From Pantoea coffeiphila (GTDB lineage Bacteria > Pseudomonadota > Gammaproteobacteria > Enterobacterales > Enterobacteriaceae), in contig NZ_JAFBFW010000002.1 in NCBI RefSeq assembly GCF_016909495.1, forward strand, positions 496,001-560,000: 64,000 nt of DNA. Reading direction: 5' to 3'. Of the stretch, positions 1 to 64,000 are shown piece after piece. The position numbers and the translations under genes are program-made. Below the pieces are notes generated by a model. It was not told the origin of the DNA. It saw only the letters and a program-made list of their open reading frames with translations, and ran no database searches. Each line of letters begins with the position of its first letter. Position 1 is the first letter of the stretch.

Positions 1-118
1 AATCGTAAGGGAATAAAAATTCAACGCCTTTAAAGCCAGCCTTTGCCGCCGCATCAAAGCGCTCAAGGAAAGGCAGTTCGTTAAACAGGGTAGACAGATT
101 AGCAGCAAACTTAGGCAT
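1..118 (-). CDS. otnI: 2-oxo-tetronate isomerase OtnI, N-terminal part
   Basis: The reverse strand from 118 reads [20 protein letters not shown] and then continues [16 protein letters not shown] before the window edge. This is the conserved start of the hydroxypyruvate-isomerase-like TIM-barrel family (E. coli YgbM/OtnI). In the known pathway OtnI isomerises 2-oxo-tetronate to 3-oxo-tetronate. It is the last visible gene of the threonate operon and begins 4 bases after otnC ends. Only about 39 residues are inside the window, so the active site is not seen; the call rests on the N-terminal motif plus the neighbours. Confidence 0.88.
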
Positions 119-122
119 GTCT

Positions 123-746
123 TCAGCTCCGTAATTCAGCCACTTCGTCATCGGTCAGATAACGAATAGGGCGATCGCCCAGGGTAAATATCAGTCGGGC
201 AGTCTCTTCCAGTTCTTCGGTATTATCCGCCGCCTCACGCAGCGTTTTCCCCACCACCACCGGTCCGTGATTCGCCAGCAGGAATGCCCGGTAGTTCGGC
301 GCCAGCTTCGCCAGATCCTCACCGAGACGAGGATCGCCCGGACGATAATAAGGAACAACCGGCACATCGCCAACGCGCATCACAACATACGGCGTGAAAG
401 GACGAATGCAGTTTTTGCTGTCCAGCCCTTCCAGGCAGGAAAGTGCGGTCAGATACAGGCAGTGCAGATGCACGATGGCACCACACTCCGGGTTGTTCTG
501 ATAGATCGCACGGTGGAAGCTGATCTCTTTCGAAGGTTTATCGCCACCGATCCACTCTCCATCCGGAGTGACCTTCGACAGCCTTTCGGCCACCAGCTCG
601 CCAAGGCAGGAGCCTGTCGGCGTCGCCAGCAGCGTGCCGTCCTCCAGGCGCATCGATAAATTCCCTGCCGAACCGGTGGCATATCCGCGCTGGAAAAATG
701 AGGCTCCCAGCCGGACCATTTCTTCTCGTGCCTGCTGTTCAGTCAT
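123..746 (-). CDS. otnC: 3-oxo-tetronate 4-phosphate decarboxylase OtnC
   Basis: A 207-residue class II aldolase/adducin-fold protein (YgbL/OtnC family). The early segment [10 protein letters not shown] matches the phosphate-binding loop of the family. The zinc ligands are expected in [10 protein letters not shown] (about residues 93-102) and in the ANHGPVV segment (about 158-164). By family it decarboxylates 3-oxo-tetronate 4-phosphate to dihydroxyacetone phosphate and CO2, the last step of L-threonate/D-erythronate breakdown. Its start overlaps the otnK stop by 4 bases, so translation is probably coupled. L-fuculose-phosphate aldolase is the main alternative within the fold, but the neighbours argue for OtnC. 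Confidence 0.93.
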
Positions 747-2005
747 ACTACGAACTCCGTTTGCGCCCGGGCAAAAAAGTTTTCATCACCGAAATTACCG
801 GATTTCAGCGCAAGGGACACCGGCTGCGTGACCGATCTGACCCACGGCACCCCGGGGGAAATCACCGGACCGATGTGGAAAGCATCAATGTTCAGCGTCT
901 GCGCCACCACGCCCGAGGTTTCGCCTCCGGCAACGATAAAGCGCTGCCAGCCGCGCTGTTGCAGTTCACGTACCACGCTGGCAAACAGCTGCTCAACGGC
1001 CTCGCTGCTCTGCTGCGCACCGTACTGCTGCTGAATCCGCTGCAGCGTTTCCGGTTCAGAAGTGGCAAACAGCATCGGCGCCAGCGGCTCATCAGCATGT
1101 TGCGCCACCCAGTCGCACAGCTCGTGTGCATAGGCCTCGCGCTGTTGCAGCGCGCGTTCCACATCAACCGCCTGCGAGGAAGCCTGTTGACGGTAGCGGG
1201 AAACCTGACGGTTGGTCATCGTCGAACAGGAACCTGAAATCACCACCGCCCGTCCACCCTGCGGTTTACCCGCTGCCTGCGCCTGTTCGCGATCCCAGCC
1301 GCTGGTTGCCCACTGCCGCGCCAGGCCGATTGCCAGCCCGGAACCGCCGGTCACCAGCTTCATCTCACGCAGCGCTTCCCCCTGAGTCAGCAGATGCTGC
1401 TCGTTAAGCGCATCCAGTACCACATAACGCACGCCCGCTGCCGCCAGTTTGGCCAGCTCTGCCCGTACCGCTTCAGCACCGAGATCCAGCGTCTGGCTGG
1501 CGATCAGCCCGGCTTTACCCGCTGCCTGTGCTTCCATCAGCCGCAGCAGATTGCTGTCGGTCATTGGCGTAACCGGATGGTGGCGCATACCTGAATCGGA
1601 CAACAGCTGGTTCATCACGAACAAATGCCCTTGATAGACGGTACGGCCATTCACCGGCAGCGACGGCGAAATCACCGTCTGCGTTTCACCCAGCGCGGCC
1701 AGCAACGCATCGGTGACCGGGCCGATGTTACCTTTTGCGGTGCTGTCAAAGGTCGAGCAGTATTTAAAATAGAACCGTTCACAGCCCTGCTGTTGCAGCC
1801 AGACCAATGCTGCAAGGGAATCCTCGACGGCTTTTTCCGCCGCGCAGGAACGCGACTTCAGGCTAACCACAATCGCTTCGGCATCCAGCTGGCGCTCGTC
1901 CTGCGGCACACCGTTAACCTGCACCGTTGACATACCGTTCTGCACCAGAAAACTGGCAATATCGGTAGCACCGGTAAAATCATCAGCAATCACACCCAGG
2001 CGCAT
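743..2005 (-). CDS. otnK: 3-oxo-tetronate kinase OtnK
   Basis: A 420-residue four-carbon acid sugar kinase of the YgbK/DUF1537 family. The N-terminus MRLGVIADDFTGATDIASFL carries the family's DDFTGA signature at residues 8-13. The C-terminal half has the nucleotide-binding glycine-rich segment VAGGETSGVV (about residues 356-365). It phosphorylates 3-oxo-tetronate with ATP to give the OtnC substrate. Its start codon shares one base with the ltnD stop (TAATG), a tight operon arrangement. Length and both ends match the family. Confidence 0.94.
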   Translation of the reverse strand: MRLGVIADDFTGATDIASFLVQNGMSTVQVNGVPQDERQLDAEAIVVSLKSRSCAAEKAVEDSLAALVWLQQQGCERFYFKYCSTFDSTAKGNIGPVTDALLAALGETQTVISPSLPVNGRTVYQGHLFVMNQLLSDSGMRHHPVTPMTDSNLLRLMEAQAAGKAGLIASQTLDLGAEAVRAELAKLAAAGVRYVVLDALNEQHLLTQGEALREMKLVTGGSGLAIGLARQWATSGWDREQAQAAGKPQGGRAVVISGSCSTMTNRQVSRYRQQASSQAVDVERALQQREAYAHELCDWVAQHADEPLAPMLFATSEPETLQRIQQQYGAQQSSEAVEQLFASVVRELQQRGWQRFIVAGGETSGVVAQTLNIDAFHIGPVISPGVPWVRSVTQPVSLALKSGNFGDENFFARAQTEFVV

Positions 2006-2919
2006 TATTTCTGCTCCTTTTTTTCCGGCAGCGTAATGCCGCTAAAGATCTTGATCACCGCGCTGTCGTCCTCGCGGCCGTAGCCTGCGTTGCTGGCGGA
2101 GGTGAACATGTTGAACGCCGTTGAGGCCAGCGGCAGCGGAAAGTGCAGTGCTTTCGCCGTATCAGCGACCAGACCGAGATCCTTCACGAAAATATCCACT
2201 GCGGATTTCGGCGAGTAATCACCGTCAACAACGTGGCGCATGCGGTTTTCAAACATCCATGAATTTCCCGCCGCGTTCGTCACCACGTCGTACATGGTAT
2301 CCAGCGGGATACCCGCACGTGCCGCCAGCGCCATCGCTTCTGCTCCGGCCGCAATATGCACCCCGGCCAGCAGCTGATGAATAATCTTCACCGTCGAGCC
2401 AAGACCGATTTCACTGCCAATGCGATACACCTTGCCCGCCACCGCGTCCAGCACCGGCTGCAGGCGCTCGAAGGCAGCATCGCTGCCGGAAGCCATCACC
2501 GTCATTTCGCCCGCCGCTGCTTTCACCGCGCCACCGGAAACCGGTGCATCCAGCATGATCAGCTGGTGCTGTGCCAGCTGCTGTTCAATGCTCTGCGCAT
2601 CGGCGGAAGAAATCGTCGAGGAAACCATCACGACGGTCCCCGGCTTCAGGCGTGAAGCCAGGCCATTTTCACCAAACAGAATGGCCTTAACCTGAGCGGC
2701 ATTGACCACCAGCAGCAGCACCGCATCCAACTGGTCGGCGAAATCATCAGCACGGCTCTCTGCCGCCTGTGCGCCGCTATCGCGCAGGGTTTGTAATGCC
2801 TGTGGATTAAGATCCACGCCCCAGGTCCGCAGGCCTGCCTTAATACAGGATTGCGCCGCGCCCATGCCCATAGAACCGAGGCCAACGACACAAACCGACA
2901 TTGATGCTGCGTTTGACAT
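2005..2919 (-). CDS. ltnD: L-threonate dehydrogenase LtnD
   Basis: A 304-residue 3-hydroxyacid dehydrogenase of the beta-HAD family (YgbJ/LtnD). The Rossmann motif GLGSMGMGAA lies near residues 14-23, the substrate-binding segment DAPVSGG near 124-130, and the catalytic lysine is expected in the GLGSTVKIIHQLL segment (near residue 178). It oxidises L-threonate to 2-oxo-tetronate with NAD+ and is the first gene of the operon ltnD-otnK-otnC-otnI. The start at 2919 has a GGAGAG ribosome site a few bases upstream; an in-frame ATG at 2901 would remove six residues and cannot be excluded. Tartronate semialdehyde reductase is a related family but the context fits LtnD. Confidence 0.92.
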   Translation of the reverse strand: MSNAASMSVCVVGLGSMGMGAAQSCIKAGLRTWGVDLNPQALQTLRDSGAQAAESRADDFADQLDAVLLLVVNAAQVKAILFGENGLASRLKPGTVVMVSSTISSADAQSIEQQLAQHQLIMLDAPVSGGAVKAAAGEMTVMASGSDAAFERLQPVLDAVAGKVYRIGSEIGLGSTVKIIHQLLAGVHIAAGAEAMALAARAGIPLDTMYDVVTNAAGNSWMFENRMRHVVDGDYSPKSAVDIFVKDLGLVADTAKALHFPLPLASTAFNMFTSASNAGYGREDDSAVIKIFSGITLPEKKEQK

Positions 2920-2991
2920 ACGCTCTCCGTGTTAATTTTGGTGATAATTTGTTTTCTTGTGTGAAGTATAGGCGTTTTAAACCGTAAACTT

Positions 2992-3007
2992 GGTGATGCA
3001 CATCACA
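2992..3007. promoter_or_regulatory. CRP-like site upstream of ltnD
   Basis: GGTGA-TGCACA-TCACA differs from the CRP core TGTGA-N6-TCACA at one position. It sits about 80 bases upstream of ltnD in the 319-base gap shared with the divergent regulator gene, which suits catabolite control of threonate use. No other clear operator was recognised in this gap (2920-3238), which is AT-rich. Confidence 0.55.
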
Positions 3008-3238
3008 ATAATTAACAATCAAGAGAGCGCAATTCACATAGATTAACAGAAAAAAAAGAATACAAATGAGAATAAAAACATCATTATTCAGTAAGATAGC
3101 TGATTTCATTAGCTGAAAAGCTGTGACGAAAAATCATCGACGTGATAAATTGGTAAAAATTGTGGTGTTGTATCGCTGAGCCGATGACATTTTTCAACAC
3201 CGTTCTCAGGCTACGCCGCTTATTCGCAAGGAGAGTTC

Positions 3239-4000
3239 ATGATTCCCGTTGAACGCCATCAACAAATTTTATCGCTGGTGCAGGAACGTGGTGTAGTCAG
3301 TATTGCCGAACTGACCGAACGACTGGCGGTCTCCCATATGACGATTCGCCGCGATCTGCAAAAGCTGGAAGAACAGGGAGCGGTAATGTTGGTGTCCGGT
3401 GGCGTGCGTTCTACGGAGCGATTATCCAGTGAGCCTTCGCATCTGGATAAAACCAGTATGTTCAGCCAGGAAAAACAGGCTATCGGTGCTGCGGCAGCTC
3501 AGCATATTCCCCGTAACAGCTGCCTCTATCTGGACGCAGGCACCACCACGCTGGCGCTTGCCCGAGAACTCAGCGTTCGTGATGATTTGCTGATCGTCAC
3601 CAACGATTTCGCCATTGCCAATTTTCTGATTGATGGCAGCCAGTGCAGGATGATCCACACCGGCGGCACCCTGTGTCGCGACAACCGCTCCAGCGTTGGA
3701 GAAGCTGCCGCTCAGGCCCTGCGCGGACTGTCCATTGACATCGCTTTTATCTCGGCATCCTGCTGGGGCACGCGCGGAACCTTCACGCCGGATGAGGAAA
3801 AAATTGCCGTTAAGCGTGCTGCCAGCGAAGTAAGTCGTAAACGGGTACTGCTGGCCGACAGTTCAAAATACAATAAAATTGCCACTTTTCTGGCACTACC
3901 GCTCGAACAGTTTGATGGCATAATCACCGATCCACATCTTTCGGCGTCCGCCAGCCGTGAGCTGGCAGCAATGAATATAGATATCACTATTGCGGGTTAA
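3239..4000 (+). CDS. ygbI: DeoR-family regulator of the threonate operon
   Basis: A 253-residue DeoR/GlpR-type repressor. Residues 1-57 form the winged helix-turn-helix with the signature AELTERLAVSHMTIRRDLQ. The C-terminal sugar-phosphate sensor domain carries DAGTTTLALARELS (near residue 100) and the family motif EEKIAVKRAA followed by LLADSSKYNK. It is divergent from ltnD, the same arrangement as ygbI/ygbJ in E. coli, so it very likely controls the operon; its ligand is probably a pathway phosphate. A strong AAGGAG ribosome site lies just upstream of the ATG. Confidence 0.9.
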   Translation: MIPVERHQQILSLVQERGVVSIAELTERLAVSHMTIRRDLQKLEEQGAVMLVSGGVRSTERLSSEPSHLDKTSMFSQEKQAIGAAAAQHIPRNSCLYLDAGTTTLALARELSVRDDLLIVTNDFAIANFLIDGSQCRMIHTGGTLCRDNRSSVGEAAAQALRGLSIDIAFISASCWGTRGTFTPDEEKIAVKRAASEVSRKRVLLADSSKYNKIATFLALPLEQFDGIITDPHLSASASRELAAMNIDITIAG

Positions 4001-4013
4001 GCCCCTGCATCAC

Positions 4014-4042
4014 GGTGTAGTGGCCATGACGTTCACTACACC
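4014..4042. terminator. Hairpin after the regulator gene
   Basis: A perfect 9-bp stem (GGTGTAGTG paired with CACTACACC) with an 11-base loop begins 14 bases after the ygbI stop. There is no clear T-run, so it may be a weak or Rho-assisted terminator or an mRNA-stabilising hairpin. Confidence 0.4.
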
Positions 4043-4294
4043 CGATGCGATTTACCTTTACATAACCATTCATTTATTAGCGATTGCCATCACAAACTGT
4101 CATTTTGCTCGGAACATCCTCTCCGGACGCGGCGCTTTATCGCTAAACTTATGAAGTCATCTTAAGGACTCACTTGTTACCAACTTCACCCTGACCGTTA
4201 TACCCACTCTGTTCAAGCTCAGTAGAGGGAACGGATTGTCCGGCAACCATCAAACCGGGTGCTTGAAAGAGGCAGGGTATACAAGGAGATCCCT

Positions 4295-4540
4295 ATGAGC
4301 ACAATTAATACCAGCATGGGCCGTTACAGCCTGACAGCCAAAGATGCGGGAAACCACATCAAAGGTTCGATTGCTATCAATGATGAAGGCGGCACGCAAC
4401 TCACCTGCCAGGAGTTTAAAGAGCACTACCTGGATGATGTTGTAAATAATGTGATTTATCCCGTCACCGGAGGTAACCGGCAAATAACGCAGGCGCTCCG
4501 TGACGAAATGATCAAGGCCGGTTTTTATCAACCTCACTAA
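4295..4540 (+). CDS. Small soluble protein, unrecognised
   Basis: An 81-residue protein starting MSTINTSMGRYSLTAKDAG and ending MIKAGFYQPH. The ATG at 4295 is preceded by AAGGAG at 4283-4288, an excellent ribosome site, so it is preferred over an in-frame start 12 codons upstream. The protein is hydrophilic, with no signal peptide, membrane segment or cysteine pair. The sequence looks like a real folded protein of balanced composition, but I do not recognise the family. It stands alone between the threonate regulator and hcxB, about 330 bases upstream of the latter. No function is proposed. Confidence 0.7.
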   Translation: MSTINTSMGRYSLTAKDAGNHIKGSIAINDEGGTQLTCQEFKEHYLDDVVNNVIYPVTGGNRQITQALRDEMIKAGFYQPH

Positions 4541-4873
4541 CTAAAGTGTAAACTTCAGACGTCAGTGAAACGGCTTTCGTAACGGAATTTGTTCAGCTGT
4601 TTCCGTAATCGATTTATAAGATCGATATCAATTAATCGATCTATATAACCAATTATATTTTATACAGAATTTGTGCGACCATGCCCCTGTACCACCCAAT
4701 GGTAAAGTCGAGAAATAGCTTTATTTGCCCACGTTTCGTGGGCTTTTTTTTATAAAAACTCTACGCTCCCCAGTCACAAGACGGATAGGATATGGTCAAT
4801 TGTATACTGCGATACTCATCGCAGCTGACAAATAAAACATCCGTCACCTGACGGCTAAACATGGAGCGTATCG
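4541..4873. other. Intergenic region with an isolated strong terminator
   Basis: This 333-base gap is AT-rich in its first half. A TATATT hexamer at 4654-4659 could be a -10 element, but no good -35 is visible. From about 4666 to 4751 a short transcript ending in the terminator at 4727-4751 is possible (see findings). The last 100 bases form the hcxB leader. No tRNA or open reading frame was recognised. Confidence 0.4.
4727..4751 (+). terminator. Strong Rho-independent terminator
   Basis: GCCCACG, loop TTT, CGTGGGC, followed directly by eight T. It lies 187 bases after the stop of the small gene ending at 4540, unusually far for that gene's own terminator. Confidence 0.85.
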
Positions 4874-5944
4874 ATGGACGAAATTCGTATTCACCCCGCT
4901 AAACTGCACCAGATGGTTAACAGCCTGTGGCAGCATGCTGGCAGCAGCAAGTCTGAAGCAAGAAAAATTGCCGATCATCTCGTTGCCGCCAATCTTGCCG
5001 GCCATGATTCCCACGGCGTGGGCATGATCCCCACCTATATGACCTCCCGCGCGTTAGGAAATCTGCAACAAAACCGTGAACTGCGGATCGTCAAGGATAC
5101 CGGGGCCGTGTTAACGGTTGATGGCCAACAGGGATTTGGCCAGGTGATGGCCGCTGAAGCGATGGAATTGGCCATAGGTCGTACCCGAGAGCTGGGCATG
5201 TGCGCCATCGCTCTGCGTAATTCTCACCATATCGGCCGTATTGGCCACTGGGCCGAGATGTGCGCCAGCGCCGGGTTTATCTCGTTCCACTTTGTCAACG
5301 TCGTTGGCGATCCGCTCGTCGCTCCTTTCAACGGTAGCGACCGCCGGTTTGGCACTAACCCGTTCTGCGCCGTTTTTCCGCGCCCCGGCCAGCCGCCGCT
5401 GCTGTTGGACTTCGCCACCAGCGGCATTGCCTACGGTAAAACCCGCGTGGCGTGGAATAAGCGCGCAACGGTTGCCGAGGGGAACCTGATTGACAACCAC
5501 GGCCAGCCTACCTGCGATCCCGCTGTGATGCATGAAACGCCTTACGGCTCTCTGCTGGCATTCGGCCTGCATAAAGGGTATGCGCTGGCGGTGATGTGTG
5601 AAATTCTCGGTGGCGCACTTTCCGGCGGAAAAACCACCCACCAGGATTCGCTGCAAACCTCATCGGCAGCGATTTTCAACTGTATGACCAGTATCGTATT
5701 GGACCCTGCCGCGTTCGATGCACCGGAAATGCAGCAGGAAGCGCAACGGTTTATTGACTGGACGAAAGCCTCCCCGCAGGCAGGTGAACAGCCGATTAAA
5801 GTGCCCGGTGAATGGGAAGAAGAACAGCGCGCCGAACGTCAGCAGCACGGTATTCCGATTGATGCCAACAGCTGGCAGCAGCTGTGTCAGTCAGCACGTG
5901 AAGCCGGAATGCCGGAAACCGAGCTGGCAGGTTACCAGCCCTGA
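4874..5944 (+). CDS. hcxB: Hydroxycarboxylate dehydrogenase HcxB (YbiC)
   Basis: A 356-residue NAD(P)-dependent oxidoreductase of the LDH2/malate-lactate dehydrogenase family. The segments HLVAANLAGHDSHGVGMIP, NSHHIGRIGHWAE, RFGTNPFCAVFPR, LLLDFATS and HKGYALAVMCEILGGALSGG match E. coli YbiC almost word for word. The conserved His and Asp of HDSHG and NSHHIG are the expected catalytic and substrate residues. E. coli HcxB oxidises 2-hydroxycarboxylates such as hydroxyphenyllactate-type acids. It appears to be monocistronic, with an ATG at 4874 after GGAGCG. Confidence 0.92.
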   Translation: MDEIRIHPAKLHQMVNSLWQHAGSSKSEARKIADHLVAANLAGHDSHGVGMIPTYMTSRALGNLQQNRELRIVKDTGAVLTVDGQQGFGQVMAAEAMELAIGRTRELGMCAIALRNSHHIGRIGHWAEMCASAGFISFHFVNVVGDPLVAPFNGSDRRFGTNPFCAVFPRPGQPPLLLDFATSGIAYGKTRVAWNKRATVAEGNLIDNHGQPTCDPAVMHETPYGSLLAFGLHKGYALAVMCEILGGALSGGKTTHQDSLQTSSAAIFNCMTSIVLDPAAFDAPEMQQEAQRFIDWTKASPQAGEQPIKVPGEWEEEQRAERQQHGIPIDANSWQQLCQSAREAGMPETELAGYQP

Positions 5945-5989
5945 TCCATCGGCAAAAGCGGCGGAGCTTATGCAGCCGCCGCTGGACGC

Positions 5990-6616
5990 TCAGCGTGAGA
6001 ACAGCAGCTTAATTCCCGCTGCCGTGAAGAACAGCGCAAACACGCCTTCAATTCCCCGACGGCATTTCTGGTAGCCCCGGCTCATCATCTGAGTAGAAAA
6101 CAGCAGCGCGTAGCTGCCAAACACTAAGATGCCCAGCAGCGCGCAGCCACAGACAATCAGCGGCAGCAGCAGCGGTGAGGCATCAGCATGAATTCCCAGA
6201 GACATAATGGCTGTCCACACCAGTATCGCCTTCGGATTGCTGAGGTGCAGCAGTAAACCACGCCGATACAGCGCGCGGTAAGAGACTGGCATCGTTACGG
6301 CTGCGTTCGGCTGGTTTGGCTTGCTGTGTGCTGCGCTGCGGGCCGCCTTAAACGCCAGCCAAAGCAGGTAGATGCCGCCGACGATCTTAATCACCGTCAC
6401 CGCCTGCGCCCACGCCAGCAGCAGCGTCGACAGTCCGGTTGCGACCAGCAGCGCCCAGCACAGCGAACCACTGATCACACCGGCAGCCAGCATCAGAGCA
6501 GGGAGTCGCCCCTGGCTCATCGCCACCCCCATAATGGCCATATTGCTGGGGCCCGGGCTGGCCGTTCCCAGTAAGTAGGCCGCATAAACCGGCAACAGCG
6601 CCAGCAGAATATCCAT
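5990..6616 (-). CDS. LysE/RhtB-family amino-acid exporter
   Basis: A 208-residue inner-membrane protein with about six hydrophobic segments. The family signature GTASPGPSNMAIMGVAMSQG lies at residues 17-36 and HLSNPKAILVW near 130. The start at 6616 (MDILLALLPVY) is set by GGGAGG just upstream; an in-frame extension of 51 codons upstream is charged and unlike the family. Such proteins export amino acids or related small molecules by proton antiport; the substrate cannot be read from sequence. It is convergent with hcxB, with 45 bases between the stops. Confidence 0.85.
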   Translation of the reverse strand: MDILLALLPVYAAYLLGTASPGPSNMAIMGVAMSQGRLPALMLAAGVISGSLCWALLVATGLSTLLLAWAQAVTVIKIVGGIYLLWLAFKAARSAAHSKPNQPNAAVTMPVSYRALYRRGLLLHLSNPKAILVWTAIMSLGIHADASPLLLPLIVCGCALLGILVFGSYALLFSTQMMSRGYQKCRRGIEGVFALFFTAAGIKLLFSR

Positions 6617-7374
6617 CTTCCCTCCCCTGTAAAATGGCCGACGGTGGCCCTGTATCGCTGTTATAGCACGCCGGTCTGCACTGCGGCTAATGCGCATATT
6701 CCGCACAGTGAAATCTTGATTTCCGACAATCATCGAACAGATAAACCGCATAAAAATGTAACCAAACATTTCAATATGCGTGTTTTTATGTATTACATTA
6801 TTAACATTTTCCGGGGAGGTGTTGAAAATAGCAGGATGAGGTAAGGTTCTAAAAATGCAGATAAATTAACAATTTCAATTACACTCTAAAAAAATAACAC
6901 ACGGTTCACATACTTCACCAAACCTTTATATTTTCTGTGGTTATTATATCCATACTGTTCATAAAAATTATATTTATATCCCTCTCAGCTATAAAAAAAC
7001 GATAAAATGAACGTCGACATTTCTTCTCAAGGAGAAATTTCCCTCGTATTTATCCCGGACCGACAGAGATAAAAAACCCTTACTCATCATAATTATACAT
7101 TTCATTCACATCTAATCATCATTTAACCAGCCTGCTTTAACATTTTCCGCCAGCGATTTAACCTCACCGCGAAACACTTCAACGTAATAATGATTGCTGT
7201 TATAGCCGCGATCAATATTACTGTTACTACTCCTTCACCTGATTTGGTCTTAGGATCAAACCGTAGTAGATGAGAAACCCGCAATTATCCACCTTCACTT
7301 TTCCATAATGTAGTCTATTTGTTAATTGTGGGTAAAAAAATAAAAGGCAGTATTATGTTAGATCGAGGTAAGCA
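6617..7374. other. Long AT-rich intergenic region upstream of cioAB
   Basis: 758 bases without a convincing gene lie between the divergent exporter and cioA genes. The region is strongly AT-rich and carries only short, poorly initiated reading frames. The 60 bases before cioA contain GTTAATTG (ArcA half-site-like) and TAATGT that could be a -10 element. No RNA gene was recognised. Confidence 0.4.
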
Positions 7375-8799
7375 ATGTTCGGATTAGATGCGTATCACCT
7401 GGCAAGGATACAGTTTGGCTTTACCGTAGCCTTTCACATCCTTTTCCCCGCTATCACCATCGGGCTGGCCAGTTTCCTTGCGGTACTGGAAGGTCTGTGG
7501 CTGAAAAGCAAAAACGAGGTTTATCGCGACCTCTATCATTTCTGGTCAAAAATCTTTGCCGTCAACTTCGGAATGGGCGTGGTATCTGGCCTGGTGATGG
7601 CCTATCAGTTCGGTACCAACTGGGCTGGATTCTCGCAGTTTGCCGGCAGTATTACCGGCCCGCTGCTGACCTATGAAGTCCTGACCGCATTCTTCCTTGA
7701 GGCCGGCTTCCTCGGCGTGATGCTGTTTGGCTGGAACCGCGTCAGCCGTGGACTGCACTTCTTTGCAACCTGCATGGTGGCGCTGGGAACGATTATTTCC
7801 ACCTTCTGGATACTCGCCTCCAATAGCTGGATGCAAACGCCACAGGGCTACGCGGTGGAAAACGGTATCGTGGTCCCTGCCGACTGGATGGCGATCATCT
7901 TCAACCCGTCATTCCCTTATCGACTGCTACATATGTCCGTGGCGGCTTTCCTGGTGACCGCGTTCTTCGTCGGCGCTTCGGCAGCCTGGCACCTGTTGCG
8001 TAAAAACGATACGCCCGCCATTCGCAAAATGCTGTCAATGGCGCTGTGGATGGCGCTGATCGTGTCGCCGATTCAGGCGATGATCGGTGATGCGCACGGC
8101 CTGAATACGCTGGAGCATCAGCCAGCCAAGATTGCCGCGATTGAAGGACACTGGGAAAACCCGCCGGGTGAAGCCACACCGCTGATCCTGTTCGGCATCC
8201 CGGACATGAAAGAAGAAAGAACGCGCTATGCGCTGGAGATTCCATACCTCGGCAGCCTGATTCTGACTCACAGCCTCGATAAACAGGTTCCGGCACTGAA
8301 GAGTTTCCCGAAAGAAGATCGCCCTAACTCGCTGGTGGTATTCTGGTCATTCCGTGTCATGGTTGGCCTGGGCATGCTGATGATTCTGATGGGGGTTGTC
8401 AGCCTGTGGATGCGCCGCGGACAGCGTCTTTACACCTCACGTCCGTTCCTGTGGTTTGTGCTGCTGATGGGGCCATCCGGGCTGATTGCGCTGGTCGCAG
8501 GCTGGATCACCACGGAAATGGGCCGCCAGCCGTGGGTCATTTATGGCCTGCTCCGCACCCGCGATGCCGTTTCGCTGCACAGTACGCTGCAGATGGCGAT
8601 CTCGCTGATCGCTTTTATCCTGGTTTATATCTCCGTGTTCGGCATCGGCTACACCTACCTGGCTAACCTGATCAAAAAAGGTCCACAGGCAGGTGAAGGT
8701 GACCATACGCCAGAAGGTGGGCCGGGGACGTCGCACACGCCTTCTCGCCCACTATCGGCGGTGCAGGAAAAACTCAATTCATCGGAAGAGGGAAAATAA
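7375..8799 (+). CDS. cioA: Quinol oxidase bd-type subunit I, short Q-loop (CioA-like)
   Basis: A 474-residue cytochrome bd-type subunit I, shorter than E. coli CydA (522). Heme ligands match: His21, His186 and Met329. The quinol-binding pair Lys252 and Glu257 is present in KIAAIEGHWE, Glu101 and Glu109 line the proton path, and GRQPW is at residues 383-387. The extracellular Q-loop lacks the long insertion of CydA, the feature that separates the cyanide-insensitive CIO/CbdA group. It oxidises ubiquinol and reduces oxygen at the inner membrane without pumping protons. cioB follows after one base. Confidence 0.9.
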   Translation: MFGLDAYHLARIQFGFTVAFHILFPAITIGLASFLAVLEGLWLKSKNEVYRDLYHFWSKIFAVNFGMGVVSGLVMAYQFGTNWAGFSQFAGSITGPLLTYEVLTAFFLEAGFLGVMLFGWNRVSRGLHFFATCMVALGTIISTFWILASNSWMQTPQGYAVENGIVVPADWMAIIFNPSFPYRLLHMSVAAFLVTAFFVGASAAWHLLRKNDTPAIRKMLSMALWMALIVSPIQAMIGDAHGLNTLEHQPAKIAAIEGHWENPPGEATPLILFGIPDMKEERTRYALEIPYLGSLILTHSLDKQVPALKSFPKEDRPNSLVVFWSFRVMVGLGMLMILMGVVSLWMRRGQRLYTSRPFLWFVLLMGPSGLIALVAGWITTEMGRQPWVIYGLLRTRDAVSLHSTLQMAISLIAFILVYISVFGIGYTYLANLIKKGPQAGEGDHTPEGGPGTSHTPSRPLSAVQEKLNSSEEGK

Positions 8800-8800
8800 G

Positions 8801-9808
8801 ATGGGAATCGATCTCTCCATTATCTGGTTTACCATCATTGTCTTCGCCACCCTGATGTACATCATTATGGATGGCTTCGATCTCGGTATCGGCATCCTGT
8901 TCCCGTTCAATAAGGACCCGGTAGAGCGCGATATGATGGTGAATACCGTCGCCCCGGTGTGGGACGGCAACGAAACCTGGCTTATCCTCGGCGGCGCCGC
9001 GCTGTTTGGTGCCTTCCCGTTGGCCTATGCGGTGATCACCACTGCGCTTGCCGCACCGTTAACGATTATGCTGATCGGCCTGATTTTCCGCGGCGTGGCT
9101 TTTGAGTTCCGCTTTAAGGCAACCGAAGAGCACCGTCCGTTCTGGGACAAAGCCTTTATCGGCGGCTCGTTTGTTGCCACCTTCAGTCAGGGTGTCGTGC
9201 TGGGCGCGGTGATCAACGGTTTCGAAGTCACCAACCGTACCTACAGTGGCCCGGCGCTGGCATGGCTGACGCCGTTTAGCCTGTTTTGCGGGGTAGGTCT
9301 GGTTCTGGCCTATGCCCTGCTGGGCAGCACCTGGCTGATTATGAAAACCGAAAATGAACTGCATCGCAAAATGACCGCGCTGACCAAGCCGCTACTGCTG
9401 GCGCTGCTGGTGGTGATTGCCATCGTCAGCGTCTGGACACCGCTGCTGCACGAGAACATTATGCACCGCTGGTTCAGCCTGCCTAACCTGTTCTGGTTCC
9501 TCCCGGTTCCGGTGCTGGTGCTGGCCGCTGCGTGGGGCCTGCTCAGCGCGCTGAAGCGCCATGCGCACTACACGCCGTTCCTGCTCACCCTCGCGCTGGT
9601 GTTCCTTGGCTTTACCGGCCTCGGCATCAGCATCTGGCCAAACATCATCCCACCGTCGATCACCATTTGGGATGCGGCTTCACCACCGCAGAGCCAGGGC
9701 TTTATGCTGGTTGGCGGTCTGCTGATCATTCCGGTGATTCTGGTTTACACCTTCTGGAGCTACTACGTCTTCCGCGGGAAAATTAAGCCGGACGAAGGTT
9801 ATCACTGA
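8801..9808 (+). CDS. cioB: Quinol oxidase bd-type subunit II (CioB-like)
   Basis: A 335-residue integral membrane protein starting MGIDLSIIWFTIIVFATLMY. Conserved subunit II motifs are MDGFDLGIGILFPF, WDGNETWLILGG and FRGVAFEFRFK. About eight hydrophobic helices are visible. The start at 8801 is one base after the cioA stop and follows GAAGAGGG; the upstream in-frame extension overlaps cioA and is rejected. With CioA it forms the heterodimeric oxidase. No CydX-like small subunit was recognised downstream; the next element is a terminator. Confidence 0.92.
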   Translation: MGIDLSIIWFTIIVFATLMYIIMDGFDLGIGILFPFNKDPVERDMMVNTVAPVWDGNETWLILGGAALFGAFPLAYAVITTALAAPLTIMLIGLIFRGVAFEFRFKATEEHRPFWDKAFIGGSFVATFSQGVVLGAVINGFEVTNRTYSGPALAWLTPFSLFCGVGLVLAYALLGSTWLIMKTENELHRKMTALTKPLLLALLVVIAIVSVWTPLLHENIMHRWFSLPNLFWFLPVPVLVLAAAWGLLSALKRHAHYTPFLLTLALVFLGFTGLGISIWPNIIPPSITIWDAASPPQSQGFMLVGGLLIIPVILVYTFWSYYVFRGKIKPDEGYH

Positions 9809-9822
9809 TATTTAACATTCAG

Positions 9823-9849
9823 GGTGGATCAAGCGATCCACCTTTTTTT
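9823..9849 (+). terminator. Terminator of cioAB
   Basis: Perfect 8-bp stem GGTGGATC / GATCCACC with loop AAGC followed by seven T, 14 bases after the cioB stop. Confidence 0.93.
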
Positions 9850-9962
9850 ACATCCGGTTAAACGTAAATTCATATTTTCATACAAATTCCGACAATCATC
9901 TGCCCTCAGTGGTCTACGCTTATTATCCCACATGAGGAAATCATGCCATCAAAGGAGGCAGT

Positions 9963-10217
9963 ATGAGTCTGTTTGATAAAGCGAACGATAAAGCGGAAGA
10001 AGCTCTCGGCAAAGGCCAGGAAGAGTTTGGCAAAGCCGTCGACTCTCCTGAGCATGAATTTAAGGGGAAAGTCCGCCAGCAGGCGGCAAAGGCATCCTAC
10101 GCCATAGATGATGCGCTGGACTGTGTGAAAACCAAGACCAAAGACTCTCCGCTGGTTTCACTGGCGATTGCAGCCGGGGTCGGTTTCCTGGCGGCTAAAA
10201 TTTTCGGCCGCAGATAG
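9963..10217 (+). CDS. YqjD/ElaB-like membrane-anchored small protein
   Basis: An 84-residue protein. Residues 1-60 are hydrophilic and helical, rich in Lys, Glu and Ala (KANDKAEEALGKGQEEFGKA, somewhat CsbD-like). The C-terminal PLVSLAIAAGVGFLAAKIFG followed by two Arg is the glycine-rich membrane anchor typical of the YqjD/DUF883 group. Members of that group attach ribosomes to the inner membrane in stationary phase; whether this one does is inference, since the N-terminal half is not a clear YqjD match. A GGAGGC ribosome site precedes the ATG. It is single, with its own terminator. Confidence 0.7.
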   Translation: MSLFDKANDKAEEALGKGQEEFGKAVDSPEHEFKGKVRQQAAKASYAIDDALDCVKTKTKDSPLVSLAIAAGVGFLAAKIFGRR

Positions 10218-10251
10218 TTAACGCGATAAAATCGCGAAACTATTAACGAAA

Positions 10252-10273
10252 AAACGCCCGCGAACGGGCGTTT
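10252..10273. terminator. Bidirectional terminator
   Basis: Stem AAACGCCCG / CGGGCGTTT with loop CGAA lies between two convergent genes, with T-rich tails on both strands (the run of A before the stem serves the minus strand). Confidence 0.85.
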
Positions 10274-10277
10274 ATTT

Positions 10278-10535
10278 TCAGGCTTCAGCGTGATGCTGCA
10301 TCGCCCACACTTCATGACAGGTCATAATAGCTAAAAGTAACGATAACCCACTTCCTGAGAAATAGAGCCAGCGGGTAAAGGCTACATCACCGGTCATTGA
10401 TAAAAGTTCGAGAAAATTTTCCAGCATTTCACGCGGGATAATATTGATTTGAATAAATGTAATCAATAAAAAGAATATCAAATAAGATAAGACAAAAGAA
10501 AACACACACCATATAGCAAACAGTAGTCTTCTCAT
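10278..10535 (-). CDS. Small two-helix membrane protein, unrecognised
   Basis: An 85-residue protein with a hydrophobic helix at about residues 5-30 (LFAIWCVFSFVLSYLIFFLL) and a second near 60-72. Between them lies a short polar loop, and the tail ends HHAEA. The start at 10535 has GGGAGG upstream. The family is not recognised. Coding status is supported by the ribosome site, the shared bidirectional terminator immediately after its stop and the consistent membrane topology. No role is proposed. Confidence 0.6.
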   Translation of the reverse strand: MRRLLFAIWCVFSFVLSYLIFFLLITFIQINIIPREMLENFLELLSMTGDVAFTRWLYFSGSGLSLLLAIMTCHEVWAMQHHAEA

Positions 10536-10764
10536 AGACTCCCTCCCTGATCAATACTTATCAAAAACTCCCTTCAGTTGCATTGAGGACATCTTACCTT
10601 AACCCTCTACCAGGTGAAAATCAGTTGATGCTGTCTGCCCTCAATATCATAAAAATGTCCTTAAAACGCATTTTTGAGAGAAACCGTCACCGGGTGGCAT
10701 GGTGTAATGACAACGAGAACAAAAAGGATTTCACCACTGATGGTATCGATAAAGGGGGTCACAT

Positions 10765-11151
10765 ATGGAAAGGCTATCATCCTCAAAAAGTTGGCACCAT
10801 GCCATGTTTTCCAGCACTGCCGCACTGGCGATGCTGTTCTTCAGCAGCACGCTTTGCGCAAAACCGCTAACGTTGAATAATATACCCGAACAGCAGACAT
10901 CATCTGTTTATCCAAATACTAATACTGCTAAACCTCTCGCCAACAACTTGTCCCCCATGCCGGATTACAAGGATCGCAGGCCGGAGCCGCTAATGCACGG
11001 CGAAGGGTTTAACTACGATCTTTATTATAACTATCATTTAACGCCCCACGTTATTCTTCATCCTAACTTGCAACAAACAACCAAACCCGGAGCTGTAGAA
11101 GACAACTCACGGCTGTTCGTTGGCGGTCTGGGCGCTGAAATTAAGTTTTAA
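10765..11151 (+). CDS. Mini OprB-like outer-membrane protein
   Basis: A 128-residue protein. Residues 1-32 look like a signal peptide (hydrophobic AALAMLFFSSTLCA, cleavage before KP). Residues 33-75 are polar and low in structure. Residues 79-128 (starting EGFNYDLYYNYHLTPHVILH) closely resemble the last two strands of the full OprB-type porin encoded next door, including PNLQ, PGAV, GGL and the terminal Phe expected for Bam recognition. The ATG has AAGGGGGT at 10752-10759. It could be an eroded porin remnant or a real small outer-membrane peptide; the intact signal, ribosome site and C-terminal Phe favour a working gene. Confidence 0.65.
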   Translation: MERLSSSKSWHHAMFSSTAALAMLFFSSTLCAKPLTLNNIPEQQTSSVYPNTNTAKPLANNLSPMPDYKDRRPEPLMHGEGFNYDLYYNYHLTPHVILHPNLQQTTKPGAVEDNSRLFVGGLGAEIKF

Positions 11152-11450
11152 GTTTTACCCGCCGGTTTATTACACTGCTTAACTGGCGGGACTCCCGCTC
11201 TATATTACCTGCCACAGAAATAAATAGTAACCATGCTAATTATTTCCATACAATAAATTCACTTCGCTAAGCATTCTCCGCACAAAAATATAATCCCTGC
11301 CACTTGTTTACATGTTGTCATACGGCAGTCGTAAAACATTGACTACGGCAGGCATGACAACAGCATTTTATCTCTAAGCGCCCGGCGGATAACCGTTAAT
11401 GGAATTCGGTGAAGCAAGACCGTCGGGTGATAATAAAAAAGGTCATTATT
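11152..11450. other. Intergenic region between the two porin-type genes
   Basis: 299 bases. An imperfect hairpin (CCCGCCGGTT paired with AACTGGCGGG, about 11158-11190) directly follows the mini-porin gene and may end its transcript, though there is no T-run. The rest is leader for the OprB-type gene; no operator was recognised. Confidence 0.4.
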
Positions 11451-12794
11451 ATGCAAAGAAAAGCAGATACAGGTCGGAGAATGAAAAAACTCGCACTAGT
11501 GTGCAGCGGTGCCCTGGTGATGTTTTCTACGGTTTCCCGGGCCGACATGGCACCGTTGAGCGTTGATTCATCCTATATGTTCGGTGACTGGGGCGGCCTG
11601 CGTTCGCAGTTAAAAGACGACGGCGTGGATTTCCAGGTGAACTACACCATGGAATCCGCCAGCAATCTGGCCGGCGGCTATAAAACATCAACCACCGCCC
11701 GCTATACCGATCAGTGGGCGTTTGGTACGACTCTCGATTTAGAGAAACTGCTCAACTGGGACGATACCCAGTTCCAGTTCACCGTCACCAGCCGTAACGG
11801 CCACGACCTCACCGAACATATTAACGATCCCCGCACCGGCGGCCTGTCATCGGTAGAAGAAGTTTATGGTCGCGGTCAGACCTGGCGCCTGACTCAGTTC
11901 TGGATGAATAAAGGCTTCTTCGATCGTCTTATCGAAGTGAAAGCCGGTCGTGTTACCGTCGGCGAAGATTTTGATTCCTTCCAGAGCAATTTTGAGAACC
12001 TGGCGTTCGGCAGCGGGCAGCCGGGAAACTGGCGCGGCGACCGCTGGTTTAACTGGCCGGTTTCCCAGTGGGGCGGCCGCGTGAAGCTTAACTTTACGCC
12101 GGAAGTTTTCCTGCAGGTCGGCTTCTATAATCAGACCGCCAGCAACTACGATACCGGGAACGGCTTCCGCCTGGATACCAGCCCGACGCTCGGCAATATG
12201 GTCCCGGTAGAACTGGGCTGGAAGCCGGTGTTCGGGCCTGAAAAACTGCCGGGCAACTATCGTATGGGCGTGTATTACTCATCGGTCAACGGCGATAAGT
12301 ACTCCAGCTATCGCAATGGCAGCTATAACGACGATGCCCACGCCTACGGTGGCTATCTGCTGCTGCAACAGCAGTTGACGGCGATGGACGGTGATAATCA
12401 GCGTGGCCTGAGTATGACGGTACAGGGCGTGATGAACGATCGACGCACCTCGAAAACCGATAACTATCAGGCGATGACCTTTGTCTGGAAAGGACCGTTC
12501 GCCGCCCGCTCACAGGATGAAATTGGCATGGGTGCGGCACGCATTCACGTCAACAGCAACTACGGGCGCATGCAGCATCGTATTAATGAAGAAAACGGGG
12601 AGAGTAATTATCACAGCCCGACCTATCTGCCCATCCAGCACGGTTCGGAATATAACTACGAGATCTACTATAACGCGCGCCTGACTGACTGGTTCAGCCT
12701 GCGGCCAAACCTGCAGTACGTCGCCTCTCCGGGCGCTGTCAGCGAAGTCAAAAACGCCTTTATCGGCGGTCTTAGCGCTAACGTTAATTTCTAA
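11451..12794 (+). CDS. OprB-family carbohydrate-selective porin
   Basis: A 447-residue outer-membrane porin of the OprB family. After a signal peptide (KKLALVCSGALVMFSTVSRA, cleaved before DMAP) comes the family hallmark MFGDWGGLRSQLKDDGVDF. Alternating strand patterns with many aromatic residues follow to the terminal Phe. The start at 11451 follows AAAAAAGG; an ATG at 11481 gives a cleaner signal peptide but a poor ribosome site, and a GTG at 11409 is possible. OprB porins pass glucose and other sugars through the outer membrane. The substrate here is unknown. Confidence 0.85.
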   Translation: MQRKADTGRRMKKLALVCSGALVMFSTVSRADMAPLSVDSSYMFGDWGGLRSQLKDDGVDFQVNYTMESASNLAGGYKTSTTARYTDQWAFGTTLDLEKLLNWDDTQFQFTVTSRNGHDLTEHINDPRTGGLSSVEEVYGRGQTWRLTQFWMNKGFFDRLIEVKAGRVTVGEDFDSFQSNFENLAFGSGQPGNWRGDRWFNWPVSQWGGRVKLNFTPEVFLQVGFYNQTASNYDTGNGFRLDTSPTLGNMVPVELGWKPVFGPEKLPGNYRMGVYYSSVNGDKYSSYRNGSYNDDAHAYGGYLLLQQQLTAMDGDNQRGLSMTVQGVMNDRRTSKTDNYQAMTFVWKGPFAARSQDEIGMGAARIHVNSNYGRMQHRINEENGESNYHSPTYLPIQHGSEYNYEIYYNARLTDWFSLRPNLQYVASPGAVSEVKNAFIGGLSANVNF

Positions 12795-12828
12795 CGTTCG
12801 TGTATTAAAACTGTGCGAGAGCGGTGTT

Positions 12829-12851
12829 CTCAGGCCCCTTTGGGGCCTGAG
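12829..12851. terminator. Strong hairpin between convergent porin and fetB genes
   Basis: A perfect 10-bp stem CTCAGGCCCC / GGGGCCTGAG with a three-base T loop, 34 bases after the porin stop. There is no T-run on either strand, so the terminator role is inferred from position. Confidence 0.5.
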
Positions 12852-12981
12852 CATTGGCATCTACACCGCATCATTTCAGATCAAAGCAGAGCGGCCCGTT
12901 AGCTGCCAGCCTGACCAATGACTGACGGGCAACACGGCTGCCTGAAACGTTCGAAATACGCTACCGCACCACGAGATGACT

Positions 12982-13743
12982 TCACGGCTTAAGCTGAACT
13001 CGTGCGGTGTAAAAGCGCCGGCAGGCAAGATAACCGGCCACGATAGTCGACAGACTGGCCGTCCCCAGCAGCATAAACGTCACCATAATCTGATACTTAA
13101 TCGCCTTCACCGGATCGATACCGGCGAAAATCAGCCCGGACATCATTCCCGGCAGGCTGACCAGACCTACGGTTTTAGCCGCGTCCACGGTGGGGATCAT
13201 CGCCGCGCGAATGCTGTCGCGCACAATGCTGCCGGATGCCATCCGCGCACTGGCCCCCAGGCTCAGCATTTCTTCCACCTTTTGCCGGTTATCGGCAAAG
13301 CGCTGGTTAAGATTGCTAAAGCACAGCCCCACCGCCACCATCGCATTACCCGCGATCATGCCGGAGATCGGAATGACCTGCATCGGCATAAACTCAATCG
13401 CCCGACTCAGCACCAGAATAGTTAAGGTCAGCGTGGTGCCCAGCGTTATCGCCACAAACGAAATCAGGAAGCCGTTATCGATCGCCCGGCTGCGCTTTTT
13501 GGCATTCAGCGCGGCATTCACGCAAATAAACAGCACCATCAGCACCGTCAGCCAGCCGTTATCCAGTTCGAAAATGTACTTCAGCACATAGCCGACGATT
13601 ACCAGCTGCACAATCGCCCGCGCCACGCTCCAGACGATGTCTTTTTCCAGACCCAGTTTCTCTTTACTGCTGACCAGCAGAGCAATCAGCACCAGTACCA
13701 GCGCCAGGCCAAGCGACTCATTGGTAATATTATGCTGGTTCAT
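12982..13743 (-). CDS. fetB: Iron exporter permease FetB
   Basis: A 253-residue membrane protein of the UPF0014/FetB family with about seven hydrophobic segments. Motifs IPISGMIAGNAMVAVGL, EEMLSLGASARMAS and GLVSLPGMMSGLIFAGIDP are typical of the family. With FetA it forms an ABC exporter linked to iron efflux and peroxide resistance in E. coli. Its start overlaps the end of fetA by 14 bases. Confidence 0.92.
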   Translation of the reverse strand: MNQHNITNESLGLALVLVLIALLVSSKEKLGLEKDIVWSVARAIVQLVIVGYVLKYIFELDNGWLTVLMVLFICVNAALNAKKRSRAIDNGFLISFVAITLGTTLTLTILVLSRAIEFMPMQVIPISGMIAGNAMVAVGLCFSNLNQRFADNRQKVEEMLSLGASARMASGSIVRDSIRAAMIPTVDAAKTVGLVSLPGMMSGLIFAGIDPVKAIKYQIMVTFMLLGTASLSTIVAGYLACRRFYTARVQLKP

Positions 13744-14395
13744 GCTGCCCCCGGTTTTGTGGTGCCGACAGCGTCAGAATGCGCTGCGCGTTATCGGTTT
13801 CATGACGATCGTGGCTGATCCAGATCGCAGCGGTGCCCTGCCCGACCTGTTCATCAATGAGTTGATGTACCGCCTGCTTATTTTCCTCATCCAGCGCGCT
13901 GGTTACTTCATCCAGCAGCAGAATATCAGGCGGAAACTGTAGATTACGCAGAAGGGCCACGCGCTGTTTTTCCCCCCCGGAAAGCTGGTCGATGGTGCGG
14001 TCCAGCGCGGCAGCCGGCAGATGCAGCCGCTGCAGGCCATCGATCATCGCCTGCCGCTGCGGCGGGCGCTGGCGGATCTGATACGGCAGCGCCAGATTGT
14101 CATACACCGTGCTGCCAAACAGCACCGGGGTCTGGAAAACGTAGGAAACCTGCTGCCGATAGTGCTCCGGTTTTAACGTCGCCAGCGGCTGACCGTTGAA
14201 GATCACCTCACCCGATGACGGCTCCAGCAGCGAGGCAATAATTTTCAGTAATGTGCTCTTCCCTGCCCCGGACGGACCGGTCAGCCAGAGAAACTCCCCT
14301 TTGCCCAGCGAAAAGGACAGCGGCGCCAGCAGGACCTTATCCTGCAGCGCAAAGCTGACCTCCCGAACCTCCAGAAGGCGATTTTTATCCATCAT
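13730..14395 (-). CDS. fetA: Iron exporter ATP-binding subunit FetA
   Basis: A 221-residue ABC ATPase: Walker A GPSGAGKST near residues 39-47, Q-loop in YVFQTP, signature QLSGGEKQRVALLRNL and Walker B ILLLDEVTSALD. Length and motifs fit FetA (YbbL). It partners with FetB. The ATG at 14395 is doubled by a second ATG at 14392. The gene begins 60 bases after the arnF stop on the same strand, so read-through from the arn operon is possible; fetAB is not usually associated with arn. Confidence 0.92.
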   Translation of the reverse strand: MMDKNRLLEVREVSFALQDKVLLAPLSFSLGKGEFLWLTGPSGAGKSTLLKIIASLLEPSSGEVIFNGQPLATLKPEHYRQQVSYVFQTPVLFGSTVYDNLALPYQIRQRPPQRQAMIDGLQRLHLPAAALDRTIDQLSGGEKQRVALLRNLQFPPDILLLDEVTSALDEENKQAVHQLIDEQVGQGTAAIWISHDRHETDNAQRILTLSAPQNRGQHEPA

Positions 14396-14454
14396 TTAAA
14401 TAACCTGCTAATTTAGAAATCCCAAAACCCGGCAATCATAACGCCTTTAGCCGG

Positions 14455-14838
14455 TTAACGGTCTTTTTTGTCCGGCCAGAATATCAGCAGCAGGCCCGCG
14501 AGGATCAGCGCCCCGCCCACCAGCTTGCCCCAGACAAACCATTCATTGAGCGAAGGGATAAGCAGCGCGCCCCCCCAGACCAGCAGATAGCTGAGGCTGA
14601 GCAGCGGATAAGCGCGGCTGAGCGGCAGACGCTTCAGCGCCAGCAGCCAGCACAGCATGGAAAACGCGTAGGCGAACAAACCGGCCAGTAGCGCCAGCGC
14701 GGGCGGTGAAAAAGCGAGAATAGCGGCAGCGAAGTCCAGCTGCCGGGCAATAGCCGGCAGCTGAATCATCGCCCATTTCATCAACAGCTGCGCCGCGCTG
14801 ACCAGCAGCACGCTGCCCAAAGCACATAGCCAGCCCAT
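14455..14838 (-). CDS. arnF: L-Ara4N-phosphoundecaprenol flippase subunit ArnF
   Basis: A 127-residue SMR/EamA-type protein with four hydrophobic helices and the ArnF motif PLSRAYPLLSLSYLLVWG. With ArnE it is proposed to flip undecaprenyl phosphate-L-Ara4N across the inner membrane. The start shares one base with the arnE stop. It is the last gene of the arn operon. Confidence 0.93.
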   Translation of the reverse strand: MGWLCALGSVLLVSAAQLLMKWAMIQLPAIARQLDFAAAILAFSPPALALLAGLFAYAFSMLCWLLALKRLPLSRAYPLLSLSYLLVWGGALLIPSLNEWFVWGKLVGGALILAGLLLIFWPDKKDR

Positions 14839-15173
14839 CAGGTATACCCGCCCATCACCGCCACGCCGCCCACGATCAGCAGAATGCCGCAGCAGTGGCG
14901 CAGCGAGAGGTGCTCATGCCACAGCCAGCGGGCAGCCAGCGCGACCAGGACAAAATTCAGGCTGAGCATGGGATAGGCCACACCAACCGCAACTTCCTGT
15001 AGAACCCTCAGCCAGACCAGCATCGCCAGCCCCAGCAGCAGCACGCTCAGGGCAAGCCACAGCAGAAGATGCCGCCGTGGCCGGGGATTCCCGTCAACTG
15101 CCGTTGCCTGCTTCTGGCACAGCTGCCCGGCACAGCTCAGCAGACTGACCAACACAATTAGCAGAATATTCAT
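14838..15173 (-). CDS. arnE: L-Ara4N-phosphoundecaprenol flippase subunit ArnE
   Basis: A 111-residue four-helix SMR-type protein with the motif VAVGVAYPMLSLNFVLVALA, as in E. coli ArnE. It pairs with ArnF. Its start overlaps the arnT stop by 4 bases (ATGA). Confidence 0.93.
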   Translation of the reverse strand: MNILLIVLVSLLSCAGQLCQKQATAVDGNPRPRRHLLLWLALSVLLLGLAMLVWLRVLQEVAVGVAYPMLSLNFVLVALAARWLWHEHLSLRHCCGILLIVGGVAVMGGYT

Positions 15174-16831
15174 GGCTGCTGATGATAGTAGTAAAGGACC
15201 ATGCGCTGCTGACGATACACCTCGTCCGGCGCGGGCAGTCCGGGGTCAACGTCGCGAGCGCTGTCGGTCAGTTTCAGCACCAGCGACACATTGCCGAGCC
15301 TGCGGTGGGCGGCCAGCCAGTCGGCAAACCGGTCACTCGCCACCAGCCGGTCACGGCTGTCGGGATAGCTTAACCCCCAGGTCAGTTCACCCGACTGTTC
15401 GTACATGTCCACGTCGCTGCGCTTCAGCTGCCACGCCACCGCCGAAGCCATACCGCTGTTGTTAGACAAAATAAAACGGCTGTCCTCCAGCTGCTTTTGC
15501 GTTGCCTGAATAAATTCCTGCGGCTGTTTAGAGCTGACCACCTTATCCGGGATAACCAATGCCAACGCCAGCGCAATGCCGAGCGGGCACAGCGCGGCGA
15601 GCGGCCAGTTTCTGCCGCGGCCGATAAAGGTGACGGCCCCCATCAGCGCCCAGAATAAAAACGCCATACCGCCCAGCGCCACCTTAAAGCCCTCGGACGG
15701 CTGGAACACCGGACGGTGAGAAAGGCCCCACGGCGAAAGCACCAGCCACACCGCCAGCGCGGCCAGTGCGCCGAACGCCAGGTTTATCAGCGCATTAGCC
15801 CGTAATGCCCGGCCTCCTGCCTTCGCCGACTGCACGGCATAGTCAGCTAAAAGAATTGCCAACGGTGCAAAGCACGGCAGGATATAGGTTGGCAGCTTCC
15901 CTTTGGCAATGCTGAAAAACAGCAGCGGCATCACTACCCAGCTCAGCAGATACAGGCCGCCGCTGCTGGTATTTCGCTCCCGCCCCGCACGCAGCAACGC
16001 CCCCGGCAGCAGCCCTAACCAGGGCAGTGAACCCGCAATCAATACCGGCAGGTAGTACCAGAACGGCGCACTGTGCTGCGCATCTTTCTCGGCAAAACGC
16101 TGAATATGCTCCACCCAGAAGAAGTAAGACCAGAAATCCGGCTGCTGGCGGGCAATGGCAATTCCCCAGGGAAGAGAGATTAACACCGCCGCCACCACCG
16201 CCAGCGGTCCGAAGATCAGGACTTCGCGGAAGCGACGCTGCCAGATGGCCCACGGCACAATTGCTACCACCGGCACCGCCAGTGCCAGAAAGCCCTTGGT
16301 CATAAATCCCATGCCACAGGCCAGCCCCAGCAGCAGCCACGCCAGCACCCTCTGCCGCTGAGTCTCCGCCTGTACCACCAGCCAGTAACAGCACATCGCC
16401 GCAACCAGCCACAGAGTAATCATCGGGTCGAGCACCGCATAGGTGCCAATACCGTAAACCAGCAGACTGGTGAGGAAAACGATCGCCGCCAGCCACGCGG
16501 TACGCTGCTGCCGGACAATCTGCATTGCCAGCCACCAGACCAGCATGGCGCTCAGGGTAATCGAGAAAACCGAACCGAATCGCACAGAGAAGTTGTTGCC
16601 GCCAAACAGCAGCTGGCTGAGGTTATTAATCCAGTATCCCGCTACCGGCTTCTCAAAATAGCGCAGGCCGAGAAAATGTGGGGAAACCCAGTTGCCGCTG
16701 GCCAACATTTCGCGACTGATTTCCGCATAGCGAACCTCATCCGGCTGCCACAGGGCGCGGTATTCAAGCGGGATCAGATAGTACAGGGCATACATCAGGA
16801 TCAGGGAGAGGGTAATGCGCCAGCTCTTCAT
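15170..16831 (-). CDS. arnT: L-Ara4N transferase ArnT
   Basis: A 553-residue GT-C glycosyltransferase (E. coli ArnT is about 550). The N-terminus has a membrane segment, then the first periplasmic loop with LWQPDEVRYAEISREML, which contains the conserved acidic catalytic residues, and GLRYFEKPVAGYWINNLSQ. A dozen hydrophobic segments are followed by a periplasmic C-terminal domain. It transfers L-Ara4N from undecaprenyl phosphate to lipid A phosphates on the periplasmic face, giving polymyxin resistance. It starts 6 bases after the arnD stop. Confidence 0.95.
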   Translation of the reverse strand: MKSWRITLSLILMYALYYLIPLEYRALWQPDEVRYAEISREMLASGNWVSPHFLGLRYFEKPVAGYWINNLSQLLFGGNNFSVRFGSVFSITLSAMLVWWLAMQIVRQQRTAWLAAIVFLTSLLVYGIGTYAVLDPMITLWLVAAMCCYWLVVQAETQRQRVLAWLLLGLACGMGFMTKGFLALAVPVVAIVPWAIWQRRFREVLIFGPLAVVAAVLISLPWGIAIARQQPDFWSYFFWVEHIQRFAEKDAQHSAPFWYYLPVLIAGSLPWLGLLPGALLRAGRERNTSSGGLYLLSWVVMPLLFFSIAKGKLPTYILPCFAPLAILLADYAVQSAKAGGRALRANALINLAFGALAALAVWLVLSPWGLSHRPVFQPSEGFKVALGGMAFLFWALMGAVTFIGRGRNWPLAALCPLGIALALALVIPDKVVSSKQPQEFIQATQKQLEDSRFILSNNSGMASAVAWQLKRSDVDMYEQSGELTWGLSYPDSRDRLVASDRFADWLAAHRRLGNVSLVLKLTDSARDVDPGLPAPDEVYRQQRMVLYYYHQQP

Positions 16832-16837
16832 CCGGTC

Positions 16838-17734
16838 TCACTCAATAAATTGCTGGCATCCCAACCAGCCTTCGCGGCCGGGGAAGCTACCCCGGACAAT
16901 GCTGCCCATCGGCAGCTGTGTAACATCATCGGGCAGCAGCTCACCCAGCGGGCAGAAGCGAATACCCCGCTCCCGCGCCTGAACCAGGAGATCGTCAAAC
17001 ATCCCGCTCAGCGCGATGCCTTCGACTTCAGCATGGATGGTATACACCGGCACGCCATCCTTCTGCTCAATGATGCGGTCGAGAATAAAATCATTGAACG
17101 CCTGGCGGCTCACCGAAGTCCCTGCCACTTCATCCCAGGTGGGTAACGTTACCGGAATCTGCACCGTGCCCGGCTTGCCGTCCGGCAGACGTGGCCGGAA
17201 CGGATGCGTACCCCGGCAGTCGCTATTCCAGGCAAAGCCGAAATGCTGCTTAGCCGCCACGACCCGCCCGTCAGCACGCCAGCCCGCCACGGCAGAACAG
17301 TTAACCGACCTGCCGAGGATGTCCGCCAGCGCGCTGGCGCCGCGTTCAATCTCCGCATGCAGCTTCTCCTTCGGCCAGACGCCTGCCCAGGTTTGCCAGG
17401 CGAAATGGTCCCAGGCATGCAGCCCGATTTCATGCTGCTCCGCCGCTGCGCGGATCAGATCCGCATGACCCCGGCCAATATTACGCCCCGGCCACGCGGT
17501 TCCCGCCAGCAAAATATCCCAGCCGTAAAGCGATGCCGCGTTGGAGCGCAGCATCTTCCAAAGAAAACGCGGCTTCAGCAGCCGCCACAGGTGGCGGCCC
17601 ATATTGTCCGGGCCAACGCTGAAGAAAAAGCTCGCCTGAGTCTGCTGCTGTTGCAAAATTTCCAGCAGACGCGGCACCCCATCACGGGTCCCGCGCCAGG
17701 TATCCACATCAATACGCAGACCAACATTAATCAT
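16838..17734 (-). CDS. arnD: 4-deoxy-4-formamido-L-arabinose-phosphoundecaprenol deformylase ArnD
   Basis: A 298-residue NodB-fold polysaccharide deacetylase. [21 protein letters not shown] at the N-terminus carries the metal and catalytic Asp, and [11 protein letters not shown] carries the metal His residues. It removes the formyl group from undecaprenyl phosphate-L-Ara4FN, which drives the pathway forward. It overlaps arnA by 4 bases. Confidence 0.95.
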
Positions 17735-19716
17735 TCAGCTGACTCTCCGCCATCCACCGAATTGAGGAAGAAATCCAGCGTAGCGTCGATGGTGCGGTTC
17801 ATCTGCACTTCAGGCTGCCAGCCGAGCAGCCGTTTCGCATTGCGAATCGACGGCTTGCGGTGCTCAACGTCCTGATAGCCCTTACCGTAATAGCTGCTGC
17901 TTTCCACCTCGCGGAATCCGGCGAACGGCGGGAAGCGATCGCGCAGCGGATGGCGATCAAAGCTCTCCAACAGCTGCTCCGCCAGCTGCTTGATGCTGGC
18001 TTCATTTTCCGGGTTACCGATATTAATAATCTGCCCGTCACAGTTCTGCTGCTTGTTTTCAATAATCAAAAACAGCGCTTCAATACCGTCACGAATATCG
18101 GTAAAGCAGCGCTTCTGCCGCCCACCGTCGATCAGTTTAATCGGTGAACCTTCAACCAGATTGAGGATCAGCTGGGTAATCGCCCGCGAGCTGCCAATAC
18201 GGGCGGCGTTGAGGTTATCCAGCCGCGGCCCCATCCAGTTAAACGGCCGGAACAGGGTGAAGCGCAGCCCCTCTTTCTCGCCGTAGGCCCAGATAACCCG
18301 ATCGAGCAGCTGCTTAGAGACGGAGTAAATCCAGCGCTGTTTGTTAATCGGCCCGACCACCAGATTCGAGTTGTCTTCGTCGAAGGTGTCATCGGTACAC
18401 ATACCGTACACTTCGGAGGTAGACGGGAAGATAATGCGCTTCTGGTACTTCACGCAGTCACGAATAATCTTCAGGTTCTCTTCAAAATCCAGCTCGAAGA
18501 CACGCAGAGGATTACGGGTATATTCAATCGGCGTGGCAATGGCGACCAGCGGCAGCACCACATCACATTTCTTAATATGGTACTCAATCCACTCCGAGTG
18601 GATGCTGATATCCCCCTCGACAAAGTGGAAACGCGGGTGGCCCACAAAGCGGCTGATGGCGTCTGAACCAATATCCAGGCCGTAAATTTCAAAGTTATCA
18701 TCCTGCAGCAGGCGCTCGGTCAAATGATTGCCGATAAAGCCGTTTACACCGAGGATCAGCACGCGGGTCAGGCGTTTAATCGCCGATACCGGCTGATTGT
18801 GCAGGATCGCCCCGCTGACCAGCCCCAGCGTTTGCGCCAGCTGCCGGCCCTGCATGTAGACACCGCTGTCGCCCTGGCCGGTAACGATCTCCAGCGCGCC
18901 CTCGCCGGTGGCTACCACCAGCGGGTTCACCGATAGCACGGTGCCCGGCTTCGCCGACGGGAAATCGTGCCTGACCGCCGACTGCCAGACGATAAATTTG
19001 CCGGAGCCCACAAAGCTAAACGCCCCCGGCCACGGATCGGTCACCGCACGCACCAGATTGTGAATACGATGGGCGGGCAGAGACCAGTCGATACGCCCGT
19101 CTTCCGGGGTGCGACGTCCAACGTAGCTCGCCTGACTCTCATCCTGTTCCCGCTCGGTAAAATCACCGCGTAAAATACCGGGCAGGCTGGCAGCCAGCAG
19201 CTCGGCACTGCTGAGGCACTGCTTGCGGTGCAGGGTCAGCGCATTATCCTGCGGATCGATAGCCACCCGCTGCTGGGCGACAATCGCCCCGGCATCGGCC
19301 CGCTTCACCATGCGGTGCAGGGTCACGCCGGTTTCTTCTTCGCCGTTGACCAGCACCCAGTTCAGCGGCGCGCGGCCACGATAGCGAGGCAGTAACGAAG
19401 CGTGCAGATTGAATGCCCCTTCGCTGGCGCTGTTGAGGATCGCGTCACTCAGCATCTGGCGATAGTGGAAGGAGAAAATCACCTGCGGCGCCATCGCTTT
19501 AATGCGCTCAACCCACAGCGGGTGGTTCACATCCTCTGGGGCATAGACCGGCACGCCCAGCTCTGCCGCCGTGCGGGCTACCGAGGCGTAAAACTGATTT
19601 TCAGCGGCATTATCCGCATGGGTAAAAATGGCTTCGATCTCGAACCCTGCGGTATGCAGCGCACGAATACCCGCGCAGCCAATATCATGGTAGGCAAAAA
19701 CCACGGCTTTCATCAT
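17731..19716 (-). CDS. arnA: Bifunctional formyltransferase / UDP-glucuronate decarboxylase ArnA
   Basis: A 661-residue fusion enzyme. Residues 1-300 are the formyltransferase domain ([20 protein letters not shown] with the catalytic Asn and His, then RADAGAIV). From about 315 the SDR decarboxylase domain begins with [20 protein letters not shown] and carries the Ser/Tyr/Lys set ([20 protein letters not shown]). It oxidatively decarboxylates UDP-glucuronate and formylates UDP-L-Ara4N. Two adjacent ATGs (19716 and 19713) are possible; the second gives 660 residues, the E. coli length. It overlaps the arnC stop. Confidence 0.96.
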
Positions 19717-20687
19717 TGCTTATCCTGTGTGGAGTCGGCGTTGTTACTGACAACGCGCTGAATAAAATAGCGAGGGCGAGCGCGGACATCGTTGTAAATG
19801 CGTCCGATATACTCACCAAGCAGGCCCATACCTACAAACTGCGCGCCGACAAAAATAAACAGCACGGCAAACAGCATAAACACCCCTTCCGCCGACCACT
19901 CCGGGCCGAGGAACAGCCGCATCACCACCAGCAGTACCGCAATGGCAAATCCCGACAGCGCGATGATGCTGCCGAACACGCTCAGCAGACGCAGTGGCGT
20001 GGTGGTCAGGCAGGTAATCAGGTCGTACATCAGGTTAATCAGCCGCATAAAGCTGTACTTGGAATCACCAAATTCCCGTTCGGCGTGCATTACCGGAATT
20101 TCCGTCGCCCGGCGGGCAAAGGTGTTGGCAAGAATCGGGATAAAGGTACTGCGCTCGTGACAGTGCAGCATCGCATCGATGATATGGCGTCGATAGGCAC
20201 GCAGCATGCAGCCGTAATCCCCCATTGCCTTGCCGGTGGTCCGCTGGATCAGGCGGTTAATCATCTGCGAAGCAAATTTGCGGAACCAGCTGTCCTGGCG
20301 GTTCTGGCGTACGGTGCCGACCACGTCATAGCCTTCCATCGCCACCGCGACCAGCCGGGGAATTTCCTCCGGCGGATTCTGTAAATCCGCGTCCAGGGTA
20401 ATAATCAGATCGCCCGACACGTGGCTGAATCCGGCCATAATCGCCGAGTGCTGGCCGTAGTTACGGTTCAGCAATACCGCCACCACCTTACTTCCCGGCA
20501 GTTCGGCGGCGGCGGTCAGCATCTCCGCCGAGCTGTCGCTGCTGCCGTCATCCACCAGCAGAATTTCGTAATCCACCGTCAGCGTGTCGCAGGCGGCCTG
20601 CGTCCGGCGGATTAACTCGTTCAGGCTTTCCTGTTCGTTGTAAACCGGGATTACCACCGAGACCTTTTTAATATCCTGGTCTGTCAT
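19713..20687 (-). CDS. arnC: Undecaprenyl-phosphate L-Ara4FN transferase ArnC
   Basis: A 324-residue GT-A family 2 glycosyltransferase. [20 protein letters not shown] opens the catalytic domain, the metal-binding [10 protein letters not shown] follows, and two C-terminal hydrophobic segments anchor it in the inner membrane. It moves L-Ara4FN from UDP to undecaprenyl phosphate. The start at 20687 (MTDQDIKK) gives the length of E. coli ArnC and has an upstream AGGT; an ATG at 20702 would add five residues and overlap arnB. Confidence 0.95.
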
Positions 20688-20688
20688 C

Positions 20689-21828
20689 TTATTTACCTGC
20701 AATCTGGCGTAGTGCGGCGATAACGCGATCGGTATCTTCGTCGGTCATCGTCGGGAACAGCGGGATGGAACAAATGCGCGCGGAATTCCACTCCGTATTG
20801 GGGAGCGTTAAGTCAGGGAAGCGTTCGCGGTAATATTTTTGCGTGTGGGCAGCACGGAAATGCAGCCCGCTGCCGATGCCCTGTTCCTTCAGACGCTGCA
20901 TCAGCTCATCGCGGCTGAGGCCGCAGGTCTGCGGATCGATGCGCAGAATAAACAGATGCCAGGCGTGCTGGTGCGGCCAGTCGGGCTGCTTCAGCGGCAG
21001 GAAGGGCGTATCGGCAAGTTCAAGCAGATAGCGACGGGCGATCTGCTCGCGGCGGGCATTATGCTGCGCCAGTTTTTTCAGCTGCACCAGGGCAATAGCG
21101 GCATTCAGATCGGCCAGATTGTATTTGTACCCTGGCGCGATCACTTCCGCCTGCGGCGCACGGCCGTGAGTCTGGCGATCGTAGGCATCAACCCCCAGCC
21201 CGTGAAACTTCAGACTGCGCACGCGGTCAGCCAGAGCCGCATCGTCGGTCACCACCAGGCCACCTTCGGCACAGCTCATATTTTTAATGGCGTGGAAAGA
21301 GAAAATCGCCGTTCCCGTCGCCCCCACGTGGCGGCCCTGATAGAAGGTGCCGGCAGCATGAGCGGCATCATCAATCACGGCAATGCCGTAGCGTTTACCC
21401 AGCGCGTGAATCGCGTCGATATCCGCCGGCACACCGGCATAGTGCACGGGAATAATGGCTTTGGTTCGCGGGGTGATCGCCGCTTCAATCAATTCAGGGG
21501 TCACCATCAGCGTATCGCGGTCGACGTCGATCATCACCGGTGTGGCACCCAGCAGCGCAATCATATTCAGCGTGGAAACCCAGGTTATCGACGGCGTAAT
21601 GACTTCGTCGCCCGCCTGAATACCCAGCGCCATCAGCGTGACGTGCATCCCGGCGGTCGCTGAACTGACGGCAATGGCATGACTGTTACCGGTTAACTGG
21701 CAAAATTCCTGCTCAAGCTGCTGATTTTTAGGTCCGGTGGTGATCCAACCGGAGCGCAAAACCTCTGCCAGCGCGTCAAGTTCTTCACTGCCCATCGCCG
21801 GGCGGGAAAAAGGTAAAAACTCCAACAT
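20689..21828 (-). CDS. arnB: UDP-L-Ara4O aminotransferase ArnB
   Basis: A 379-residue PLP-dependent sugar aminotransferase (DegT/DnrJ/EryC1 family). [20 protein letters not shown] opens the protein, [10 protein letters not shown] and the PLP lysine of [14 protein letters not shown] follow. It transaminates UDP-L-Ara4-ketose with glutamate. It is the first gene of the arnBCADTEF operon; a PmrA-box promoter lies about 200-240 bases upstream. Confidence 0.95.
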
Positions 21829-22027
21829 TGATTAATCTCACTAAACAGTTATCACCAATAAGCTGGCAGAAATTAACCGTGGGGCGTGCAAAACCGCACC
21901 TCGGGAAAAGTGGATGATAGTTGGGATAGCCCCGTGAAAACGCCAACGGTAAAAACATCGCCGTTAGCCACGAAAACAGACCGAGACAGTAACTCACTAA
22001 CAATAGGCGAGTTATCTTAGCCTCGCG

Positions 22028-22071
22028 ACTATACACAGAGCATAAATGAATTTTCTTAGGGGAAGATTAAG
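22028..22071 (-). promoter_or_regulatory. PmrA (BasR)-type promoter of the arn operon
   Basis: Read on the minus strand, CTTAAT-CTTCC-CCTAAG (22071 to 22055) matches the PmrA half-site pair with a 5-base spacer and one mismatch. A -10-like TATAGT lies at 22033-22028, 21 bases downstream, the usual geometry. The predicted leader to arnB is about 190 bases. This implies induction by acid, iron or cationic peptides through PmrAB. Confidence 0.75.
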
Positions 22072-22230
22072 AACATCTGTCGGCGAGAGATTAAATCAGG
22101 TTGGTTGTCGTGCCGTTTATCTAAAGATGGCAGAACAAAAAACAATCTACCAGGATAAAGCTGAACTATAAAATAAACTTCATATTTTTGTCACAAAACA
22201 TTTGTGAATATTGCGACAGAGACACACGCA

Positions 22231-22263
22231 AAAACAGGGCCACCCGCTAACTCAAGGTGGCCC
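22231..22263 (-). terminator. Terminator of the pentitol ABC operon
   Basis: Stem GGGCCACC / GGTGGCCC with an 11-base loop, then TG and a T-run on the minus strand, 10 bases after the binding-protein stop. The remaining gap to arnB (21829-22230) holds the arn leader and promoter; no gene is supported there. Confidence 0.85.
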
Positions 22264-22272
22264 GGCGGCAGA

Positions 22273-23271
22273 TTACTTACGTGCGTCCAGCAGCTGGGTA
22301 GCGTTTTCCGGCGTCACTTCGGTCCACGGCACGGAGTAGCGTTTTGATTTGCCGTCGTCCCAGGCCATTTTACCTTCGTACTGTTTCCAGATGGTCGACT
22401 GCGGCTGATAGCTGTCGCCCTTCACCGCACGCAGCGCCACGTCGATCGACCCCTGCATCTGCGCGTGTGCATCCTGCAGAATCGAGACCATCTCACCCGC
22501 CTGCACCGCACGGATCGCATCGGAAACGCCGTCCACACCGGCAATGGCAAAGTCTTTCACATTCAGATTGGCACCCTTGATCGCTTCAATCGCGCCCAGC
22601 GCCATTTCATCGTTCTGCGCGATCACGCCGTTAATCTGTCCACGGTGTTTTTGTAACCAGTTTTCCATCAGCGGCAGTGCTTCGGCGCGTGACCAGTTGG
22701 CCGTTTTACGCTCCAGCACCTTCACGTTACCGGCACCGCATTCGGCGATGGCTTTATCGTTGCCCTGGCCGCGCTGGATCTCACCGCTGCCGCCCTTCGG
22801 TCCTTCAATAATCACCACGTTGCCTTTGCAGTTCATTTTCTTTAGCACTGCTTTGGCTTCCATATAGCCGCCCAGTACGTCATCGGACACCACTTCGGAG
22901 GTCATCTTGTCGGTATTCAGGCGAGCATTGGTCACCACCACCGGAATTTTCGCTTCGTTGGCCATGGTCACCACGTCGATATTCGCTTCGTAGTCCATCG
23001 GGTTAATAATAATCGCATCGACGTGGGTCTGAATGGCGGTTTCCGCCTGGTTGTTCTGCACCAGCGGATCGTAACGACCATCGTAAACGGTTAACTGTAC
23101 GTCACCGCTTTTTACGGCCGGATGCTCTTTACCGGCTTTTTCCATCAGCTGGACAAATTCCGCTTTCATTCCGTACATCAGCACGGCGATTTTAACCGGT
23201 GCGGCGTGAGCGGCCATGCTGCCCATTAACAGGCCGGAGGTCAACAGGGCTATTTTCGTCATCTTATGCAT
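22273..23271 (-). CDS. Sugar ABC transporter periplasmic binding protein
   Basis: A 332-residue RbsB-like (PBP type 1) protein. A signal peptide (IALLTSGLLMGSMAAHA, cleavage before APVKI) is followed by the two-lobe domain with AETAIQTHVDAIIINPMDYE and the hinge AIAGVDGVSDAI. The start at 23271 has AGGAG at a good distance; an upstream in-frame start at 23301 is less likely. It is the last gene of a five-gene operon with permease, ATPase, xylulokinase and pentitol dehydrogenase, so the ligand is probably a pentitol such as xylitol or a related pentose. Confidence 0.85.
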   Translation of the reverse strand: MHKMTKIALLTSGLLMGSMAAHAAPVKIAVLMYGMKAEFVQLMEKAGKEHPAVKSGDVQLTVYDGRYDPLVQNNQAETAIQTHVDAIIINPMDYEANIDVVTMANEAKIPVVVTNARLNTDKMTSEVVSDDVLGGYMEAKAVLKKMNCKGNVVIIEGPKGGSGEIQRGQGNDKAIAECGAGNVKVLERKTANWSRAEALPLMENWLQKHRGQINGVIAQNDEMALGAIEAIKGANLNVKDFAIAGVDGVSDAIRAVQAGEMVSILQDAHAQMQGSIDVALRAVKGDSYQPQSTIWKQYEGKMAWDDGKSKRYSVPWTEVTPENATQLLDARK

Positions 23272-23340
23272 TTTAACTCCTGGTTTTTGTAGGATACTCA
23301 CCTGTTAAACAGGCTATTTATTTATTCCGCGAACACAGTA

Positions 23341-24381
23341 TTAATCGCGCTGTTGTTTACGCGACGGATCGAGCAGTACGGCAACCACAATTAATGCGCC
23401 TTTAATAATCTGCTGGTAATAAGACTGCACGCCGAGCAGATCCAGGCCGTTATTCATTACGCCGATAATTAAAATACCGAACAGCGTACCGACCAGCGTT
23501 CCCACACCTCCGGCCATACTGGTACCGCCAATCACCACGGCGGCGATGGCATCCAGCTCGTAGGCGGCCCCGGCGTTGGTTTGTGCCGAACCGGTGCGAG
23601 CGGTGAGGATCAGCCCGGCAATCCCGGCCAGTGCGCCGCACAGGGTGTATACCAGCACCTTAATTTTCACCACGCTGATGCCTGAAGTGCGAGCGCTTTT
23701 CTGGTTACCGCCCACCGCGTAAACGTAGCGGCCAAACAGGGTTTTATTCAGCAATACCCAGGCCAGAGCAAACAGCACCACAAACAGGATCACCGGCACC
23801 GGAATGCCCAACACGTAGCCATTGCCTAACCAGCGGAAGTCTGAATTAAGCTGCGAGACCGGGTTACCGTCGGTGGTCAGCAGCGCCAGCCCACGCGCCG
23901 CAGAGAGCATGCCCATGGTGACGATAAACGGCTGCAGGCGGTAGCGCGCCAGAATCGTGCCGTTCAGCAGACCGCAGACAATGCCGATGCCCAGCGCGAT
24001 AATCAGCGGCATCAGCACCGCATGGGCGGTATCGCCAATCGCCAGCCCGGTGTTGGTGGTGGCAAAGCGCGCGGCCACGATGCCGCTCAGCGCCAGCACC
24101 GACCCTACCGACAGGTCCACCCCGGCGGTAATAATCACAAAGGTCATGCCGATGGCCAGAATGCCGTTAATTGAAATCTGGCGCAGAACAATCAGCATAT
24201 TTTCATTACTGAGGAAGTAATTACTGCTCCAGGCGCCTTTGGCAACCTGAACTTCACCAATTGCCGTTACCACCAGGCACAGAACGAAGAATGCGATAAT
24301 AATGCCGTATTTATGCAGGTGACGCTTATTTCGGGCGAATAAAGACAACCCAGGTGTCAGTGAATGAGTAGAGTTCATCAT
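23341..24381 (-). CDS. Sugar ABC transporter permease (RbsC family)
   Basis: A 346-residue inner-membrane permease with about ten hydrophobic segments. ITAGVDLSVGSVLALSG and VIGGTSMAGGVGTLVGTLFG are RbsC/XylH-type signatures; the second is the region that contacts the ATPase. It forms the channel with the adjacent ATPase and binding protein. Two ATGs (24381 and 24378) are equally possible. Confidence 0.9.
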   Translation of the reverse strand: MMNSTHSLTPGLSLFARNKRHLHKYGIIIAFFVLCLVVTAIGEVQVAKGAWSSNYFLSNENMLIVLRQISINGILAIGMTFVIITAGVDLSVGSVLALSGIVAARFATTNTGLAIGDTAHAVLMPLIIALGIGIVCGLLNGTILARYRLQPFIVTMGMLSAARGLALLTTDGNPVSQLNSDFRWLGNGYVLGIPVPVILFVVLFALAWVLLNKTLFGRYVYAVGGNQKSARTSGISVVKIKVLVYTLCGALAGIAGLILTARTGSAQTNAGAAYELDAIAAVVIGGTSMAGGVGTLVGTLFGILIIGVMNNGLDLLGVQSYYQQIIKGALIVVAVLLDPSRKQQRD

Positions 24382-24461
24382 TTTTTCTCTTTTAAGCCGG
24401 TCAGAATTCAGAGGCCGAATAATTAACGGCCATTGATTCCCGCCAGATAGTTAAAGCGGAT

Positions 24462-25967
24462 TTACACCGCCAGCTTCATTAATTCCGCCTGGGTAACATT
24501 GTCAGCCGATAATTCCCCGGCCAGTGCACCATCTTTAAAAACAAGGATGCGATCGCTCATGCCAATAATTTCCGACAGCTCGGAGGAAACCATAATAATT
24601 CCGCGATCCTTCAGGGCGAATTCTGACATAAAGCGGTAAATCTCTTTTTTCGCGCCAACATCAATGCCGCGCGTCGGTTCATCCAGCAGCATCACCTGCG
24701 GATCGACCAGCGCCCAGCGCCCCAGCACCACTTTCTGCTGATTACCGCCGCTCAGGTTGCCCACCAGCTGATCGCCGTCCGGAGTTTTGACGTTAAAACG
24801 CTGGATCATCTCCCGCGTGCGCTGCTGCTCGCGGCGATCGCTGATAAATCCTCCCCGGCTGATATCCTGGAACGAGGCAATATTGATGTTTTCATTCACC
24901 GACCGACACAGCACTAACCCGGTCTCTTTGCGATCTTCCGTCACATAGGCAATACCGCTGGCAATCGACTCCTTCGGCGAATGGCGCGCCAGGGTTTTCC
25001 CGCCCAGCTGCACCGTTCCGCTGTCGGCGTGGCGAATGCCAAATATCAGATCGAGAAACTCACTGCGCCCTGAACCCACCAGGCCGTAAATACCGAGAAT
25101 TTCTCCGCGCTTCAGCGTCAGGCTGATATCCCGCACCTTTCTTCCCCAGCTCAGGTTGTTCACCTGCATCATCACTTCATCGCCGGGCCGGTTGAACTTG
25201 GCGAATTCGTTTTCAAACTCACCGCCGATAATGTGTTCAATCAGCTGCTCGCGAGTGATATCGCTCAGAAAACCCTCATGGATATAACTGCCGTCGCGGA
25301 AAATGGTGTAGCTGTCGGCGATCTGGAAAATTTCCGCCAGCCGGTGCGAAACATAGATAATCCCCTTACCCTTCTGCGCCAGCCGGGTGATCACCTGGAA
25401 AATCTTCTGCACGTCCTCTTCGCCAATCGCCGAGGTCGGTTCATCCATAATGATGATGTCGGCATTGGCGTGCGACAGCGCCTTGGCGATCTCCACCAGC
25501 TGCTGCTCCGCCACGCTGAGATTGCGCATCTTCTCGGTCGGCGACAGGGTGAAGTGCAGATCCGCCAGCAGATCGGCGGTCTGCTGATTCATCCGGCGGA
25601 AATCCACAAAACCAAAACGGCGCGGCTCGCGTCCCAGCCAGATATTTTCGGCTACGGTCAGGTCAGCGATGGTGCTGAGTTCCTGCTGGACGATAGCAAT
25701 GCCGGCCGCCAGCGCCTCTTTGGGATGAGAGAACTCACAGCGCTTGCCGTTAATAAAGATATCGCCGCTGTCGGGTTGAACAAATCCCATCAGAATGCTG
25801 AGAAACGTCGATTTCCCCGCGCCGTTGCCGCCGCACAGGGCGTGGATCGATCCCCGCCGCAGGCAGAATTCGGCATTCTTCAGCGCCACCACCGGCCCGA
25901 AGCTCTTCTTCACGCCGCTGACCTCCAGCAGATAAGCGGACTGCTCTCCTCCGGCTGACTGACTCAT
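24462..25967 (-). CDS. Sugar ABC transporter ATP-binding protein (RbsA family)
   Basis: A 501-residue protein with two nucleotide-binding domains. The first has CGGNGAGKSTF, signature LSVAEQQLVEIAKALS and IIIMDEPTSAI. The second has GLVGSGRSEF in place of a canonical Walker A, as usual in this family, then LSGGNQQKVVLGRWAL and MLLDEPTRGIDVGAK. The start at 25967 overlaps the kinase stop (ATGA) and follows AGGTGAG; a 61-codon upstream extension lies inside the kinase gene and is rejected. Confidence 0.92.
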   Translation of the reverse strand: MSQSAGGEQSAYLLEVSGVKKSFGPVVALKNAEFCLRRGSIHALCGGNGAGKSTFLSILMGFVQPDSGDIFINGKRCEFSHPKEALAAGIAIVQQELSTIADLTVAENIWLGREPRRFGFVDFRRMNQQTADLLADLHFTLSPTEKMRNLSVAEQQLVEIAKALSHANADIIIMDEPTSAIGEEDVQKIFQVITRLAQKGKGIIYVSHRLAEIFQIADSYTIFRDGSYIHEGFLSDITREQLIEHIIGGEFENEFAKFNRPGDEVMMQVNNLSWGRKVRDISLTLKRGEILGIYGLVGSGRSEFLDLIFGIRHADSGTVQLGGKTLARHSPKESIASGIAYVTEDRKETGLVLCRSVNENINIASFQDISRGGFISDRREQQRTREMIQRFNVKTPDGDQLVGNLSGGNQQKVVLGRWALVDPQVMLLDEPTRGIDVGAKKEIYRFMSEFALKDRGIIMVSSELSEIIGMSDRILVFKDGALAGELSADNVTQAELMKLAV

Positions 25968-27478
25968 AAACTCACCTCGTACTCTTTGTGCAGTAAATGC
26001 AGGTAGCGCTGATAGAGATCGGCATAGCGGCGCGTGCGGTCGGCATCCGGCTGCGCGCGGCTGCTTTCGTCCAGCCGCACAAACTGCTGGCTCAGTTCGG
26101 CAAGCAGCGCGGCCGGGGAGCACTCGCTGCCGCCGTGCAACCGATGGCACCAGATGGCCTGGATCGCCGCGCCCAGCGCCGCGCTCTCTTTTTCATGCAG
26201 GCACACTACCGGGCAGTCCATCACGTCGGCTACGATCTGCCGCCAGCGCGGGCTGTTAGCCCCGCCGCCGGTCAGACGGATCTCGCCGACCGCCACGCCC
26301 TGCTGGCGGAACAGATCCAACCCGAAGCGCAGGCCGTAGGTCGCCCCTTCCACCACCGCCAGGCAGAGGTTCGCCGGGGTCAGATTATCGCTGTCCAGAT
26401 TGTGCAGACTGGCCTTCGCCGCCGGCAGTTCCGGAACCCGCTCGCCGTTGAAGAACGGCAGCAGCAGCATCCCGCCCGCGCCTGGCTCCGCCTGTTCCAG
26501 CGCCTGATTAAACGATGCCAGGTCCTGATTCAGCAGATGCTGTACGGTGGTGGTCGCCGAGGTCACATTCATGGTGCAAATCAGCGGCAGCCAGCCGTTG
26601 GTACTGGAGCAGAATCCGGCGATCATCGCGGAATCCGCCACCACGGGGCTGTCAGAACAGGCAAACAGCGTACCGGATGTGCCAAGACTCATGGTCAGTA
26701 TCCCGGGCTGGATATTGCCCGTACCGATAGCCGCCATCATATTGTCACCGCCGCCGCTGGCCACCAGCGTACCCGGGCGCAGGCCCAGTGCAGCCATCGC
26801 CCGTTCACACACTGTGCCCACCGGCCGTTCGGCTGAAATCAGCGGCGGCAGCGCGTTCCACAGGCGGCCGCTGTCGTCGATCAGTTCCACCGTGCGGCGA
26901 TCCCAGCAGCGCTGGCGGATATCAAACAGTCCGCTGCCGGAAGCATCGCCGTACTCTGCGCAGCGCACATCGGTCAGCCAGAAGTTCAGATAATCGTGCG
27001 GCAGCAGCACCGTTGCCAGCCGCTGCCACAGTTCAGGATGCTGCTGTTTGAACCAGACGATTTTTGAGGCGGTATAGCCGGTGGCAACCGTCAGGCCTAG
27101 CTGCTCCAGCGAACCCTGTTCTCCACCCAGCTGTTCCAGCAGCCAGGCGTTTTCATCGGCGGTACTGGTGTCGCACCACAGTTTGACCGCGTGCAGCACC
27201 TCTCCGGCATCATCCAGCGCCACGAAGCCGTGCTGCTGGCCGGAAACCGACAGCGCAGCAATCTGCTGCGGGTCCACGCCCGCAGCCACCGTTGCCTGCT
27301 TAAACGCGGCGATCAGTGCGTCAGTCCACCATTCAGCCTGCTGCTCGCGCCGCCCGGATGAATCACTGATCAGCTGATGTGACGCGCTACCGCTACCGAG
27401 GAGAGTCCCGCTCTGGTCATCAACAATCACCACTTTGGTACCCTGGGTACCGCAGTCAATGCCCGCATACAGCGCCAT
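25964..27478 (-). CDS. xylB: Xylulokinase (FGGY family)
   Basis: A 504-residue FGGY carbohydrate kinase. MALYAGIDCGTQGTKVVIVD is the N-terminal phosphate-binding motif. ALSVSGQQHGFVALD matches the xylulokinase substrate loop, GGGDNMMAAIGTG carries the catalytic Asp and LTGGGANSPRWRQIVADV is the C-terminal FGGY signature. It phosphorylates D-xylulose, the expected product of both the adjacent pentitol dehydrogenase and the divergent D-lyxose isomerase. It lies in the operon between dehydrogenase and ATPase genes. Confidence 0.88.
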   Translation of the reverse strand: MALYAGIDCGTQGTKVVIVDDQSGTLLGSGSASHQLISDSSGRREQQAEWWTDALIAAFKQATVAAGVDPQQIAALSVSGQQHGFVALDDAGEVLHAVKLWCDTSTADENAWLLEQLGGEQGSLEQLGLTVATGYTASKIVWFKQQHPELWQRLATVLLPHDYLNFWLTDVRCAEYGDASGSGLFDIRQRCWDRRTVELIDDSGRLWNALPPLISAERPVGTVCERAMAALGLRPGTLVASGGGDNMMAAIGTGNIQPGILTMSLGTSGTLFACSDSPVVADSAMIAGFCSSTNGWLPLICTMNVTSATTTVQHLLNQDLASFNQALEQAEPGAGGMLLLPFFNGERVPELPAAKASLHNLDSDNLTPANLCLAVVEGATYGLRFGLDLFRQQGVAVGEIRLTGGGANSPRWRQIVADVMDCPVVCLHEKESAALGAAIQAIWCHRLHGGSECSPAALLAELSQQFVRLDESSRAQPDADRTRRYADLYQRYLHLLHKEYEVSL

Positions 27479-27481
27479 GAC

Positions 27482-28516
27482 TTACTCCATTTCCAGCATG
27501 ATTTTGATGTCGTCAGGGTTACCCGCCGCCGCCCGTTCAAACGCCGCCACGCTGTCGACAAACTTATAGGTTTGCGAAATCAGCGGCTGAACGCGCAGCT
27601 TGCCGGAACTGAGCAGGCGCAGGGTGCGCGGATACATATTGGCGTAGCGGAAAATCGTCTTGAAGGTCACTTCTTTGGCCTGGGCCGCCACGATATCCAT
27701 CGGCGCGGCGTCAATAGGCATGCCAACCAGCACTGCGGTGCCGCCCGGTGCAATATGTTCGCTGATCCCGGCAATCGCTGGCTTCGCGCCGCTGCACTCA
27801 AACACCACGTCAACACCGTTACCGCTGGTCAGGCGCGCCACGGTGGCCGCCAGCTGACCGCTTTTGATATTTACCGCGTGCAGGCCTTCGTAGTTCGCCG
27901 CCACCTGGAGTTTTTCATCAAACAGGTCGCAGATAATCACGTCGGAACAGCCGCCCGCCAGTGCCGCCAGCGCGGTCACCACGCCAATCGGGCCGGCTCC
28001 GATCACCAGGGCGATATCGCCCGGCTTGATCGCCGCTTTAGTGGCCGCATGCATACCGATTGCCAGCGGTTCAACCATCGCACCCTCGGCAAAGCTGACG
28101 TTGTCCGGCAGCTTGAAGGTAAATGCCGCAGGGTGGATCACCGTTTCACGCAGGCAGCCGTGGATCGGCGGCGTAGCCCAGAAGCGTACCGCCGGGTCGA
28201 GGTTATAGATCCCGGCCCGCGACTGCGCCGACTGCATATCCGGAATACCCGGTTCCATACACACGCGATCGCCAGGCTGTAAATGCTTCACGCCTTTGCC
28301 GACCGCCAGCACCACACCGGAGGCTTCATGACCCAGCACCATCGGCGCTTCCACCACGAATGGCCCGATACGTCCGTGCTGGTAGTAGTGCACATCACTG
28401 CCGCAGATCCCGACAGAATGGATCTTGATCTCAACATCGGTGTCGCCCAGCTGCTCATCAAACTGACGATCTTCAATGGCAATTTTGCCTGCTTCTGCAA
28501 GAACTAACGCTTTCAT
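27482..28516 (-). CDS. Pentitol (xylitol-type) dehydrogenase
   Basis: A 344-residue zinc-dependent medium-chain dehydrogenase. The catalytic zinc ligands Cys38 ([10 protein letters not shown]), His63 and Glu64 (LGHEASG) and Glu149 are present, and the Rossmann motif is [11 protein letters not shown]. The four structural-zinc cysteines of classical alcohol dehydrogenases are absent; the lobe reads [15 protein letters not shown], as in polyol dehydrogenases. The start at 28516 follows GGGAG. Xylitol to D-xylulose is the most likely reaction given the adjacent xylulokinase; D-sorbitol or L-arabitol remain possible. It heads the operon. Confidence 0.82.
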
Positions 28517-28540
28517 ATTCGGCTCCCGGTGATATCTAAA

Positions 28541-28555
28541 TGGTATCGATAACAT
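28541..28555. promoter_or_regulatory. LacI-type operator, dehydrogenase side
   Basis: TGGTATCGATAACAT is a near-palindrome with a central CG, typical of LacI-family operators. It lies 25 bases upstream of the dehydrogenase start. The same motif recurs in inverted orientation at 28701-28715. Confidence 0.7.
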
Positions 28556-28673
28556 TAATATGACAGCGACAATATCGGATTCGGGGTTAAAAATGTGTGA
28601 CTCCGGTTAAATTTTTGGCTTTTTCATTACTGAAACATCGTTTCGAGGCGGATAATGGCGCATGAGAGGCAAT

Positions 28674-28697
28674 AAAAACGATCCAGGGATCGTTTTT
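28674..28697. terminator. Perfect hairpin in the divergent promoter region
   Basis: AAAAACGATCC / GGATCGTTTTT pair over 11 bp with only AG between the arms, so a 4-base loop in practice. It has the form of a bidirectional terminator but lies 41 bases before the lyxose isomerase gene, so it could be an attenuator or a cruciform-forming regulatory element. Confidence 0.5.
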
Positions 28698-28700
28698 ACG

Positions 28701-28715
28701 ATGTTACCGATACCA
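28701..28715. promoter_or_regulatory. LacI-type operator, lyxose isomerase side
   Basis: ATGTTACCGATACCA is the inverted form of the operator at 28541-28555 with one difference. It ends 22 bases before the isomerase ATG. Confidence 0.7.
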
Positions 28716-28737
28716 GTTTTATCTCCGGAGGAAGATC

Positions 28738-29268
28738 ATGAGTACGCGTCAACAGGCCATTGAACACACCCGCGATTATCTGCAACAGGCCAGCATTCAG
28801 CTTACCGAGGCCGAGCAGCAGCAGATTGAAATTGCCACCTTCGGACTGCCGGACTACCCGATATCCGGCCTGCAATTGCTGACCTACATTAATACGCCGC
28901 GCTACTGCGCCAAGGAGCTGGTGCTGTTCCCACGCCAGACCTGCCCTGAACATCTGCATCCGCCGTTTGACGGCACGCCGGGCAAACAGGAAACCTTCCG
29001 CTGCCGCTGGGGTGAAGTGTGGCTGTTTGTTGACGACGACAGCCTGCCTTCTTCGGCAGGCATCGGCCAGCCGCCGGAAGGTGCGGAACAGTGGTATACG
29101 GCAGGAAATTACATTTTGCTGCGACCGGGTGAGCAGTACACTATTGCACCTAATACCCGTCACTGGTTCCAGGCGGGTGAGCACGGCGCGGTGGTATCTG
29201 AATTCTCTTCGGAAAGCCGCGACGATCTGGATGTCTTTACCGATCCCCGGGTAAACCGCCTGGGATAA
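28738..29268 (+). CDS. D-lyxose isomerase (cupin family)
   Basis: A 176-residue cupin of the D-lyxose ketol-isomerase family. The metal ligands are His72 and His74 (CPEHLHPP), Glu85 (GKQETFRC) and His142 (NTRHWFQAG). Family members convert D-lyxose to D-xylulose and D-mannose to D-fructose with Mn2+. D-Xylulose is the substrate of the adjacent xylulokinase, so this gene widens the pentose range of the locus. A GGAGGAAG ribosome site precedes the ATG. It is divergent from the dehydrogenase operon. Confidence 0.85.
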   Translation: MSTRQQAIEHTRDYLQQASIQLTEAEQQQIEIATFGLPDYPISGLQLLTYINTPRYCAKELVLFPRQTCPEHLHPPFDGTPGKQETFRCRWGEVWLFVDDDSLPSSAGIGQPPEGAEQWYTAGNYILLRPGEQYTIAPNTRHWFQAGEHGAVVSEFSSESRDDLDVFTDPRVNRLG

Positions 29269-29359
29269 ACGCCTGCAAGGATTGACTCGCTTCAGGTCTG
29301 GCGATCTGTCATGATACGGTAATGGTACAAAATGATATTCGAAGAATCAGGAGCACAAA

Positions 29360-30364
29360 TTGCCGCCAGGCCGGAAAATGAAGGCCACGCTGTCGAGCGT
29401 TGCCGCACAATCAAACGTCAGTAAAATTACCGTGTCGCGTGCGTTCTCTCATCCGGACAAGGTGCATCCTGAAACGTTGAAGCGGGTACTGGAAACCGCT
29501 TCAGAGATGGGGTACGTGGTCAACACCGCCGCGCGTAACCTGCGTGCGCGGGACAGTAAAACCATCGGCATCGTTAACCCGGATATGGGCAATCCGTTCT
29601 TTGGCGGGCTGACCAGGATGATGACGCTGGAAGCGGAAAAAGCGGGCTACGATACGCTGATTTTCGACTCCCGCGAATCGCAGGAGCATGAAAATCGCAT
29701 CATCGACAAGCTGATTGGCTATAACGTTGATGCAATTGTGCTGTCGGTGATCTCTTCGGATCGCAACTATCAACCCGCCTATATGGCGCAGCTGGAAGCG
29801 TTAAATATCCCGGTGATCCTGGTGGATCGCGAACTGGATATCAGTTCGTGCAGCGGGGTATATATCGACAATCTGGACTGCGGCCTGCAGGCGGGGCGCT
29901 ATTTGCTGGATCGCAAAGCGCAGCGGGTGGTGGTGGTTTCCGGGCCGGAAGATTCCAACGTGGCGCGCGAACGCGTGACCGGGCTGAGCGCCGCGCTGGC
30001 GGGTAAAGTCGCCAGTTTCGAAGTGCTGTACGCCGATTTTTATATGGATATCGCCGCCAGCATCACCAGTGATTATCTGCAAAACAACCCACCGCCGGAC
30101 TTTTTTGTTGGCTGTAACAACCAAATTTCACTGGGGATTATCAAATCCTGCATCGACCACCGGCTTCAGCCGATGAAAGATGTGTCGCTGTTCAGCATTG
30201 ATGAGGTTTCCCATGCGGCGATCTACGGTTTTAATTTCCCCTGCATTTCCCACGATCTGCATGAGATGGCCTGGCAGGTGATTAATCTGGCAATTCGCCG
30301 CGCGACCGAGAGCGACATCAAACCGGGCAAAGTGATTGTGCGCGGCAAGATGCTGGCCGGATAA
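29360..30364 (+). CDS. LacI-family regulator of the pentitol locus
   Basis: A 334-residue LacI/GalR-type repressor. The helix-turn-helix lies at about residues 9-35 (LSSVAAQSNVSKITVSRAFS), the hinge carries NTAARNLRARDSKTIGIV, and the rest is a periplasmic-binding-protein-like sensor domain. The start is read as TTG at 29360, because CAGGAG lies 6 bases upstream; the ATG at 29378 (MKATLSS) has no ribosome site at the right distance. It probably binds the two operators at 28541 and 28701; the inducer is likely a pentose or pentitol. Confidence 0.88.
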   Translation: MPPGRKMKATLSSVAAQSNVSKITVSRAFSHPDKVHPETLKRVLETASEMGYVVNTAARNLRARDSKTIGIVNPDMGNPFFGGLTRMMTLEAEKAGYDTLIFDSRESQEHENRIIDKLIGYNVDAIVLSVISSDRNYQPAYMAQLEALNIPVILVDRELDISSCSGVYIDNLDCGLQAGRYLLDRKAQRVVVVSGPEDSNVARERVTGLSAALAGKVASFEVLYADFYMDIAASITSDYLQNNPPPDFFVGCNNQISLGIIKSCIDHRLQPMKDVSLFSIDEVSHAAIYGFNFPCISHDLHEMAWQVINLAIRRATESDIKPGKVIVRGKMLAG

Positions 30365-30450
30365 GGACGATATCGGGTTCTTGTCGTCTGCAACGTTAGA
30401 GTTATGGCTCATCGCTGGCTTTGGCCGCTGGATGTAAAGAATACGAGTCT

Positions 30451-30504
30451 TGATGCTGATGCTGATGCTGATGCTGATGCTGATGCTGATGCTGATGCTG
30501 ATGC
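30451..30504. repeat. Nine tandem copies of hexanucleotide TGATGC
   Basis: TGATGC repeated nine times without interruption, followed by TGAATT. It ends 23 bases before the start codon of the next gene, between any upstream promoter and the ribosome site. A perfect nine-copy hexamer is prone to copy-number change by slippage. Confidence 0.95.
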
Positions 30505-30527
30505 TGAATTTTCACATGGAGTTTTTG

Positions 30528-30998
30528 ATGAGTGACACCTTTTTACCTGAAACGCTGCTGACCCTGCTGGATGGCTCACTGCCGGACAGCCATCTGCATC
30601 AGGCTATTCGTCTTTCCAGCGTTGGCAGCAACGGCTGGCCATATGCGGCGCAGCTGAGCGTGGGGGAGATCATCGCTGTTTCTTCGCAGCAGCTACGTTT
30701 CGCCATCTGGCCCGGTTCCACCACCACCGCCAATCTGGCCCGCGACGGCAAAATGACGCTGGCGCTGGTCGATGACGGCGCGGTGATTGAGATTCAGGCG
30801 CTGGCGCAAAAGCGTGAGGAAACGATTACCGATCTTCAGCTGGCGGTGTTTGATGCCGCCGTACAGCAGGTGGTGATTCACCGTGCGCCCTATGCAACCG
30901 TAACCAGCGGGGTAACATTCAGCCTGAAGGATGAGGCGTCGGCAGTCGCGCGCTGGCGACAGCAGATCGTGCAGCTGAAGGCGCTGCCGGGTGATTGA
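30528..30998 (+). CDS. Pyridoxamine 5'-phosphate oxidase-like FMN-fold protein
   Basis: A 156-residue protein (MSDTFLPETLLTLLDGSLPD). The segment from about residue 30, SSVGSNGWPYAAQLSVGEI, followed by LRFAIWPGSTTTANLARDGKMTLALV, has the pattern of the split-barrel flavin-reductase/PNPOx-like fold used by many small FMN-binding proteins. The start at 30528 has GGAG 6 bases upstream. A longer reading frame through the upstream hexamer repeat would add alternating Met-Leu residues and is not a credible N-terminus. The substrate is unknown. Confidence 0.7.
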   Translation: MSDTFLPETLLTLLDGSLPDSHLHQAIRLSSVGSNGWPYAAQLSVGEIIAVSSQQLRFAIWPGSTTTANLARDGKMTLALVDDGAVIEIQALAQKREETITDLQLAVFDAAVQQVVIHRAPYATVTSGVTFSLKDEASAVARWRQQIVQLKALPGD

Positions 30999-31023
30999 TT
31001 GTCGCTGATGAAACCGGTTTGGT

Positions 31024-31246
31024 GATATTGTCGCTGATAGACTGGTGTAGCGTTCCCAGCCTCTGCCGGGGCTTCCGGCGATATTGTCGTTGATAGACTG
31101 ATGTAGCGTTCCCAGCCTCTGCCGGGGCTTCCGGCGATATTGTCGCTGATAGACTGGTGTAGAGTTCCCAGCCTCTGCCGGGGCTTCCGGCGATATTGTC
31201 GCTGATAAATCCGTGCCGGGTTCCCAGCCTCTGCCGGGGCTTCCGG
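31024..31246. repeat. Four tandem copies of a 56-bp unit
   Basis: Copies begin at 31024, 31080, 31136 and 31192. The first three differ at only a few positions; the fourth diverges in the middle. Each unit contains TTCCCAGCCTCTGCCGGGGC and ends with a small hairpin GCCGG-GGCTT-CCGGC. A reversed copy of CAGCCTCTGCCGG lies near 31408-31422, closing the block. Confidence 0.92.
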
Positions 31247-31699
31247 TCGTCCTCGCGTCACGCGCTGCGTGATACCTTCGGTTACAGCTTCTGGCCGGAC
31301 GGACCGCCGAAGACGTGTCATCCCTGACCCGACTTCGCCTGACGCCAACGTCCATGTTGGCGTCTCCTGGCCATCTGCTTCCACCTCAGCGCTGCGGATA
31401 GCCCGGCATCCCCGGCAGAGGCTGTGCACCTTCATTTCATTGTTATCGCTGCATAGCAACCTGTTCAAACTCTCCAAGCTATGGTGTTAACACATAATTC
31501 GACGTCAATGCAGCAAAAGGTGAGAGCAGACTTTTAGCAAATATCTTCTGGTCTGGATGCAACAACGGGCTGCATAGCCCATTTCCGTCTAATGACATTC
31601 ATGCATAACAGATGTTCTCTGAACTGAAGATAATTCCAGTGTCACGCCGCTGATGGGTTGCTGCCATGACGTGCAACCCTCAGTGCTGAAAAGAAATTG

Positions 31700-31898
31700 G
31701 AAGCCCGGATTTATCCTTCAGAAAACGCGAAAGTCAGAAAGCAGGCTTGTTTTGCCCCCGAGCGGGCAATCCGCAGCGCTGAACGGAGAGTGGAAACAAG
31801 CATTCATCCTTCAGAAAACACAGAAGTCAGCAAGCAGGCTGGTTGTGCCCCCGAGCGGGCAATCCGCAGCGCTGAACGCAGAGAGGAAGCCAGGATTT
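31700..31898. repeat. Two and a bit tandem copies of a 93-bp unit
   Basis: Copies begin at 31700, 31793 and (truncated) 31886; a degenerate end of an earlier copy is visible at about 31670-31699. Shared core: TTGTGCCCCCGAGCGGGC, followed by AATCCGCAGCGCTGAAC. The third copy is cut after GGATTT and is followed by a hairpin GCCCAC / GTGGGC (31899-31916). Confidence 0.88.
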
Positions 31899-31947
31899 GC
31901 CCACATGGACGTGGGCGAAAGGCACAGCCGCGCAGGACGCGCGTCTG

Positions 31948-32241
31948 TGCCGGTCCGGCAGGCTGACGAGCGAAGTGAAGGAACCGCAACGCGGCGCGAG
32001 GACCGCCCGATCGGGGACACAACCAGCCAGCGCTAACTCCAGTCTTTGCAAACAACGCAACACACATACGTGCCGGTCCGGCAGGCTGACGAACGAAGTG
32101 AAGGAACCGCAACGCGGCGCGAGGACCGCCCGATCGGGGGCACAACCAGCCAGCGTTAACTCCAGTCTTTGCAAACAACGCAACACAAATACGTGCCTGT
32201 CCGTACCGCTCCGGCAGGCTGACAAACGAAATGAAGGAACA
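31948..32241. repeat. Two full and one partial copy of a 123-bp unit
   Basis: Copies begin at 31948, 32071 and 32194 (partial). The first two differ at only a few positions; the third carries a small insertion near its start and stops at about 32241. The unit contains CCCGATCGGGGGCACAACC, which is the inverted form of the core in the 93-bp unit (GGTTGTGCCCCCGAGCGGG, one mismatch), so the two arrays share an element in opposite orientation. Confidence 0.9.
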
Positions 32242-32244
32242 GCA

Positions 32245-32274
32245 TAAAAAAAGGCGGCCGTAAAAACGGCCGCC
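32245..32274 (-). terminator. Terminator of gcd
   Basis: A perfect 9-bp stem GGCGGCCGT / ACGGCCGCC with an AAAA loop; the run of A at 32245-32252 is the U-tract on the minus strand. It lies 51 bases after the gcd stop. Confidence 0.9.
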
Positions 32275-32324
32275 CTCAACGCTATCTCAGAAGCGAACCC
32301 TCAGGCCCGCCCCGAATGACACGC

Positions 32325-34709
32325 TTACTTACTGTCCGGCAAAGCATAAGCAATCACATGATCGCCCATCTTCGTACCGAATGAACCGTGACCACCGGCC
32401 ACAATCACCACGTACTGCTTACCGTTCACTTCATACGTCATCGGTGTAGCCTGACCGCCCGCTGGCAGACGCGCCTGCCACAGCTGCTCGCCGTTAGACA
32501 CGTTAAACGCACGCAGATAGTTATCGGCAGTCGCCGCAATGAAGAACACGTTACCGGCAGTAGAAACCGGGCCGCCCAGCATTGGCATACCCATTTTAAA
32601 CGGCAGCGGAATTGGTGAACTGTCGCGCACCGTACCGATACGTTTCTTCCACACGATATCGTTAGTCTTCAGGTCAATCGCTGAAATATAGCCCCATGAA
32701 GGCTGCTTGCACGGGAAGCCCAGCGGAGACAGGAACGGATTCAGCGTCACGCCGTACGGCACACCGTACTGTGGCTGAATACCGGACTCGCTGCCGGTGC
32801 CGCCTTTATCGTTCTCGTCAGGCTCCATCGGATTACCCGGACCGCGCGGTACCAGACGGGAAACGAACGGCAGCGCCATTGGGTTAGCCACGGCAACCTG
32901 ACGGTCAGTGTCCACAGAGATACCGCCCCACTCGAACATCCCCAGGTTACCCGGGAACACCAGCGTACCCTGCTCGGATGGCGGGGTGAACGGGCCTTCA
33001 TAACGCAGCTGATGGAACATCACGCGGCAGATCAGCTGATCGTAGATAGTGGCACCCCACATATCTTTACCGGCCAGATGCTCTTTCGGACGGAAGCTCA
33101 GCTCAGAGTAAGGCTGGGTTGGAGAAAGGCGATCGCCCTTCGCCGGGCCACCCGGCACTTTCATCTCAGGCGCAGGAACCACCGGCTTACCGTTACGGCG
33201 ATCCAGTACGAACAGGTCACCGGTTTTGGTCGGCACATAAATAACCGGAACTTTGTTGCCGTTCTTGTCATCAATGTCCGCCAGCGTTGGCTGAGCCGGA
33301 ACGTCCATATCCCACAGATCGTGATGCACGGTCTGGTAGAACCAGGCCAGCTTGCCGGTAGTCGCATTCAGCGCCAGCAGACCGGTCGCAAAACGCTCCA
33401 TCTCTGGCGTACGATTGCCGCCCCAGATATCCGGAGTCGACACGCCAATCGGCAGATACACCAGGTCCAGCGAGGCATCATACGCCGCCGGTGCCCAGGA
33501 GTTCGGCGAGTTCGGCGTGTAGTGCTGATCCGCTTCCGGCAGCAGGTTTGGATCTTTAGCACCGGTATCGAAGGCCCACAGCAGCTTACCGGTCTTCACG
33601 TCAAAACCACGGACAACGCCGGACGGTTCTTTGGTGGAGTAGTTATCGGTCACTGCACCGGCCATCACGATGGTGGTTGGTGTCACAATCGGTGGTGAGG
33701 TTGGCTCATAGCCACCCACTTTATTGAACGGCATATTGCTCTGCAGGTTCAGCTTGCCGTTGTCACCAAATTCCGCACACAGTTCACCGGTTTCGGCATC
33801 CAGCGCGTAGAGGTTACCGTCGTTCACCGGCAGCAGGATGCGGCGTGCGCACAGCGCAGGCTTGGCACCCGCTGGCAGCGCGGCGGCTTCCGGGGTCTGG
33901 TAGTAAGACACACCGCGACAGGTCACGTGCTGGAACGTCGGGTCGGTCTTCATTTTCGGATCGAAACGCCACTTCTCTTTACCGGTCGCGGCATCCAGCG
34001 CAAACAGCTTCTGGTGCGCAGTACACAGGTAAAGCGCATCACCGATTTTGATCGGCGTTGCTTCGTTAGTGATTTCACCCGGATCGGTTGCGGTTTTCAA
34101 ATCGCCGGTCTGGAAGTCCCACGCCTGCTGCAGTTCGCCGACGTTCTTATCGGTGATCTGCTTCAGCGGAGAGTAACGAGTACCGCCCTGGGTACGGCCA
34201 TAGGCAGGCCAGTCACCGGCAGCAACGCCGTCAGCGGAAGGCGCAGGCTGTTCAACCTGGTCAGCGCTCAGAGTACCGTTCACTTCCTGCGGATCGTTAA
34301 ATACCGAGTAGGCCAGCACGATAACCACAAACACCAGCACGCCAGCCAGCGCCGTGCGCGGGAAGGCGCCTTTGCTGCTCAGGCCACGCCAGATAAACGG
34401 CAGCACCAGCCACAGGCCGAAGAAGAAGGTCACGTCCAGACGCGGAGTCAGCGCCCAGAAATCCGATCCCACTTCCCACAGCGACCAAATGGTGGTGCCG
34501 AGCAGGAACAGTGCGTACAGCAGTAACGCTGCGCCACGGCGGCGGAACAGCAAAAAGGCGGTGATCAGCTGAATCACACCGGCAATAATGTAGTAGAGCG
34601 AACCGCCCAGTTTAGCTAACCAGATACCGCCAATTAACAGATACAGGCCGCTGAGTACGGCAAATATCGTCGTCAACAGGATCAGGATCCTTGATGCTTT
34701 ACTTTGCAT
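32325..34709 (-). CDS. gcd: PQQ-dependent membrane glucose dehydrogenase Gcd
   Basis: A 794-residue quinoprotein. Residues 1-140 form five hydrophobic helices that anchor it in the inner membrane. The periplasmic domain from about 160 (DWPAYGRTQGGTRYSPLKQI) is an eight-bladed propeller with repeated tryptophan-docking segments such as LYALDAETGE and YISAIDLKTND; HVTCRGVSYY is the conserved Cys-containing PQQ/calcium region. It oxidises glucose to gluconolactone and passes electrons to ubiquinone. No pqq biosynthesis genes are in the window; the neighbouring receptor may supply PQQ. It lies 168 bases downstream of that receptor gene on the same strand. Confidence 0.95.
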   Translation of the reverse strand: MQSKASRILILLTTIFAVLSGLYLLIGGIWLAKLGGSLYYIIAGVIQLITAFLLFRRRGAALLLYALFLLGTTIWSLWEVGSDFWALTPRLDVTFFFGLWLVLPFIWRGLSSKGAFPRTALAGVLVFVVIVLAYSVFNDPQEVNGTLSADQVEQPAPSADGVAAGDWPAYGRTQGGTRYSPLKQITDKNVGELQQAWDFQTGDLKTATDPGEITNEATPIKIGDALYLCTAHQKLFALDAATGKEKWRFDPKMKTDPTFQHVTCRGVSYYQTPEAAALPAGAKPALCARRILLPVNDGNLYALDAETGELCAEFGDNGKLNLQSNMPFNKVGGYEPTSPPIVTPTTIVMAGAVTDNYSTKEPSGVVRGFDVKTGKLLWAFDTGAKDPNLLPEADQHYTPNSPNSWAPAAYDASLDLVYLPIGVSTPDIWGGNRTPEMERFATGLLALNATTGKLAWFYQTVHHDLWDMDVPAQPTLADIDDKNGNKVPVIYVPTKTGDLFVLDRRNGKPVVPAPEMKVPGGPAKGDRLSPTQPYSELSFRPKEHLAGKDMWGATIYDQLICRVMFHQLRYEGPFTPPSEQGTLVFPGNLGMFEWGGISVDTDRQVAVANPMALPFVSRLVPRGPGNPMEPDENDKGGTGSESGIQPQYGVPYGVTLNPFLSPLGFPCKQPSWGYISAIDLKTNDIVWKKRIGTVRDSSPIPLPFKMGMPMLGGPVSTAGNVFFIAATADNYLRAFNVSNGEQLWQARLPAGGQATPMTYEVNGKQYVVIVAGGHGSFGTKMGDHVIAYALPDSK

Positions 34710-34877
34710 AATTTGAACCTTACCAATATTTAAAGTCGTCGATTAAGCGTAAGCCTAATCTTTAAAAACACCCGGTTATTGTTTAACCATCCATCCGGTG
34801 TGTTCTGACCCGCCGCTGCCGGTGGCGTTAGCGGGCCGTTTTGGATACGTTGCCGTCAAACTTCCGGCGTTAAATCA

Positions 34878-37025
34878 TCAGAACTGATAAGCCAGCGTCG
34901 CACCGCCGCCCCAGTTGCGTCCCGGGGCCGGTTCGAAGTAACGACCGTTGCCTTCGTTAACAATCACCGACCCGACGTACTGGCGATCGAACAGGTTGTC
35001 CACGCGGCCGAACAGGTCCAGCGACCAGCGGCTCCAGTTAAAGCGATAGCCGGTGTTCAGGCTGGTTACCGCATAGGACGGTGCCTGAGCATCGTTGGCG
35101 TCATCGGCCTGGATGCTGCTTAAATAGCGAATATCCGCGCCGGCGTGCCAGCCGCTCTCCGGTGCATATTCCAGCGAGGCGTAGCCCATATTGCGGGCGA
35201 TACCCGGTAAGCGATTACCCGCCGGGGTGCAGCTGCCGCTGGACGAACAGGTTTCGTTGCGGTAGGTGGCATCCAGCAGCGTCCACGCCATTTTCAGACG
35301 CCAGTCCTGGGCGAACTGCTGATCGAAGCCCAGCTCCAGGCCACGGCGACGAGTTTCCCCGGCGTTTTTATACACCGCTCGACCGTACTGGCTCTTATCC
35401 ACCACCAGCTCGTTGTCAGTGTTGGTCTGGAAGATGGCGGCGGTCAGCAGGCCGTAACCGATGCGGGTTTTGCTGCCGATCTCAAAGGTATCGCTGGTGG
35501 CGGGTTTCAGGCCAAGATTCAGGCCGGTTTCGCTACCGGACGTTGAGCGATAGGAAAGCTCGTTGATGGTCGGCGTTTCAAAACCACGACCGGCGGAAGC
35601 ATAAAGATTCCACGCATCGGTCACCGCATAGTTGATCGAACCCATCGGCAGCAGCTTGTGATAGCGCGCGCTGCCGCTGTCGTCACCGTTGCCCTGAGTA
35701 ATATAGTAGTCGGTAGAATCAAAACTGACCGTGCTGTAACGCAGACCGGCATCCAGCGTCCAGGCGGAAGAGAGCTGCCAGCTGGTTTGCAGATAGGGGT
35801 CGAGATTCCACATGGTGTTCTTCTCGTTGCGGCGCTGATCCCCTTTCTCACCGAACTGCGGCACGTTGTTCACCAGGTTATAGTTCTGGAAGCCCTGACG
35901 GCGCTCGGTCATGGTTTCATAGTCCAGCCCGGCAATCAGCGAAACCGGCATCGATCCCAGCTGGTCGTCATGCTTCCAGCGGGTATCAATCCCCTGGTAT
36001 TTACGTTCCAGCACGATCACGCCGCCCGGATAGGCCGCGTTCTGCTGAGTCGCGTAAGGAATGGACTGATACTGCGTGGTGTGGCGCTCGCCGTGCCACG
36101 TGGTCAATGTCAGTTCGTCGTTATCACTCATCTGGCGCTGGTAGCGCAGGCCAATCTGCGTCTGGTCAAGGCTCTTGCGCGTATTGTACTGATCGCCGCG
36201 CGGCGACTGCTTCGGATTGGCTTTGTATTCGGCCTCGCTCAGGCCGCCGGGATCGTTAGCATCCACCGATACGCTGTTAAACATCAGCGTCAGAGTGCTG
36301 ACATCGTCCAGCCGCACGCCGAGTTTACCGTTACCGAGGCTTTTCTGCGTACCGCTATGGTCGCGGAAGCCATGGGTGGTAAAGCGGGAACCGGAAATGG
36401 TGTAGTTGACGTCACCGGCCTGAGTCCCGTCGCCGGTTGCACCGCTGGCCTTAACGCTGTTGCGCCAGGTGCCGTAGCTGCCGAAGTAAGTGCCTGCTTC
36501 CAGCGTGGTGGGCTGACTGCCGGTGGTGGTGTCAATATTCACCACGCCGCCGGAGGCGTTACCGTAAAGCGCGGAGTACGGGCCGCGCAGCACTTCCACT
36601 TTGCCAACGGAATTGATATCGATATTCGAGGTCTGGCCCTGGCCGTCCGGCATGGTCGCAGGAATACCGTCAACGTAGATGCGCACGCCGCGTACGCCGT
36701 ACATGGAGCGGCTGCCGAAGCCACGCACTGATAATTGCAGATCCTGCGCGTAGTTCTGGCGGTTCTGAATTTGCAGGCCCGGCACGCTGCCCAGGCTTTC
36801 AGACAGGTTCACCTGCGCCGTGCTGTGGCGCAGATCGTCGCCCTCCACCACGCTGACGGCGGCAGGGGTGTCCAGTTCGGACAGACCATTACGATGTTTG
36901 ATCACCATCAGGGTGGAATCCTGTCCCTGAGCGGCGGTTGCAGAGGTTTGCGCAAAGCTGACGGCTGTAGGAACGATGATCAACATCGGCGTCAGCAGCA
37001 ATACAGAGGTTTTATTTTTATTCAC
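34878..37025 (-). CDS. pqqU: TonB-dependent receptor, PqqU (YncD)-like
   Basis: A 715-residue outer-membrane receptor. A signal peptide (about residues 1-25) is followed by a TonB-box-like STLMVIKH, the plug domain SELDTPAAVSVVEGDDLRHS with PGLQIQNRQNYAQDLQLSVR, and a 22-strand barrel ending AYQF. Long segments (IYVDGIPATMPDGQGQTSNI, GRGFETPTINELSYRS, GRVDNLFDRQYVGSVIVNE) match E. coli YncD, shown to import PQQ and renamed PqqU. Its position directly upstream of a PQQ enzyme supports the same role here. The alternative, a generic siderophore receptor, is less likely. Confidence 0.85.
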   Translation of the reverse strand: MNKNKTSVLLLTPMLIIVPTAVSFAQTSATAAQGQDSTLMVIKHRNGLSELDTPAAVSVVEGDDLRHSTAQVNLSESLGSVPGLQIQNRQNYAQDLQLSVRGFGSRSMYGVRGVRIYVDGIPATMPDGQGQTSNIDINSVGKVEVLRGPYSALYGNASGGVVNIDTTTGSQPTTLEAGTYFGSYGTWRNSVKASGATGDGTQAGDVNYTISGSRFTTHGFRDHSGTQKSLGNGKLGVRLDDVSTLTLMFNSVSVDANDPGGLSEAEYKANPKQSPRGDQYNTRKSLDQTQIGLRYQRQMSDNDELTLTTWHGERHTTQYQSIPYATQQNAAYPGGVIVLERKYQGIDTRWKHDDQLGSMPVSLIAGLDYETMTERRQGFQNYNLVNNVPQFGEKGDQRRNEKNTMWNLDPYLQTSWQLSSAWTLDAGLRYSTVSFDSTDYYITQGNGDDSGSARYHKLLPMGSINYAVTDAWNLYASAGRGFETPTINELSYRSTSGSETGLNLGLKPATSDTFEIGSKTRIGYGLLTAAIFQTNTDNELVVDKSQYGRAVYKNAGETRRRGLELGFDQQFAQDWRLKMAWTLLDATYRNETCSSSGSCTPAGNRLPGIARNMGYASLEYAPESGWHAGADIRYLSSIQADDANDAQAPSYAVTSLNTGYRFNWSRWSLDLFGRVDNLFDRQYVGSVIVNEGNGRYFEPAPGRNWGGGATLAYQF

Positions 37026-37521
37026 TGGAAAGATTCGGAGTTAACAAGCACCAATAAACGCTTTATCCCATACCAGAATCCCCACGCCGCAAATCGAATG
37101 CGGCCAATGAGATCAGCCCGGTATTCCCGGAATAAGCACCTGCCTTCCCTGACGCGCTGATGCACAGCCACCACAGGGCAGACTCGCCAAAAAGTATATA
37201 ACTCCTTGCGCAATTTGCCCGCATACAGTGCCGTGCTGCTTTCCTGCCCTCCGTCCGGAGGGATATGTGACAGTAAGAGGGGGATTACATCGCCACCAAT
37301 GTGATATCCATCACAAAAATCGCAAGGATTGTAGCACTCATTAATTCGTTTGCGAACTATTGTTAACAAAATCACAGAATCGATTCCGCATATTGTTACA
37401 TAGTGGAGGGTTATTCAGCGGAAAGTGTAAATTTACCGTCGTGCGCAATGGCTTTCGCCCGGTACAACTGCCGCGCTATACTCGCGCTATACTCAGGAAC
37501 CCCCAACCGACAGGATGCGTA
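37026..37521. other. Divergent intergenic region with a perfect CRP site
   Basis: 496 bases between pqqU (minus) and the lipoprotein gene (plus). It contains the CRP site at 37300-37315. Reading frames inside it (for example 37022-37375 minus) have no ribosome site or recognisable protein and are not called. Confidence 0.5.
37300..37315. promoter_or_regulatory. Perfect CRP site
   Basis: TGTGATATCCATCACA matches TGTGA-N6-TCACA exactly. It lies about 280 bases upstream of pqqU and about 210 upstream of the lipoprotein gene; it probably serves pqqU-gcd, because a carbon-source enzyme is a natural CRP target, but direction is not settled. Confidence 0.75.
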
Positions 37522-37917
37522 ATGCCGTACTCATGTCTCAGGCTAATGCCACCGCGCCTTTTCGCTGTCCCGTTTTTACGGCCGCTGCCTGCCGTACTGG
37601 TTCTGCTGCTTGCCGCCTGCTCTTCTGACTATAAAGGGGTGGAATGTAACGGCCAGCGCCAGAGCCTTGAAGGCCAGCCGCTGGGTAATGTGCAGGGATT
37701 AGTCGTTGACCGCTTCAACTCATTTTCCGTCACCCTGCCCGATTTAACGCTGGACAGCGGCACGCTGCAATCCACTAATCGCGAGCTGTATATTCCCTCT
37801 GCCGTCACCCGCGACGGCTGGCTGGCGCAGCGTATTTCCGATCGGCAATTCAGTATTATCAATTCACCGCAAAATCAGATGATCACCTTCAACTGTCCGG
37901 CACCCGGGCAGCTGTAA
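37522..37917 (+). CDS. Small outer- or inner-membrane lipoprotein, unrecognised
   Basis: A 131-residue protein with a long signal sequence (RLFAVPFLRPLPAVLVLLLA) ending in the lipobox LLAAC, so Cys34 would be lipidated. The mature part (SSDYKGVECNGQRQSLEGQP onwards) has two further cysteines. The residues after the lipidated Cys are Ser-Ser, which favours outer-membrane sorting. The ATG at 37522 follows AGGATG; a longer upstream frame is unlikely. The family is not recognised. It lies 22 bases upstream of the alcohol dehydrogenase gene, so the two may be co-transcribed. Confidence 0.75.
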   Translation: MPYSCLRLMPPRLFAVPFLRPLPAVLVLLLAACSSDYKGVECNGQRQSLEGQPLGNVQGLVVDRFNSFSVTLPDLTLDSGTLQSTNRELYIPSAVTRDGWLAQRISDRQFSIINSPQNQMITFNCPAPGQL

Positions 37918-37939
37918 CCCTAAAGGCCCCAGTCCGTTT

Positions 37940-39079
37940 ATGAATACCAGCCAACTGATCGCCAATCGTCAGACCTTCTTCGGCAGCGGCAGCCTGCAAC
38001 AGCTACCGCGCCTGCTGACTGAAACACCTTTACCGACCCTGCTGTTCTGCGGCAGTTCTTTCTTGCGTATCGATGCCTGGAAAAACCTGGAGCATCAGGT
38101 ACAACCGCTGCTGGTCGGGATTGAAATTGTGCCGCACGAAGCATCACCCGGTGAGATCGACAGCTGGGTGGCGCGCTGGCGCGGCAAAATCCAGCGCGTC
38201 GTCGCTATTGGTGGCGGCAGCGTGCTGGATGCGGCGAAAGCGGTGGCGGCGCTGAGCCAGCATCCGCTAAATACGCTGCGCTATCTGGAGAAAGTCGGCG
38301 ACACGACGGTAAGTGGCGCAACCCTGCCGCTGATCGCCGTACCGACCACGGCAGGAACCGGCAGCGAAGTGACGCAAAATGCGGTAATTACGGATAAAGC
38401 AGAGATCAAAGTAAAAGCCTCGCTGCGCCATCCTGAATTTGTTCCGCAGGTGGCCATTCTCGATCCCGACCTGCTGCGCGGCGCACCGGATAACGTGCTG
38501 GTTTGCTGCGCGGTGGATGCTTTCACCCACCTGTTCGAGGCGTATCTGTCGTCGAAGGGCAATGCTTTCACCCGTCAGACCGCCATCAGCGGTATGCAGG
38601 CCTTCGTTCGCGGCTGGCCGCAGTTAACTGCAAGCGGTCCACTGGGAGACAGTGCGCGTGAGCAGATGATGCTGGCCTCCTGGCTTGGCGGCCAGAGCCT
38701 GAGCATGGCGGGGCTGGGGGTGATCCACGGTATTGCCGGGGAGCTGGGCGCCATCAAAGATTACCACCACGGCGAGGTCTGCGGCCGTCTGCTGCTGCCG
38801 TTCCTGACGCTACTGGACGAAAGCCCGCATCCGCAGCAGGCGGTATTGATGCAGGAGCTTAACTTCGCGCTATTCCAGCAGACCAGCGAACAACCCGCAG
38901 AGCAGCTAAAACAGTGGCTAATGGCTAACGCCGGCCTGGCGTTCTGGCAGGATCTTCAGCCCCTCTCGGTGGATGAGGTTGACTGGATTCTTTTGCGTTC
39001 CAATAGCAAGAATTCGCTGGTCAGCTATAGCCGCGAGCAGCAGCGCGGGATGCTGGAACAGGCCTATCGCATCGGGTAA
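37940..39079 (+). CDS. Iron-containing alcohol dehydrogenase family protein
   Basis: A 379-residue group III dehydrogenase. The NAD(P) motif is VVAIGGGSVLDAAKA (residues 87-101), PTTAGTGSEVT is at 135-145, and the metal ligands are Asp193, His197, His263 and His277 (DAFTHLFEAY and GVIHGIAGELGAIKDYHHGE). The fold oxidises alcohols or reduces aldehydes; the C-terminal region differs from AdhE and FucO, so the substrate is unknown. Relatives include phosphonoacetaldehyde- and hydroxyacid-type enzymes. The ATG is 22 bases after the lipoprotein gene. Confidence 0.85.
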   Translation: MNTSQLIANRQTFFGSGSLQQLPRLLTETPLPTLLFCGSSFLRIDAWKNLEHQVQPLLVGIEIVPHEASPGEIDSWVARWRGKIQRVVAIGGGSVLDAAKAVAALSQHPLNTLRYLEKVGDTTVSGATLPLIAVPTTAGTGSEVTQNAVITDKAEIKVKASLRHPEFVPQVAILDPDLLRGAPDNVLVCCAVDAFTHLFEAYLSSKGNAFTRQTAISGMQAFVRGWPQLTASGPLGDSAREQMMLASWLGGQSLSMAGLGVIHGIAGELGAIKDYHHGEVCGRLLLPFLTLLDESPHPQQAVLMQELNFALFQQTSEQPAEQLKQWLMANAGLAFWQDLQPLSVDEVDWILLRSNSKNSLVSYSREQQRGMLEQAYRIG

Positions 39080-39142
39080 TTCACAGAGCCGCTGAATCGT
39101 GTCTACACTTATTCTCCTGACCTAACCGCACAGGAGATTGTG

Positions 39143-39919
39143 ATGAAGATTGATGTAAGCGGCAAAACCGCCATCGTCACCGGTTCAACGAAAGGTATCG
39201 GTAAAGGTATTGCTCAGGGGCTGGCAAAAGCCGGAGCACGAGTGGTGATCACCGGGCGTCATCAGCAGCAGGTGGATGAGCTGGTCAAAGAACTGGGCAA
39301 TGGGGCACGAGGCCATGCCCTGGATCTGGGTACCGCCGACGGATGCAGTGCGCTGCTGAACGCCGAACCGCAGTGCGATATCCTGGTCAATAATGTCGGC
39401 ATTTTCCCCGGTGGCGACTTCTTTGAAACCGACGATGCGCTATGGCAGAACATCTGGGATATCAACGTCATGTCGGCAGTACGGCTTAGCCGCGCGTACA
39501 TGCCGAAAATGATCCAATCCGGCTGGGGACGGGTGGTGTTCCTCTCCTCTGAATCCGCCATCAATATTCCGGCAGATATGATCCACTATGGCGTTAGCAA
39601 AACCGCTTTGCTTGCACTGTCTCGCGGTCTGGCAAAAGCCGCCGCAGGCACGGGTGTGACAGTCAATGCGGTGCTGCCCGGGCCAACCCTGTCCGATGGT
39701 TTCGCTGAAATGTTTAAGCAGGAAGTGGCCAACGGCGCGAAGCTGGAAGATCTGGGCGTAGAGTTTGTGAAGGCCAATCGTCCAACCTCAGTTATCCAGC
39801 GAGCCGCCAGCGTGGAAGAGGTGAGTAACATGGTGACCTATGTCTGCTCACCGCTCTCCTCCGCCACTTCCGGTGCCGCATTACGGGTGGATGGCGGCGT
39901 GGTCGAAACACCGTTTTAA
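39143..39919 (+). CDS. Short-chain dehydrogenase/reductase
   Basis: A 258-residue classical SDR. The cofactor motif TGSTKGIG is at residues 13-20, NNVG at 83-86, catalytic Ser136, Tyr149 and Lys153 (YGVSK), and the C-terminal GAALRVDGGVV is typical. The Thr/Ser after the glycine motif and the following Arg (TGRH) leave NADP preference open. The ATG at 39143 has AGGAG 6 bases upstream; the GTG at 39140 is too close. It stands 63 bases after the alcohol dehydrogenase. The substrate cannot be read from the sequence. Confidence 0.85.
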   Translation: MKIDVSGKTAIVTGSTKGIGKGIAQGLAKAGARVVITGRHQQQVDELVKELGNGARGHALDLGTADGCSALLNAEPQCDILVNNVGIFPGGDFFETDDALWQNIWDINVMSAVRLSRAYMPKMIQSGWGRVVFLSSESAINIPADMIHYGVSKTALLALSRGLAKAAAGTGVTVNAVLPGPTLSDGFAEMFKQEVANGAKLEDLGVEFVKANRPTSVIQRAASVEEVSNMVTYVCSPLSSATSGAALRVDGGVVETPF

Positions 39920-40082
39920 CCCCTCTTGCAACGCTGCCGGTGGTGGCGTTGCAGTTTTGCGTAAAGACGAATTAAAAAAACCGTTAAACCCGCACTCTTC
40001 AGATTTTTACCCTTGTTAGCGACCCGCCCGAAGGCCACATTCCTTTTGTCTGAACACTGATTCAACCGAAAGGAATAACAAG

Positions 40083-40532
40083 ATGAAAAAGACCCTGATT
40101 ATGGCTTTATCCGTAATGATGATTGCCAGCAGCAGCCTGAGCGCCTTTGCCCAGGGGCCGGACAACGGCCGCGACGCACAGCAGCAGCCAATAAAGCACC
40201 AGCAGCAGAAACAACAGCAGGACAATGGCGGGCAGCCTCAGCAGAATCAGCACGCGAACGGCGGGCAGCCGCCGCGTGAAAACAACGCGCGCCCGCAGCA
40301 GGCGTCGCACCAGCAGGCACACGGCAATAAACCAGAGCGCCAGCAGCCTGACTTCCGTAAGGGACGCCCGCTGCCGCAGCAGTATCGCGGTGCAGGCTAT
40401 CAGGTTAACGACTGGAAAAAACACGGCCTGAAAGCACCACCGTCAGGCCATCGCTGGATGAACGTGAACGGCAACTACGTGCTGATTGCTATCGCTACTG
40501 GCGTGATTGCTTCGGTGATTGCCCACCAGTAA
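40083..40532 (+). CDS. RcnB-family periplasmic protein, Gln/Asn-rich
   Basis: A 149-residue secreted protein. The signal peptide ends at AFA (residue 23). Residues 24-88 are a low-complexity Gln/Asn/His/Pro linker with several QQQ runs. The C-terminal domain from about 90 (DFRKGRPLPQQYRGAGYQVN) and the hydrophobic tail YVLIAIATGVIASVI define the RcnB family. RcnB modulates nickel and cobalt export in E. coli; the His-rich linker could bind metal. A second RcnB-like gene lies at 47701. No rcnA or rcnR is in the window. Confidence 0.8.
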   Translation: MKKTLIMALSVMMIASSSLSAFAQGPDNGRDAQQQPIKHQQQKQQQDNGGQPQQNQHANGGQPPRENNARPQQASHQQAHGNKPERQQPDFRKGRPLPQQYRGAGYQVNDWKKHGLKAPPSGHRWMNVNGNYVLIAIATGVIASVIAHQ

Positions 40533-40564
40533 CGACCCGAGGCTGCGCCGGGAATGGGGTGGAG

Positions 40565-40612
40565 CCGGATTCGGGTGTGAATATGTCAACGGCAAATCAC
40601 ACCCGCATCCGG
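40565..40612. repeat. Long inverted repeat between convergent genes
   Basis: CCGGATTCGGGTGTGA (40565-40580) pairs with TCACACCCGCATCCGG (40597-40612) over 15 of 16 positions around a 16-base loop. It lies between the RcnB-like gene and the convergent ABC ATPase gene and may terminate both; there is no T-run. Confidence 0.75.
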
Positions 40613-40665
40613 GGCATCACGGCCTGAACGGCAGCTGTCGCTCATTTCGGCTAATGCCGGCGGAG

Positions 40666-42249
40666 CTATGCCACCGCACCAGCCTCTTCCAGCCAGCCCA
40701 CGCGCATTTCAGGCACCGCACGCAGCAGCCGGGCGGTGTACTCGTCCAGCGGCGCGGTAAACACCTGATCCAGCCGCCCCTGGCGCACCACTTTGCCGTA
40801 TCGCAGCACCATCACCTCATCGGCCACCGCCTGAACCACGTGCAGATCGTGGGTGATAAACAGCATCGACACGCCGGTTTCTTCCTGTAGCGATTTCAGC
40901 AGCGCCAGCACTTCGCGACCGACCAGCGGATCGAGTGCGGAAGTCGGCTCATCGCAGACAATCAGTGCCGGATCGACCGCCAGCGCGCGGGCGATACAGA
41001 CGCGCTGCTTCTGACCACCGGATAGCGCATGCGGATAGCGATCCGCCAGCTGCGGCGGCAGGCCAACCTTTTCCAGCAGTTCGCTGACTCGCGCCTGCCG
41101 CTGCAGCGGCGTCAGCGTGGTCAGACAAACCATCGAGCGCGCAATCTGCACACCGATGGTAAGCCGCGGATTCAGCGCGGTGTCCGGATGCTGATGGATC
41201 ATCTGTACCGACTGGAGCTGCTGGCGGGAACGCTGGCGCAGTGCAGCAGGCAGCAGCTGGCCGTTAAAGCGCACGCTGCCGTGAGCGGGGGCAACCAGCC
41301 CGCAAATCAGCCTTCCCAGCGTCGATTTTCCGGCACCCGACTCGCCAATCAGCGCCAGAGTACGGCCCCGCCCGATGGTCAGCGAGACGTCGTCCAGCAC
41401 GCGGTTGGCCTGATAATCAACGGAAATCTGCTCGGCGGTCAGCAGCGGCAGCGTGGTACTGCGCGGTTGATGCGGTTCGCCGTGGCTGTGCAGCAGGTCG
41501 CGGGTATAGGCCTGCTCAGGCGCGGCCAGCAGCTCGGCGGTATTGCCGCACTCCACTTCGCGTCCGTGGCGCAGCACCATAATGCGTTGGCTGATCTGCG
41601 CCACCACCGCCAGATCGTGGCTGATATACAGCGCAGCGACTCCGGTCAGGCGGATCACTTCGCGGATTGCCTTCAGCACTTCCAGCTGGGTGGTCACATC
41701 CAGCGCGGTGGTCGGTTCATCAAAGATAATCAGCTCAGGACCGGCGCAGATCGCCATTGCGATCATCGCACGCTGCAGCTGCCCGCCCGACACCTGATGC
41801 GGATAGCGGTGGAAAAAGTCCTGCGGCTGCGGCAACTGTAGCTGACTGAAAATCTCAATCGCCCGCACTATCGCCTGCTGACGATTCAGTATCCGATGGC
41901 GAATAGCCGCTTCGATCACCTGCTCGCCGATCTTTTTCGCCGGGTTAAACGCCGCGCTGGCCGACTGCGCCACGTAGGCAATTTTCGCGCCGCGCACGCC
42001 GCGTAGCTGGCGTTCGGAAAGCCCGGTCAGCTCGCGCCCGGCAAAGTGGATTTTGCCGCCGCCGAGCTTCATGCCAAAACGGAAATGGCCGAGGATCGCC
42101 TGACCGATGGTGGATTTCCCCGCGCCCGACTCTCCGATCAGCCCCAGCACCTCGCCCTTTTTCAGGGTGAAGGAGATATCCTGCACCAGCACGGCATTCC
42201 CGGCGGTGACCCGCAGCTGCTCAACGCGTAACAGTGGTTGTTGGCTCAT
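40666..42249 (-). CDS. Peptide-type ABC transporter ATPase, fused DppD-DppF type
   Basis: A 527-residue protein with two complete oligopeptide-type ATPase domains. Domain 1 has GESGAGKSTIG, VSGGQLQRAMIAMA and IIFDEPTTALD. Domain 2 (from about 275) repeats GESGAGKSTLG, then LSGGQKQRVCIARALA and IVCDEPTSALD. Dipeptide systems usually use two separate proteins; fused forms occur (for example YejF, GsiA). It is the last gene of the operon that starts with the homocysteine methyltransferase. It begins 3 bases after the DppC-like stop. Confidence 0.9.
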   Translation of the reverse strand: MSQQPLLRVEQLRVTAGNAVLVQDISFTLKKGEVLGLIGESGAGKSTIGQAILGHFRFGMKLGGGKIHFAGRELTGLSERQLRGVRGAKIAYVAQSASAAFNPAKKIGEQVIEAAIRHRILNRQQAIVRAIEIFSQLQLPQPQDFFHRYPHQVSGGQLQRAMIAMAICAGPELIIFDEPTTALDVTTQLEVLKAIREVIRLTGVAALYISHDLAVVAQISQRIMVLRHGREVECGNTAELLAAPEQAYTRDLLHSHGEPHQPRSTTLPLLTAEQISVDYQANRVLDDVSLTIGRGRTLALIGESGAGKSTLGRLICGLVAPAHGSVRFNGQLLPAALRQRSRQQLQSVQMIHQHPDTALNPRLTIGVQIARSMVCLTTLTPLQRQARVSELLEKVGLPPQLADRYPHALSGGQKQRVCIARALAVDPALIVCDEPTSALDPLVGREVLALLKSLQEETGVSMLFITHDLHVVQAVADEVMVLRYGKVVRQGRLDQVFTAPLDEYTARLLRAVPEMRVGWLEEAGAVA

Positions 42250-42252
42250 GAT

Positions 42253-43068
42253 TTACTCCTGCCAGCTGCGGGTGTGGTGGCTTAACAGCCAGTCGGCAAC
42301 GCTGTTCAGCGCAATCGCCAGCAGCGCGATGGCCGCACCGGGGATCAGCGCGGCCCAGACGCCAAACAGAATGCCGTCTTTATTATCCCGTGCCAGCCCG
42401 CCCCAGTCGGCGGTCGGCGGCTGAATACCCATGCCCAGGAACGACAGCGCAGAAAGGAACAGCAGGATAAAGATAAAGCGCAGGGCAAACTCCGCGATCA
42501 GCGTGGTGAGCGCATTGGGCAGGATCTCACGCCACAATACCCAGCTCAGGCGCTCACCGCGCAGCCTGGCAACTTCAATAAACTCCTGCGCCGCAATGTC
42601 CACCGCCAGCGAACGCGCCACGCGCAGCACCCGGGTGGATTCAAGGAAACCCAGCACCAGCACGATCACCGGAATGGTTTTCGGCAGCATCGCCAGCACC
42701 ACCAGTGCAAGAATAAGCGTGGGGATCGCCATCAGAATATCGTTCAGGCGGGAGATAAGCTGGTCGACCCAGCCGCGACAGAAACCGGCCAGGAAACCAA
42801 GAAACGTCCCGACGGCGAAGGCCAGCAGCGTTGCTACGGCGCTGACGCTCAGCGAAGTACGGGTGCCCCAGATCAGCCGGGAAAGCAGATCGCGCCCCAG
42901 GTTATCGGTCCCCAGCCAGTTTTCCGCCGTGACCCCGCTCCATGCGCTGCCCACTACCTGGTCTGGCGCATACGGCGACAGCCAGGGGGCGAAAATCGCC
43001 ACAAGAATAAACAGGCCCAGCCCGATCACACCGGGCAGCACCGCAAATTTCAGCCTAAACATCCACAT
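42253..43068 (-). CDS. Peptide-type ABC transporter permease, DppC-like
   Basis: A 271-residue permease with six hydrophobic segments. TDNLGRDLLSRLIWGTRTSL is the DppC signature, and EVARLRGERLSWVLWREILPN is the ATPase-contacting EAA loop. The start at 43068 (MWMFRLKF) has AGGAA just upstream; a GTG at 43098 would add ten polar residues and has a weaker ribosome site. Confidence 0.88.
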   Translation of the reverse strand: MWMFRLKFAVLPGVIGLGLFILVAIFAPWLSPYAPDQVVGSAWSGVTAENWLGTDNLGRDLLSRLIWGTRTSLSVSAVATLLAFAVGTFLGFLAGFCRGWVDQLISRLNDILMAIPTLILALVVLAMLPKTIPVIVLVLGFLESTRVLRVARSLAVDIAAQEFIEVARLRGERLSWVLWREILPNALTTLIAEFALRFIFILLFLSALSFLGMGIQPPTADWGGLARDNKDGILFGVWAALIPGAAIALLAIALNSVADWLLSHHTRSWQE

Positions 43069-43136
43069 CAATTCCTGGTTAGTCCCGGCAGTGTGCACCT
43101 TGCTGCACCACCGAGGGTAAAAATTATACCTGCCGC

Positions 43137-44126
43137 TTAGCGGCTGTGGCGCAGGCGCGGGTTAGCCAACAGCGCGACGACATCGGCCAGCAGATTCAGC
43201 AAAATATAGATCCCCGCGAGTAGCAGGGCACAGTCCTGAATCACCGGGATATCACGCTTGCTGATGCTGTCGACCATATACTGCCCCAGGCCAGGGTAAA
43301 CAAACACGTTTTCAACGATCACCACGCCGACCATCAGCCAGGCAAGGTTTAACACGATCACGTTAATAATCGGCCCCCATGCGTTTGGCAGCACGTGCCG
43401 GAAGAGGATCGCCGAAGGCGACAGCCCCTTCATCAGCGCCGTATCTACCCAGGCTGCATTCTGCGCACTCACCAGCGCGGCCCGGGTCATATTGCTCATA
43501 TGGCCAAGGATCGCCAGAATCAGCGTCATGCACGGCAGAGCGATGGCCAGCAGTCGGTCGCCAAGCGGCATATCGTCGGAAATGCTGCTGTTGCTGGGCA
43601 GCCAGAACAGCGTGATGGAAAATATCAGGATCAGCAGATAGCCGGAGAAAAACTCCGGCAGCGATACGGCAGCGCGGGTAAACAGGCTTAGCAGCCGGTC
43701 CAGCCAGCTACCCTGGTAACGGGCGGACAGAAAGCCGATCACCAGCGCCAGCGGTACGGCGACGATGGCGGTGAAAAAGGCCAGCGACAGCGTATTACCC
43801 AGCCGATCCAGCAGCACCGGAGCAATTGCCTCCCGGCTGGTAAAGCTGTGGCCAAAATCACCGTGCAGCACGCCGCCCAGCCAGCCCAGATAGCGCCCCA
43901 GCGCGGGCTGGTCGAGGCCCAGCTGCTCGTTCAGCGCCGCCACCGCCTGCGGTGTTGCGGTCTGGCCGAGGATCGCCGTTGCCGCGTTGCCGGGCAGCAG
44001 CTGGATGCCGATAAAGATCAGCGCCGATACCACCAGCAGCATCACCACTCCGGCCAACAGCCGCAGCCCGATCAGTTTTAACAGGGGAAGGTGCCCCTTC
44101 CCCTTTGTTTCATGCAAATTACTCAA
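43137..44126 (-). CDS. Peptide-type ABC transporter permease, DppB-like
   Basis: A 329-residue permease of the DppB/OppB type. The N-terminal helix RLLAGVVMLLVVSALIFIGI is followed by LPGNAATAILG, with the EAA loop near ALMKGLSPSAILFRHVLPNA. The start is a TTG at 44126, with AGGA 6 bases upstream; no in-frame ATG lies nearby, so the TTG start is likely real. Confidence 0.87.
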   Translation of the reverse strand: MSNLHETKGKGHLPLLKLIGLRLLAGVVMLLVVSALIFIGIQLLPGNAATAILGQTATPQAVAALNEQLGLDQPALGRYLGWLGGVLHGDFGHSFTSREAIAPVLLDRLGNTLSLAFFTAIVAVPLALVIGFLSARYQGSWLDRLLSLFTRAAVSLPEFFSGYLLILIFSITLFWLPSNSSISDDMPLGDRLLAIALPCMTLILAILGHMSNMTRAALVSAQNAAWVDTALMKGLSPSAILFRHVLPNAWGPIINVIVLNLAWLMVGVVIVENVFVYPGLGQYMVDSISKRDIPVIQDCALLLAGIYILLNLLADVVALLANPRLRHSR

Positions 44127-44163
44127 AAGATATCCTGCAACCTGAAGCTGAACCGGAAAGCCG

Positions 44164-45708
44164 TTAGGCGAACCACACTTTTTCCGCAGCGCGGTTGCCG
44201 CTCATGGTGAAGCCCGGAATCGCGACAAACCCGTTGATTTTTTTACTGCTGGCGTCCAGCGAGTCGGCATACAGCGGAATGATTTCGCTGCCCTGCTCCA
44301 CCAGCATCAGCTGAATGTCGTGGTAAATCTGACGGCGCTTCTGCTCGTCCTGCTCGCCACGGGCAGCGTTAACCAGCTGGTCAAACTTAGGCTCTTTCCA
44401 CTGCGACTCATTCCACGGTGCGTTACTGGTAAACACCAGCGACAGCAGCGCATCCGCCGTCGGGCGCAGCGACCAGTTTGAGGAAACAAACGGCTTCTTC
44501 ATCCAGACGTTATCCCAGAAGGCATCATCCGGCACGCGCTCAACCTTCAGTGGAATACCGGCACGGGTGGCCGAGTTTTGGTACAGCTGGCCGGCATCTA
44601 CCGCCCCCGGGAAGCCGGACTCGGCGACGGACAGCACCAGCGGGCCGGAGAAACCGGTTTTCTGCCAGTGGAATTTGGCTTTTTCCGGATCGTAAGGACG
44701 CTGGGGAATGTCTTTCGCAAAATACTGGCTGGACGGGAAGATCGGGTTGTCGTTAGCCACGGTGCCGTAGCCGCCCAGCACGGTTTTGATAATCTGCTCG
44801 CGGTCGATGGCGTATTTCAGTGCCAGACGCCCATCTAGGGTATTAAACGGTGCCGCCGTTGCAAGCCCCGGGAAAGTGAAGATCTGGCTGTCGCGCGAGC
44901 GCTGCAGCTGGATGTTCGGCATATTCTTCAGGCGGTCAACAATACGTGGGTTAACGCGGTTGATAATATGCGCCGAGCCGCTGGCCAGCGCCGCAACGCG
45001 CGCGGTGGAATCATTCATCGCCAGCGTTTCCACGGAATCCACGTGGCCACGAGCCGGGTTCCAGTGGTTCGGATTACACTTCACCAGCGTTCGCACGCCC
45101 GGCTTGAAGCTTTCCAGAATAAAAGCACCGGTCCCGATGCCTTTATCAAAATTCTCGTTTTCTGCGGTAATGGCGAAGTGAACGTCGCTGAGCAGGGCAA
45201 TAAATTCCACGTTCGGCTCTTTCAGCTTGATCGTCACCTGATTTGGGCTGGTGGCTTCCAGCGACACAACCGGGTCGAGATAGCCTTTCACCGACGAGCT
45301 GGATTTTTCATCGCGGTGATGGTTCAGCGAATAAATCACATCTTTCGCCGTCAGCGTGCGGCCATCGTGGAACTGCACGCCCTGACGAATATTCAGTACC
45401 CAGGTTTTGCTGCCGTCACTGGTTTCCCAGCTCTCCGCCAGCGAGGGAACAATCTTGCCGTTTTCATCGACTTCCGCCAGGCAGTTAAACAGCTGGGAAC
45501 CGACGAAATACATATAGGATTCGAACCAGAACGCCGGATCGAGGCGGTCGGTGCTGGAGGCGTTATCCATACCCACAATCAGATGGCCGCCTTTTTTCGG
45601 CGTGGTGGACGGCACTTCAGCCGCCGTTGCAGCAGTAAATGGCCAGCTGGTGCAGGCCGCAGCCACCGAAAGCGCTCCGGTGGTTTTAATAAAGTCGCGA
45701 CGATTCAT
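44164..45708 (-). CDS. Peptide-type ABC substrate-binding protein (family 5), Tat signal
   Basis: A 514-residue family 5 solute-binding protein (OppA/DppA type). The N-terminus MNRRDFIKTTGALSVAAACT carries a twin-arginine motif, so export is probably by Tat, uncommon for this family in enterobacteria. The domain shows SLAESWETSDGSKTWVLNIR and GVQFHDGRTLTAKDVIYSL, both family signatures. Family 5 proteins bind peptides, nickel, glutathione and other small compounds; the MetJ-like operator and the methyltransferase upstream suggest a methionine-related ligand. Confidence 0.87.
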   Translation of the reverse strand: MNRRDFIKTTGALSVAAACTSWPFTAATAAEVPSTTPKKGGHLIVGMDNASSTDRLDPAFWFESYMYFVGSQLFNCLAEVDENGKIVPSLAESWETSDGSKTWVLNIRQGVQFHDGRTLTAKDVIYSLNHHRDEKSSSSVKGYLDPVVSLEATSPNQVTIKLKEPNVEFIALLSDVHFAITAENENFDKGIGTGAFILESFKPGVRTLVKCNPNHWNPARGHVDSVETLAMNDSTARVAALASGSAHIINRVNPRIVDRLKNMPNIQLQRSRDSQIFTFPGLATAAPFNTLDGRLALKYAIDREQIIKTVLGGYGTVANDNPIFPSSQYFAKDIPQRPYDPEKAKFHWQKTGFSGPLVLSVAESGFPGAVDAGQLYQNSATRAGIPLKVERVPDDAFWDNVWMKKPFVSSNWSLRPTADALLSLVFTSNAPWNESQWKEPKFDQLVNAARGEQDEQKRRQIYHDIQLMLVEQGSEIIPLYADSLDASSKKINGFVAIPGFTMSGNRAAEKVWFA

Positions 45709-45766
45709 GTTGTGTTTCCTGGTTTTAATTTGTTTTTATTGGTTTTATCTTTCGTTGCCGTAGAGA

Positions 45767-46675
45767 TTACTTCAGCGCCGCGGCCAGTCGACCGATATGC
45801 TCGGGACCGATACCGCAGCAGCCACCGACCAGCGTCGCGCCAGCCGCCACCCACTCCTGCGCCCAGTTCAGGTAGCCTTCAGGGTGCGTATCCTTGCGCA
45901 GGGCGCTCAGCCCTTCATTAGCGCCGCCGCTGTTGCTGCCGTGGTCAAAGGCGTTAGCGTAAACGCCAATGCCGATATCCGCACCCAGCTGCTCACGCAC
46001 GGCTGCCGCCTGCTTCACCGCAGAAGACATCACCTCAGGGTGGCTGCAGTTAAACAGCACATTTTCTACGCCCAGCTCAATCGCCCGCCTCACCGCCGCG
46101 CTCACGCTCTCACCGGAGCGCAAGGTGCTGACGGCATCGTACAGCTCTGGCTCGTCCTGCAGGGTAAATGAAAGCCACAGCGGCTGGGGCTGACCGGCAA
46201 GCACGGCATGGATGGATTCGGCTTCCGCAATCGAGCTAATCGTTTCACCCAGCCAGAGATCAACGTAAGGTGCCTGAGCGGCGACCAGTACACGATGGAT
46301 CGCCTGTGCCTGCTGCTCATTAAACAGATCGGGACGATAAGAACCCAGCGCAGGGGGGAGGCTTCCGGCAACACGCACCGGGGTAATGATATCGGCAGAA
46401 TCAGCAGCCTCACGGGCCAGCTGGCCGGCAAGTGCAGCCAGGCGAGCACCATCATTTGCAAAGCGCTCTTCACCAATATGGAAGGGCACAACCGCGTAGC
46501 TGTTAGTGGTGATCGTTTCAGCCCCGGCCGCGATATAGCTGTTGTGGACTTCACGGACGCGCTCCGGCGCTTCATACAGCGCCAGTGCAGACCATTCCGG
46601 CTGGCGGAAAGGTGCACCGATGCGCGCCAGTTCACGCCCCATGCCCCCGTCCAGAATTTTTACCTGCTGCGACAT
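45767..46675 (-). CDS. Homocysteine S-methyltransferase (MmuM-like)
   Basis: A 302-residue zinc-dependent methyltransferase of the MmuM/Pfam S-methyl_trans family. The zinc cysteines are Cys210 (VLFNCSHPE) and Cys286-Cys287 (LVGGCCGIGPEHI). KILDGGMGRELARIG opens the barrel. MmuM makes two methionines from S-methylmethionine and homocysteine. The gene leads the operon with the peptide-type transporter, 58 bases upstream of the binding protein, and follows a MetJ-like operator. In E. coli the partner is the permease MmuP; here an ABC importer takes that place. Confidence 0.88.
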   Translation of the reverse strand: MSQQVKILDGGMGRELARIGAPFRQPEWSALALYEAPERVREVHNSYIAAGAETITTNSYAVVPFHIGEERFANDGARLAALAGQLAREAADSADIITPVRVAGSLPPALGSYRPDLFNEQQAQAIHRVLVAAQAPYVDLWLGETISSIAEAESIHAVLAGQPQPLWLSFTLQDEPELYDAVSTLRSGESVSAAVRRAIELGVENVLFNCSHPEVMSSAVKQAAAVREQLGADIGIGVYANAFDHGSNSGGANEGLSALRKDTHPEGYLNWAQEWVAAGATLVGGCCGIGPEHIGRLAAALK

Positions 46676-46723
46676 TCGGTTGTTCCCGTTAACGAATTTC
46701 GAATGACAGCATGCTACATAAGT

Positions 46724-46755
46724 TGATGGCTACATGTCCAGACGTCTATACGTTA
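46724..46755 (-). promoter_or_regulatory. MetJ operator, four tandem met boxes
   Basis: Four contiguous 8-base units at 46724, 46732, 46740 and 46748. The third (46740-46747) is the exact consensus AGACGTCT; the other three each match 5 of 8 positions. Tandem 8-bp boxes are the hallmark of MetJ-SAM binding. The array ends about 50 bases upstream of the methyltransferase start, a promoter-blocking position. Confidence 0.78.
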
Positions 46756-46820
46756 ATGAACGGCAAAGTTAAGCAGAAAATGAGTTGAAAGCCTATCTCA
46801 GACCGTATCCGCCACGCTGG

Positions 46821-47462
46821 TTAAAACAGGAGTTTCGCCAGCCCCAACCCAAAACCAAGTACACCCACCTGCGAGGCAACAACCCACTTAGTTTGCAGCG
46901 CCAGCGAACGGTGAAGCTCCGTGCGCAAGCCTTCAAATTTAATATCAAATTTGTTTTCCAGGTTCAGCAGATCCGCTTTGGTGGTGTAGTTAGATTTAAT
47001 CACCGCCACATCCGATTTTAACTCCACCATATCCGTCCGAAGCTCGGTGACATTCGCCTGCAGCACGCCAACGTCTTTCTTCAGACCCGCCACATCCGTT
47101 TGCAGCACGGCGACATCTTTCTTCAGACTCGTCATATCCGCCTGCAGCACGCCAACGTCTTTCTTCAACCCCGTCATGTCCGTCTGCAGCACGGCGACAT
47201 CCGTCTTTAGCACAGCCACATCCGTCTTTAATCCGGTCATATCCACCTGCAGCACGCCAACATCTTTCTTCAAACCCGTCATATCCGTTTGCAGCAAAGC
47301 CACGTCCGTTTTTAATCCGGTCATATCCGCCTGCAGCACGCCAACATCTTTCTTCAAACTCGTCATATCCATTTGCAGCACAGCCACGTCCGTCTTTAGG
47401 CCGGTCACATCCTGCTGCAGCGTATCGGTGTTTTTTTCCAGCTTAACTACGCGCTCAACCAT
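46821..47462 (-). CDS. Heptad-repeat coiled-coil protein with C-terminal membrane anchor
   Basis: A 213-residue protein. Residues 20-138 consist of eight repeats of a 14-residue unit (T-G-L-K-T/K-D-V-A/G-V-L-Q-T/A-D-M), one of them extended by an extra heptad (VAVLKTD), giving a long continuous coiled coil. Residues 160-192 are a second helical region (KADLLNLENKFDIKFEGLRT), and 193-213 (WVVASQVGVLGFGLGLAKLL) is a membrane helix. The matching 42-bp DNA repeat is well conserved, so copy number may vary. C-terminally anchored coiled coils of this sort occur in bacteria and phages without assigned function. Confidence 0.75.
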   Translation of the reverse strand: MVERVVKLEKNTDTLQQDVTGLKTDVAVLQMDMTSLKKDVGVLQADMTGLKTDVALLQTDMTGLKKDVGVLQVDMTGLKTDVAVLKTDVAVLQTDMTGLKKDVGVLQADMTSLKKDVAVLQTDVAGLKKDVGVLQANVTELRTDMVELKSDVAVIKSNYTTKADLLNLENKFDIKFEGLRTELHRSLALQTKWVVASQVGVLGFGLGLAKLLF

Positions 47463-47664
47463 GGCATGTCCCTTTTCCCGTTGGGGATAATTTCATCTGT
47501 GGGGATCGTAAGGTAAGCAAATACCGGCTGACAACAGGCCAAAGGGCGATTTTCTGCGGGCCGTCTCGATAAATTGAGATGTAACGATATGCAAGCCATC
47601 TTGTTGAAAAATATGAATAAGATGACTCGGTAACGGATTGTTGTATTAGATGCGGCAGGGAGGT

Positions 47665-47690
47665 AAAAACCGGCGGCAGCGGCCGCCGGT
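47665..47690 (-). terminator. Terminator of the second RcnB-like gene
   Basis: A perfect 9-bp stem ACCGGCGGC / GCCGCCGGT followed on the minus strand by TTTT, just after the gene's stop. Confidence 0.85.
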
Positions 47691-47700
47691 CAGAATCAGC

Positions 47701-48081
47701 TTAGTAGTGGCCTAAGGCACTGCCCAGAATGATCGAGGTGATCACGCCGGTGGCGGCGGCAATCAGCACGTAGTTGCCGTCAATGTAGCCCCAGTACGCG
47801 CCGCGCGGCGGTTCATACAGACCACGGCGATGCCAGTCATCAATACGGTAGTCGTAACCGCGGAAGTGAGGCGGCAGCGGCTGTCCGCGACGGAAGTCGT
47901 GGCCGTTCCAGGCAAAACGATCGCGCTCGGCAGGACGGAAGCGCTCATGGCGATCGCGATCGGGTCCGCGATTGTCATGACGATCCGGGCCATTTCCCGG
48001 GCCGTCAGCGTGCGAGAAGGTGGAAAAGAAGCTGCTTGCGGTTAATACGCTAAGAACCAGTGCCAGTGTTGATTTTTTCAT
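47701..48081 (-). CDS. RcnB-family periplasmic protein, Arg/Asp/His-rich
   Basis: A 126-residue secreted protein; signal peptide to about residue 25 (FSTFSHA). The linker DGPGNGPDRHDNRGPDRDRH is rich in Asp, Arg and His, unlike the Gln/Asn linker of the paralogue at 40083. The conserved C-terminal domain reads FRRGQPLPPHFRGYDYRIDD, then a Gly/Ala-rich hydrophobic tail. A role in metal tolerance is inferred from RcnB only. The two paralogues bracket the MetJ-linked operon. Confidence 0.82.
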   Translation of the reverse strand: MKKSTLALVLSVLTASSFFSTFSHADGPGNGPDRHDNRGPDRDRHERFRPAERDRFAWNGHDFRRGQPLPPHFRGYDYRIDDWHRRGLYEPPRGAYWGYIDGNYVLIAAATGVITSIILGSALGHY

Positions 48082-48258
48082 CTTGATGCCCTCAATTTGC
48101 TCACGACCTGCATACTGTCGTTACCCAGCAATATCGGGCATCCGTCAACACTTCCCTATCTCCCGAACTCCTAATTCCGCCGGATTAGCGGATCTTTTTC
48201 TCGGGGCTTACGCATTCTTAACACTGTGGGCAAATTATGGATAAGCCCCGTATTCAGA

Positions 48259-48690
48259 CTAGTTTTCCAACTGATAATCGAGGGTGATTTCGGTACTCAG
48301 CAGCTTAGAAATCGGGCAGCCCGCTTTGGCCTGCTGAATGATTTTATCAAATTCATCTTTCGCGATACCCGGCAGCTTCACCTTGCTTTGCAGCGCCACT
48401 TTGGTAATGCCAAAGCCGCCATCGACTTTATCCAGTGAAACGTCGGCCACGGTATCAATACTCTCAGGCGTAAACCCGGCCTCGCCCAGCATCAGCGACA
48501 GCGCCATTGAGAAGCATGCCGAGTGCGCGGCCCCGATCAGCTCTTCGGGGTTGGTGCCGGGTTTGCCTTCGAAACGGGTATTAAAACCATAGGGCTGATT
48601 ATCCAGCGCCCCACTCTCCGTTGAGATGGTGCCTTTACCGCGCTTGATATCGCCTTCCCAGTGCGCCTGTCCTTTCTTATGAATGGTCAT
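48259..48690 (-). CDS. osmC: OsmC-family organic hydroperoxide reductase
   Basis: A 143-residue OsmC/Ohr-type thiol peroxidase. Catalytic Cys59 lies in GAAHSACFSMALSL and resolving Cys125 in KAGCPISKLL; FNTRFEGKPGTNPEELIGAA and Glu50 match E. coli OsmC throughout. It reduces organic peroxides in the cytoplasm under osmotic or stationary-phase stress. The start at 48690 follows GGAGGAT; 39 upstream in-frame codons are excluded. Confidence 0.92.
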   Translation of the reverse strand: MTIHKKGQAHWEGDIKRGKGTISTESGALDNQPYGFNTRFEGKPGTNPEELIGAAHSACFSMALSLMLGEAGFTPESIDTVADVSLDKVDGGFGITKVALQSKVKLPGIAKDEFDKIIQQAKAGCPISKLLSTEITLDYQLEN

Positions 48691-48822
48691 CGTTATCCTC
48701 CGGTTGGTTTTCACAGCTACCAGTATAGTCACTGACTCAGTACCCGCAGAAAATCGGTCCGCTTGCAGAATATTCTGGTGTGGAAAACCACCTGATTTTT
48801 CCCGCACGCTAACCGTGCCGAT

Positions 48823-50526
48823 TTACTCCTGCTCCTGCCACATCCGCCGATAGATCCCACCCTGTGCCAACAGTTGCTGATGACTACCGCGTTCGACAAT
48901 CTGCCCATGCTCCATGACCAGAATCTGGCTGGCGTACTCCACGGTGCGCAGGCGATGGGCGATGATCAACACCGTGCGGCCGCGCGCCAGGCGGGTCAGC
49001 GCCTGCTGAATATCCGCCTGCGAAAGCGGGTCGAGCAGCGCCGTCACTTCATCCAGCAGGATCACCGGCGGGTCCTTCAGCATCATGCGGGCAATCGAAA
49101 GACGCTGCCGTTCACCACCCGACAAACGCTGGGCCCCTTCTCCCAAACGCGTGTGATATCCCTGCGGCAGCTGTTGGATAAATCCGTCGCAGCACGCCTC
49201 ACGGCAGGCGGCGATCGCGTCGGCTTCACTGGCATCCGGCCTGCCAAGGCGGACGTTATCCAGCACCGAGCCGTCGAACAGCTGCACATCCTGGAAGACA
49301 TAGCCAATACGCTGATACAGCGCGCGGGTACCGATCTGCGCCAGCGGCACGCCGCCGAGCGAAATTTCCCCCCGTTGCGGCTCATAGAAGCGTCCCAGCA
49401 GATGCAGCAGCGTGCTTTTACCGCTGCCAGACGGACCAACCAGCGCGGTGACGCTGCCTTCAGGCACAGCAAATGAAACGCCCTGAATTGTCGGCTGTCG
49501 ATCGTAACTAAAATGCACATCGGTAAAATGGATCGCATTGTTTTCCGGCAGCGGCACGCTGTTCTCATCATTCAGCACCGGCTCGGCCATCAGCGCGTCC
49601 AGTCGCTGCTGCGACTGCCGCATCACGCTCATTAACGTGAAGTAAGCGGCAGCATCCAGCAGCGGCTCCAGCACCTTGATCGACACCAGTATAAACAGCA
49701 GCCAGGTCAGCGGATCGAGCGCCTGCTGTTGCAGCAGTCCTCCCGCCACGATAAACAGCACCACCAGTCCCAGTTCGGTAAACAGGCGGAACAGCTGCAC
49801 CGCTCCGGCTCCCCAGGCTTCCAGCCCCATGCTGGCGCGGCGGATCTCACCGAACGCGTCGTCGAGCTTCGCCAGCATGCCATGATGACGGTGGAACAGC
49901 CGCAGCGTTTTAATTCCGCCGATAAACTCGATCAGCAGCCCGGACACCCGCAGCAGCCGCTCGCTCTGTAGATGGGTGCCGCGCAGTAAAAAGTGAGATC
50001 CCCCCCACAGCAGCAGCACTGCCAGCGGCAGCGGGGCAATCAGCGCCAGCGTTAGCGGCACGTTGATCGCCAGCAGGATCAAGACAAAAATCAGCGCGGT
50101 GCCGATCCCGGTCACCACTTCCGGCAGCAGATGAGAAAAAATCTGCTCGACCCGCATCATATGGTCGGTCAGTAGCTGGGTGGTGGCCCCGAGCCGGTGG
50201 CGCTGAAAGTAACCCAGCGGCAGCCGACGCAGCTGTTCCGCCGCCGCTTCACGGTAGCGCTGCATCACCTCGTAGCTGCCAACAAAGCACCAGAGCTGAC
50301 CCACGTGGGAACACAACAGCTGCACCAGCAGGCAGGCCAGCAGTGCCGTCAGCACCTGCGGCCAATGCGACCAGCTTCCGGCCCCCGGCGTGATGTCGCC
50401 GATCGCCAGCCAGGCAATAAACAGTGGCGCAACCGTACACAGCTGGGCTATCAGCCTCAGCAGCATCCCGGTCAGCACCTGACGGCGGCCTTCCGCACTG
50501 CGCTGAAGCGGACTAAGCATTGACAT
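48823..50526 (-). CDS. ABC exporter-fold protein, YbtQ-like
   Basis: A 567-residue fused membrane-ATPase half transporter. Residues 20-300 hold six hydrophobic segments, and the ATPase domain has GPSGSGKSTLLHLLG, LSGGERQRLSIARMML and VILLDEVTALLD. The start at 50526 overlaps the upstream gene by 14 bases and has GAGGA about 9 bases before it; the ATG at 50520 is an alternative. Such pairs next to a FyuA-like receptor (YbtP/YbtQ in Yersinia) import ferric yersiniabactin despite their exporter fold. Confidence 0.83.
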   Translation of the reverse strand: MSMLSPLQRSAEGRRQVLTGMLLRLIAQLCTVAPLFIAWLAIGDITPGAGSWSHWPQVLTALLACLLVQLLCSHVGQLWCFVGSYEVMQRYREAAAEQLRRLPLGYFQRHRLGATTQLLTDHMMRVEQIFSHLLPEVVTGIGTALIFVLILLAINVPLTLALIAPLPLAVLLLWGGSHFLLRGTHLQSERLLRVSGLLIEFIGGIKTLRLFHRHHGMLAKLDDAFGEIRRASMGLEAWGAGAVQLFRLFTELGLVVLFIVAGGLLQQQALDPLTWLLFILVSIKVLEPLLDAAAYFTLMSVMRQSQQRLDALMAEPVLNDENSVPLPENNAIHFTDVHFSYDRQPTIQGVSFAVPEGSVTALVGPSGSGKSTLLHLLGRFYEPQRGEISLGGVPLAQIGTRALYQRIGYVFQDVQLFDGSVLDNVRLGRPDASEADAIAACREACCDGFIQQLPQGYHTRLGEGAQRLSGGERQRLSIARMMLKDPPVILLDEVTALLDPLSQADIQQALTRLARGRTVLIIAHRLRTVEYASQILVMEHGQIVERGSHQQLLAQGGIYRRMWQEQE

Positions 50527-52276
50527 GGGTATCTTCCTCACGGCGGATTTGCCACTGTGCCAGCTGAGACTGGCTGTGCCACATCTGTTGATAAAGCCGG
50601 TGCTCACTGAGCAGTTGCTGATGCGTTCCGCATCCGGTTAACCGCCCCGCTTCCATCACCAGCAAACAGTCGGCCTGCTGAACGGCGAACAGCCGGTGAG
50701 CGATGGTCAGTACGGTAACCTTCGGGCGCTGCTGGCGGAGTTCCCGATAGAAGGCGGCCTCGGTGAGCAGATCGGCAAAAGCGGTGGCCTCGTCAAGGAT
50801 CAGCAGCGGCGTCTCCGCCAGCAGAGCGCGCGCGATGGCGATACGCTGGCGTTCACCGCCGGAAAGCCGCGCCCCGCCCTCGCCGATTGTTGTCGCCAGC
50901 CCCTGCGGTAACGCCTCGACAAAGGCGCGCCCCTGAGCAATTTCCAGCGCCTGCCACAGCTGTTCATCGCTGGCCTGTGGCTGAGCCAGGCGCAGGTTGT
51001 CGGCCAGCGAACCTTTGAACAGAAACACCTGCTGGCTGACCACCGCCAGCAGCGAGGCGCGGGTGGCATCATCCATCTCGGCCAGCGCCATGCCGCCCAG
51101 CGTGATCGTCCCACTCGTTGGCGGCAGCATCCCCGAAAGCAGTCCTGCAAGCGTCGATTTTCCTGCGCCGGATGGCCCCACCAGCGCATAAAAGCCGCCT
51201 GGCACAAGGGTGATATTCAGCGCATCAATCACCGTGCGCTGCTCGTAGCTGAAACTCAAATCGCAGGCGCTCAGCGTAATATCGCTCTGCGAAGTCACCG
51301 TGGCGGCGGAATGTCCCTCTGAAGCATCATCAAGAAACGGTGCCATCCGGCTCAGACCGGCGAACAACTCACGGATCAGCGAACCAAAAAAGGTCACGCG
51401 CAGCAGCGGCTTCAGCAGCCCGCTGCCGAGCATCAGGATCAGCAGCAGCGCAGAAACCGACAGCGTGCCCTGGCTCACACGCCACAATCCCAGCGGCAGC
51501 AAAATAAAGATGCTGGCATTCAGCAGCACCACAAACAGCGACCAGGCAGGAACCGCTCGGCGGGTAAAGCGTACCACCAGCTGGTGATAGTCTCGCAGGC
51601 TGTCGTCCAGCAGGCGGAAAGAACGCGCATCCTGGCTAAACGCCTTCATCACCGGGATGCCGCGCACGTACTCCACGATCGCCGAATTCAGGCGCTCGGT
51701 CGCCAGGTGATAGTCCCGGGTACGCTCGGCCATACCGCGCAGGCACAGACGCTGGGCGACAATTGCCAGCGGCACGGTCAGCAGCGCCGCCAGCGCCATT
51801 TTCCAGTCCAGCCAGAACAGAAAAAGTGCAGCAATCAGCGGACTGAATAACGCAGAGATCAGATCGACGGTGTGGTGGGCAATAAAATCCTCAAGCCGCT
51901 GCACGTCGTTCATGATGATTTTGCGCAGGCTGCCCGCGCTGAAGGGGGCCAGCTGCATCAGCGGCAGCCGGGTCAGGGCGCGGGCAATGCGCAGGCGGGT
52001 GTGGTGCAGCACGCGGAAGGCGGCCAGATGGCTGAAATAGCCCGCCAGCGAAGCCAGCAGATATTTACACACCAGCGCCAGCGCCAGCCAGCCTCCCAGA
52101 TGCAGCAGCGAACCACCCTGCTCCACCACGCCCACCGCCCGCCACAGCAGATACCAGGGCAGTAGCTCCAGCAATACGCTGCTGGCAGAGATCGTCAACG
52201 CCAGCAGCAGCGTTGATTTTTCAGCAGCAAGAAGCCGCCGCAGCGTCAGCAGCGGTGATACCGTTTCAACTGTCAT
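50513..52276 (-). CDS. ABC exporter-fold protein, YbtP-like
   Basis: A 587-residue half transporter with six N-terminal hydrophobic segments and an ATPase domain (GPSGAGKSTLAGLLSG, LSGGERQRIAIARALL, LLILDEATAFAD). It is the expected heterodimer partner of the following gene. By analogy with YbtP the pair takes up a ferric siderophore across the inner membrane. It lies 18 bases downstream of the 133-residue gene in the same operon. Confidence 0.83.
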   Translation of the reverse strand: MTVETVSPLLTLRRLLAAEKSTLLLALTISASSVLLELLPWYLLWRAVGVVEQGGSLLHLGGWLALALVCKYLLASLAGYFSHLAAFRVLHHTRLRIARALTRLPLMQLAPFSAGSLRKIIMNDVQRLEDFIAHHTVDLISALFSPLIAALFLFWLDWKMALAALLTVPLAIVAQRLCLRGMAERTRDYHLATERLNSAIVEYVRGIPVMKAFSQDARSFRLLDDSLRDYHQLVVRFTRRAVPAWSLFVVLLNASIFILLPLGLWRVSQGTLSVSALLLILMLGSGLLKPLLRVTFFGSLIRELFAGLSRMAPFLDDASEGHSAATVTSQSDITLSACDLSFSYEQRTVIDALNITLVPGGFYALVGPSGAGKSTLAGLLSGMLPPTSGTITLGGMALAEMDDATRASLLAVVSQQVFLFKGSLADNLRLAQPQASDEQLWQALEIAQGRAFVEALPQGLATTIGEGGARLSGGERQRIAIARALLAETPLLILDEATAFADLLTEAAFYRELRQQRPKVTVLTIAHRLFAVQQADCLLVMEAGRLTGCGTHQQLLSEHRLYQQMWHSQSQLAQWQIRREEDTHVNA

Positions 52277-52294
52277 AGTCTGTCCGAAGTGGGG

Positions 52295-52696
52295 TTAATT
52301 AAGATCCTGCAGCCAGCGTTGCGCCTGCTGTTCCGCCTGCTGCCCGCTGGCAACAACTTCGTAGGGATAGGGTATGGTGCGGGTGGTCAGATAGCGCAGC
52401 GCTTTACGCCACAGCGAACGGCGCTTAGCCTCATCCGGCTCGACCCTAACCGCGCCCCGGCAGTAGCGCTGCTGGGCAGCGCGCGTTTCGCTGCCCCATT
52501 TCTTATACAGGCGAAAGAAGTGGGCGGAATCTTTCGGCAGCTCCACGCCGCTGAAAATCAGCACGAACGGCTGCTGGCGATCGAGCACCGCCTGCAGCGC
52601 CGCGATGTGCTGCGGTGCATCCTCATCCGCCACGCGCTCGGGCATCACATAGTGCACCAGCGGCCAGGCGCGGGTATCAATCATCACATCAGACAT
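52295..52696 (-). CDS. Unrecognised small protein of the siderophore locus
   Basis: A 133-residue protein (MSDVMIDTRAWPLVHYVMPE). Predicted alternating strands and helices, with FVLIFSGVELP in the middle and many Trp, Tyr and Arg residues in the second half; no signal peptide or membrane segment. I do not recognise the family; the pattern is vaguely SpoIIAA/STAS-like. It lies between the methyltransferase-like gene (15 bases) and the ABC genes (18 bases), so it is almost certainly co-expressed with the siderophore transporter. No counterpart is known to me in the Yersinia ybt cluster. Confidence 0.72.
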   Translation of the reverse strand: MSDVMIDTRAWPLVHYVMPERVADEDAPQHIAALQAVLDRQQPFVLIFSGVELPKDSAHFFRLYKKWGSETRAAQQRYCRGAVRVEPDEAKRRSLWRKALRYLTTRTIPYPYEVVASGQQAEQQAQRWLQDLN

Positions 52697-52711
52697 ATCA
52701 AACCTCAGCAG

Positions 52712-53767
52712 CTAACGATAAGAAGAAGGCTCGTAACGGGCGACAAACAGCCGCTGACCGGTGAACGCCATCGGCGAATCCGCCTGCGGCCAGCTTTGCA
52801 GCAGCGCAAAGCCCGCCTGGCTCAGCATCTGCTGACAGCGATGCTCGCAGTGCGCTTCCAGCTGTCCGACACGTGCGTGAGCCTGGACCGCCGCAGGTGT
52901 CACCCAGTGCAGCGGCCGCTCTGCGGTATTCTGTAGCAGCATCAGCACCGCACCCGGCGCCAGCCAGGACCGCAGCTCGGCCAGCAGATGATCAGGGGAA
53001 GGCTGATTGAGCAGGTCGCTCAGCACCACCGCATCATGCAGGCTGTCGCCGGGCAGCTGGTCGGCCAGTGAGCGTTCGCTATCCAGCGGCACCACCGAGG
53101 CGGCAACGCGGGTAAGGCAGTCCTGCAGGCGCGGGGGCGTATGGCCCAGCGCCAGCAGGCTGGGAACGTCGCTACGACTCTCGTCCAGCAGCAGGGGCAG
53201 CACGCTGACGGCGATGCCGGCAAAATAATCGCTGATAATTCCCGGCATATGCAGCAGCTGATGCAGATTCAGATCCGGCCGCCAATCTTTCGCCAGCGAC
53301 GGTGCGCGAAGCCAGTCTTCCATCTGCATTGAACGGCTGAAGAGCGCATCCGCCAGCGGCGTTGCATCGTCCAGCCAGTTCATTAGCTGCCGCAGGCGAT
53401 GCCGTGCATCATCAATACGCTGTTCCAGCTGGTACTCTGCGGGCGCACACGGCGCCAGCGTCCAGATATCATCGTCGTGGCTGTCCAGCAGCCCCTCATC
53501 AAGTAAGTGCAGATGCCAGCGCTGTAGCAGTTCGTCGAAGCAGGGGGCAATCCGCAGCTGCTGACGGCGATCGGCAATCTGCCAGCGATCTTCTGCACAA
53601 AATTCCAGCCGCATCAGACTGTGCAGCATCAGCAGCGGAGCCAGGCTTTCGCTTTCGGCGAGAAACGCCGCCAGCGCGGCACGGCGACGATCGTCCGGCA
53701 GTTGCCCGGCAGCGTTGCTTCCGGCACGCAGCCACGCGGGCTGCGGTTGATTGATCTGGCTGTTCAT
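52712..53767 (-). CDS. Degenerate methyltransferase-like protein of the siderophore locus
   Basis: A 351-residue protein. The N-terminal helical part (about 1-170) and the later HDAVVLSDLLNQPSPDHLLA and SWLAPGAVLMLLQNTAER look like a class I SAM-dependent methyltransferase of the type embedded in thiazoline-forming NRPS/PKS enzymes. The SAM-binding glycine motif appears degenerate (LLALGHTPPRLQDC). It may have lost catalysis or bind a different ligand. The start at 53767 follows GGGAG; upstream in-frame sequence overlaps the regulator gene. It is second in the operon after the AraC regulator. Confidence 0.6.
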   Translation of the reverse strand: MNSQINQPQPAWLRAGSNAAGQLPDDRRRAALAAFLAESESLAPLLMLHSLMRLEFCAEDRWQIADRRQQLRIAPCFDELLQRWHLHLLDEGLLDSHDDDIWTLAPCAPAEYQLEQRIDDARHRLRQLMNWLDDATPLADALFSRSMQMEDWLRAPSLAKDWRPDLNLHQLLHMPGIISDYFAGIAVSVLPLLLDESRSDVPSLLALGHTPPRLQDCLTRVAASVVPLDSERSLADQLPGDSLHDAVVLSDLLNQPSPDHLLAELRSWLAPGAVLMLLQNTAERPLHWVTPAAVQAHARVGQLEAHCEHRCQQMLSQAGFALLQSWPQADSPMAFTGQRLFVARYEPSSYR

Positions 53768-53802
53768 CTCTACTCCCGTGCGGCTAAATGTGTCGTGGCG
53801 GT

Positions 53803-54702
53803 TCAGCCCGCCATGCGGACCTGCTGACAGCTGCTGCGATAGCGCCCCGGCGGCTGACCATACTGACGCTGGAAAAATCGCGTCAGATGGCTGGCGTGGG
53901 CGAAGCCGCAGCGCAGGGCGATATCGCTCAGCGGCAGCGCGCTCTCTTCCAGCAGGTTTTGCGCCAGCTTTAGCCGACACTCAATCACATAGTTCCATGG
54001 CGTGATGCCAAACATGGCGCGGAAGCCGCGTTTAAACGCCATCAGGCTCAGCCCGGCGGTGCGCGCCATTTCTTCAATCGACAGCGGTTCGCTGGCCTGC
54101 TGGCGGATCACATCGCGGGCGGCAATCAGCCGCTTACGCTCGCGGCTGGGCAGCCGGGATGCCGTCGGTAGCGGACGCGCTTCCTGCTGCGTTTGCAGCT
54201 GCCCTAACGCCAGCCACAGCGCGTTCAGCGCCAGGCTTTCAAGATGCAGTGCAGCCAGCGGCGAAGCTTCATTCCATCCCTGCTGAATCGCCATAATCGT
54301 CGCCTTCAGCGGTTCGGTTAGCGCTGCGCTAAACACCTTCGGCTCATCACCGGGTACTCGCAGGCCGCACTCTTCCACCAGCGACAGCAGCTCCGGCGAG
54401 AAGTCGACGATCAGCAAATGGTAAAAGTGATGCCGCGGGAAAAAATCATAGCCCTGGCAGCGGCCGCTGGCGCAGGAGAGCCAGAAGCTGTCCGCGCAGT
54501 AGTGCTGAATCGCCTGCCGGTTGAGGCGGAACCATCCGGCCCCCTCGCACATCATCACCAGCGACAGGTGAGCATCGCCCTCCCCGCGCAGTTCCAGATC
54601 GTCGGCCAGCGTGGCCTGCACCGAGGTTAAACGGATCTTCGGCGTCAGCTGCCACCGCCGCATTCCCGACGTTGGCAGTTTAGCCAGCTGTGAATCAGAC
54701 AC
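53803..54702 (-). CDS. AraC-family regulator, YbtA/PchR-like
   Basis: A 299-residue regulator. The C-terminal 100 residues have two helix-turn-helix motifs (SIEEMARTAGLSLMAFKRGF and LSDIALRCGFAHASHLTRFF). The N-terminal domain (LTPKIRLTSVQATLADDLEL) is the ligand-sensing part of PchR/YbtA-type proteins, which respond to the ferric siderophore. The start is read as a GTG at 54702 with GGAGGG 5 bases upstream; an ATG at 54789 would run through the Fur box and is unlikely. It is divergent from the receptor gene. Confidence 0.82.
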   Translation of the reverse strand: MSDSQLAKLPTSGMRRWQLTPKIRLTSVQATLADDLELRGEGDAHLSLVMMCEGAGWFRLNRQAIQHYCADSFWLSCASGRCQGYDFFPRHHFYHLLIVDFSPELLSLVEECGLRVPGDEPKVFSAALTEPLKATIMAIQQGWNEASPLAALHLESLALNALWLALGQLQTQQEARPLPTASRLPSRERKRLIAARDVIRQQASEPLSIEEMARTAGLSLMAFKRGFRAMFGITPWNYVIECRLKLAQNLLEESALPLSDIALRCGFAHASHLTRFFQRQYGQPPGRYRSSCQQVRMAG

Positions 54703-54716
54703 AAGGCCCTCCGAGT

Positions 54717-54735
54717 GATAATGATTTTTATTTAG
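54717..54735. promoter_or_regulatory. Fur box in the divergent promoter
   Basis: GATAATGATTTTTATTTAG matches the 19-base Fur consensus strongly in its left half (GATAATGAT) and weakly in the right. It lies between the regulator and receptor start codons, so iron repression of both directions is likely. Confidence 0.7.
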
Positions 54736-54742
54736 CTTTATC

Positions 54743-54768
54743 GTGCAATGTTCGTCCGTACTGTGCAA
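54743..54768. promoter_or_regulatory. Direct repeat, probable AraC-type regulator site
   Basis: GTGCAA occurs at 54743 and 54763, a 20-base spacing (two helical turns) typical of AraC-family half-sites, 60-85 bases upstream of the receptor ATG. Confidence 0.5.
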
Positions 54769-54827
54769 CCGTTTTTCGGCGGCGTTCACGTAAGCTCGAT
54801 TTTTTCTTTACTCACCGGGATGCCTCT

Positions 54828-56852
54828 ATGCTTGTCTTGCGCCTTACTCCTTTGGTCATCAGCAGCCTGCTGCTCAGCCCCCTCGCGCTGGCCGCAGGTT
54901 CCAACAACTCACCGTCAGATACGATGCTGGTCAACGCCAGTAAACAGTCACCGGACTCGGCTTCCGCAAAGAACGTTTCCTCGGTGAAGGTCAGTGCGGA
55001 AGAGCTGGCGCAGGCCAACGTGACGCGCACCGACGAGCTACCCAAAGTGCTGCCGGGCCTGACGATGGGCAACAGCGGTAGCCTGATTTTCCAGTCGGTG
55101 TCGCTGCGCGGCATCTCGTCGGCGCAGGACTTCTATAATCCGGCGGTCAGCATTTACGTGGATGGCGTCCCGCAGCTGTCGACCTATGCCATGCAGGCGC
55201 TGGGCGATGTGGAAAGCGTGGAGATGCTGCGCGGCCCGCAGGGAACGCTGTACGGTAAAAGCGCGCAGGGCGGGATTATCAACATCGTCACCCGAAAACC
55301 GGATGACACGCCGCGCGGCTATGTGGAAGGCGGGATCGCCAGCCGGGACGGCTATCACACCAAAGTGAATCTGAGCGGCCCGCTGGCCCCCGGCCTGCTG
55401 TACGGCAGCGCCACTCTGCTGAGGCAGGTGGATAACGGCTCGATGACCAACCCGGCGACCGGCAGCGATAATCTGGGCGGCTCGCGTACCAATCTGGGCG
55501 ATTTCCGTCTGCGCCTGGCACCGGAAGACCAGCCGTGGGAAGCCAGCGTGGCGGTTAGCGAAGAGTGCACCCACGCCACCCAGGACACCTATCTGCCGTA
55601 CGATAATGAAAGGAGCCGCACGCTGGAAATCAGCGACGGCAGCGGCGATCCCCATCTGCGCCGCTGCACGCACAGCCAGTCGCTGAGTACCCAGTACCGT
55701 ACCGACGGCTGGCTGTTCAGTCTGATCGGTGCCTGGCAGCAGCAAAACTATCAGCGTGAATTCCCCTATTCGGCCTATAACGCCAGCCTGCCGGAACGCT
55801 GGAATCAGGACACCCAGGAGCTGCGTGCGGCCACCTTCGGCGGCAACACGCCGGTGGATATGGTGTTTGGTCTTTACCGCCAGAACAGCCGGGAAACGGT
55901 GGACTCCGCCTACACTTACAGCGGCGTTCCCATCAGCAGCACCCGTGGCTGGACGGCCAACGAAACGCTGGCCGCCTACAGCGATCTGACCTGGCACCTG
56001 ACCGACCGCTTCGACCTCGGCGGCGGCCTGCGCTACTCCCACGATAAATCCAAAACGGATTATAACGGCAGCAGCATGGGCTACGGCTGGGGTGACAAAG
56101 GCAAAACCCGCGACGACAATCTGCTCGGCCAGGTATCGGCAGGCTGGCAGTTTACCCCGGAACTGCGTGGCTATGTGCGCGTGGCCCAGGGCTATAAACC
56201 GGCCGGGTTCAGCATCCAGCCGACGCCGATGGTCAGCGCCGCGCCGTACGATGCGGAGAAGTCGATTAACTATGAAATCGGCACCCGCTACGAAGGCGAT
56301 GCGCTGCGGGTTCAGGGCGCGCTGTTCTACACTCACACCAAAAATCTACAGCTCTATTCCGGCCCGGTGGGCTATCAGAGCCTGAGCAACGCCGGTGCCG
56401 CCGATGCAACGGGCGCTGAACTGAGCGCGAGCTGGACGTTTACACCGGGATGGTCCTGGGATGTTAACGGCAACTGGGTGCGTTCCGAGTTTACCGGCGA
56501 CAGCGAACTGTATGCCGATAACCGCGTGCCGTTCGTGCCGCGCTTCAGCGCCGGAACCAGCCTGAACGGCATCGTTGATACGCCGTGGGGGGCACTGACC
56601 CCGCGCCTGGCGCTAAATCTGGTCGGCGAGCACTATTTCGACGGTGATAACACCCTGCGCCAGGGCAGCTACGCCACCACTGATATTCGCCTTGGCTGGC
56701 AGGCAACCGAGCGGGTGAATATTGCCGCTTATATCGACAACCTGATGGATCGCCGCTACCGCACTTACGGCATCGTGCAGAACGGTGCGGCCTATGCCCA
56801 GGTAAACAATGGACGTACTGCGGGTCTGGATGTCCGGGTCGATCTGTTCTGA
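54828..56852 (+). CDS. fyuA: FyuA-like TonB-dependent siderophore receptor
   Basis: A 674-residue receptor; Yersinia FyuA has 673. Signal peptide to about residue 22 (LLLSPLALAAG), TonB box near SDTMLVNASK, plug with VSLRGISSAQDFYNPAVSIY and MLRGPQGTLYGKSAQGGIIN, and a barrel ending in Phe. Conserved blocks (DMVFGLYRQN, AYSDLTWHLTDRFD, FYTHTKNLQLYSGPVGYQ, RVPFVPRFSAG) follow FyuA closely. It should take up ferric yersiniabactin or a close relative. The start at 54828 follows GGGAT; the upstream 46-codon extension contains the promoter and is rejected. Confidence 0.9.
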   Translation: MLVLRLTPLVISSLLLSPLALAAGSNNSPSDTMLVNASKQSPDSASAKNVSSVKVSAEELAQANVTRTDELPKVLPGLTMGNSGSLIFQSVSLRGISSAQDFYNPAVSIYVDGVPQLSTYAMQALGDVESVEMLRGPQGTLYGKSAQGGIINIVTRKPDDTPRGYVEGGIASRDGYHTKVNLSGPLAPGLLYGSATLLRQVDNGSMTNPATGSDNLGGSRTNLGDFRLRLAPEDQPWEASVAVSEECTHATQDTYLPYDNERSRTLEISDGSGDPHLRRCTHSQSLSTQYRTDGWLFSLIGAWQQQNYQREFPYSAYNASLPERWNQDTQELRAATFGGNTPVDMVFGLYRQNSRETVDSAYTYSGVPISSTRGWTANETLAAYSDLTWHLTDRFDLGGGLRYSHDKSKTDYNGSSMGYGWGDKGKTRDDNLLGQVSAGWQFTPELRGYVRVAQGYKPAGFSIQPTPMVSAAPYDAEKSINYEIGTRYEGDALRVQGALFYTHTKNLQLYSGPVGYQSLSNAGAADATGAELSASWTFTPGWSWDVNGNWVRSEFTGDSELYADNRVPFVPRFSAGTSLNGIVDTPWGALTPRLALNLVGEHYFDGDNTLRQGSYATTDIRLGWQATERVNIAAYIDNLMDRRYRTYGIVQNGAAYAQVNNGRTAGLDVRVDLF

Positions 56853-57199
56853 TTGATAACTCACGGGGTGGTGATGTGTCCACCCCGTATTATCTCATCA
56901 TTAATTTCAACCCCAACCCCAATTTCAATCCCAACTCCAACCCCAATATTTATTATCATTTACTGATAATTAGAATTACGCATCAAATATCAAACAACTC
57001 CAGCAATCACACCATTTCCTAAAAAATCATTCACACTTAGTTTCCAAAGAAAATATCCAACCCTTACAAAATAATGAAATCTCACCACATGACATCGGGC
57101 AATAGCCTAATATAGATATCCAACGCCATTTCACGACAAAAAACAGATTATCTGATGAGTATCATTGACAAGACTGTCTGCACCCAAAGGGAGAAGAAG
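56853..57199. other. Intergenic region with a hairpin and a C-rich repeat
   Basis: A stem ACGGGGTGG / CCACCCCGT (56863-56888) directly follows fyuA and probably terminates it. At about 56909-56950 a run of CAACCCC/CAATTTC-like 6-base units is visible. The rest is AT-rich leader for the next gene. No gene is supported here. Confidence 0.55.
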
Positions 57200-57586
57200 A
57201 TGCCCGGATTATCCGAAGAATTATCCCGATTTGTCGTTTCACCGCCGCAATTAATTTGCCGGGAAGGCGAGCCGGATAAAATGCACTGTAGTTTTATTTT
57301 AACGGCTGAATTTTCCGGCTTTCGCGGCCATTTTCCCGATAACCCGCTACTGCCAGGAATCGTACAAATTATGCTGGCCCGCTACACCGCTGCCGCAGGA
57401 AAAAGTGCGCAGCTGGCCGGTATAAAACGCTGCAAATTTTTACATCCAATAAAACCGGGGGAAACGGTGTCCGTTGCCGTTAAACCAGGCCGCCATACTG
57501 GCGAGTACCAGGCGGTGATTTCCAGCAATGAGATAGATTGCACAAGCCTCGTTTTCGAACTGGAACATACCGAGGCATGGCAATGA
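57200..57586 (+). CDS. Hot-dog fold dehydratase-like protein (FabZ/ApeI-like)
   Basis: A 128-residue hot-dog protein. GFRGHFPDNPLLPGIVQIML (about residues 44-63) is the signature of FabA/FabZ-like dehydratases; the His of GHFPDNP is the usual catalytic His. The ApeI and FabZ groups share this motif. In a fatty-acid-like pathway it would dehydrate 3-hydroxyacyl-ACP. The start at 57200 has AGGGAG 6 bases upstream; an ATG at 57155 lacks a ribosome site. It opens the cluster and overlaps the next gene by 4 bases (ATGA). Confidence 0.78.
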   Translation: MPGLSEELSRFVVSPPQLICREGEPDKMHCSFILTAEFSGFRGHFPDNPLLPGIVQIMLARYTAAAGKSAQLAGIKRCKFLHPIKPGETVSVAVKPGRHTGEYQAVISSNEIDCTSLVFELEHTEAWQ

Positions 57587-58083
57587 CGCGATATCCCTAT
57601 TTTACTTCATCGCACTGCCTTGACGGCAGTGCGGCACCTGCACCGATTGAATACTGCGTTGACCGTGTTGTACGTTTTGACGAAGTGGACTCGCTGGAAA
57701 TTGTCTGGCACGGGCACTATGCCAGCTACTTTGAAGATGCACGCGTCGCGCTGGGGGAACATTTGGGTATCGGTTATTCCACGCTTTATCGGGAGCAGGT
57801 CCCGGCACCGATTAAACAACTTTTTGTTAACTATCATCGCCCGCTGGCATTTGCCGAACGCTGCCGGATAGTCGCTTGCCTGCACTGGAGCGAAGCGGCG
57901 CGGATGAACATGTCTTATAAAATTATTAACACACAGGGCGAGACGGTCGCAACGGGCTTTAGCGTGCAGATGTTTACATTAAAAACGGGAGAGTACCTGA
58001 CCCAGCAGCCCGACTTCTATGCCGCATTTTGTCAGCGCTGGAAGCTGGGTCAGATCCCTCCTTTGCTATCAGCCGGTAAATAA
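57583..58083 (+). CDS. Acyl-thioesterase of the 4HBT hot-dog family
   Basis: A 166-residue hot-dog protein. VRFDEVDSLEIVWHGHYASY followed by FEDAR corresponds to the 4-hydroxybenzoyl-CoA thioesterase signature, with the Asp of DEVD as candidate catalytic residue and His in WHGHY. Aryl-polyene clusters carry a thioesterase of this kind (ApeK). It probably releases or proof-reads acyl chains. Its 3' end overlaps the convergent reductase gene by 15 bases, so the two transcripts collide. Confidence 0.78.
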   Translation: MTRYPYFTSSHCLDGSAAPAPIEYCVDRVVRFDEVDSLEIVWHGHYASYFEDARVALGEHLGIGYSTLYREQVPAPIKQLFVNYHRPLAFAERCRIVACLHWSEAARMNMSYKIINTQGETVATGFSVQMFTLKTGEYLTQQPDFYAAFCQRWKLGQIPPLLSAGK

Positions 58084-58827
58084 TCCACCGTTAACGCCAA
58101 TCACCTGGCCAGTAATATAGCTGGCCCCTTCAGAAGCGAAAAAGCTGACAACGGACGCCACCTCTTCGGGTTCGCCAACGCGGCGCAGTGGGATCGTATT
58201 GCTAATGCTTTCCAGCGGCAGCGCCGATGTCATATCGGTACTGATAAACCCCGGGGCCACGGCGTTAACCAGAATATTGCGGCGCGCCAGCTCAACCGCC
58301 AGTGAGCGTGTAGCACCAATTAACCCGGCCTTCGCTGCAGAATAGTTTACCTGGCCCGCAACGCCGGTTTGCCCGGCGGTGGAGGCGATATTGATAATGC
58401 GGCCCCCCCGCCTGCGCTGCATTGCCGGCAGCACGGTCGAGGTCACATTGTAAAAGCCCCCCAGGTGCACCTGCAACACACGGTCCCACTCCTCACGCGT
58501 CATCATCGCCAGGACCTTATCGCAGGCGAAACCGGCATTATTCACCAGCACCGCAGGCGCGCCGAACTGCTCGATCAGCGGCTCCAGCACCTCACGGCAT
58601 TGTTTGGCGTCAGAGACGTCAAAAGGCAGTAATCGACACTCCCCTCCGGCAGCGACGATTTCATCACGCAGCGCTTCGGCAGCAGCGTGCTCACGGCGAT
58701 AGTTCAACCAGAGTGAAAAACCATCTCCGGCCAGCCTGCGCGCAACAGCAGCGCCAATTCCCCTGCTCGCCCCGGTCACCAGAGCGACGTGGCGCCCTGG
58801 CCTCTGTCGTGTTGCCGTTGTATCCAT
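58069..58827 (-). CDS. 3-oxoacyl-ACP reductase (FabG-like)
   Basis: A 252-residue SDR. TGASRGIG at residues 18-25, NNAG at 96-99, catalytic Ser149, Tyr162 and Lys166 (YSAAK), and the C-terminal GQVIGVNGGLFTG match FabG/ApeQ ketoreductases. Asn-Tyr-Arg-Arg (about 42-45) after strand 2 favours NADPH. It reduces 3-oxoacyl-ACP in the cluster's chain elongation. It is transcribed against its neighbours, from an AAGGAG site in the AT-rich gap that also serves the ketosynthase operon. Confidence 0.88.
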   Translation of the reverse strand: MDTTATRQRPGRHVALVTGASRGIGAAVARRLAGDGFSLWLNYRREHAAAEALRDEIVAAGGECRLLPFDVSDAKQCREVLEPLIEQFGAPAVLVNNAGFACDKVLAMMTREEWDRVLQVHLGGFYNVTSTVLPAMQRRRGGRIINIASTAGQTGVAGQVNYSAAKAGLIGATRSLAVELARRNILVNAVAPGFISTDMTSALPLESISNTIPLRRVGEPEEVASVVSFFASEGASYITGQVIGVNGGLFTG

Positions 58828-59228
58828 GTTAATTATCTCCTTCGTATATAGAACAGGGCCTATAAGCTACTCGATAATCATTTTAACTCTATTTAAAATT
58901 AAAAAATTATTACATTAGAATAATAATATTCATTAATTAGAAACCGCAGAAACATAAAAAATTATTTTTAATAACCGCAGCATTAATAATTAAAATGAAA
59001 AACGGCACCAAACGGTAAGATGCCAAAACAATATCTATTAATGATAAAGCACTTTAAACGATAACTAAATAGAGCCTTTTTTACATCTGGCACTTAAGAG
59101 CATATTGCCAGTACGGATTACTTGCAGACGTAAGCATATCCCCACGCAGGATTGCGGGGGTTCTATTGTGAATAGAATGATGCCTTGCGCATCGTATTAA
59201 TATTCCATCATTCGAACAGGGAGTGGAT
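58828..59228. promoter_or_regulatory. AT-rich divergent promoter region of the fatty-acid-like cluster
   Basis: 401 bases, very AT-rich from 58860 to 59080. Near the ketosynthase gene two hairpins stand back to back: CCCC-A-CGCA / TGCG-GGGG (59140-59160, one bulge) and TTCTATT / AATAGAA with a GTG loop (59161-59177). They could be leader structures. No gene is supported in this stretch. Confidence 0.5.
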
Positions 59229-60446
59229 ATGTTACACCGTGTTGCTATTACAGGATTAGGTATTGTTTCCAGTATTGGAACCTCAGTCAGTGAAGTCACT
59301 GATGCGTTGTATCACGGCCGTTCTGGCATCGTCATCGATCCTGTACGGCAGGATTTAGGCTTTAATTCACCGTTAACCGGTGCAATAAAAAACTTCTCTC
59401 CCCGTTTTCCGCTAAACCGTAAACAACGTAAAACCACGCCGCAGTTCGTTGAATGGGCTGCTGAAGCCGCATTTTGCGCTCTGGATGATTCCGGCCTGTC
59501 ACCCGATGACATTCGTAACGACCGAAGTGGATTGATTTTTGGCTGTGACTCCAGCGTCCTGGCCGGTATTGAACAGGCCAACCGCCTGGAAGAGGTGCGT
59601 GATACGTCACGGCTGGGCAGTGGTCTGGTATTTCAGTCGATGACCTCCACCACCACCATAAATCTCAATGCCATTCTGGGTACGCAGGGAGCAAGTTGGT
59701 CAATCAGCGGTGCCTGTGCCAGTAGCGGACACGCGGTGGGCCAGGCCGCAGACCTGATTATGCTTGGCCGCCAGGATCGCATCATTTGCGGCGGGGCGCA
59801 GGAAATCAACTGGCAGGCCACCTGTAGCTTTGATGGACTGGGCGCGTTTTCAACCCGCGTTGATAGCCCGCAGTCAGCCAGTCGGCCGTTTGCTAAAAGC
59901 CGCGACGGGCTTGTACCCGGCGGCGGTGCCGCCGTTTTAATGCTGGAACGCTACGATCTTGCCGTTGCACGCAGGGCACAGATCTGGGGAGAAATTCTCG
60001 GCTACGGCTTCTCATCCGATGGTGAAAATATCGTCGCGCCGAGCCGCACCGGGCTGGGCCGCGCAATGCGTATGGCGCTGAAAAATGCCGAACTGATGCC
60101 GCAGGATATTTCCTATCTTTGCGCGCACGCCACAGCGACCCCGCTGGGGGATGCGATGGAAGCCGGAAACATTCTTGATATTTTTGGCGAGCGCGGCGTG
60201 CCGGTTTCTTCAACCAAATCCATGACCGGCCACGAATTGTGGATGAGCGGGGCCGCCCAGGTGGTGTACAGCTGTCTGATGGCAAGGAACGATTTTATGG
60301 CCGCCAACATTAACTTTGATGGGGCCGATGAAGATACTTCGCATCTGGACATCATTACCGAAATCCGCCAGCAACCGTTAACGTCAGCGCTGTGTAATTC
60401 GGCAGGTTTTGGTGGCACCAACTCCAGCCTGGTAATAGGTTTTTAA
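59229..60446 (+). CDS. Beta-ketoacyl-ACP synthase I (first ketosynthase)
   Basis: A 405-residue FabF-type condensing enzyme. The Cys-His-His triad is intact: Cys163 (SGACASSG), His300 (CAHATATPLGD) and His335, with Lys330 (STKSMTGHE). Starts MLHRVAITGLGIVSSIG. The ATG at 59229 has AGGGAG 5 bases upstream. It is like the KS of aryl-polyene and type II polyketide systems. One base separates it from the oxidoreductase gene. Confidence 0.9.
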   Translation: MLHRVAITGLGIVSSIGTSVSEVTDALYHGRSGIVIDPVRQDLGFNSPLTGAIKNFSPRFPLNRKQRKTTPQFVEWAAEAAFCALDDSGLSPDDIRNDRSGLIFGCDSSVLAGIEQANRLEEVRDTSRLGSGLVFQSMTSTTTINLNAILGTQGASWSISGACASSGHAVGQAADLIMLGRQDRIICGGAQEINWQATCSFDGLGAFSTRVDSPQSASRPFAKSRDGLVPGGGAAVLMLERYDLAVARRAQIWGEILGYGFSSDGENIVAPSRTGLGRAMRMALKNAELMPQDISYLCAHATATPLGDAMEAGNILDIFGERGVPVSSTKSMTGHELWMSGAAQVVYSCLMARNDFMAANINFDGADEDTSHLDIITEIRQQPLTSALCNSAGFGGTNSSLVIGF

Positions 60447-60447
60447 T

Positions 60448-61953
60448 ATGGCAACCAGACCTTCAGCCGTGATTATCGGGGCGGGCGCTTCAGGAATGGT
60501 GTCTGCGCTGTTACTCGCCATGCATGGCTATCGCGTGTCAATCGTCGAGCGAGCGAAAGAACCGGGCGTCACTCTGCGCGGCTTTCTGAAAAGTCGTGTC
60601 TACTTCGACAGCGGCGTTCACTTTGCCGGTGAACTGTCGCCACATGGCGTATTAACCGCCTATCTGCGTTATCTGGGTATACGCGATCTGCCCAGCGTCG
60701 AGTTCGATCGTCACTGCTTTGAAACCGTGCGTTTTTCCGATCGCGGTGACTTTTCGCTGGCCGCCGATTACGACAAAATGCTGGCAGGGCTCTGTGCCGA
60801 TTTTCCCGCAGAAAAAGAGGGAATCCATCGCTATATGGCCGACGTTAAGGCCGCCTATTATTCATCAGCATTTCACACGCTACAGGGCTCCCCCTTCAGG
60901 GATGAAACCGATCCTCGATGGCATATCCCACTCAAGGACTATATTGCCGGTTATATCCGCGATCCCTGGTTACAGTCCCTGCTGGCGATTCCCTGCCTGT
61001 ACCATGGCGTTTCACCTGAGAACGTCTCTTTCCTGCAGCACGCCCGCGTGGCAGGGACGCATTTTGGCGGCGTCCGTACCTTTGCCCAGGGTGGGCTGTC
61101 GCTGGTTAAAGCGCTCGAACAGCGCCTTGCCGAAGAAGGTGTCGTGCTGCATTGCAATCGTAGCGCCGTGCAGATCCACTGTAAATCTGACGGTACGCTG
61201 AGCGAAGTCGAACTGGATAACGGCGAGCGTCTGGGCTGCTCTGTCGTTATTTACACCGGACACCCCTGTTTTCTGCCGCAGATGCTGCCAGAAAAAGCGC
61301 TGCGCCCGGCGGCGGTGAATCGCATGAATCAGCTCTACGATGGCATGTCGGCACATCTGCTGTATCTTTCCGGTGGAACCGAGCCGCCGCCGCTGCTGGA
61401 TAAAAAGAATCTCCTTTACTGTCAGCATGCCCGGTCATTTACCGAAGCTTTTAAACCTCATCATCGGGGTACTGCGGGGCCGTTTTATATTATGCCGGGC
61501 CCGTCAGTGCTTAACCGCGAAAGTGGACTATTTGATTCCGTTGATTTTGTTGCGGCGATCCCCTGTGACGCTGCGGAATACCGTGCTTTTTACGGCTCCG
61601 GCAACGGCAAACGCCCCTCCGCCTACCGGACGCAGAAAAAGCAGCGTCTCAAAGAGCTTTACGCCTCATTATGCCGGTCCGTACCTGAAATCGAGGGATT
61701 GAGGCTGGTGGACGGTGCCACTCCCGCGACATTACAAAAGTATCTCTATTCACCGGGCGCGGGAATGTACGGCGTAGCACACGATATAACGCAGTTTAAT
61801 CCGCTGCCGGTGACTCGTGTTGCTGGCCTGTTCGTGGCTGGCCAGGCGGTGACCGGCCCGGGGGTGATGGGCGCGACGATTTCAGCGTTTCTCGCCTGTG
61901 GCTATTTGCTGGATCACCAGAATCTACTGAACGGGGTCAGAACATGCCGTTAA
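60448..61953 (+). CDS. CrtI-like FAD-dependent oxidoreductase
   Basis: A 501-residue flavoprotein. The N-terminal dinucleotide motif is VIIGAGASGMVSALLLAMHG and the following IVERAKEPGV fits a phytoene-desaturase/all-trans-retinol saturase type Rossmann fold. The C-terminal FAD motif GLFVAGQAVTGPGVMGATIS is typical of the CrtI group. It could desaturate or isomerise an acyl chain or polyene. Such an enzyme is not part of the aryl-polyene gene set I know. It overlaps the next gene by 10 bases, so it is an integral operon member. Confidence 0.85.
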   Translation: MATRPSAVIIGAGASGMVSALLLAMHGYRVSIVERAKEPGVTLRGFLKSRVYFDSGVHFAGELSPHGVLTAYLRYLGIRDLPSVEFDRHCFETVRFSDRGDFSLAADYDKMLAGLCADFPAEKEGIHRYMADVKAAYYSSAFHTLQGSPFRDETDPRWHIPLKDYIAGYIRDPWLQSLLAIPCLYHGVSPENVSFLQHARVAGTHFGGVRTFAQGGLSLVKALEQRLAEEGVVLHCNRSAVQIHCKSDGTLSEVELDNGERLGCSVVIYTGHPCFLPQMLPEKALRPAAVNRMNQLYDGMSAHLLYLSGGTEPPPLLDKKNLLYCQHARSFTEAFKPHHRGTAGPFYIMPGPSVLNRESGLFDSVDFVAAIPCDAAEYRAFYGSGNGKRPSAYRTQKKQRLKELYASLCRSVPEIEGLRLVDGATPATLQKYLYSPGAGMYGVAHDITQFNPLPVTRVAGLFVAGQAVTGPGVMGATISAFLACGYLLDHQNLLNGVRTCR

Positions 61954-63173
61954 GAAGAGTCGTTATCACCGGTGTGGGTGCCGTATCTCCTTTCGGTGCC
62001 GGTGCAGAGAAAATGATGGCCGCCTTAACCCGTGGTGAATCGGGGATCGGCCGCCTGCCGCAGCACGACTACAGCGATACGCAGGACGTGCCGCAAGTTG
62101 CCGGGCGCGTCCCGCGTCTGGACACAACCCGTATTCCACGCCGTCATCGTCGCACGATGTCCCCGATGTCCTGCTGGAGCCTGCTGGCCGCAGAGGAAGC
62201 GTTGGCACAGGCTGCCTTTCCTCGCGAACGGCTGTCCGATCCGCGCTTTGGCGTTATCGTGGGTTCAACAATGGGCAGCATTGATACCTGGCGTTCTATT
62301 TTTGAAAACTACCTGGTTGCCCGTCAGTTTGCCGCCGTTAAAGCGCGTGATTTCTTCCGCATTATGGGCCATTCCGTCGCGTCAAATCTGGCGCAGGCAC
62401 TGGATATTACCGGCCGGGTGATGGCAGTAACATCAGCCTGCGCCTCCAGCGCCCTGTCGATCGGTATGGCCTATGAGGCGATTGCCTGCGGCCTGCAGGA
62501 TGCGATGCTGTGCGGCGGAGCCGATGAATTCCATCCGCTGACTATTGCAACATTCGATCATATGGCTGCCGCTTCAAGAGGCTTCAACGAGCATCCTCAC
62601 GCCACGCCACGTCCGTTTGATCAACAGCGTGACGGCGTGGTCTGTGCAGAAGGCGCCGGGATACTGCTGCTGGAATCCCGCTCAAGGGCCCTGGCACGAG
62701 GCGCGACAATTCTGGCAGAAATTACCGGGTTTGCCTCCGCCAGCGATGTGTCGAGTATTGCTAATCCCGATCCGTTACCGCTTCGCCGCTGCATGCAGCA
62801 GGCACTGAATCATGCCCAACTTCCGGTAGATGCCCTGAGCTACATTAACGCCCATGCCACCGGCACACGGTTAGGCGATATCGCCGAGAGCGAAGCGATT
62901 GCCGGGCTGTGCGGAAAGCTGGTGCCGGTATCCAGCCTGAAGGGACATCTGGGGCACACCATGGCAGCCAGCGGCGCACTGGAGCTTATCGCCTGCATCG
63001 GCATGCTGCAGCAGGAAGTCCTGATCCCTACACGCAATCTTGATAATCCCGATGAGCGATGCGACAGCATTCGCCACGTCAGCGGGATTACCAGTACGCC
63101 GGTACAGCACGTACTGAAAAACAGTTTTGCCCTTGGGGGCATTATTTCAACGCTGATATTAAGGAAAATATGA
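61944..63173 (+). CDS. Beta-ketoacyl-ACP synthase II (second ketosynthase)
   Basis: A 409-residue FabF-type ketosynthase with Cys166 (TSACASSALSIG), His304 (NAHATGTRLGD), Lys333 and His338 (LKGHLGHTMAASG). Both triads in the cluster are intact, so neither KS looks like a chain-length factor. Sequence differs widely from the first ketosynthase, suggesting different steps or chain lengths. It begins 10 bases before the oxidoreductase stop. Confidence 0.9.
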   Translation: MPLRRVVITGVGAVSPFGAGAEKMMAALTRGESGIGRLPQHDYSDTQDVPQVAGRVPRLDTTRIPRRHRRTMSPMSCWSLLAAEEALAQAAFPRERLSDPRFGVIVGSTMGSIDTWRSIFENYLVARQFAAVKARDFFRIMGHSVASNLAQALDITGRVMAVTSACASSALSIGMAYEAIACGLQDAMLCGGADEFHPLTIATFDHMAAASRGFNEHPHATPRPFDQQRDGVVCAEGAGILLLESRSRALARGATILAEITGFASASDVSSIANPDPLPLRRCMQQALNHAQLPVDALSYINAHATGTRLGDIAESEAIAGLCGKLVPVSSLKGHLGHTMAASGALELIACIGMLQQEVLIPTRNLDNPDERCDSIRHVSGITSTPVQHVLKNSFALGGIISTLILRKI

Positions 63174-63430
63174 TGGACAAGAACGCACTGAAGGAAAAAG
63201 TTAATCAGATCCTGGCTGAAGAATTCGAACTGGAGCTGAGCGATCTGCAGCCCGAAGCGAAGCTGTACGAAGATCTGGGGCTGGACAGCCTCGATGCCGT
63301 TGACATGGTCGTGGCTTTCGAAAAAGCGTTTGCTATCAATATTGGTAAAAATACCGAACTGGTGAGCATCAAAACGCTCGGTGAACTTCAGGAGTTCATC
63401 TTAAAAACGTCCATTGCCCAGGCCGTCTGA
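63170..63430 (+). CDS. Acyl carrier protein
   Basis: An 86-residue ACP. The phosphopantetheine attachment Ser40 lies in DLGLDSLDAVDMV. The protein is acidic and helical, of normal ACP size. The ATG at 63170 overlaps the ketosynthase stop (ATGA), with a second ATG at 63173; AAGGA precedes both. It carries the chain for the two ketosynthases, the reductase and the dehydratases. Confidence 0.92.
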   Translation: MMDKNALKEKVNQILAEEFELELSDLQPEAKLYEDLGLDSLDAVDMVVAFEKAFAINIGKNTELVSIKTLGELQEFILKTSIAQAV

Positions 63431-63448
63431 ATATTACGAGGAGCACGG

Positions 63449-63892
63449 ATGACATTCCCCTTATCGGCGCAGAGCCTGATCCCTCATCGCGAAGGAATGT
63501 GTTGTATCGACAGTATTCTCAGTATCGAGGGACCGCGGGTGCAGGCATCCGTAAAACTGCACGCCGGTCATCTGTTATTAGATGAAAACGGTACGCTCGA
63601 TCGCTGTGGTTATATCGAACTTGCGGCTCAGGCAGCCTGTGCATTAAAGGGTGTCGATGCCGTCAAAGGCCAGGAGTCTGCCACTGCACTGCTGGCCTCG
63701 GTCAATAATTTTCAGCTCTTTGACGATGCAGGAACGGGAGAAACGCTGCTGATTTCTGTTGCCATCACCACTGAACTTGCTGACCTGTCCATGCTGGAAT
63801 TCAACGTTGCCTGCGGGCAACGTTTACTGGCCCGTGGAGAATTGAAAGTGTTTTATCAGGCAGATAATGAACGGAGTATCACTGCACAATGA
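63449..63892 (+). CDS. Second hot-dog dehydratase-like protein (ApeP/FabZ-like)
   Basis: A 147-residue hot-dog protein. LIPHREGMCCIDSILS near the N-terminus resembles the ApeP group of aryl-polyene dehydratases, and CGYIELAAQAACALKGVDAV fits the hot-dog helix. The His in PHREGM is the candidate catalytic residue. It follows the ACP after 18 bases and overlaps the hydrolase gene by 4 (ATGA). With the gene at 57200 the cluster has two dehydratase-like proteins, as aryl-polyene clusters do. Confidence 0.75.
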   Translation: MTFPLSAQSLIPHREGMCCIDSILSIEGPRVQASVKLHAGHLLLDENGTLDRCGYIELAAQAACALKGVDAVKGQESATALLASVNNFQLFDDAGTGETLLISVAITTELADLSMLEFNVACGQRLLARGELKVFYQADNERSITAQ

Positions 63893-64000
63893 CCACTGCT
63901 ATTTTTCACCGGGGAAGCCGTATCGCCGTGCTGTTAATTCACGGACTTACCGGTACGCCAAAAGAAATGGACTCTATCGCGTTGCGTCTGCACCGTTATG
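63889..64000 (+). CDS. Alpha/beta hydrolase, N-terminal part
   Basis: Only the first 37 codons are in the window. After MTTAIFHRGS the sequence reads RIAVLLIHGLTGTPKEM, the oxyanion-hole HG motif typical of carboxylesterase/serine-hydrolase folds. The gene continues past the right edge. It may release or transfer the product of the cluster. Confidence 0.7.
   Translation, partial: MTTAIFHRGSRIAVLLIHGLTGTPKEMDSIALRLHRY

Follow-up and report, generated by a model that had tools for sequence, protein, structure and literature searches.

A predicted MetJ-regulated operon of the MHT1/dppABCD type joins a homocysteine S-methyltransferase to a family-5 ABC importer in Pantoea coffeiphila

Introduction

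The mmuPM operon of Escherichia coli consists of a MetJ-regulated homocysteine methyltransferase gene and an importer gene, the importer being an APC permease whose gene stands first, and its operator is located 2 bases from the start codon according to Augustus and Spicer (PMC3228920). That paper (2011) lists, as predicted only, an operon named 'MHT1/dppABCD' with met boxes in nine of nine enteric species. The open-licence literature searched contained no report of a measured ligand, repression or activity for such an operon.

Here we describe an operon in a 64-kb stretch of Pantoea coffeiphila DNA (the window) in which a homocysteine methyltransferase-domain gene adjoins a dppABCD-like importer and is preceded by met boxes. 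As in MHT1/dppABCD, a homocysteine methyltransferase of the MetH/MmuM superfamily is combined with a Dpp-like ABC importer and upstream met boxes in an enterobacterium, and no difference was found between the two, which were matched by description and not by locus (PMC3228920). The window operon is a further case of this predicted type; the operon type is not new. Like mmuPM, the window operon has a predicted MetJ-regulated enzyme and importer, and the enzyme is of the same Pfam family with the same three cysteines, whereas its importer is an ABC system, its enzyme gene comes first, and its operator lies 48 bases from the start codon. The binding protein, two permeases and ATPase belong to the same families as those of the Dpp, Gsi, Nik and Cnt importers. 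Unlike those importers, the window importer has a single-chain double ATPase and a twin-arginine-type leader on its binding protein, and its binding protein and permeases fall below the cut-offs of the corresponding models.

Results

Layout of the operon

The operon comprises five genes, all on the minus strand, encoding the methyltransferase, the binding protein, two permeases and the double ATPase. The features are as follows:

46724..46755, minus strand: predicted MetJ operator with four met boxes, TAACGTAT (not conserved), AGACGTCT, GGACATGT and AGCCATCA
46711..46740, minus strand: promoter-like site TGGACA - 18 nt - TAGCAT, a consensus match only
45767..46675, minus strand: homocysteine S-methyltransferase (MHT1 type), 302 aa, first gene of the operon
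44164..45708, minus strand: family-5 solute-binding protein, 514 aa, with a twin-arginine-type leader, MNRRDFIK
43137..44126, minus strand: ABC permease, Opp/Nik B type
42253..43098, minus strand: ABC permease, Opp/Nik C type
40666..42249, minus strand: ABC ATPase, 527 aa, two nucleotide-binding domains in one chain

Two RcnB-domain genes were observed near the operon. Terminator-like sites between 40300 and 46900 numbered 16, compared with 6.8 expected from shuffles, and most were inside genes. An Rfam scan of 40000-47600 returned no family at the gathering score, which gives no support to a known riboswitch acting instead of MetJ.

A tandem met-box array upstream of the methyltransferase

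On the plus strand, 46724-46755 reads TGATGGCT ACATGTCC AGACGTCT ATACGTTA, and these boxes match AGACGTCT, which we take to be the met-box consensus, at 5, 5, 8 and 5 of 8 positions, or 23 of 32 in total when counted by hand. The best four-box arrays in eight upstream regions of E. coli K-12 (metJ/B, metF, metA, metR/E, mmuP, metC, metK and metN) have 18-24 of 32 matches. With a matrix built from these eight operators, the site scored 27.5 bits over four boxes and 22.7 bits over three, and the E. coli operators themselves, scored by leave-one-out, reached 13.8-31.3 and 14.1-25.4 bits, respectively. The site was the top-scoring array of the window by this matrix, and in 5 Mb of simulated first-order DNA no place attained its three- or four-box score and one place attained its two-box score. 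These results bear out the MetJ-like operator of tandem met boxes, one an exact consensus, that had originally been predicted, with a high score from the matrix.

A single consensus box is not significant evidence by itself, as six 8-mers with at most one mismatch were found in the window versus 13.9 expected. The doubled consensus with at most three mismatches occurred at nine places, or seven separate sites, in the whole genome, and was rarer than a reversed control pattern, which occurred 35 times per strand. The short pattern alone is therefore unselective, and the evidence for the operator lies in the array score and the conservation. Of the seven sites, five were located at methionine genes (metJ/metB, metN, mtnK/mtnA, mtnB/methionine aminotransferase and the present operon); one of the others falls within an integrase gene and one in the gap separating hexR from pyruvate kinase. 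The genome encodes a MetJ that is 93% identical to E. coli MetJ over 105 aa, and the array thus has at least two adjacent operator-like 8-bp boxes ahead of a gene in an organism that possesses MetJ.

The met boxes cover the -35 hexamer of the promoter-like site, both hexamers of which are identical across 15 aligned same-genus loci. Such sites are no commoner than chance between 40300 and 46900 (2 versus 2.2 expected from shuffles).

Conservation of the operator

The importer was present in 15 of 37 same-genus genomes, including the window's own, and the methyltransferase adjoined it in all 15, as the predicted pairing with a peptide-type (family 5) importer had it. In each of these loci a three-box core was located 69-73 bases before the methyltransferase start, its 24-mer being identical in 10 and differing by one or two changes in 5. 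Conservation in the genus does not extend to the fourth box (46748-46755); of the four boxes predicted, the three of the core are retained.

Three-box scores were also obtained for a separate collection of 80 loci that came from a search with the methyltransferase as query, the best 80 of at least 569 relatives, which overlaps the same-genus set in species. Within this best 80, three-box scores in the upstream stretches (400 bases, shorter in L026, L035 and L040) were 17.6-25.1 bits at all 19 enterobacterial importer loci, compared with -5.1 bits at the sole enterobacterial locus lacking the importer, and the 60 non-enteric loci had no arrays and scored at most 12.7 bits. The 99th percentile of 2000 random 400-base stretches was 9.9 bits and their maximum 23.9 bits, in a null drawn from the same loci that can include true operators. 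The conservation expected of the site among relatives was thus observed.

The methyltransferase and its methyl donor

The enzyme scored 206.7 bits against the homocysteine S-methyltransferase family of Pfam (PF02574; cut-off 22). Its cysteines 210, 286 and 287, presumably the zinc site, were found in each of the 82 sequences aligned, among them that of E. coli MmuM. Thus the description 'MmuM-like' applies to the family and the three cysteines but not to the NCBIfam MmuM model (PRK09485), for which the enzyme reached 121 of 215 bits. The score below this cut-off, together with an identity of 32% to E. coli MmuM, indicates that the methyl donor could differ.

One alternative keeps the same regulation and enzyme but takes the imported donor to be another methylated compound, namely a betaine, dimethylsulfoniopropionate, or S-adenosylmethionine or one of its products. 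Betaine-homocysteine methyltransferases belong to the same enzyme family, and at 11 loci among the best 80 of at least 569 relatives the related enzyme has an OpuAC betaine-type binding protein within 6.5 kb. However, the enzyme is closer to the solved homocysteine S-methyltransferase 5dml (E 3.5e-21), which we take to be E. coli MmuM, than to any betaine-homocysteine methyltransferase, whose best match was far weaker (E 5e-8). An MmuP relative is present at five loci of the same best 80, and S-methylmethionine itself could suit several importer types. We regard a different donor as unlikely.

Importers associated with the methyltransferase family

Comparisons among the best 80 of at least 569 relatives showed that the enzyme has varied transport partners. 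Besides the OpuAC loci, a family-5 binding protein was located within 6.5 kb of the enzyme at 23 loci and a family-3 (amino acid) binding protein at 36, with neighbours assigned by homology searches and partner families checked on representatives. An amino-acid permease was the sole partner at one locus, and nine had no such partner, some of them cut by contig ends (L035, with 221 bases upstream, and L074, on a 3.4-kb contig) and one, L065, counted as having none despite an ATPase fragment directly upstream that is 48% identical to the window's ATPase. The five loci with an MmuP relative carry the enzyme, a Cys/Met PLP enzyme and then the MmuP relative (56-57% identical to E. coli MmuP) on the same strand. 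A family-3 importer also lies beside the enzyme at all five, so these are not clean one-for-one replacements. Pseudomonad family-3 genes were mostly divergent from the enzyme gene. On the enzyme tree, the partner labels changed 14 times for 7 labels, against a possible minimum of 6. Combined labels and 'none' labels enter into this count, and some of them come from loci truncated at a contig end.

Relatives of the methyltransferase (E up to 1e-60) were found in 36 of 197 sampled genomes of the order, whereas a close importer was found in the window's own genome only (best 7 candidates per genome scored), which indicates that the enzyme is not dependent on this importer. The window's genome has no close MmuP relative, the closest being only 41% identical. 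A single genome from the same class has cysD and cysN next to the enzyme and the binding protein.

The importer and its candidate ligands

Family-5 importers are often peptide importers, and one alternative is that this importer supplies methionine in the form of peptides, methionine-containing or other, with the methyltransferase merely co-regulated. DppA is among the solved chains that match the binding protein, and X-Pro peptidase-like genes lie beside two of the examined sister importers. The binding protein, however, scored far below the DppA and GsiB cut-offs (95 of 1005 and 110 of 594 bits), and the operon contains no peptidase gene. DppA Arg355 and Asp408 presumably bind the peptide carboxylate and amino group, respectively, and they do not appear to be kept: Arg355 aligns with Glu363, which is acidic in most of the branch, and Asp408 falls in a gap beside Arg415 that makes the residue match ambiguous (both counted by eye along a DppA alignment used for those two residues only). 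The link with the enzyme also argues against peptides, being present in the 15 same-genus loci and, in a search of 398 genomes with the best 3 candidates per genome scored, in both matches above 50% identity besides the window's own. Peptide import is quite improbable.

In a tree, binding proteins adjoining the methyltransferase formed one side of a branch (support 98/94). The linked rows of this tree comprised L153, L154 and 16 sequences drawn from the 24 in alignment A2 so as to avoid near-copies, these being the window's own and those of 15 loci, and its 20 unlinked rows came from 17 loci. Most linked rows had been found via the enzyme, which makes the linkage in part a product of selection. 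No methyltransferase was seen at any of the 17 loci that carry only distant relatives of this protein, where the stretch at L162 stops just past the binding-protein gene and so excludes the downstream side. The distant sister importers had unrelated neighbours, including X-Pro peptidase-like hydrolases and oxidase-like genes.

The motif W412-x2-R415-P-T-x-D419 was invariant in 24 enzyme-linked binding proteins. R415-P-T-x-D419 was dropped as a branch signature, since it is also present in the sister protein L091 and does not mark the branch. An AlphaFold2 model from the 24 sequences (mean pLDDT 51, pTM 0.38) was too poor for use.

A further alternative is a Nik/Cnt-type importer whose cargo is a metal or metallophore, such as one that the zinc enzyme requires. 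The ATPase exceeded the staphylopine cut-offs of CntF (423 of 385 bits) and CntD (421 of 380) and the nickel cut-offs of NikD (402 of 319) and NikE (392 of 333), in scores that count both of its domains; the top-scoring models for the binding protein and permeases were nickel-type, and the two RcnB-domain genes are nearby. Yet the binding protein reached only 158 of 600, 107 of 393 and 64 of 800 bits in the nickel and staphylopine models, both permeases were far below the corresponding cut-offs, and MetJ control is better suited to a methionine source. A metal ligand is very improbable.

Discussion

Our results suggest, with a probability of about 0.6, a methionine-repressed salvage operon that imports a methylated sulfur donor, most likely S-methylmethionine, for methionine synthesis. 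With ample methionine, and hence ample S-adenosylmethionine, MetJ would occupy the tandem boxes that overlap the -35 region, and the promoter would be off. When methionine is short, the periplasmic binding protein, the peptide/nickel-family ABC importer and the homocysteine S-methyltransferase, of the zinc-dependent type, would be made. The importer would then take up a small methylated sulfur compound, with S-methylmethionine from plants the likeliest candidate, and the methyltransferase would pass the donor's methyl group to homocysteine, which would yield two methionines per donor. The operator and its conservation, the order of the genes and the family of the enzyme are shown by the sequences, whereas repression, ligand and reaction are inferred from them.

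Judged by genome context, our best guess is that the importer carries S-methylmethionine and takes the place of MmuP; this proposal of the original prediction is the best-supported reading from that context. In its favour are the several importer types beside relatives of the enzyme, with an MmuP relative at five of the best 80 loci, and the want of a close MmuP relative in the window's genome; the enzyme's score below the MmuM cut-off, the nickel and staphylopine scores of the ATPase and the unrelated neighbours of distant sister importers weigh against certainty. S-methylmethionine is a sulfonium amino acid and could suit several importer types. It appears slightly favoured that this branch of the family-5 importers has become specialized for S-methylmethionine or a related sulfonium methyl donor, and that the enzyme family has repeatedly exchanged one importer for another among four kinds of transporter, namely three kinds of ABC importer and the APC permease.

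S-methylmethionine is a sulfur and methyl store made by plants. If it is the ligand, this store would be within reach of a plant-associated bacterium by way of a binding-protein-dependent importer, and a peptide-type importer would gain a ligand that was not found reported for it in the literature searched. Importer swaps around one enzyme family, if true, would allow several importer types to be annotated at once.

Organization of the operon and its MetJ operator

The operon consists of five genes on the minus strand, which encode a homocysteine S-methyltransferase of the MHT1 type (the enzyme) followed by a family-5 ABC importer:

45767-46675, minus, homocysteine S-methyltransferase
44164-45708, minus, family-5 solute-binding protein
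43137-44126, minus, permease 1 of 2
42253-43098, minus, permease 2 of 2
40666-42249, minus, ATPase with two nucleotide-binding domains

The original prediction placed a MetJ-like operator in front of these genes, and this observation is correct and strong. The four tandem 8-base met boxes (46724-46755) match the consensus at 23 of 32 positions, and eight E. coli operators match the same consensus at 18-24 of 32. With a matrix built from those eight operators, the site scored 27.5 bits, which was not reached at any place in 5 Mb of simulated sequence. A single promoter-like site, TGGACA-18-TAGCAT at 46740-46711, was found within 46640-46830 (0.3 expected in shuffles), and such sites were not enriched across the whole operon region (2 observed, 2.2 expected in shuffles). 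The operator covers the -35 hexamer of this site and extends into its spacer, which fits repression in which MetJ would block RNA polymerase. Comparison of the operon region with Rfam families gave no match.

The genome encodes a MetJ with 93% identity to the E. coli protein. In the 5.74-Mb assembly, the doubled met-box consensus (at most 3 mismatches) was found at seven separate sites, five of which were at metJ/metB, metN, mtnK/mtnA, mtnB/methionine aminotransferase and the window operon, and the other two elsewhere, one inside the gene of an integrase and one in the interval from hexR to pyruvate kinase. The reversed control pattern was commoner (35 per strand), so the count of seven is by itself no test.

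Several other genes were observed in the surroundings. Directly upstream, on the same strand, a gene for a 213-aa coiled-coil-like protein (46821-47462, minus) is built from degenerate 21-, 42- and 84-base tandem repeats, and genes for small RcnB-domain proteins flank the operon (40083-40532, plus; 47701-48081, minus). A TonB-dependent receptor gene (34878-37025, minus) scored 1262 bits with the PqqU model, above the curated cut-off of 1200. Two ABC transporter genes, presumably of the exporter type, are located at 48823-52276 (minus), adjoined by an OsmC-like gene; both of their products combine a membrane domain with an ATPase domain.

Conservation of the operator in relatives

The binding protein was found in 15 of the 37 genomes of the genus, own genome counted, and the enzyme adjoins it in all 15. 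The predicted site was kept at these loci as a three-box block (best-three-box scores of 18.4-23.3 bits in 15/15), and the fourth box (46748-46755) was not conserved. The 24-base block AGACGTCT-GGACATGT-AGCCATCA is identical in 10 loci and carries one or two changes in the other 5; the two promoter hexamers do not vary among the 15 loci, and the stretch preceding the block has diverged.

We also compared 80 enzyme loci, the best 80 of at least 569 enzyme relatives in named genomes, whose species overlap with the genus set. Twenty were enterobacterial, and 19 of these carry the importer beside the enzyme, all with met-box arrays (17.6-25.1 bits); the twentieth, in Pantoea sp. A4 (L015), has neither importer nor array. 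At the 60 non-enterobacterial loci the array score never exceeded 12.7 bits, even at the four that bear the importer (L062 in Pseudomonas; L081, L086 and L088 in alphaproteobacteria). Pseudomonads and alphaproteobacteria are not known to carry MetJ, so this contrast with enterobacteria is expected.

Augustus and Spicer (2011, PMC3228920) have already predicted an operon of this type, and the window operon is a further, well-conserved example of it. The passages of Leyn et al. 2014 (PMC4239095) that were covered mention mmuP and mmuM but not this operon type.

The enzyme-linked branch of the importer family

A phylum-wide search by the binding protein alone, with the best three candidates scored in each of 398 genomes, gave relatives at E <=1e-100 in 57 genomes. 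Own window aside, only two matches exceeded 50% identity (74% and 54%), and the enzyme adjoins both. It was seen at none of the 17 loci at which the relatives were all distant (16 of 18 fetched, plus L091 from the window's own genome). In the binding-protein tree, one branch (support 98/94) separates 18 enzyme-linked from 20 unlinked rows; most linked rows were gathered through the enzyme, so only the matches obtained with the binding protein as query (15 in the genus and 2 in the phylum) are free of this selection. The distant relatives have varied neighbours, among them genes for X-Pro peptidase-like hydrolases and for oxidase-like and aldehyde dehydrogenase-like proteins, so the wider family has no single setting in common. 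The enzyme often occurs without this importer; among 197 genomes of the order, an enzyme relative was found in 36 and the close importer only in the window's own.

The 24 linked binding proteins share invariant W412, R415, P416, T417 and D419, along with several further invariant tryptophans, and part of the W412-D419 motif is also present in the sister protein at L091. The binding protein carries a twin-arginine-type leader by TIGR01409 (20.2, cut-off 16.7), with the Pfam Tat model slightly below its cut-off (20.1 against 22.7), and Arg 3 and Arg 4 are almost invariant.

The L091 cluster (L091:1042-14821; contig C1, ~971778) holds a sister importer of 40% identity with, as named by eye, two FAD-dependent oxidoreductase-like, one HAD-like and two aldehyde dehydrogenase-like genes. 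It may serve import and oxidation of an amine or amino acid, and the same cluster is retained in a second genome from the family (L169). At L154:8338-13347, in a genome of the same class, cysD and cysN adjoin the enzyme and binding protein, with no permease relatives within the 18 kb read.

Transporter partners of the enzyme and the cargo of the importer

Among the matches listed, the named relative closest to the enzyme is from Erwinia sp. JUb26 (94% identity). The enzyme's three cysteines are kept in 82 of 82 aligned sequences, E. coli MmuM among them. The best solved relative is the homocysteine S-methyltransferase 5dml (E 3.5e-21), which we take to be E. coli MmuM; methionine synthases matched at E 1.1e-17, and betaine-homocysteine methyltransferase far more weakly than 5dml (E 5e-8). 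The enzyme scores under the MmuM model cut-off, so its sequence does not settle the identity of the methyl donor.

The genomic company of the enzyme family is the strongest evidence on the importer's cargo. Within 6.5 kb of the enzyme at the 80 loci, with families checked on representatives, we found a family-5 binding protein at 23, a family-3 binding protein at 36 (joined by an amino-acid permease at 6), an OpuAC binding protein at 11 (joined by a permease at 1), a permease as sole partner at 1 and none of these at 9. In five pseudomonads (L030, L034, L041, L043 and L046) the permease shares 56-57% identity with E. coli MmuP, the carrier of S-methylmethionine, and the enzyme, a Cys/Met PLP enzyme and this permease follow one another on one strand, a possible S-methylmethionine degradation set. 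These loci also hold a divergent family-3 amino-acid importer, so the MmuP-like permeases are not clean replacements.

A metal is very improbable as the cargo: the ATPase, with both of its domains adding to the score, exceeded the cut-offs of CntF, CntD, NikD and NikE, but the binding protein and permeases fell well under their Nik/Cnt model cut-offs. An acidic residue of the binding protein aligns with the DppA arginine that presumably holds the peptide carboxylate, which argues weakly against a peptide ligand. Among the open-licence matches covered, none described an ABC importer that takes up S-methylmethionine, and none tested that compound as the cargo of this operon type.

The enzyme tree required 14 changes among 7 partner labels (minimum 6, shuffled mean 43), a count inflated by combined and 'none' labels. 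A single enzyme family would thus seem to have changed its importers on several occasions. The simplest reading would be one substrate common to all partner importers, S-methylmethionine, and from these gene contexts we put the chance that it is also the cargo of the window's importer, as originally suggested, at somewhat better than even.
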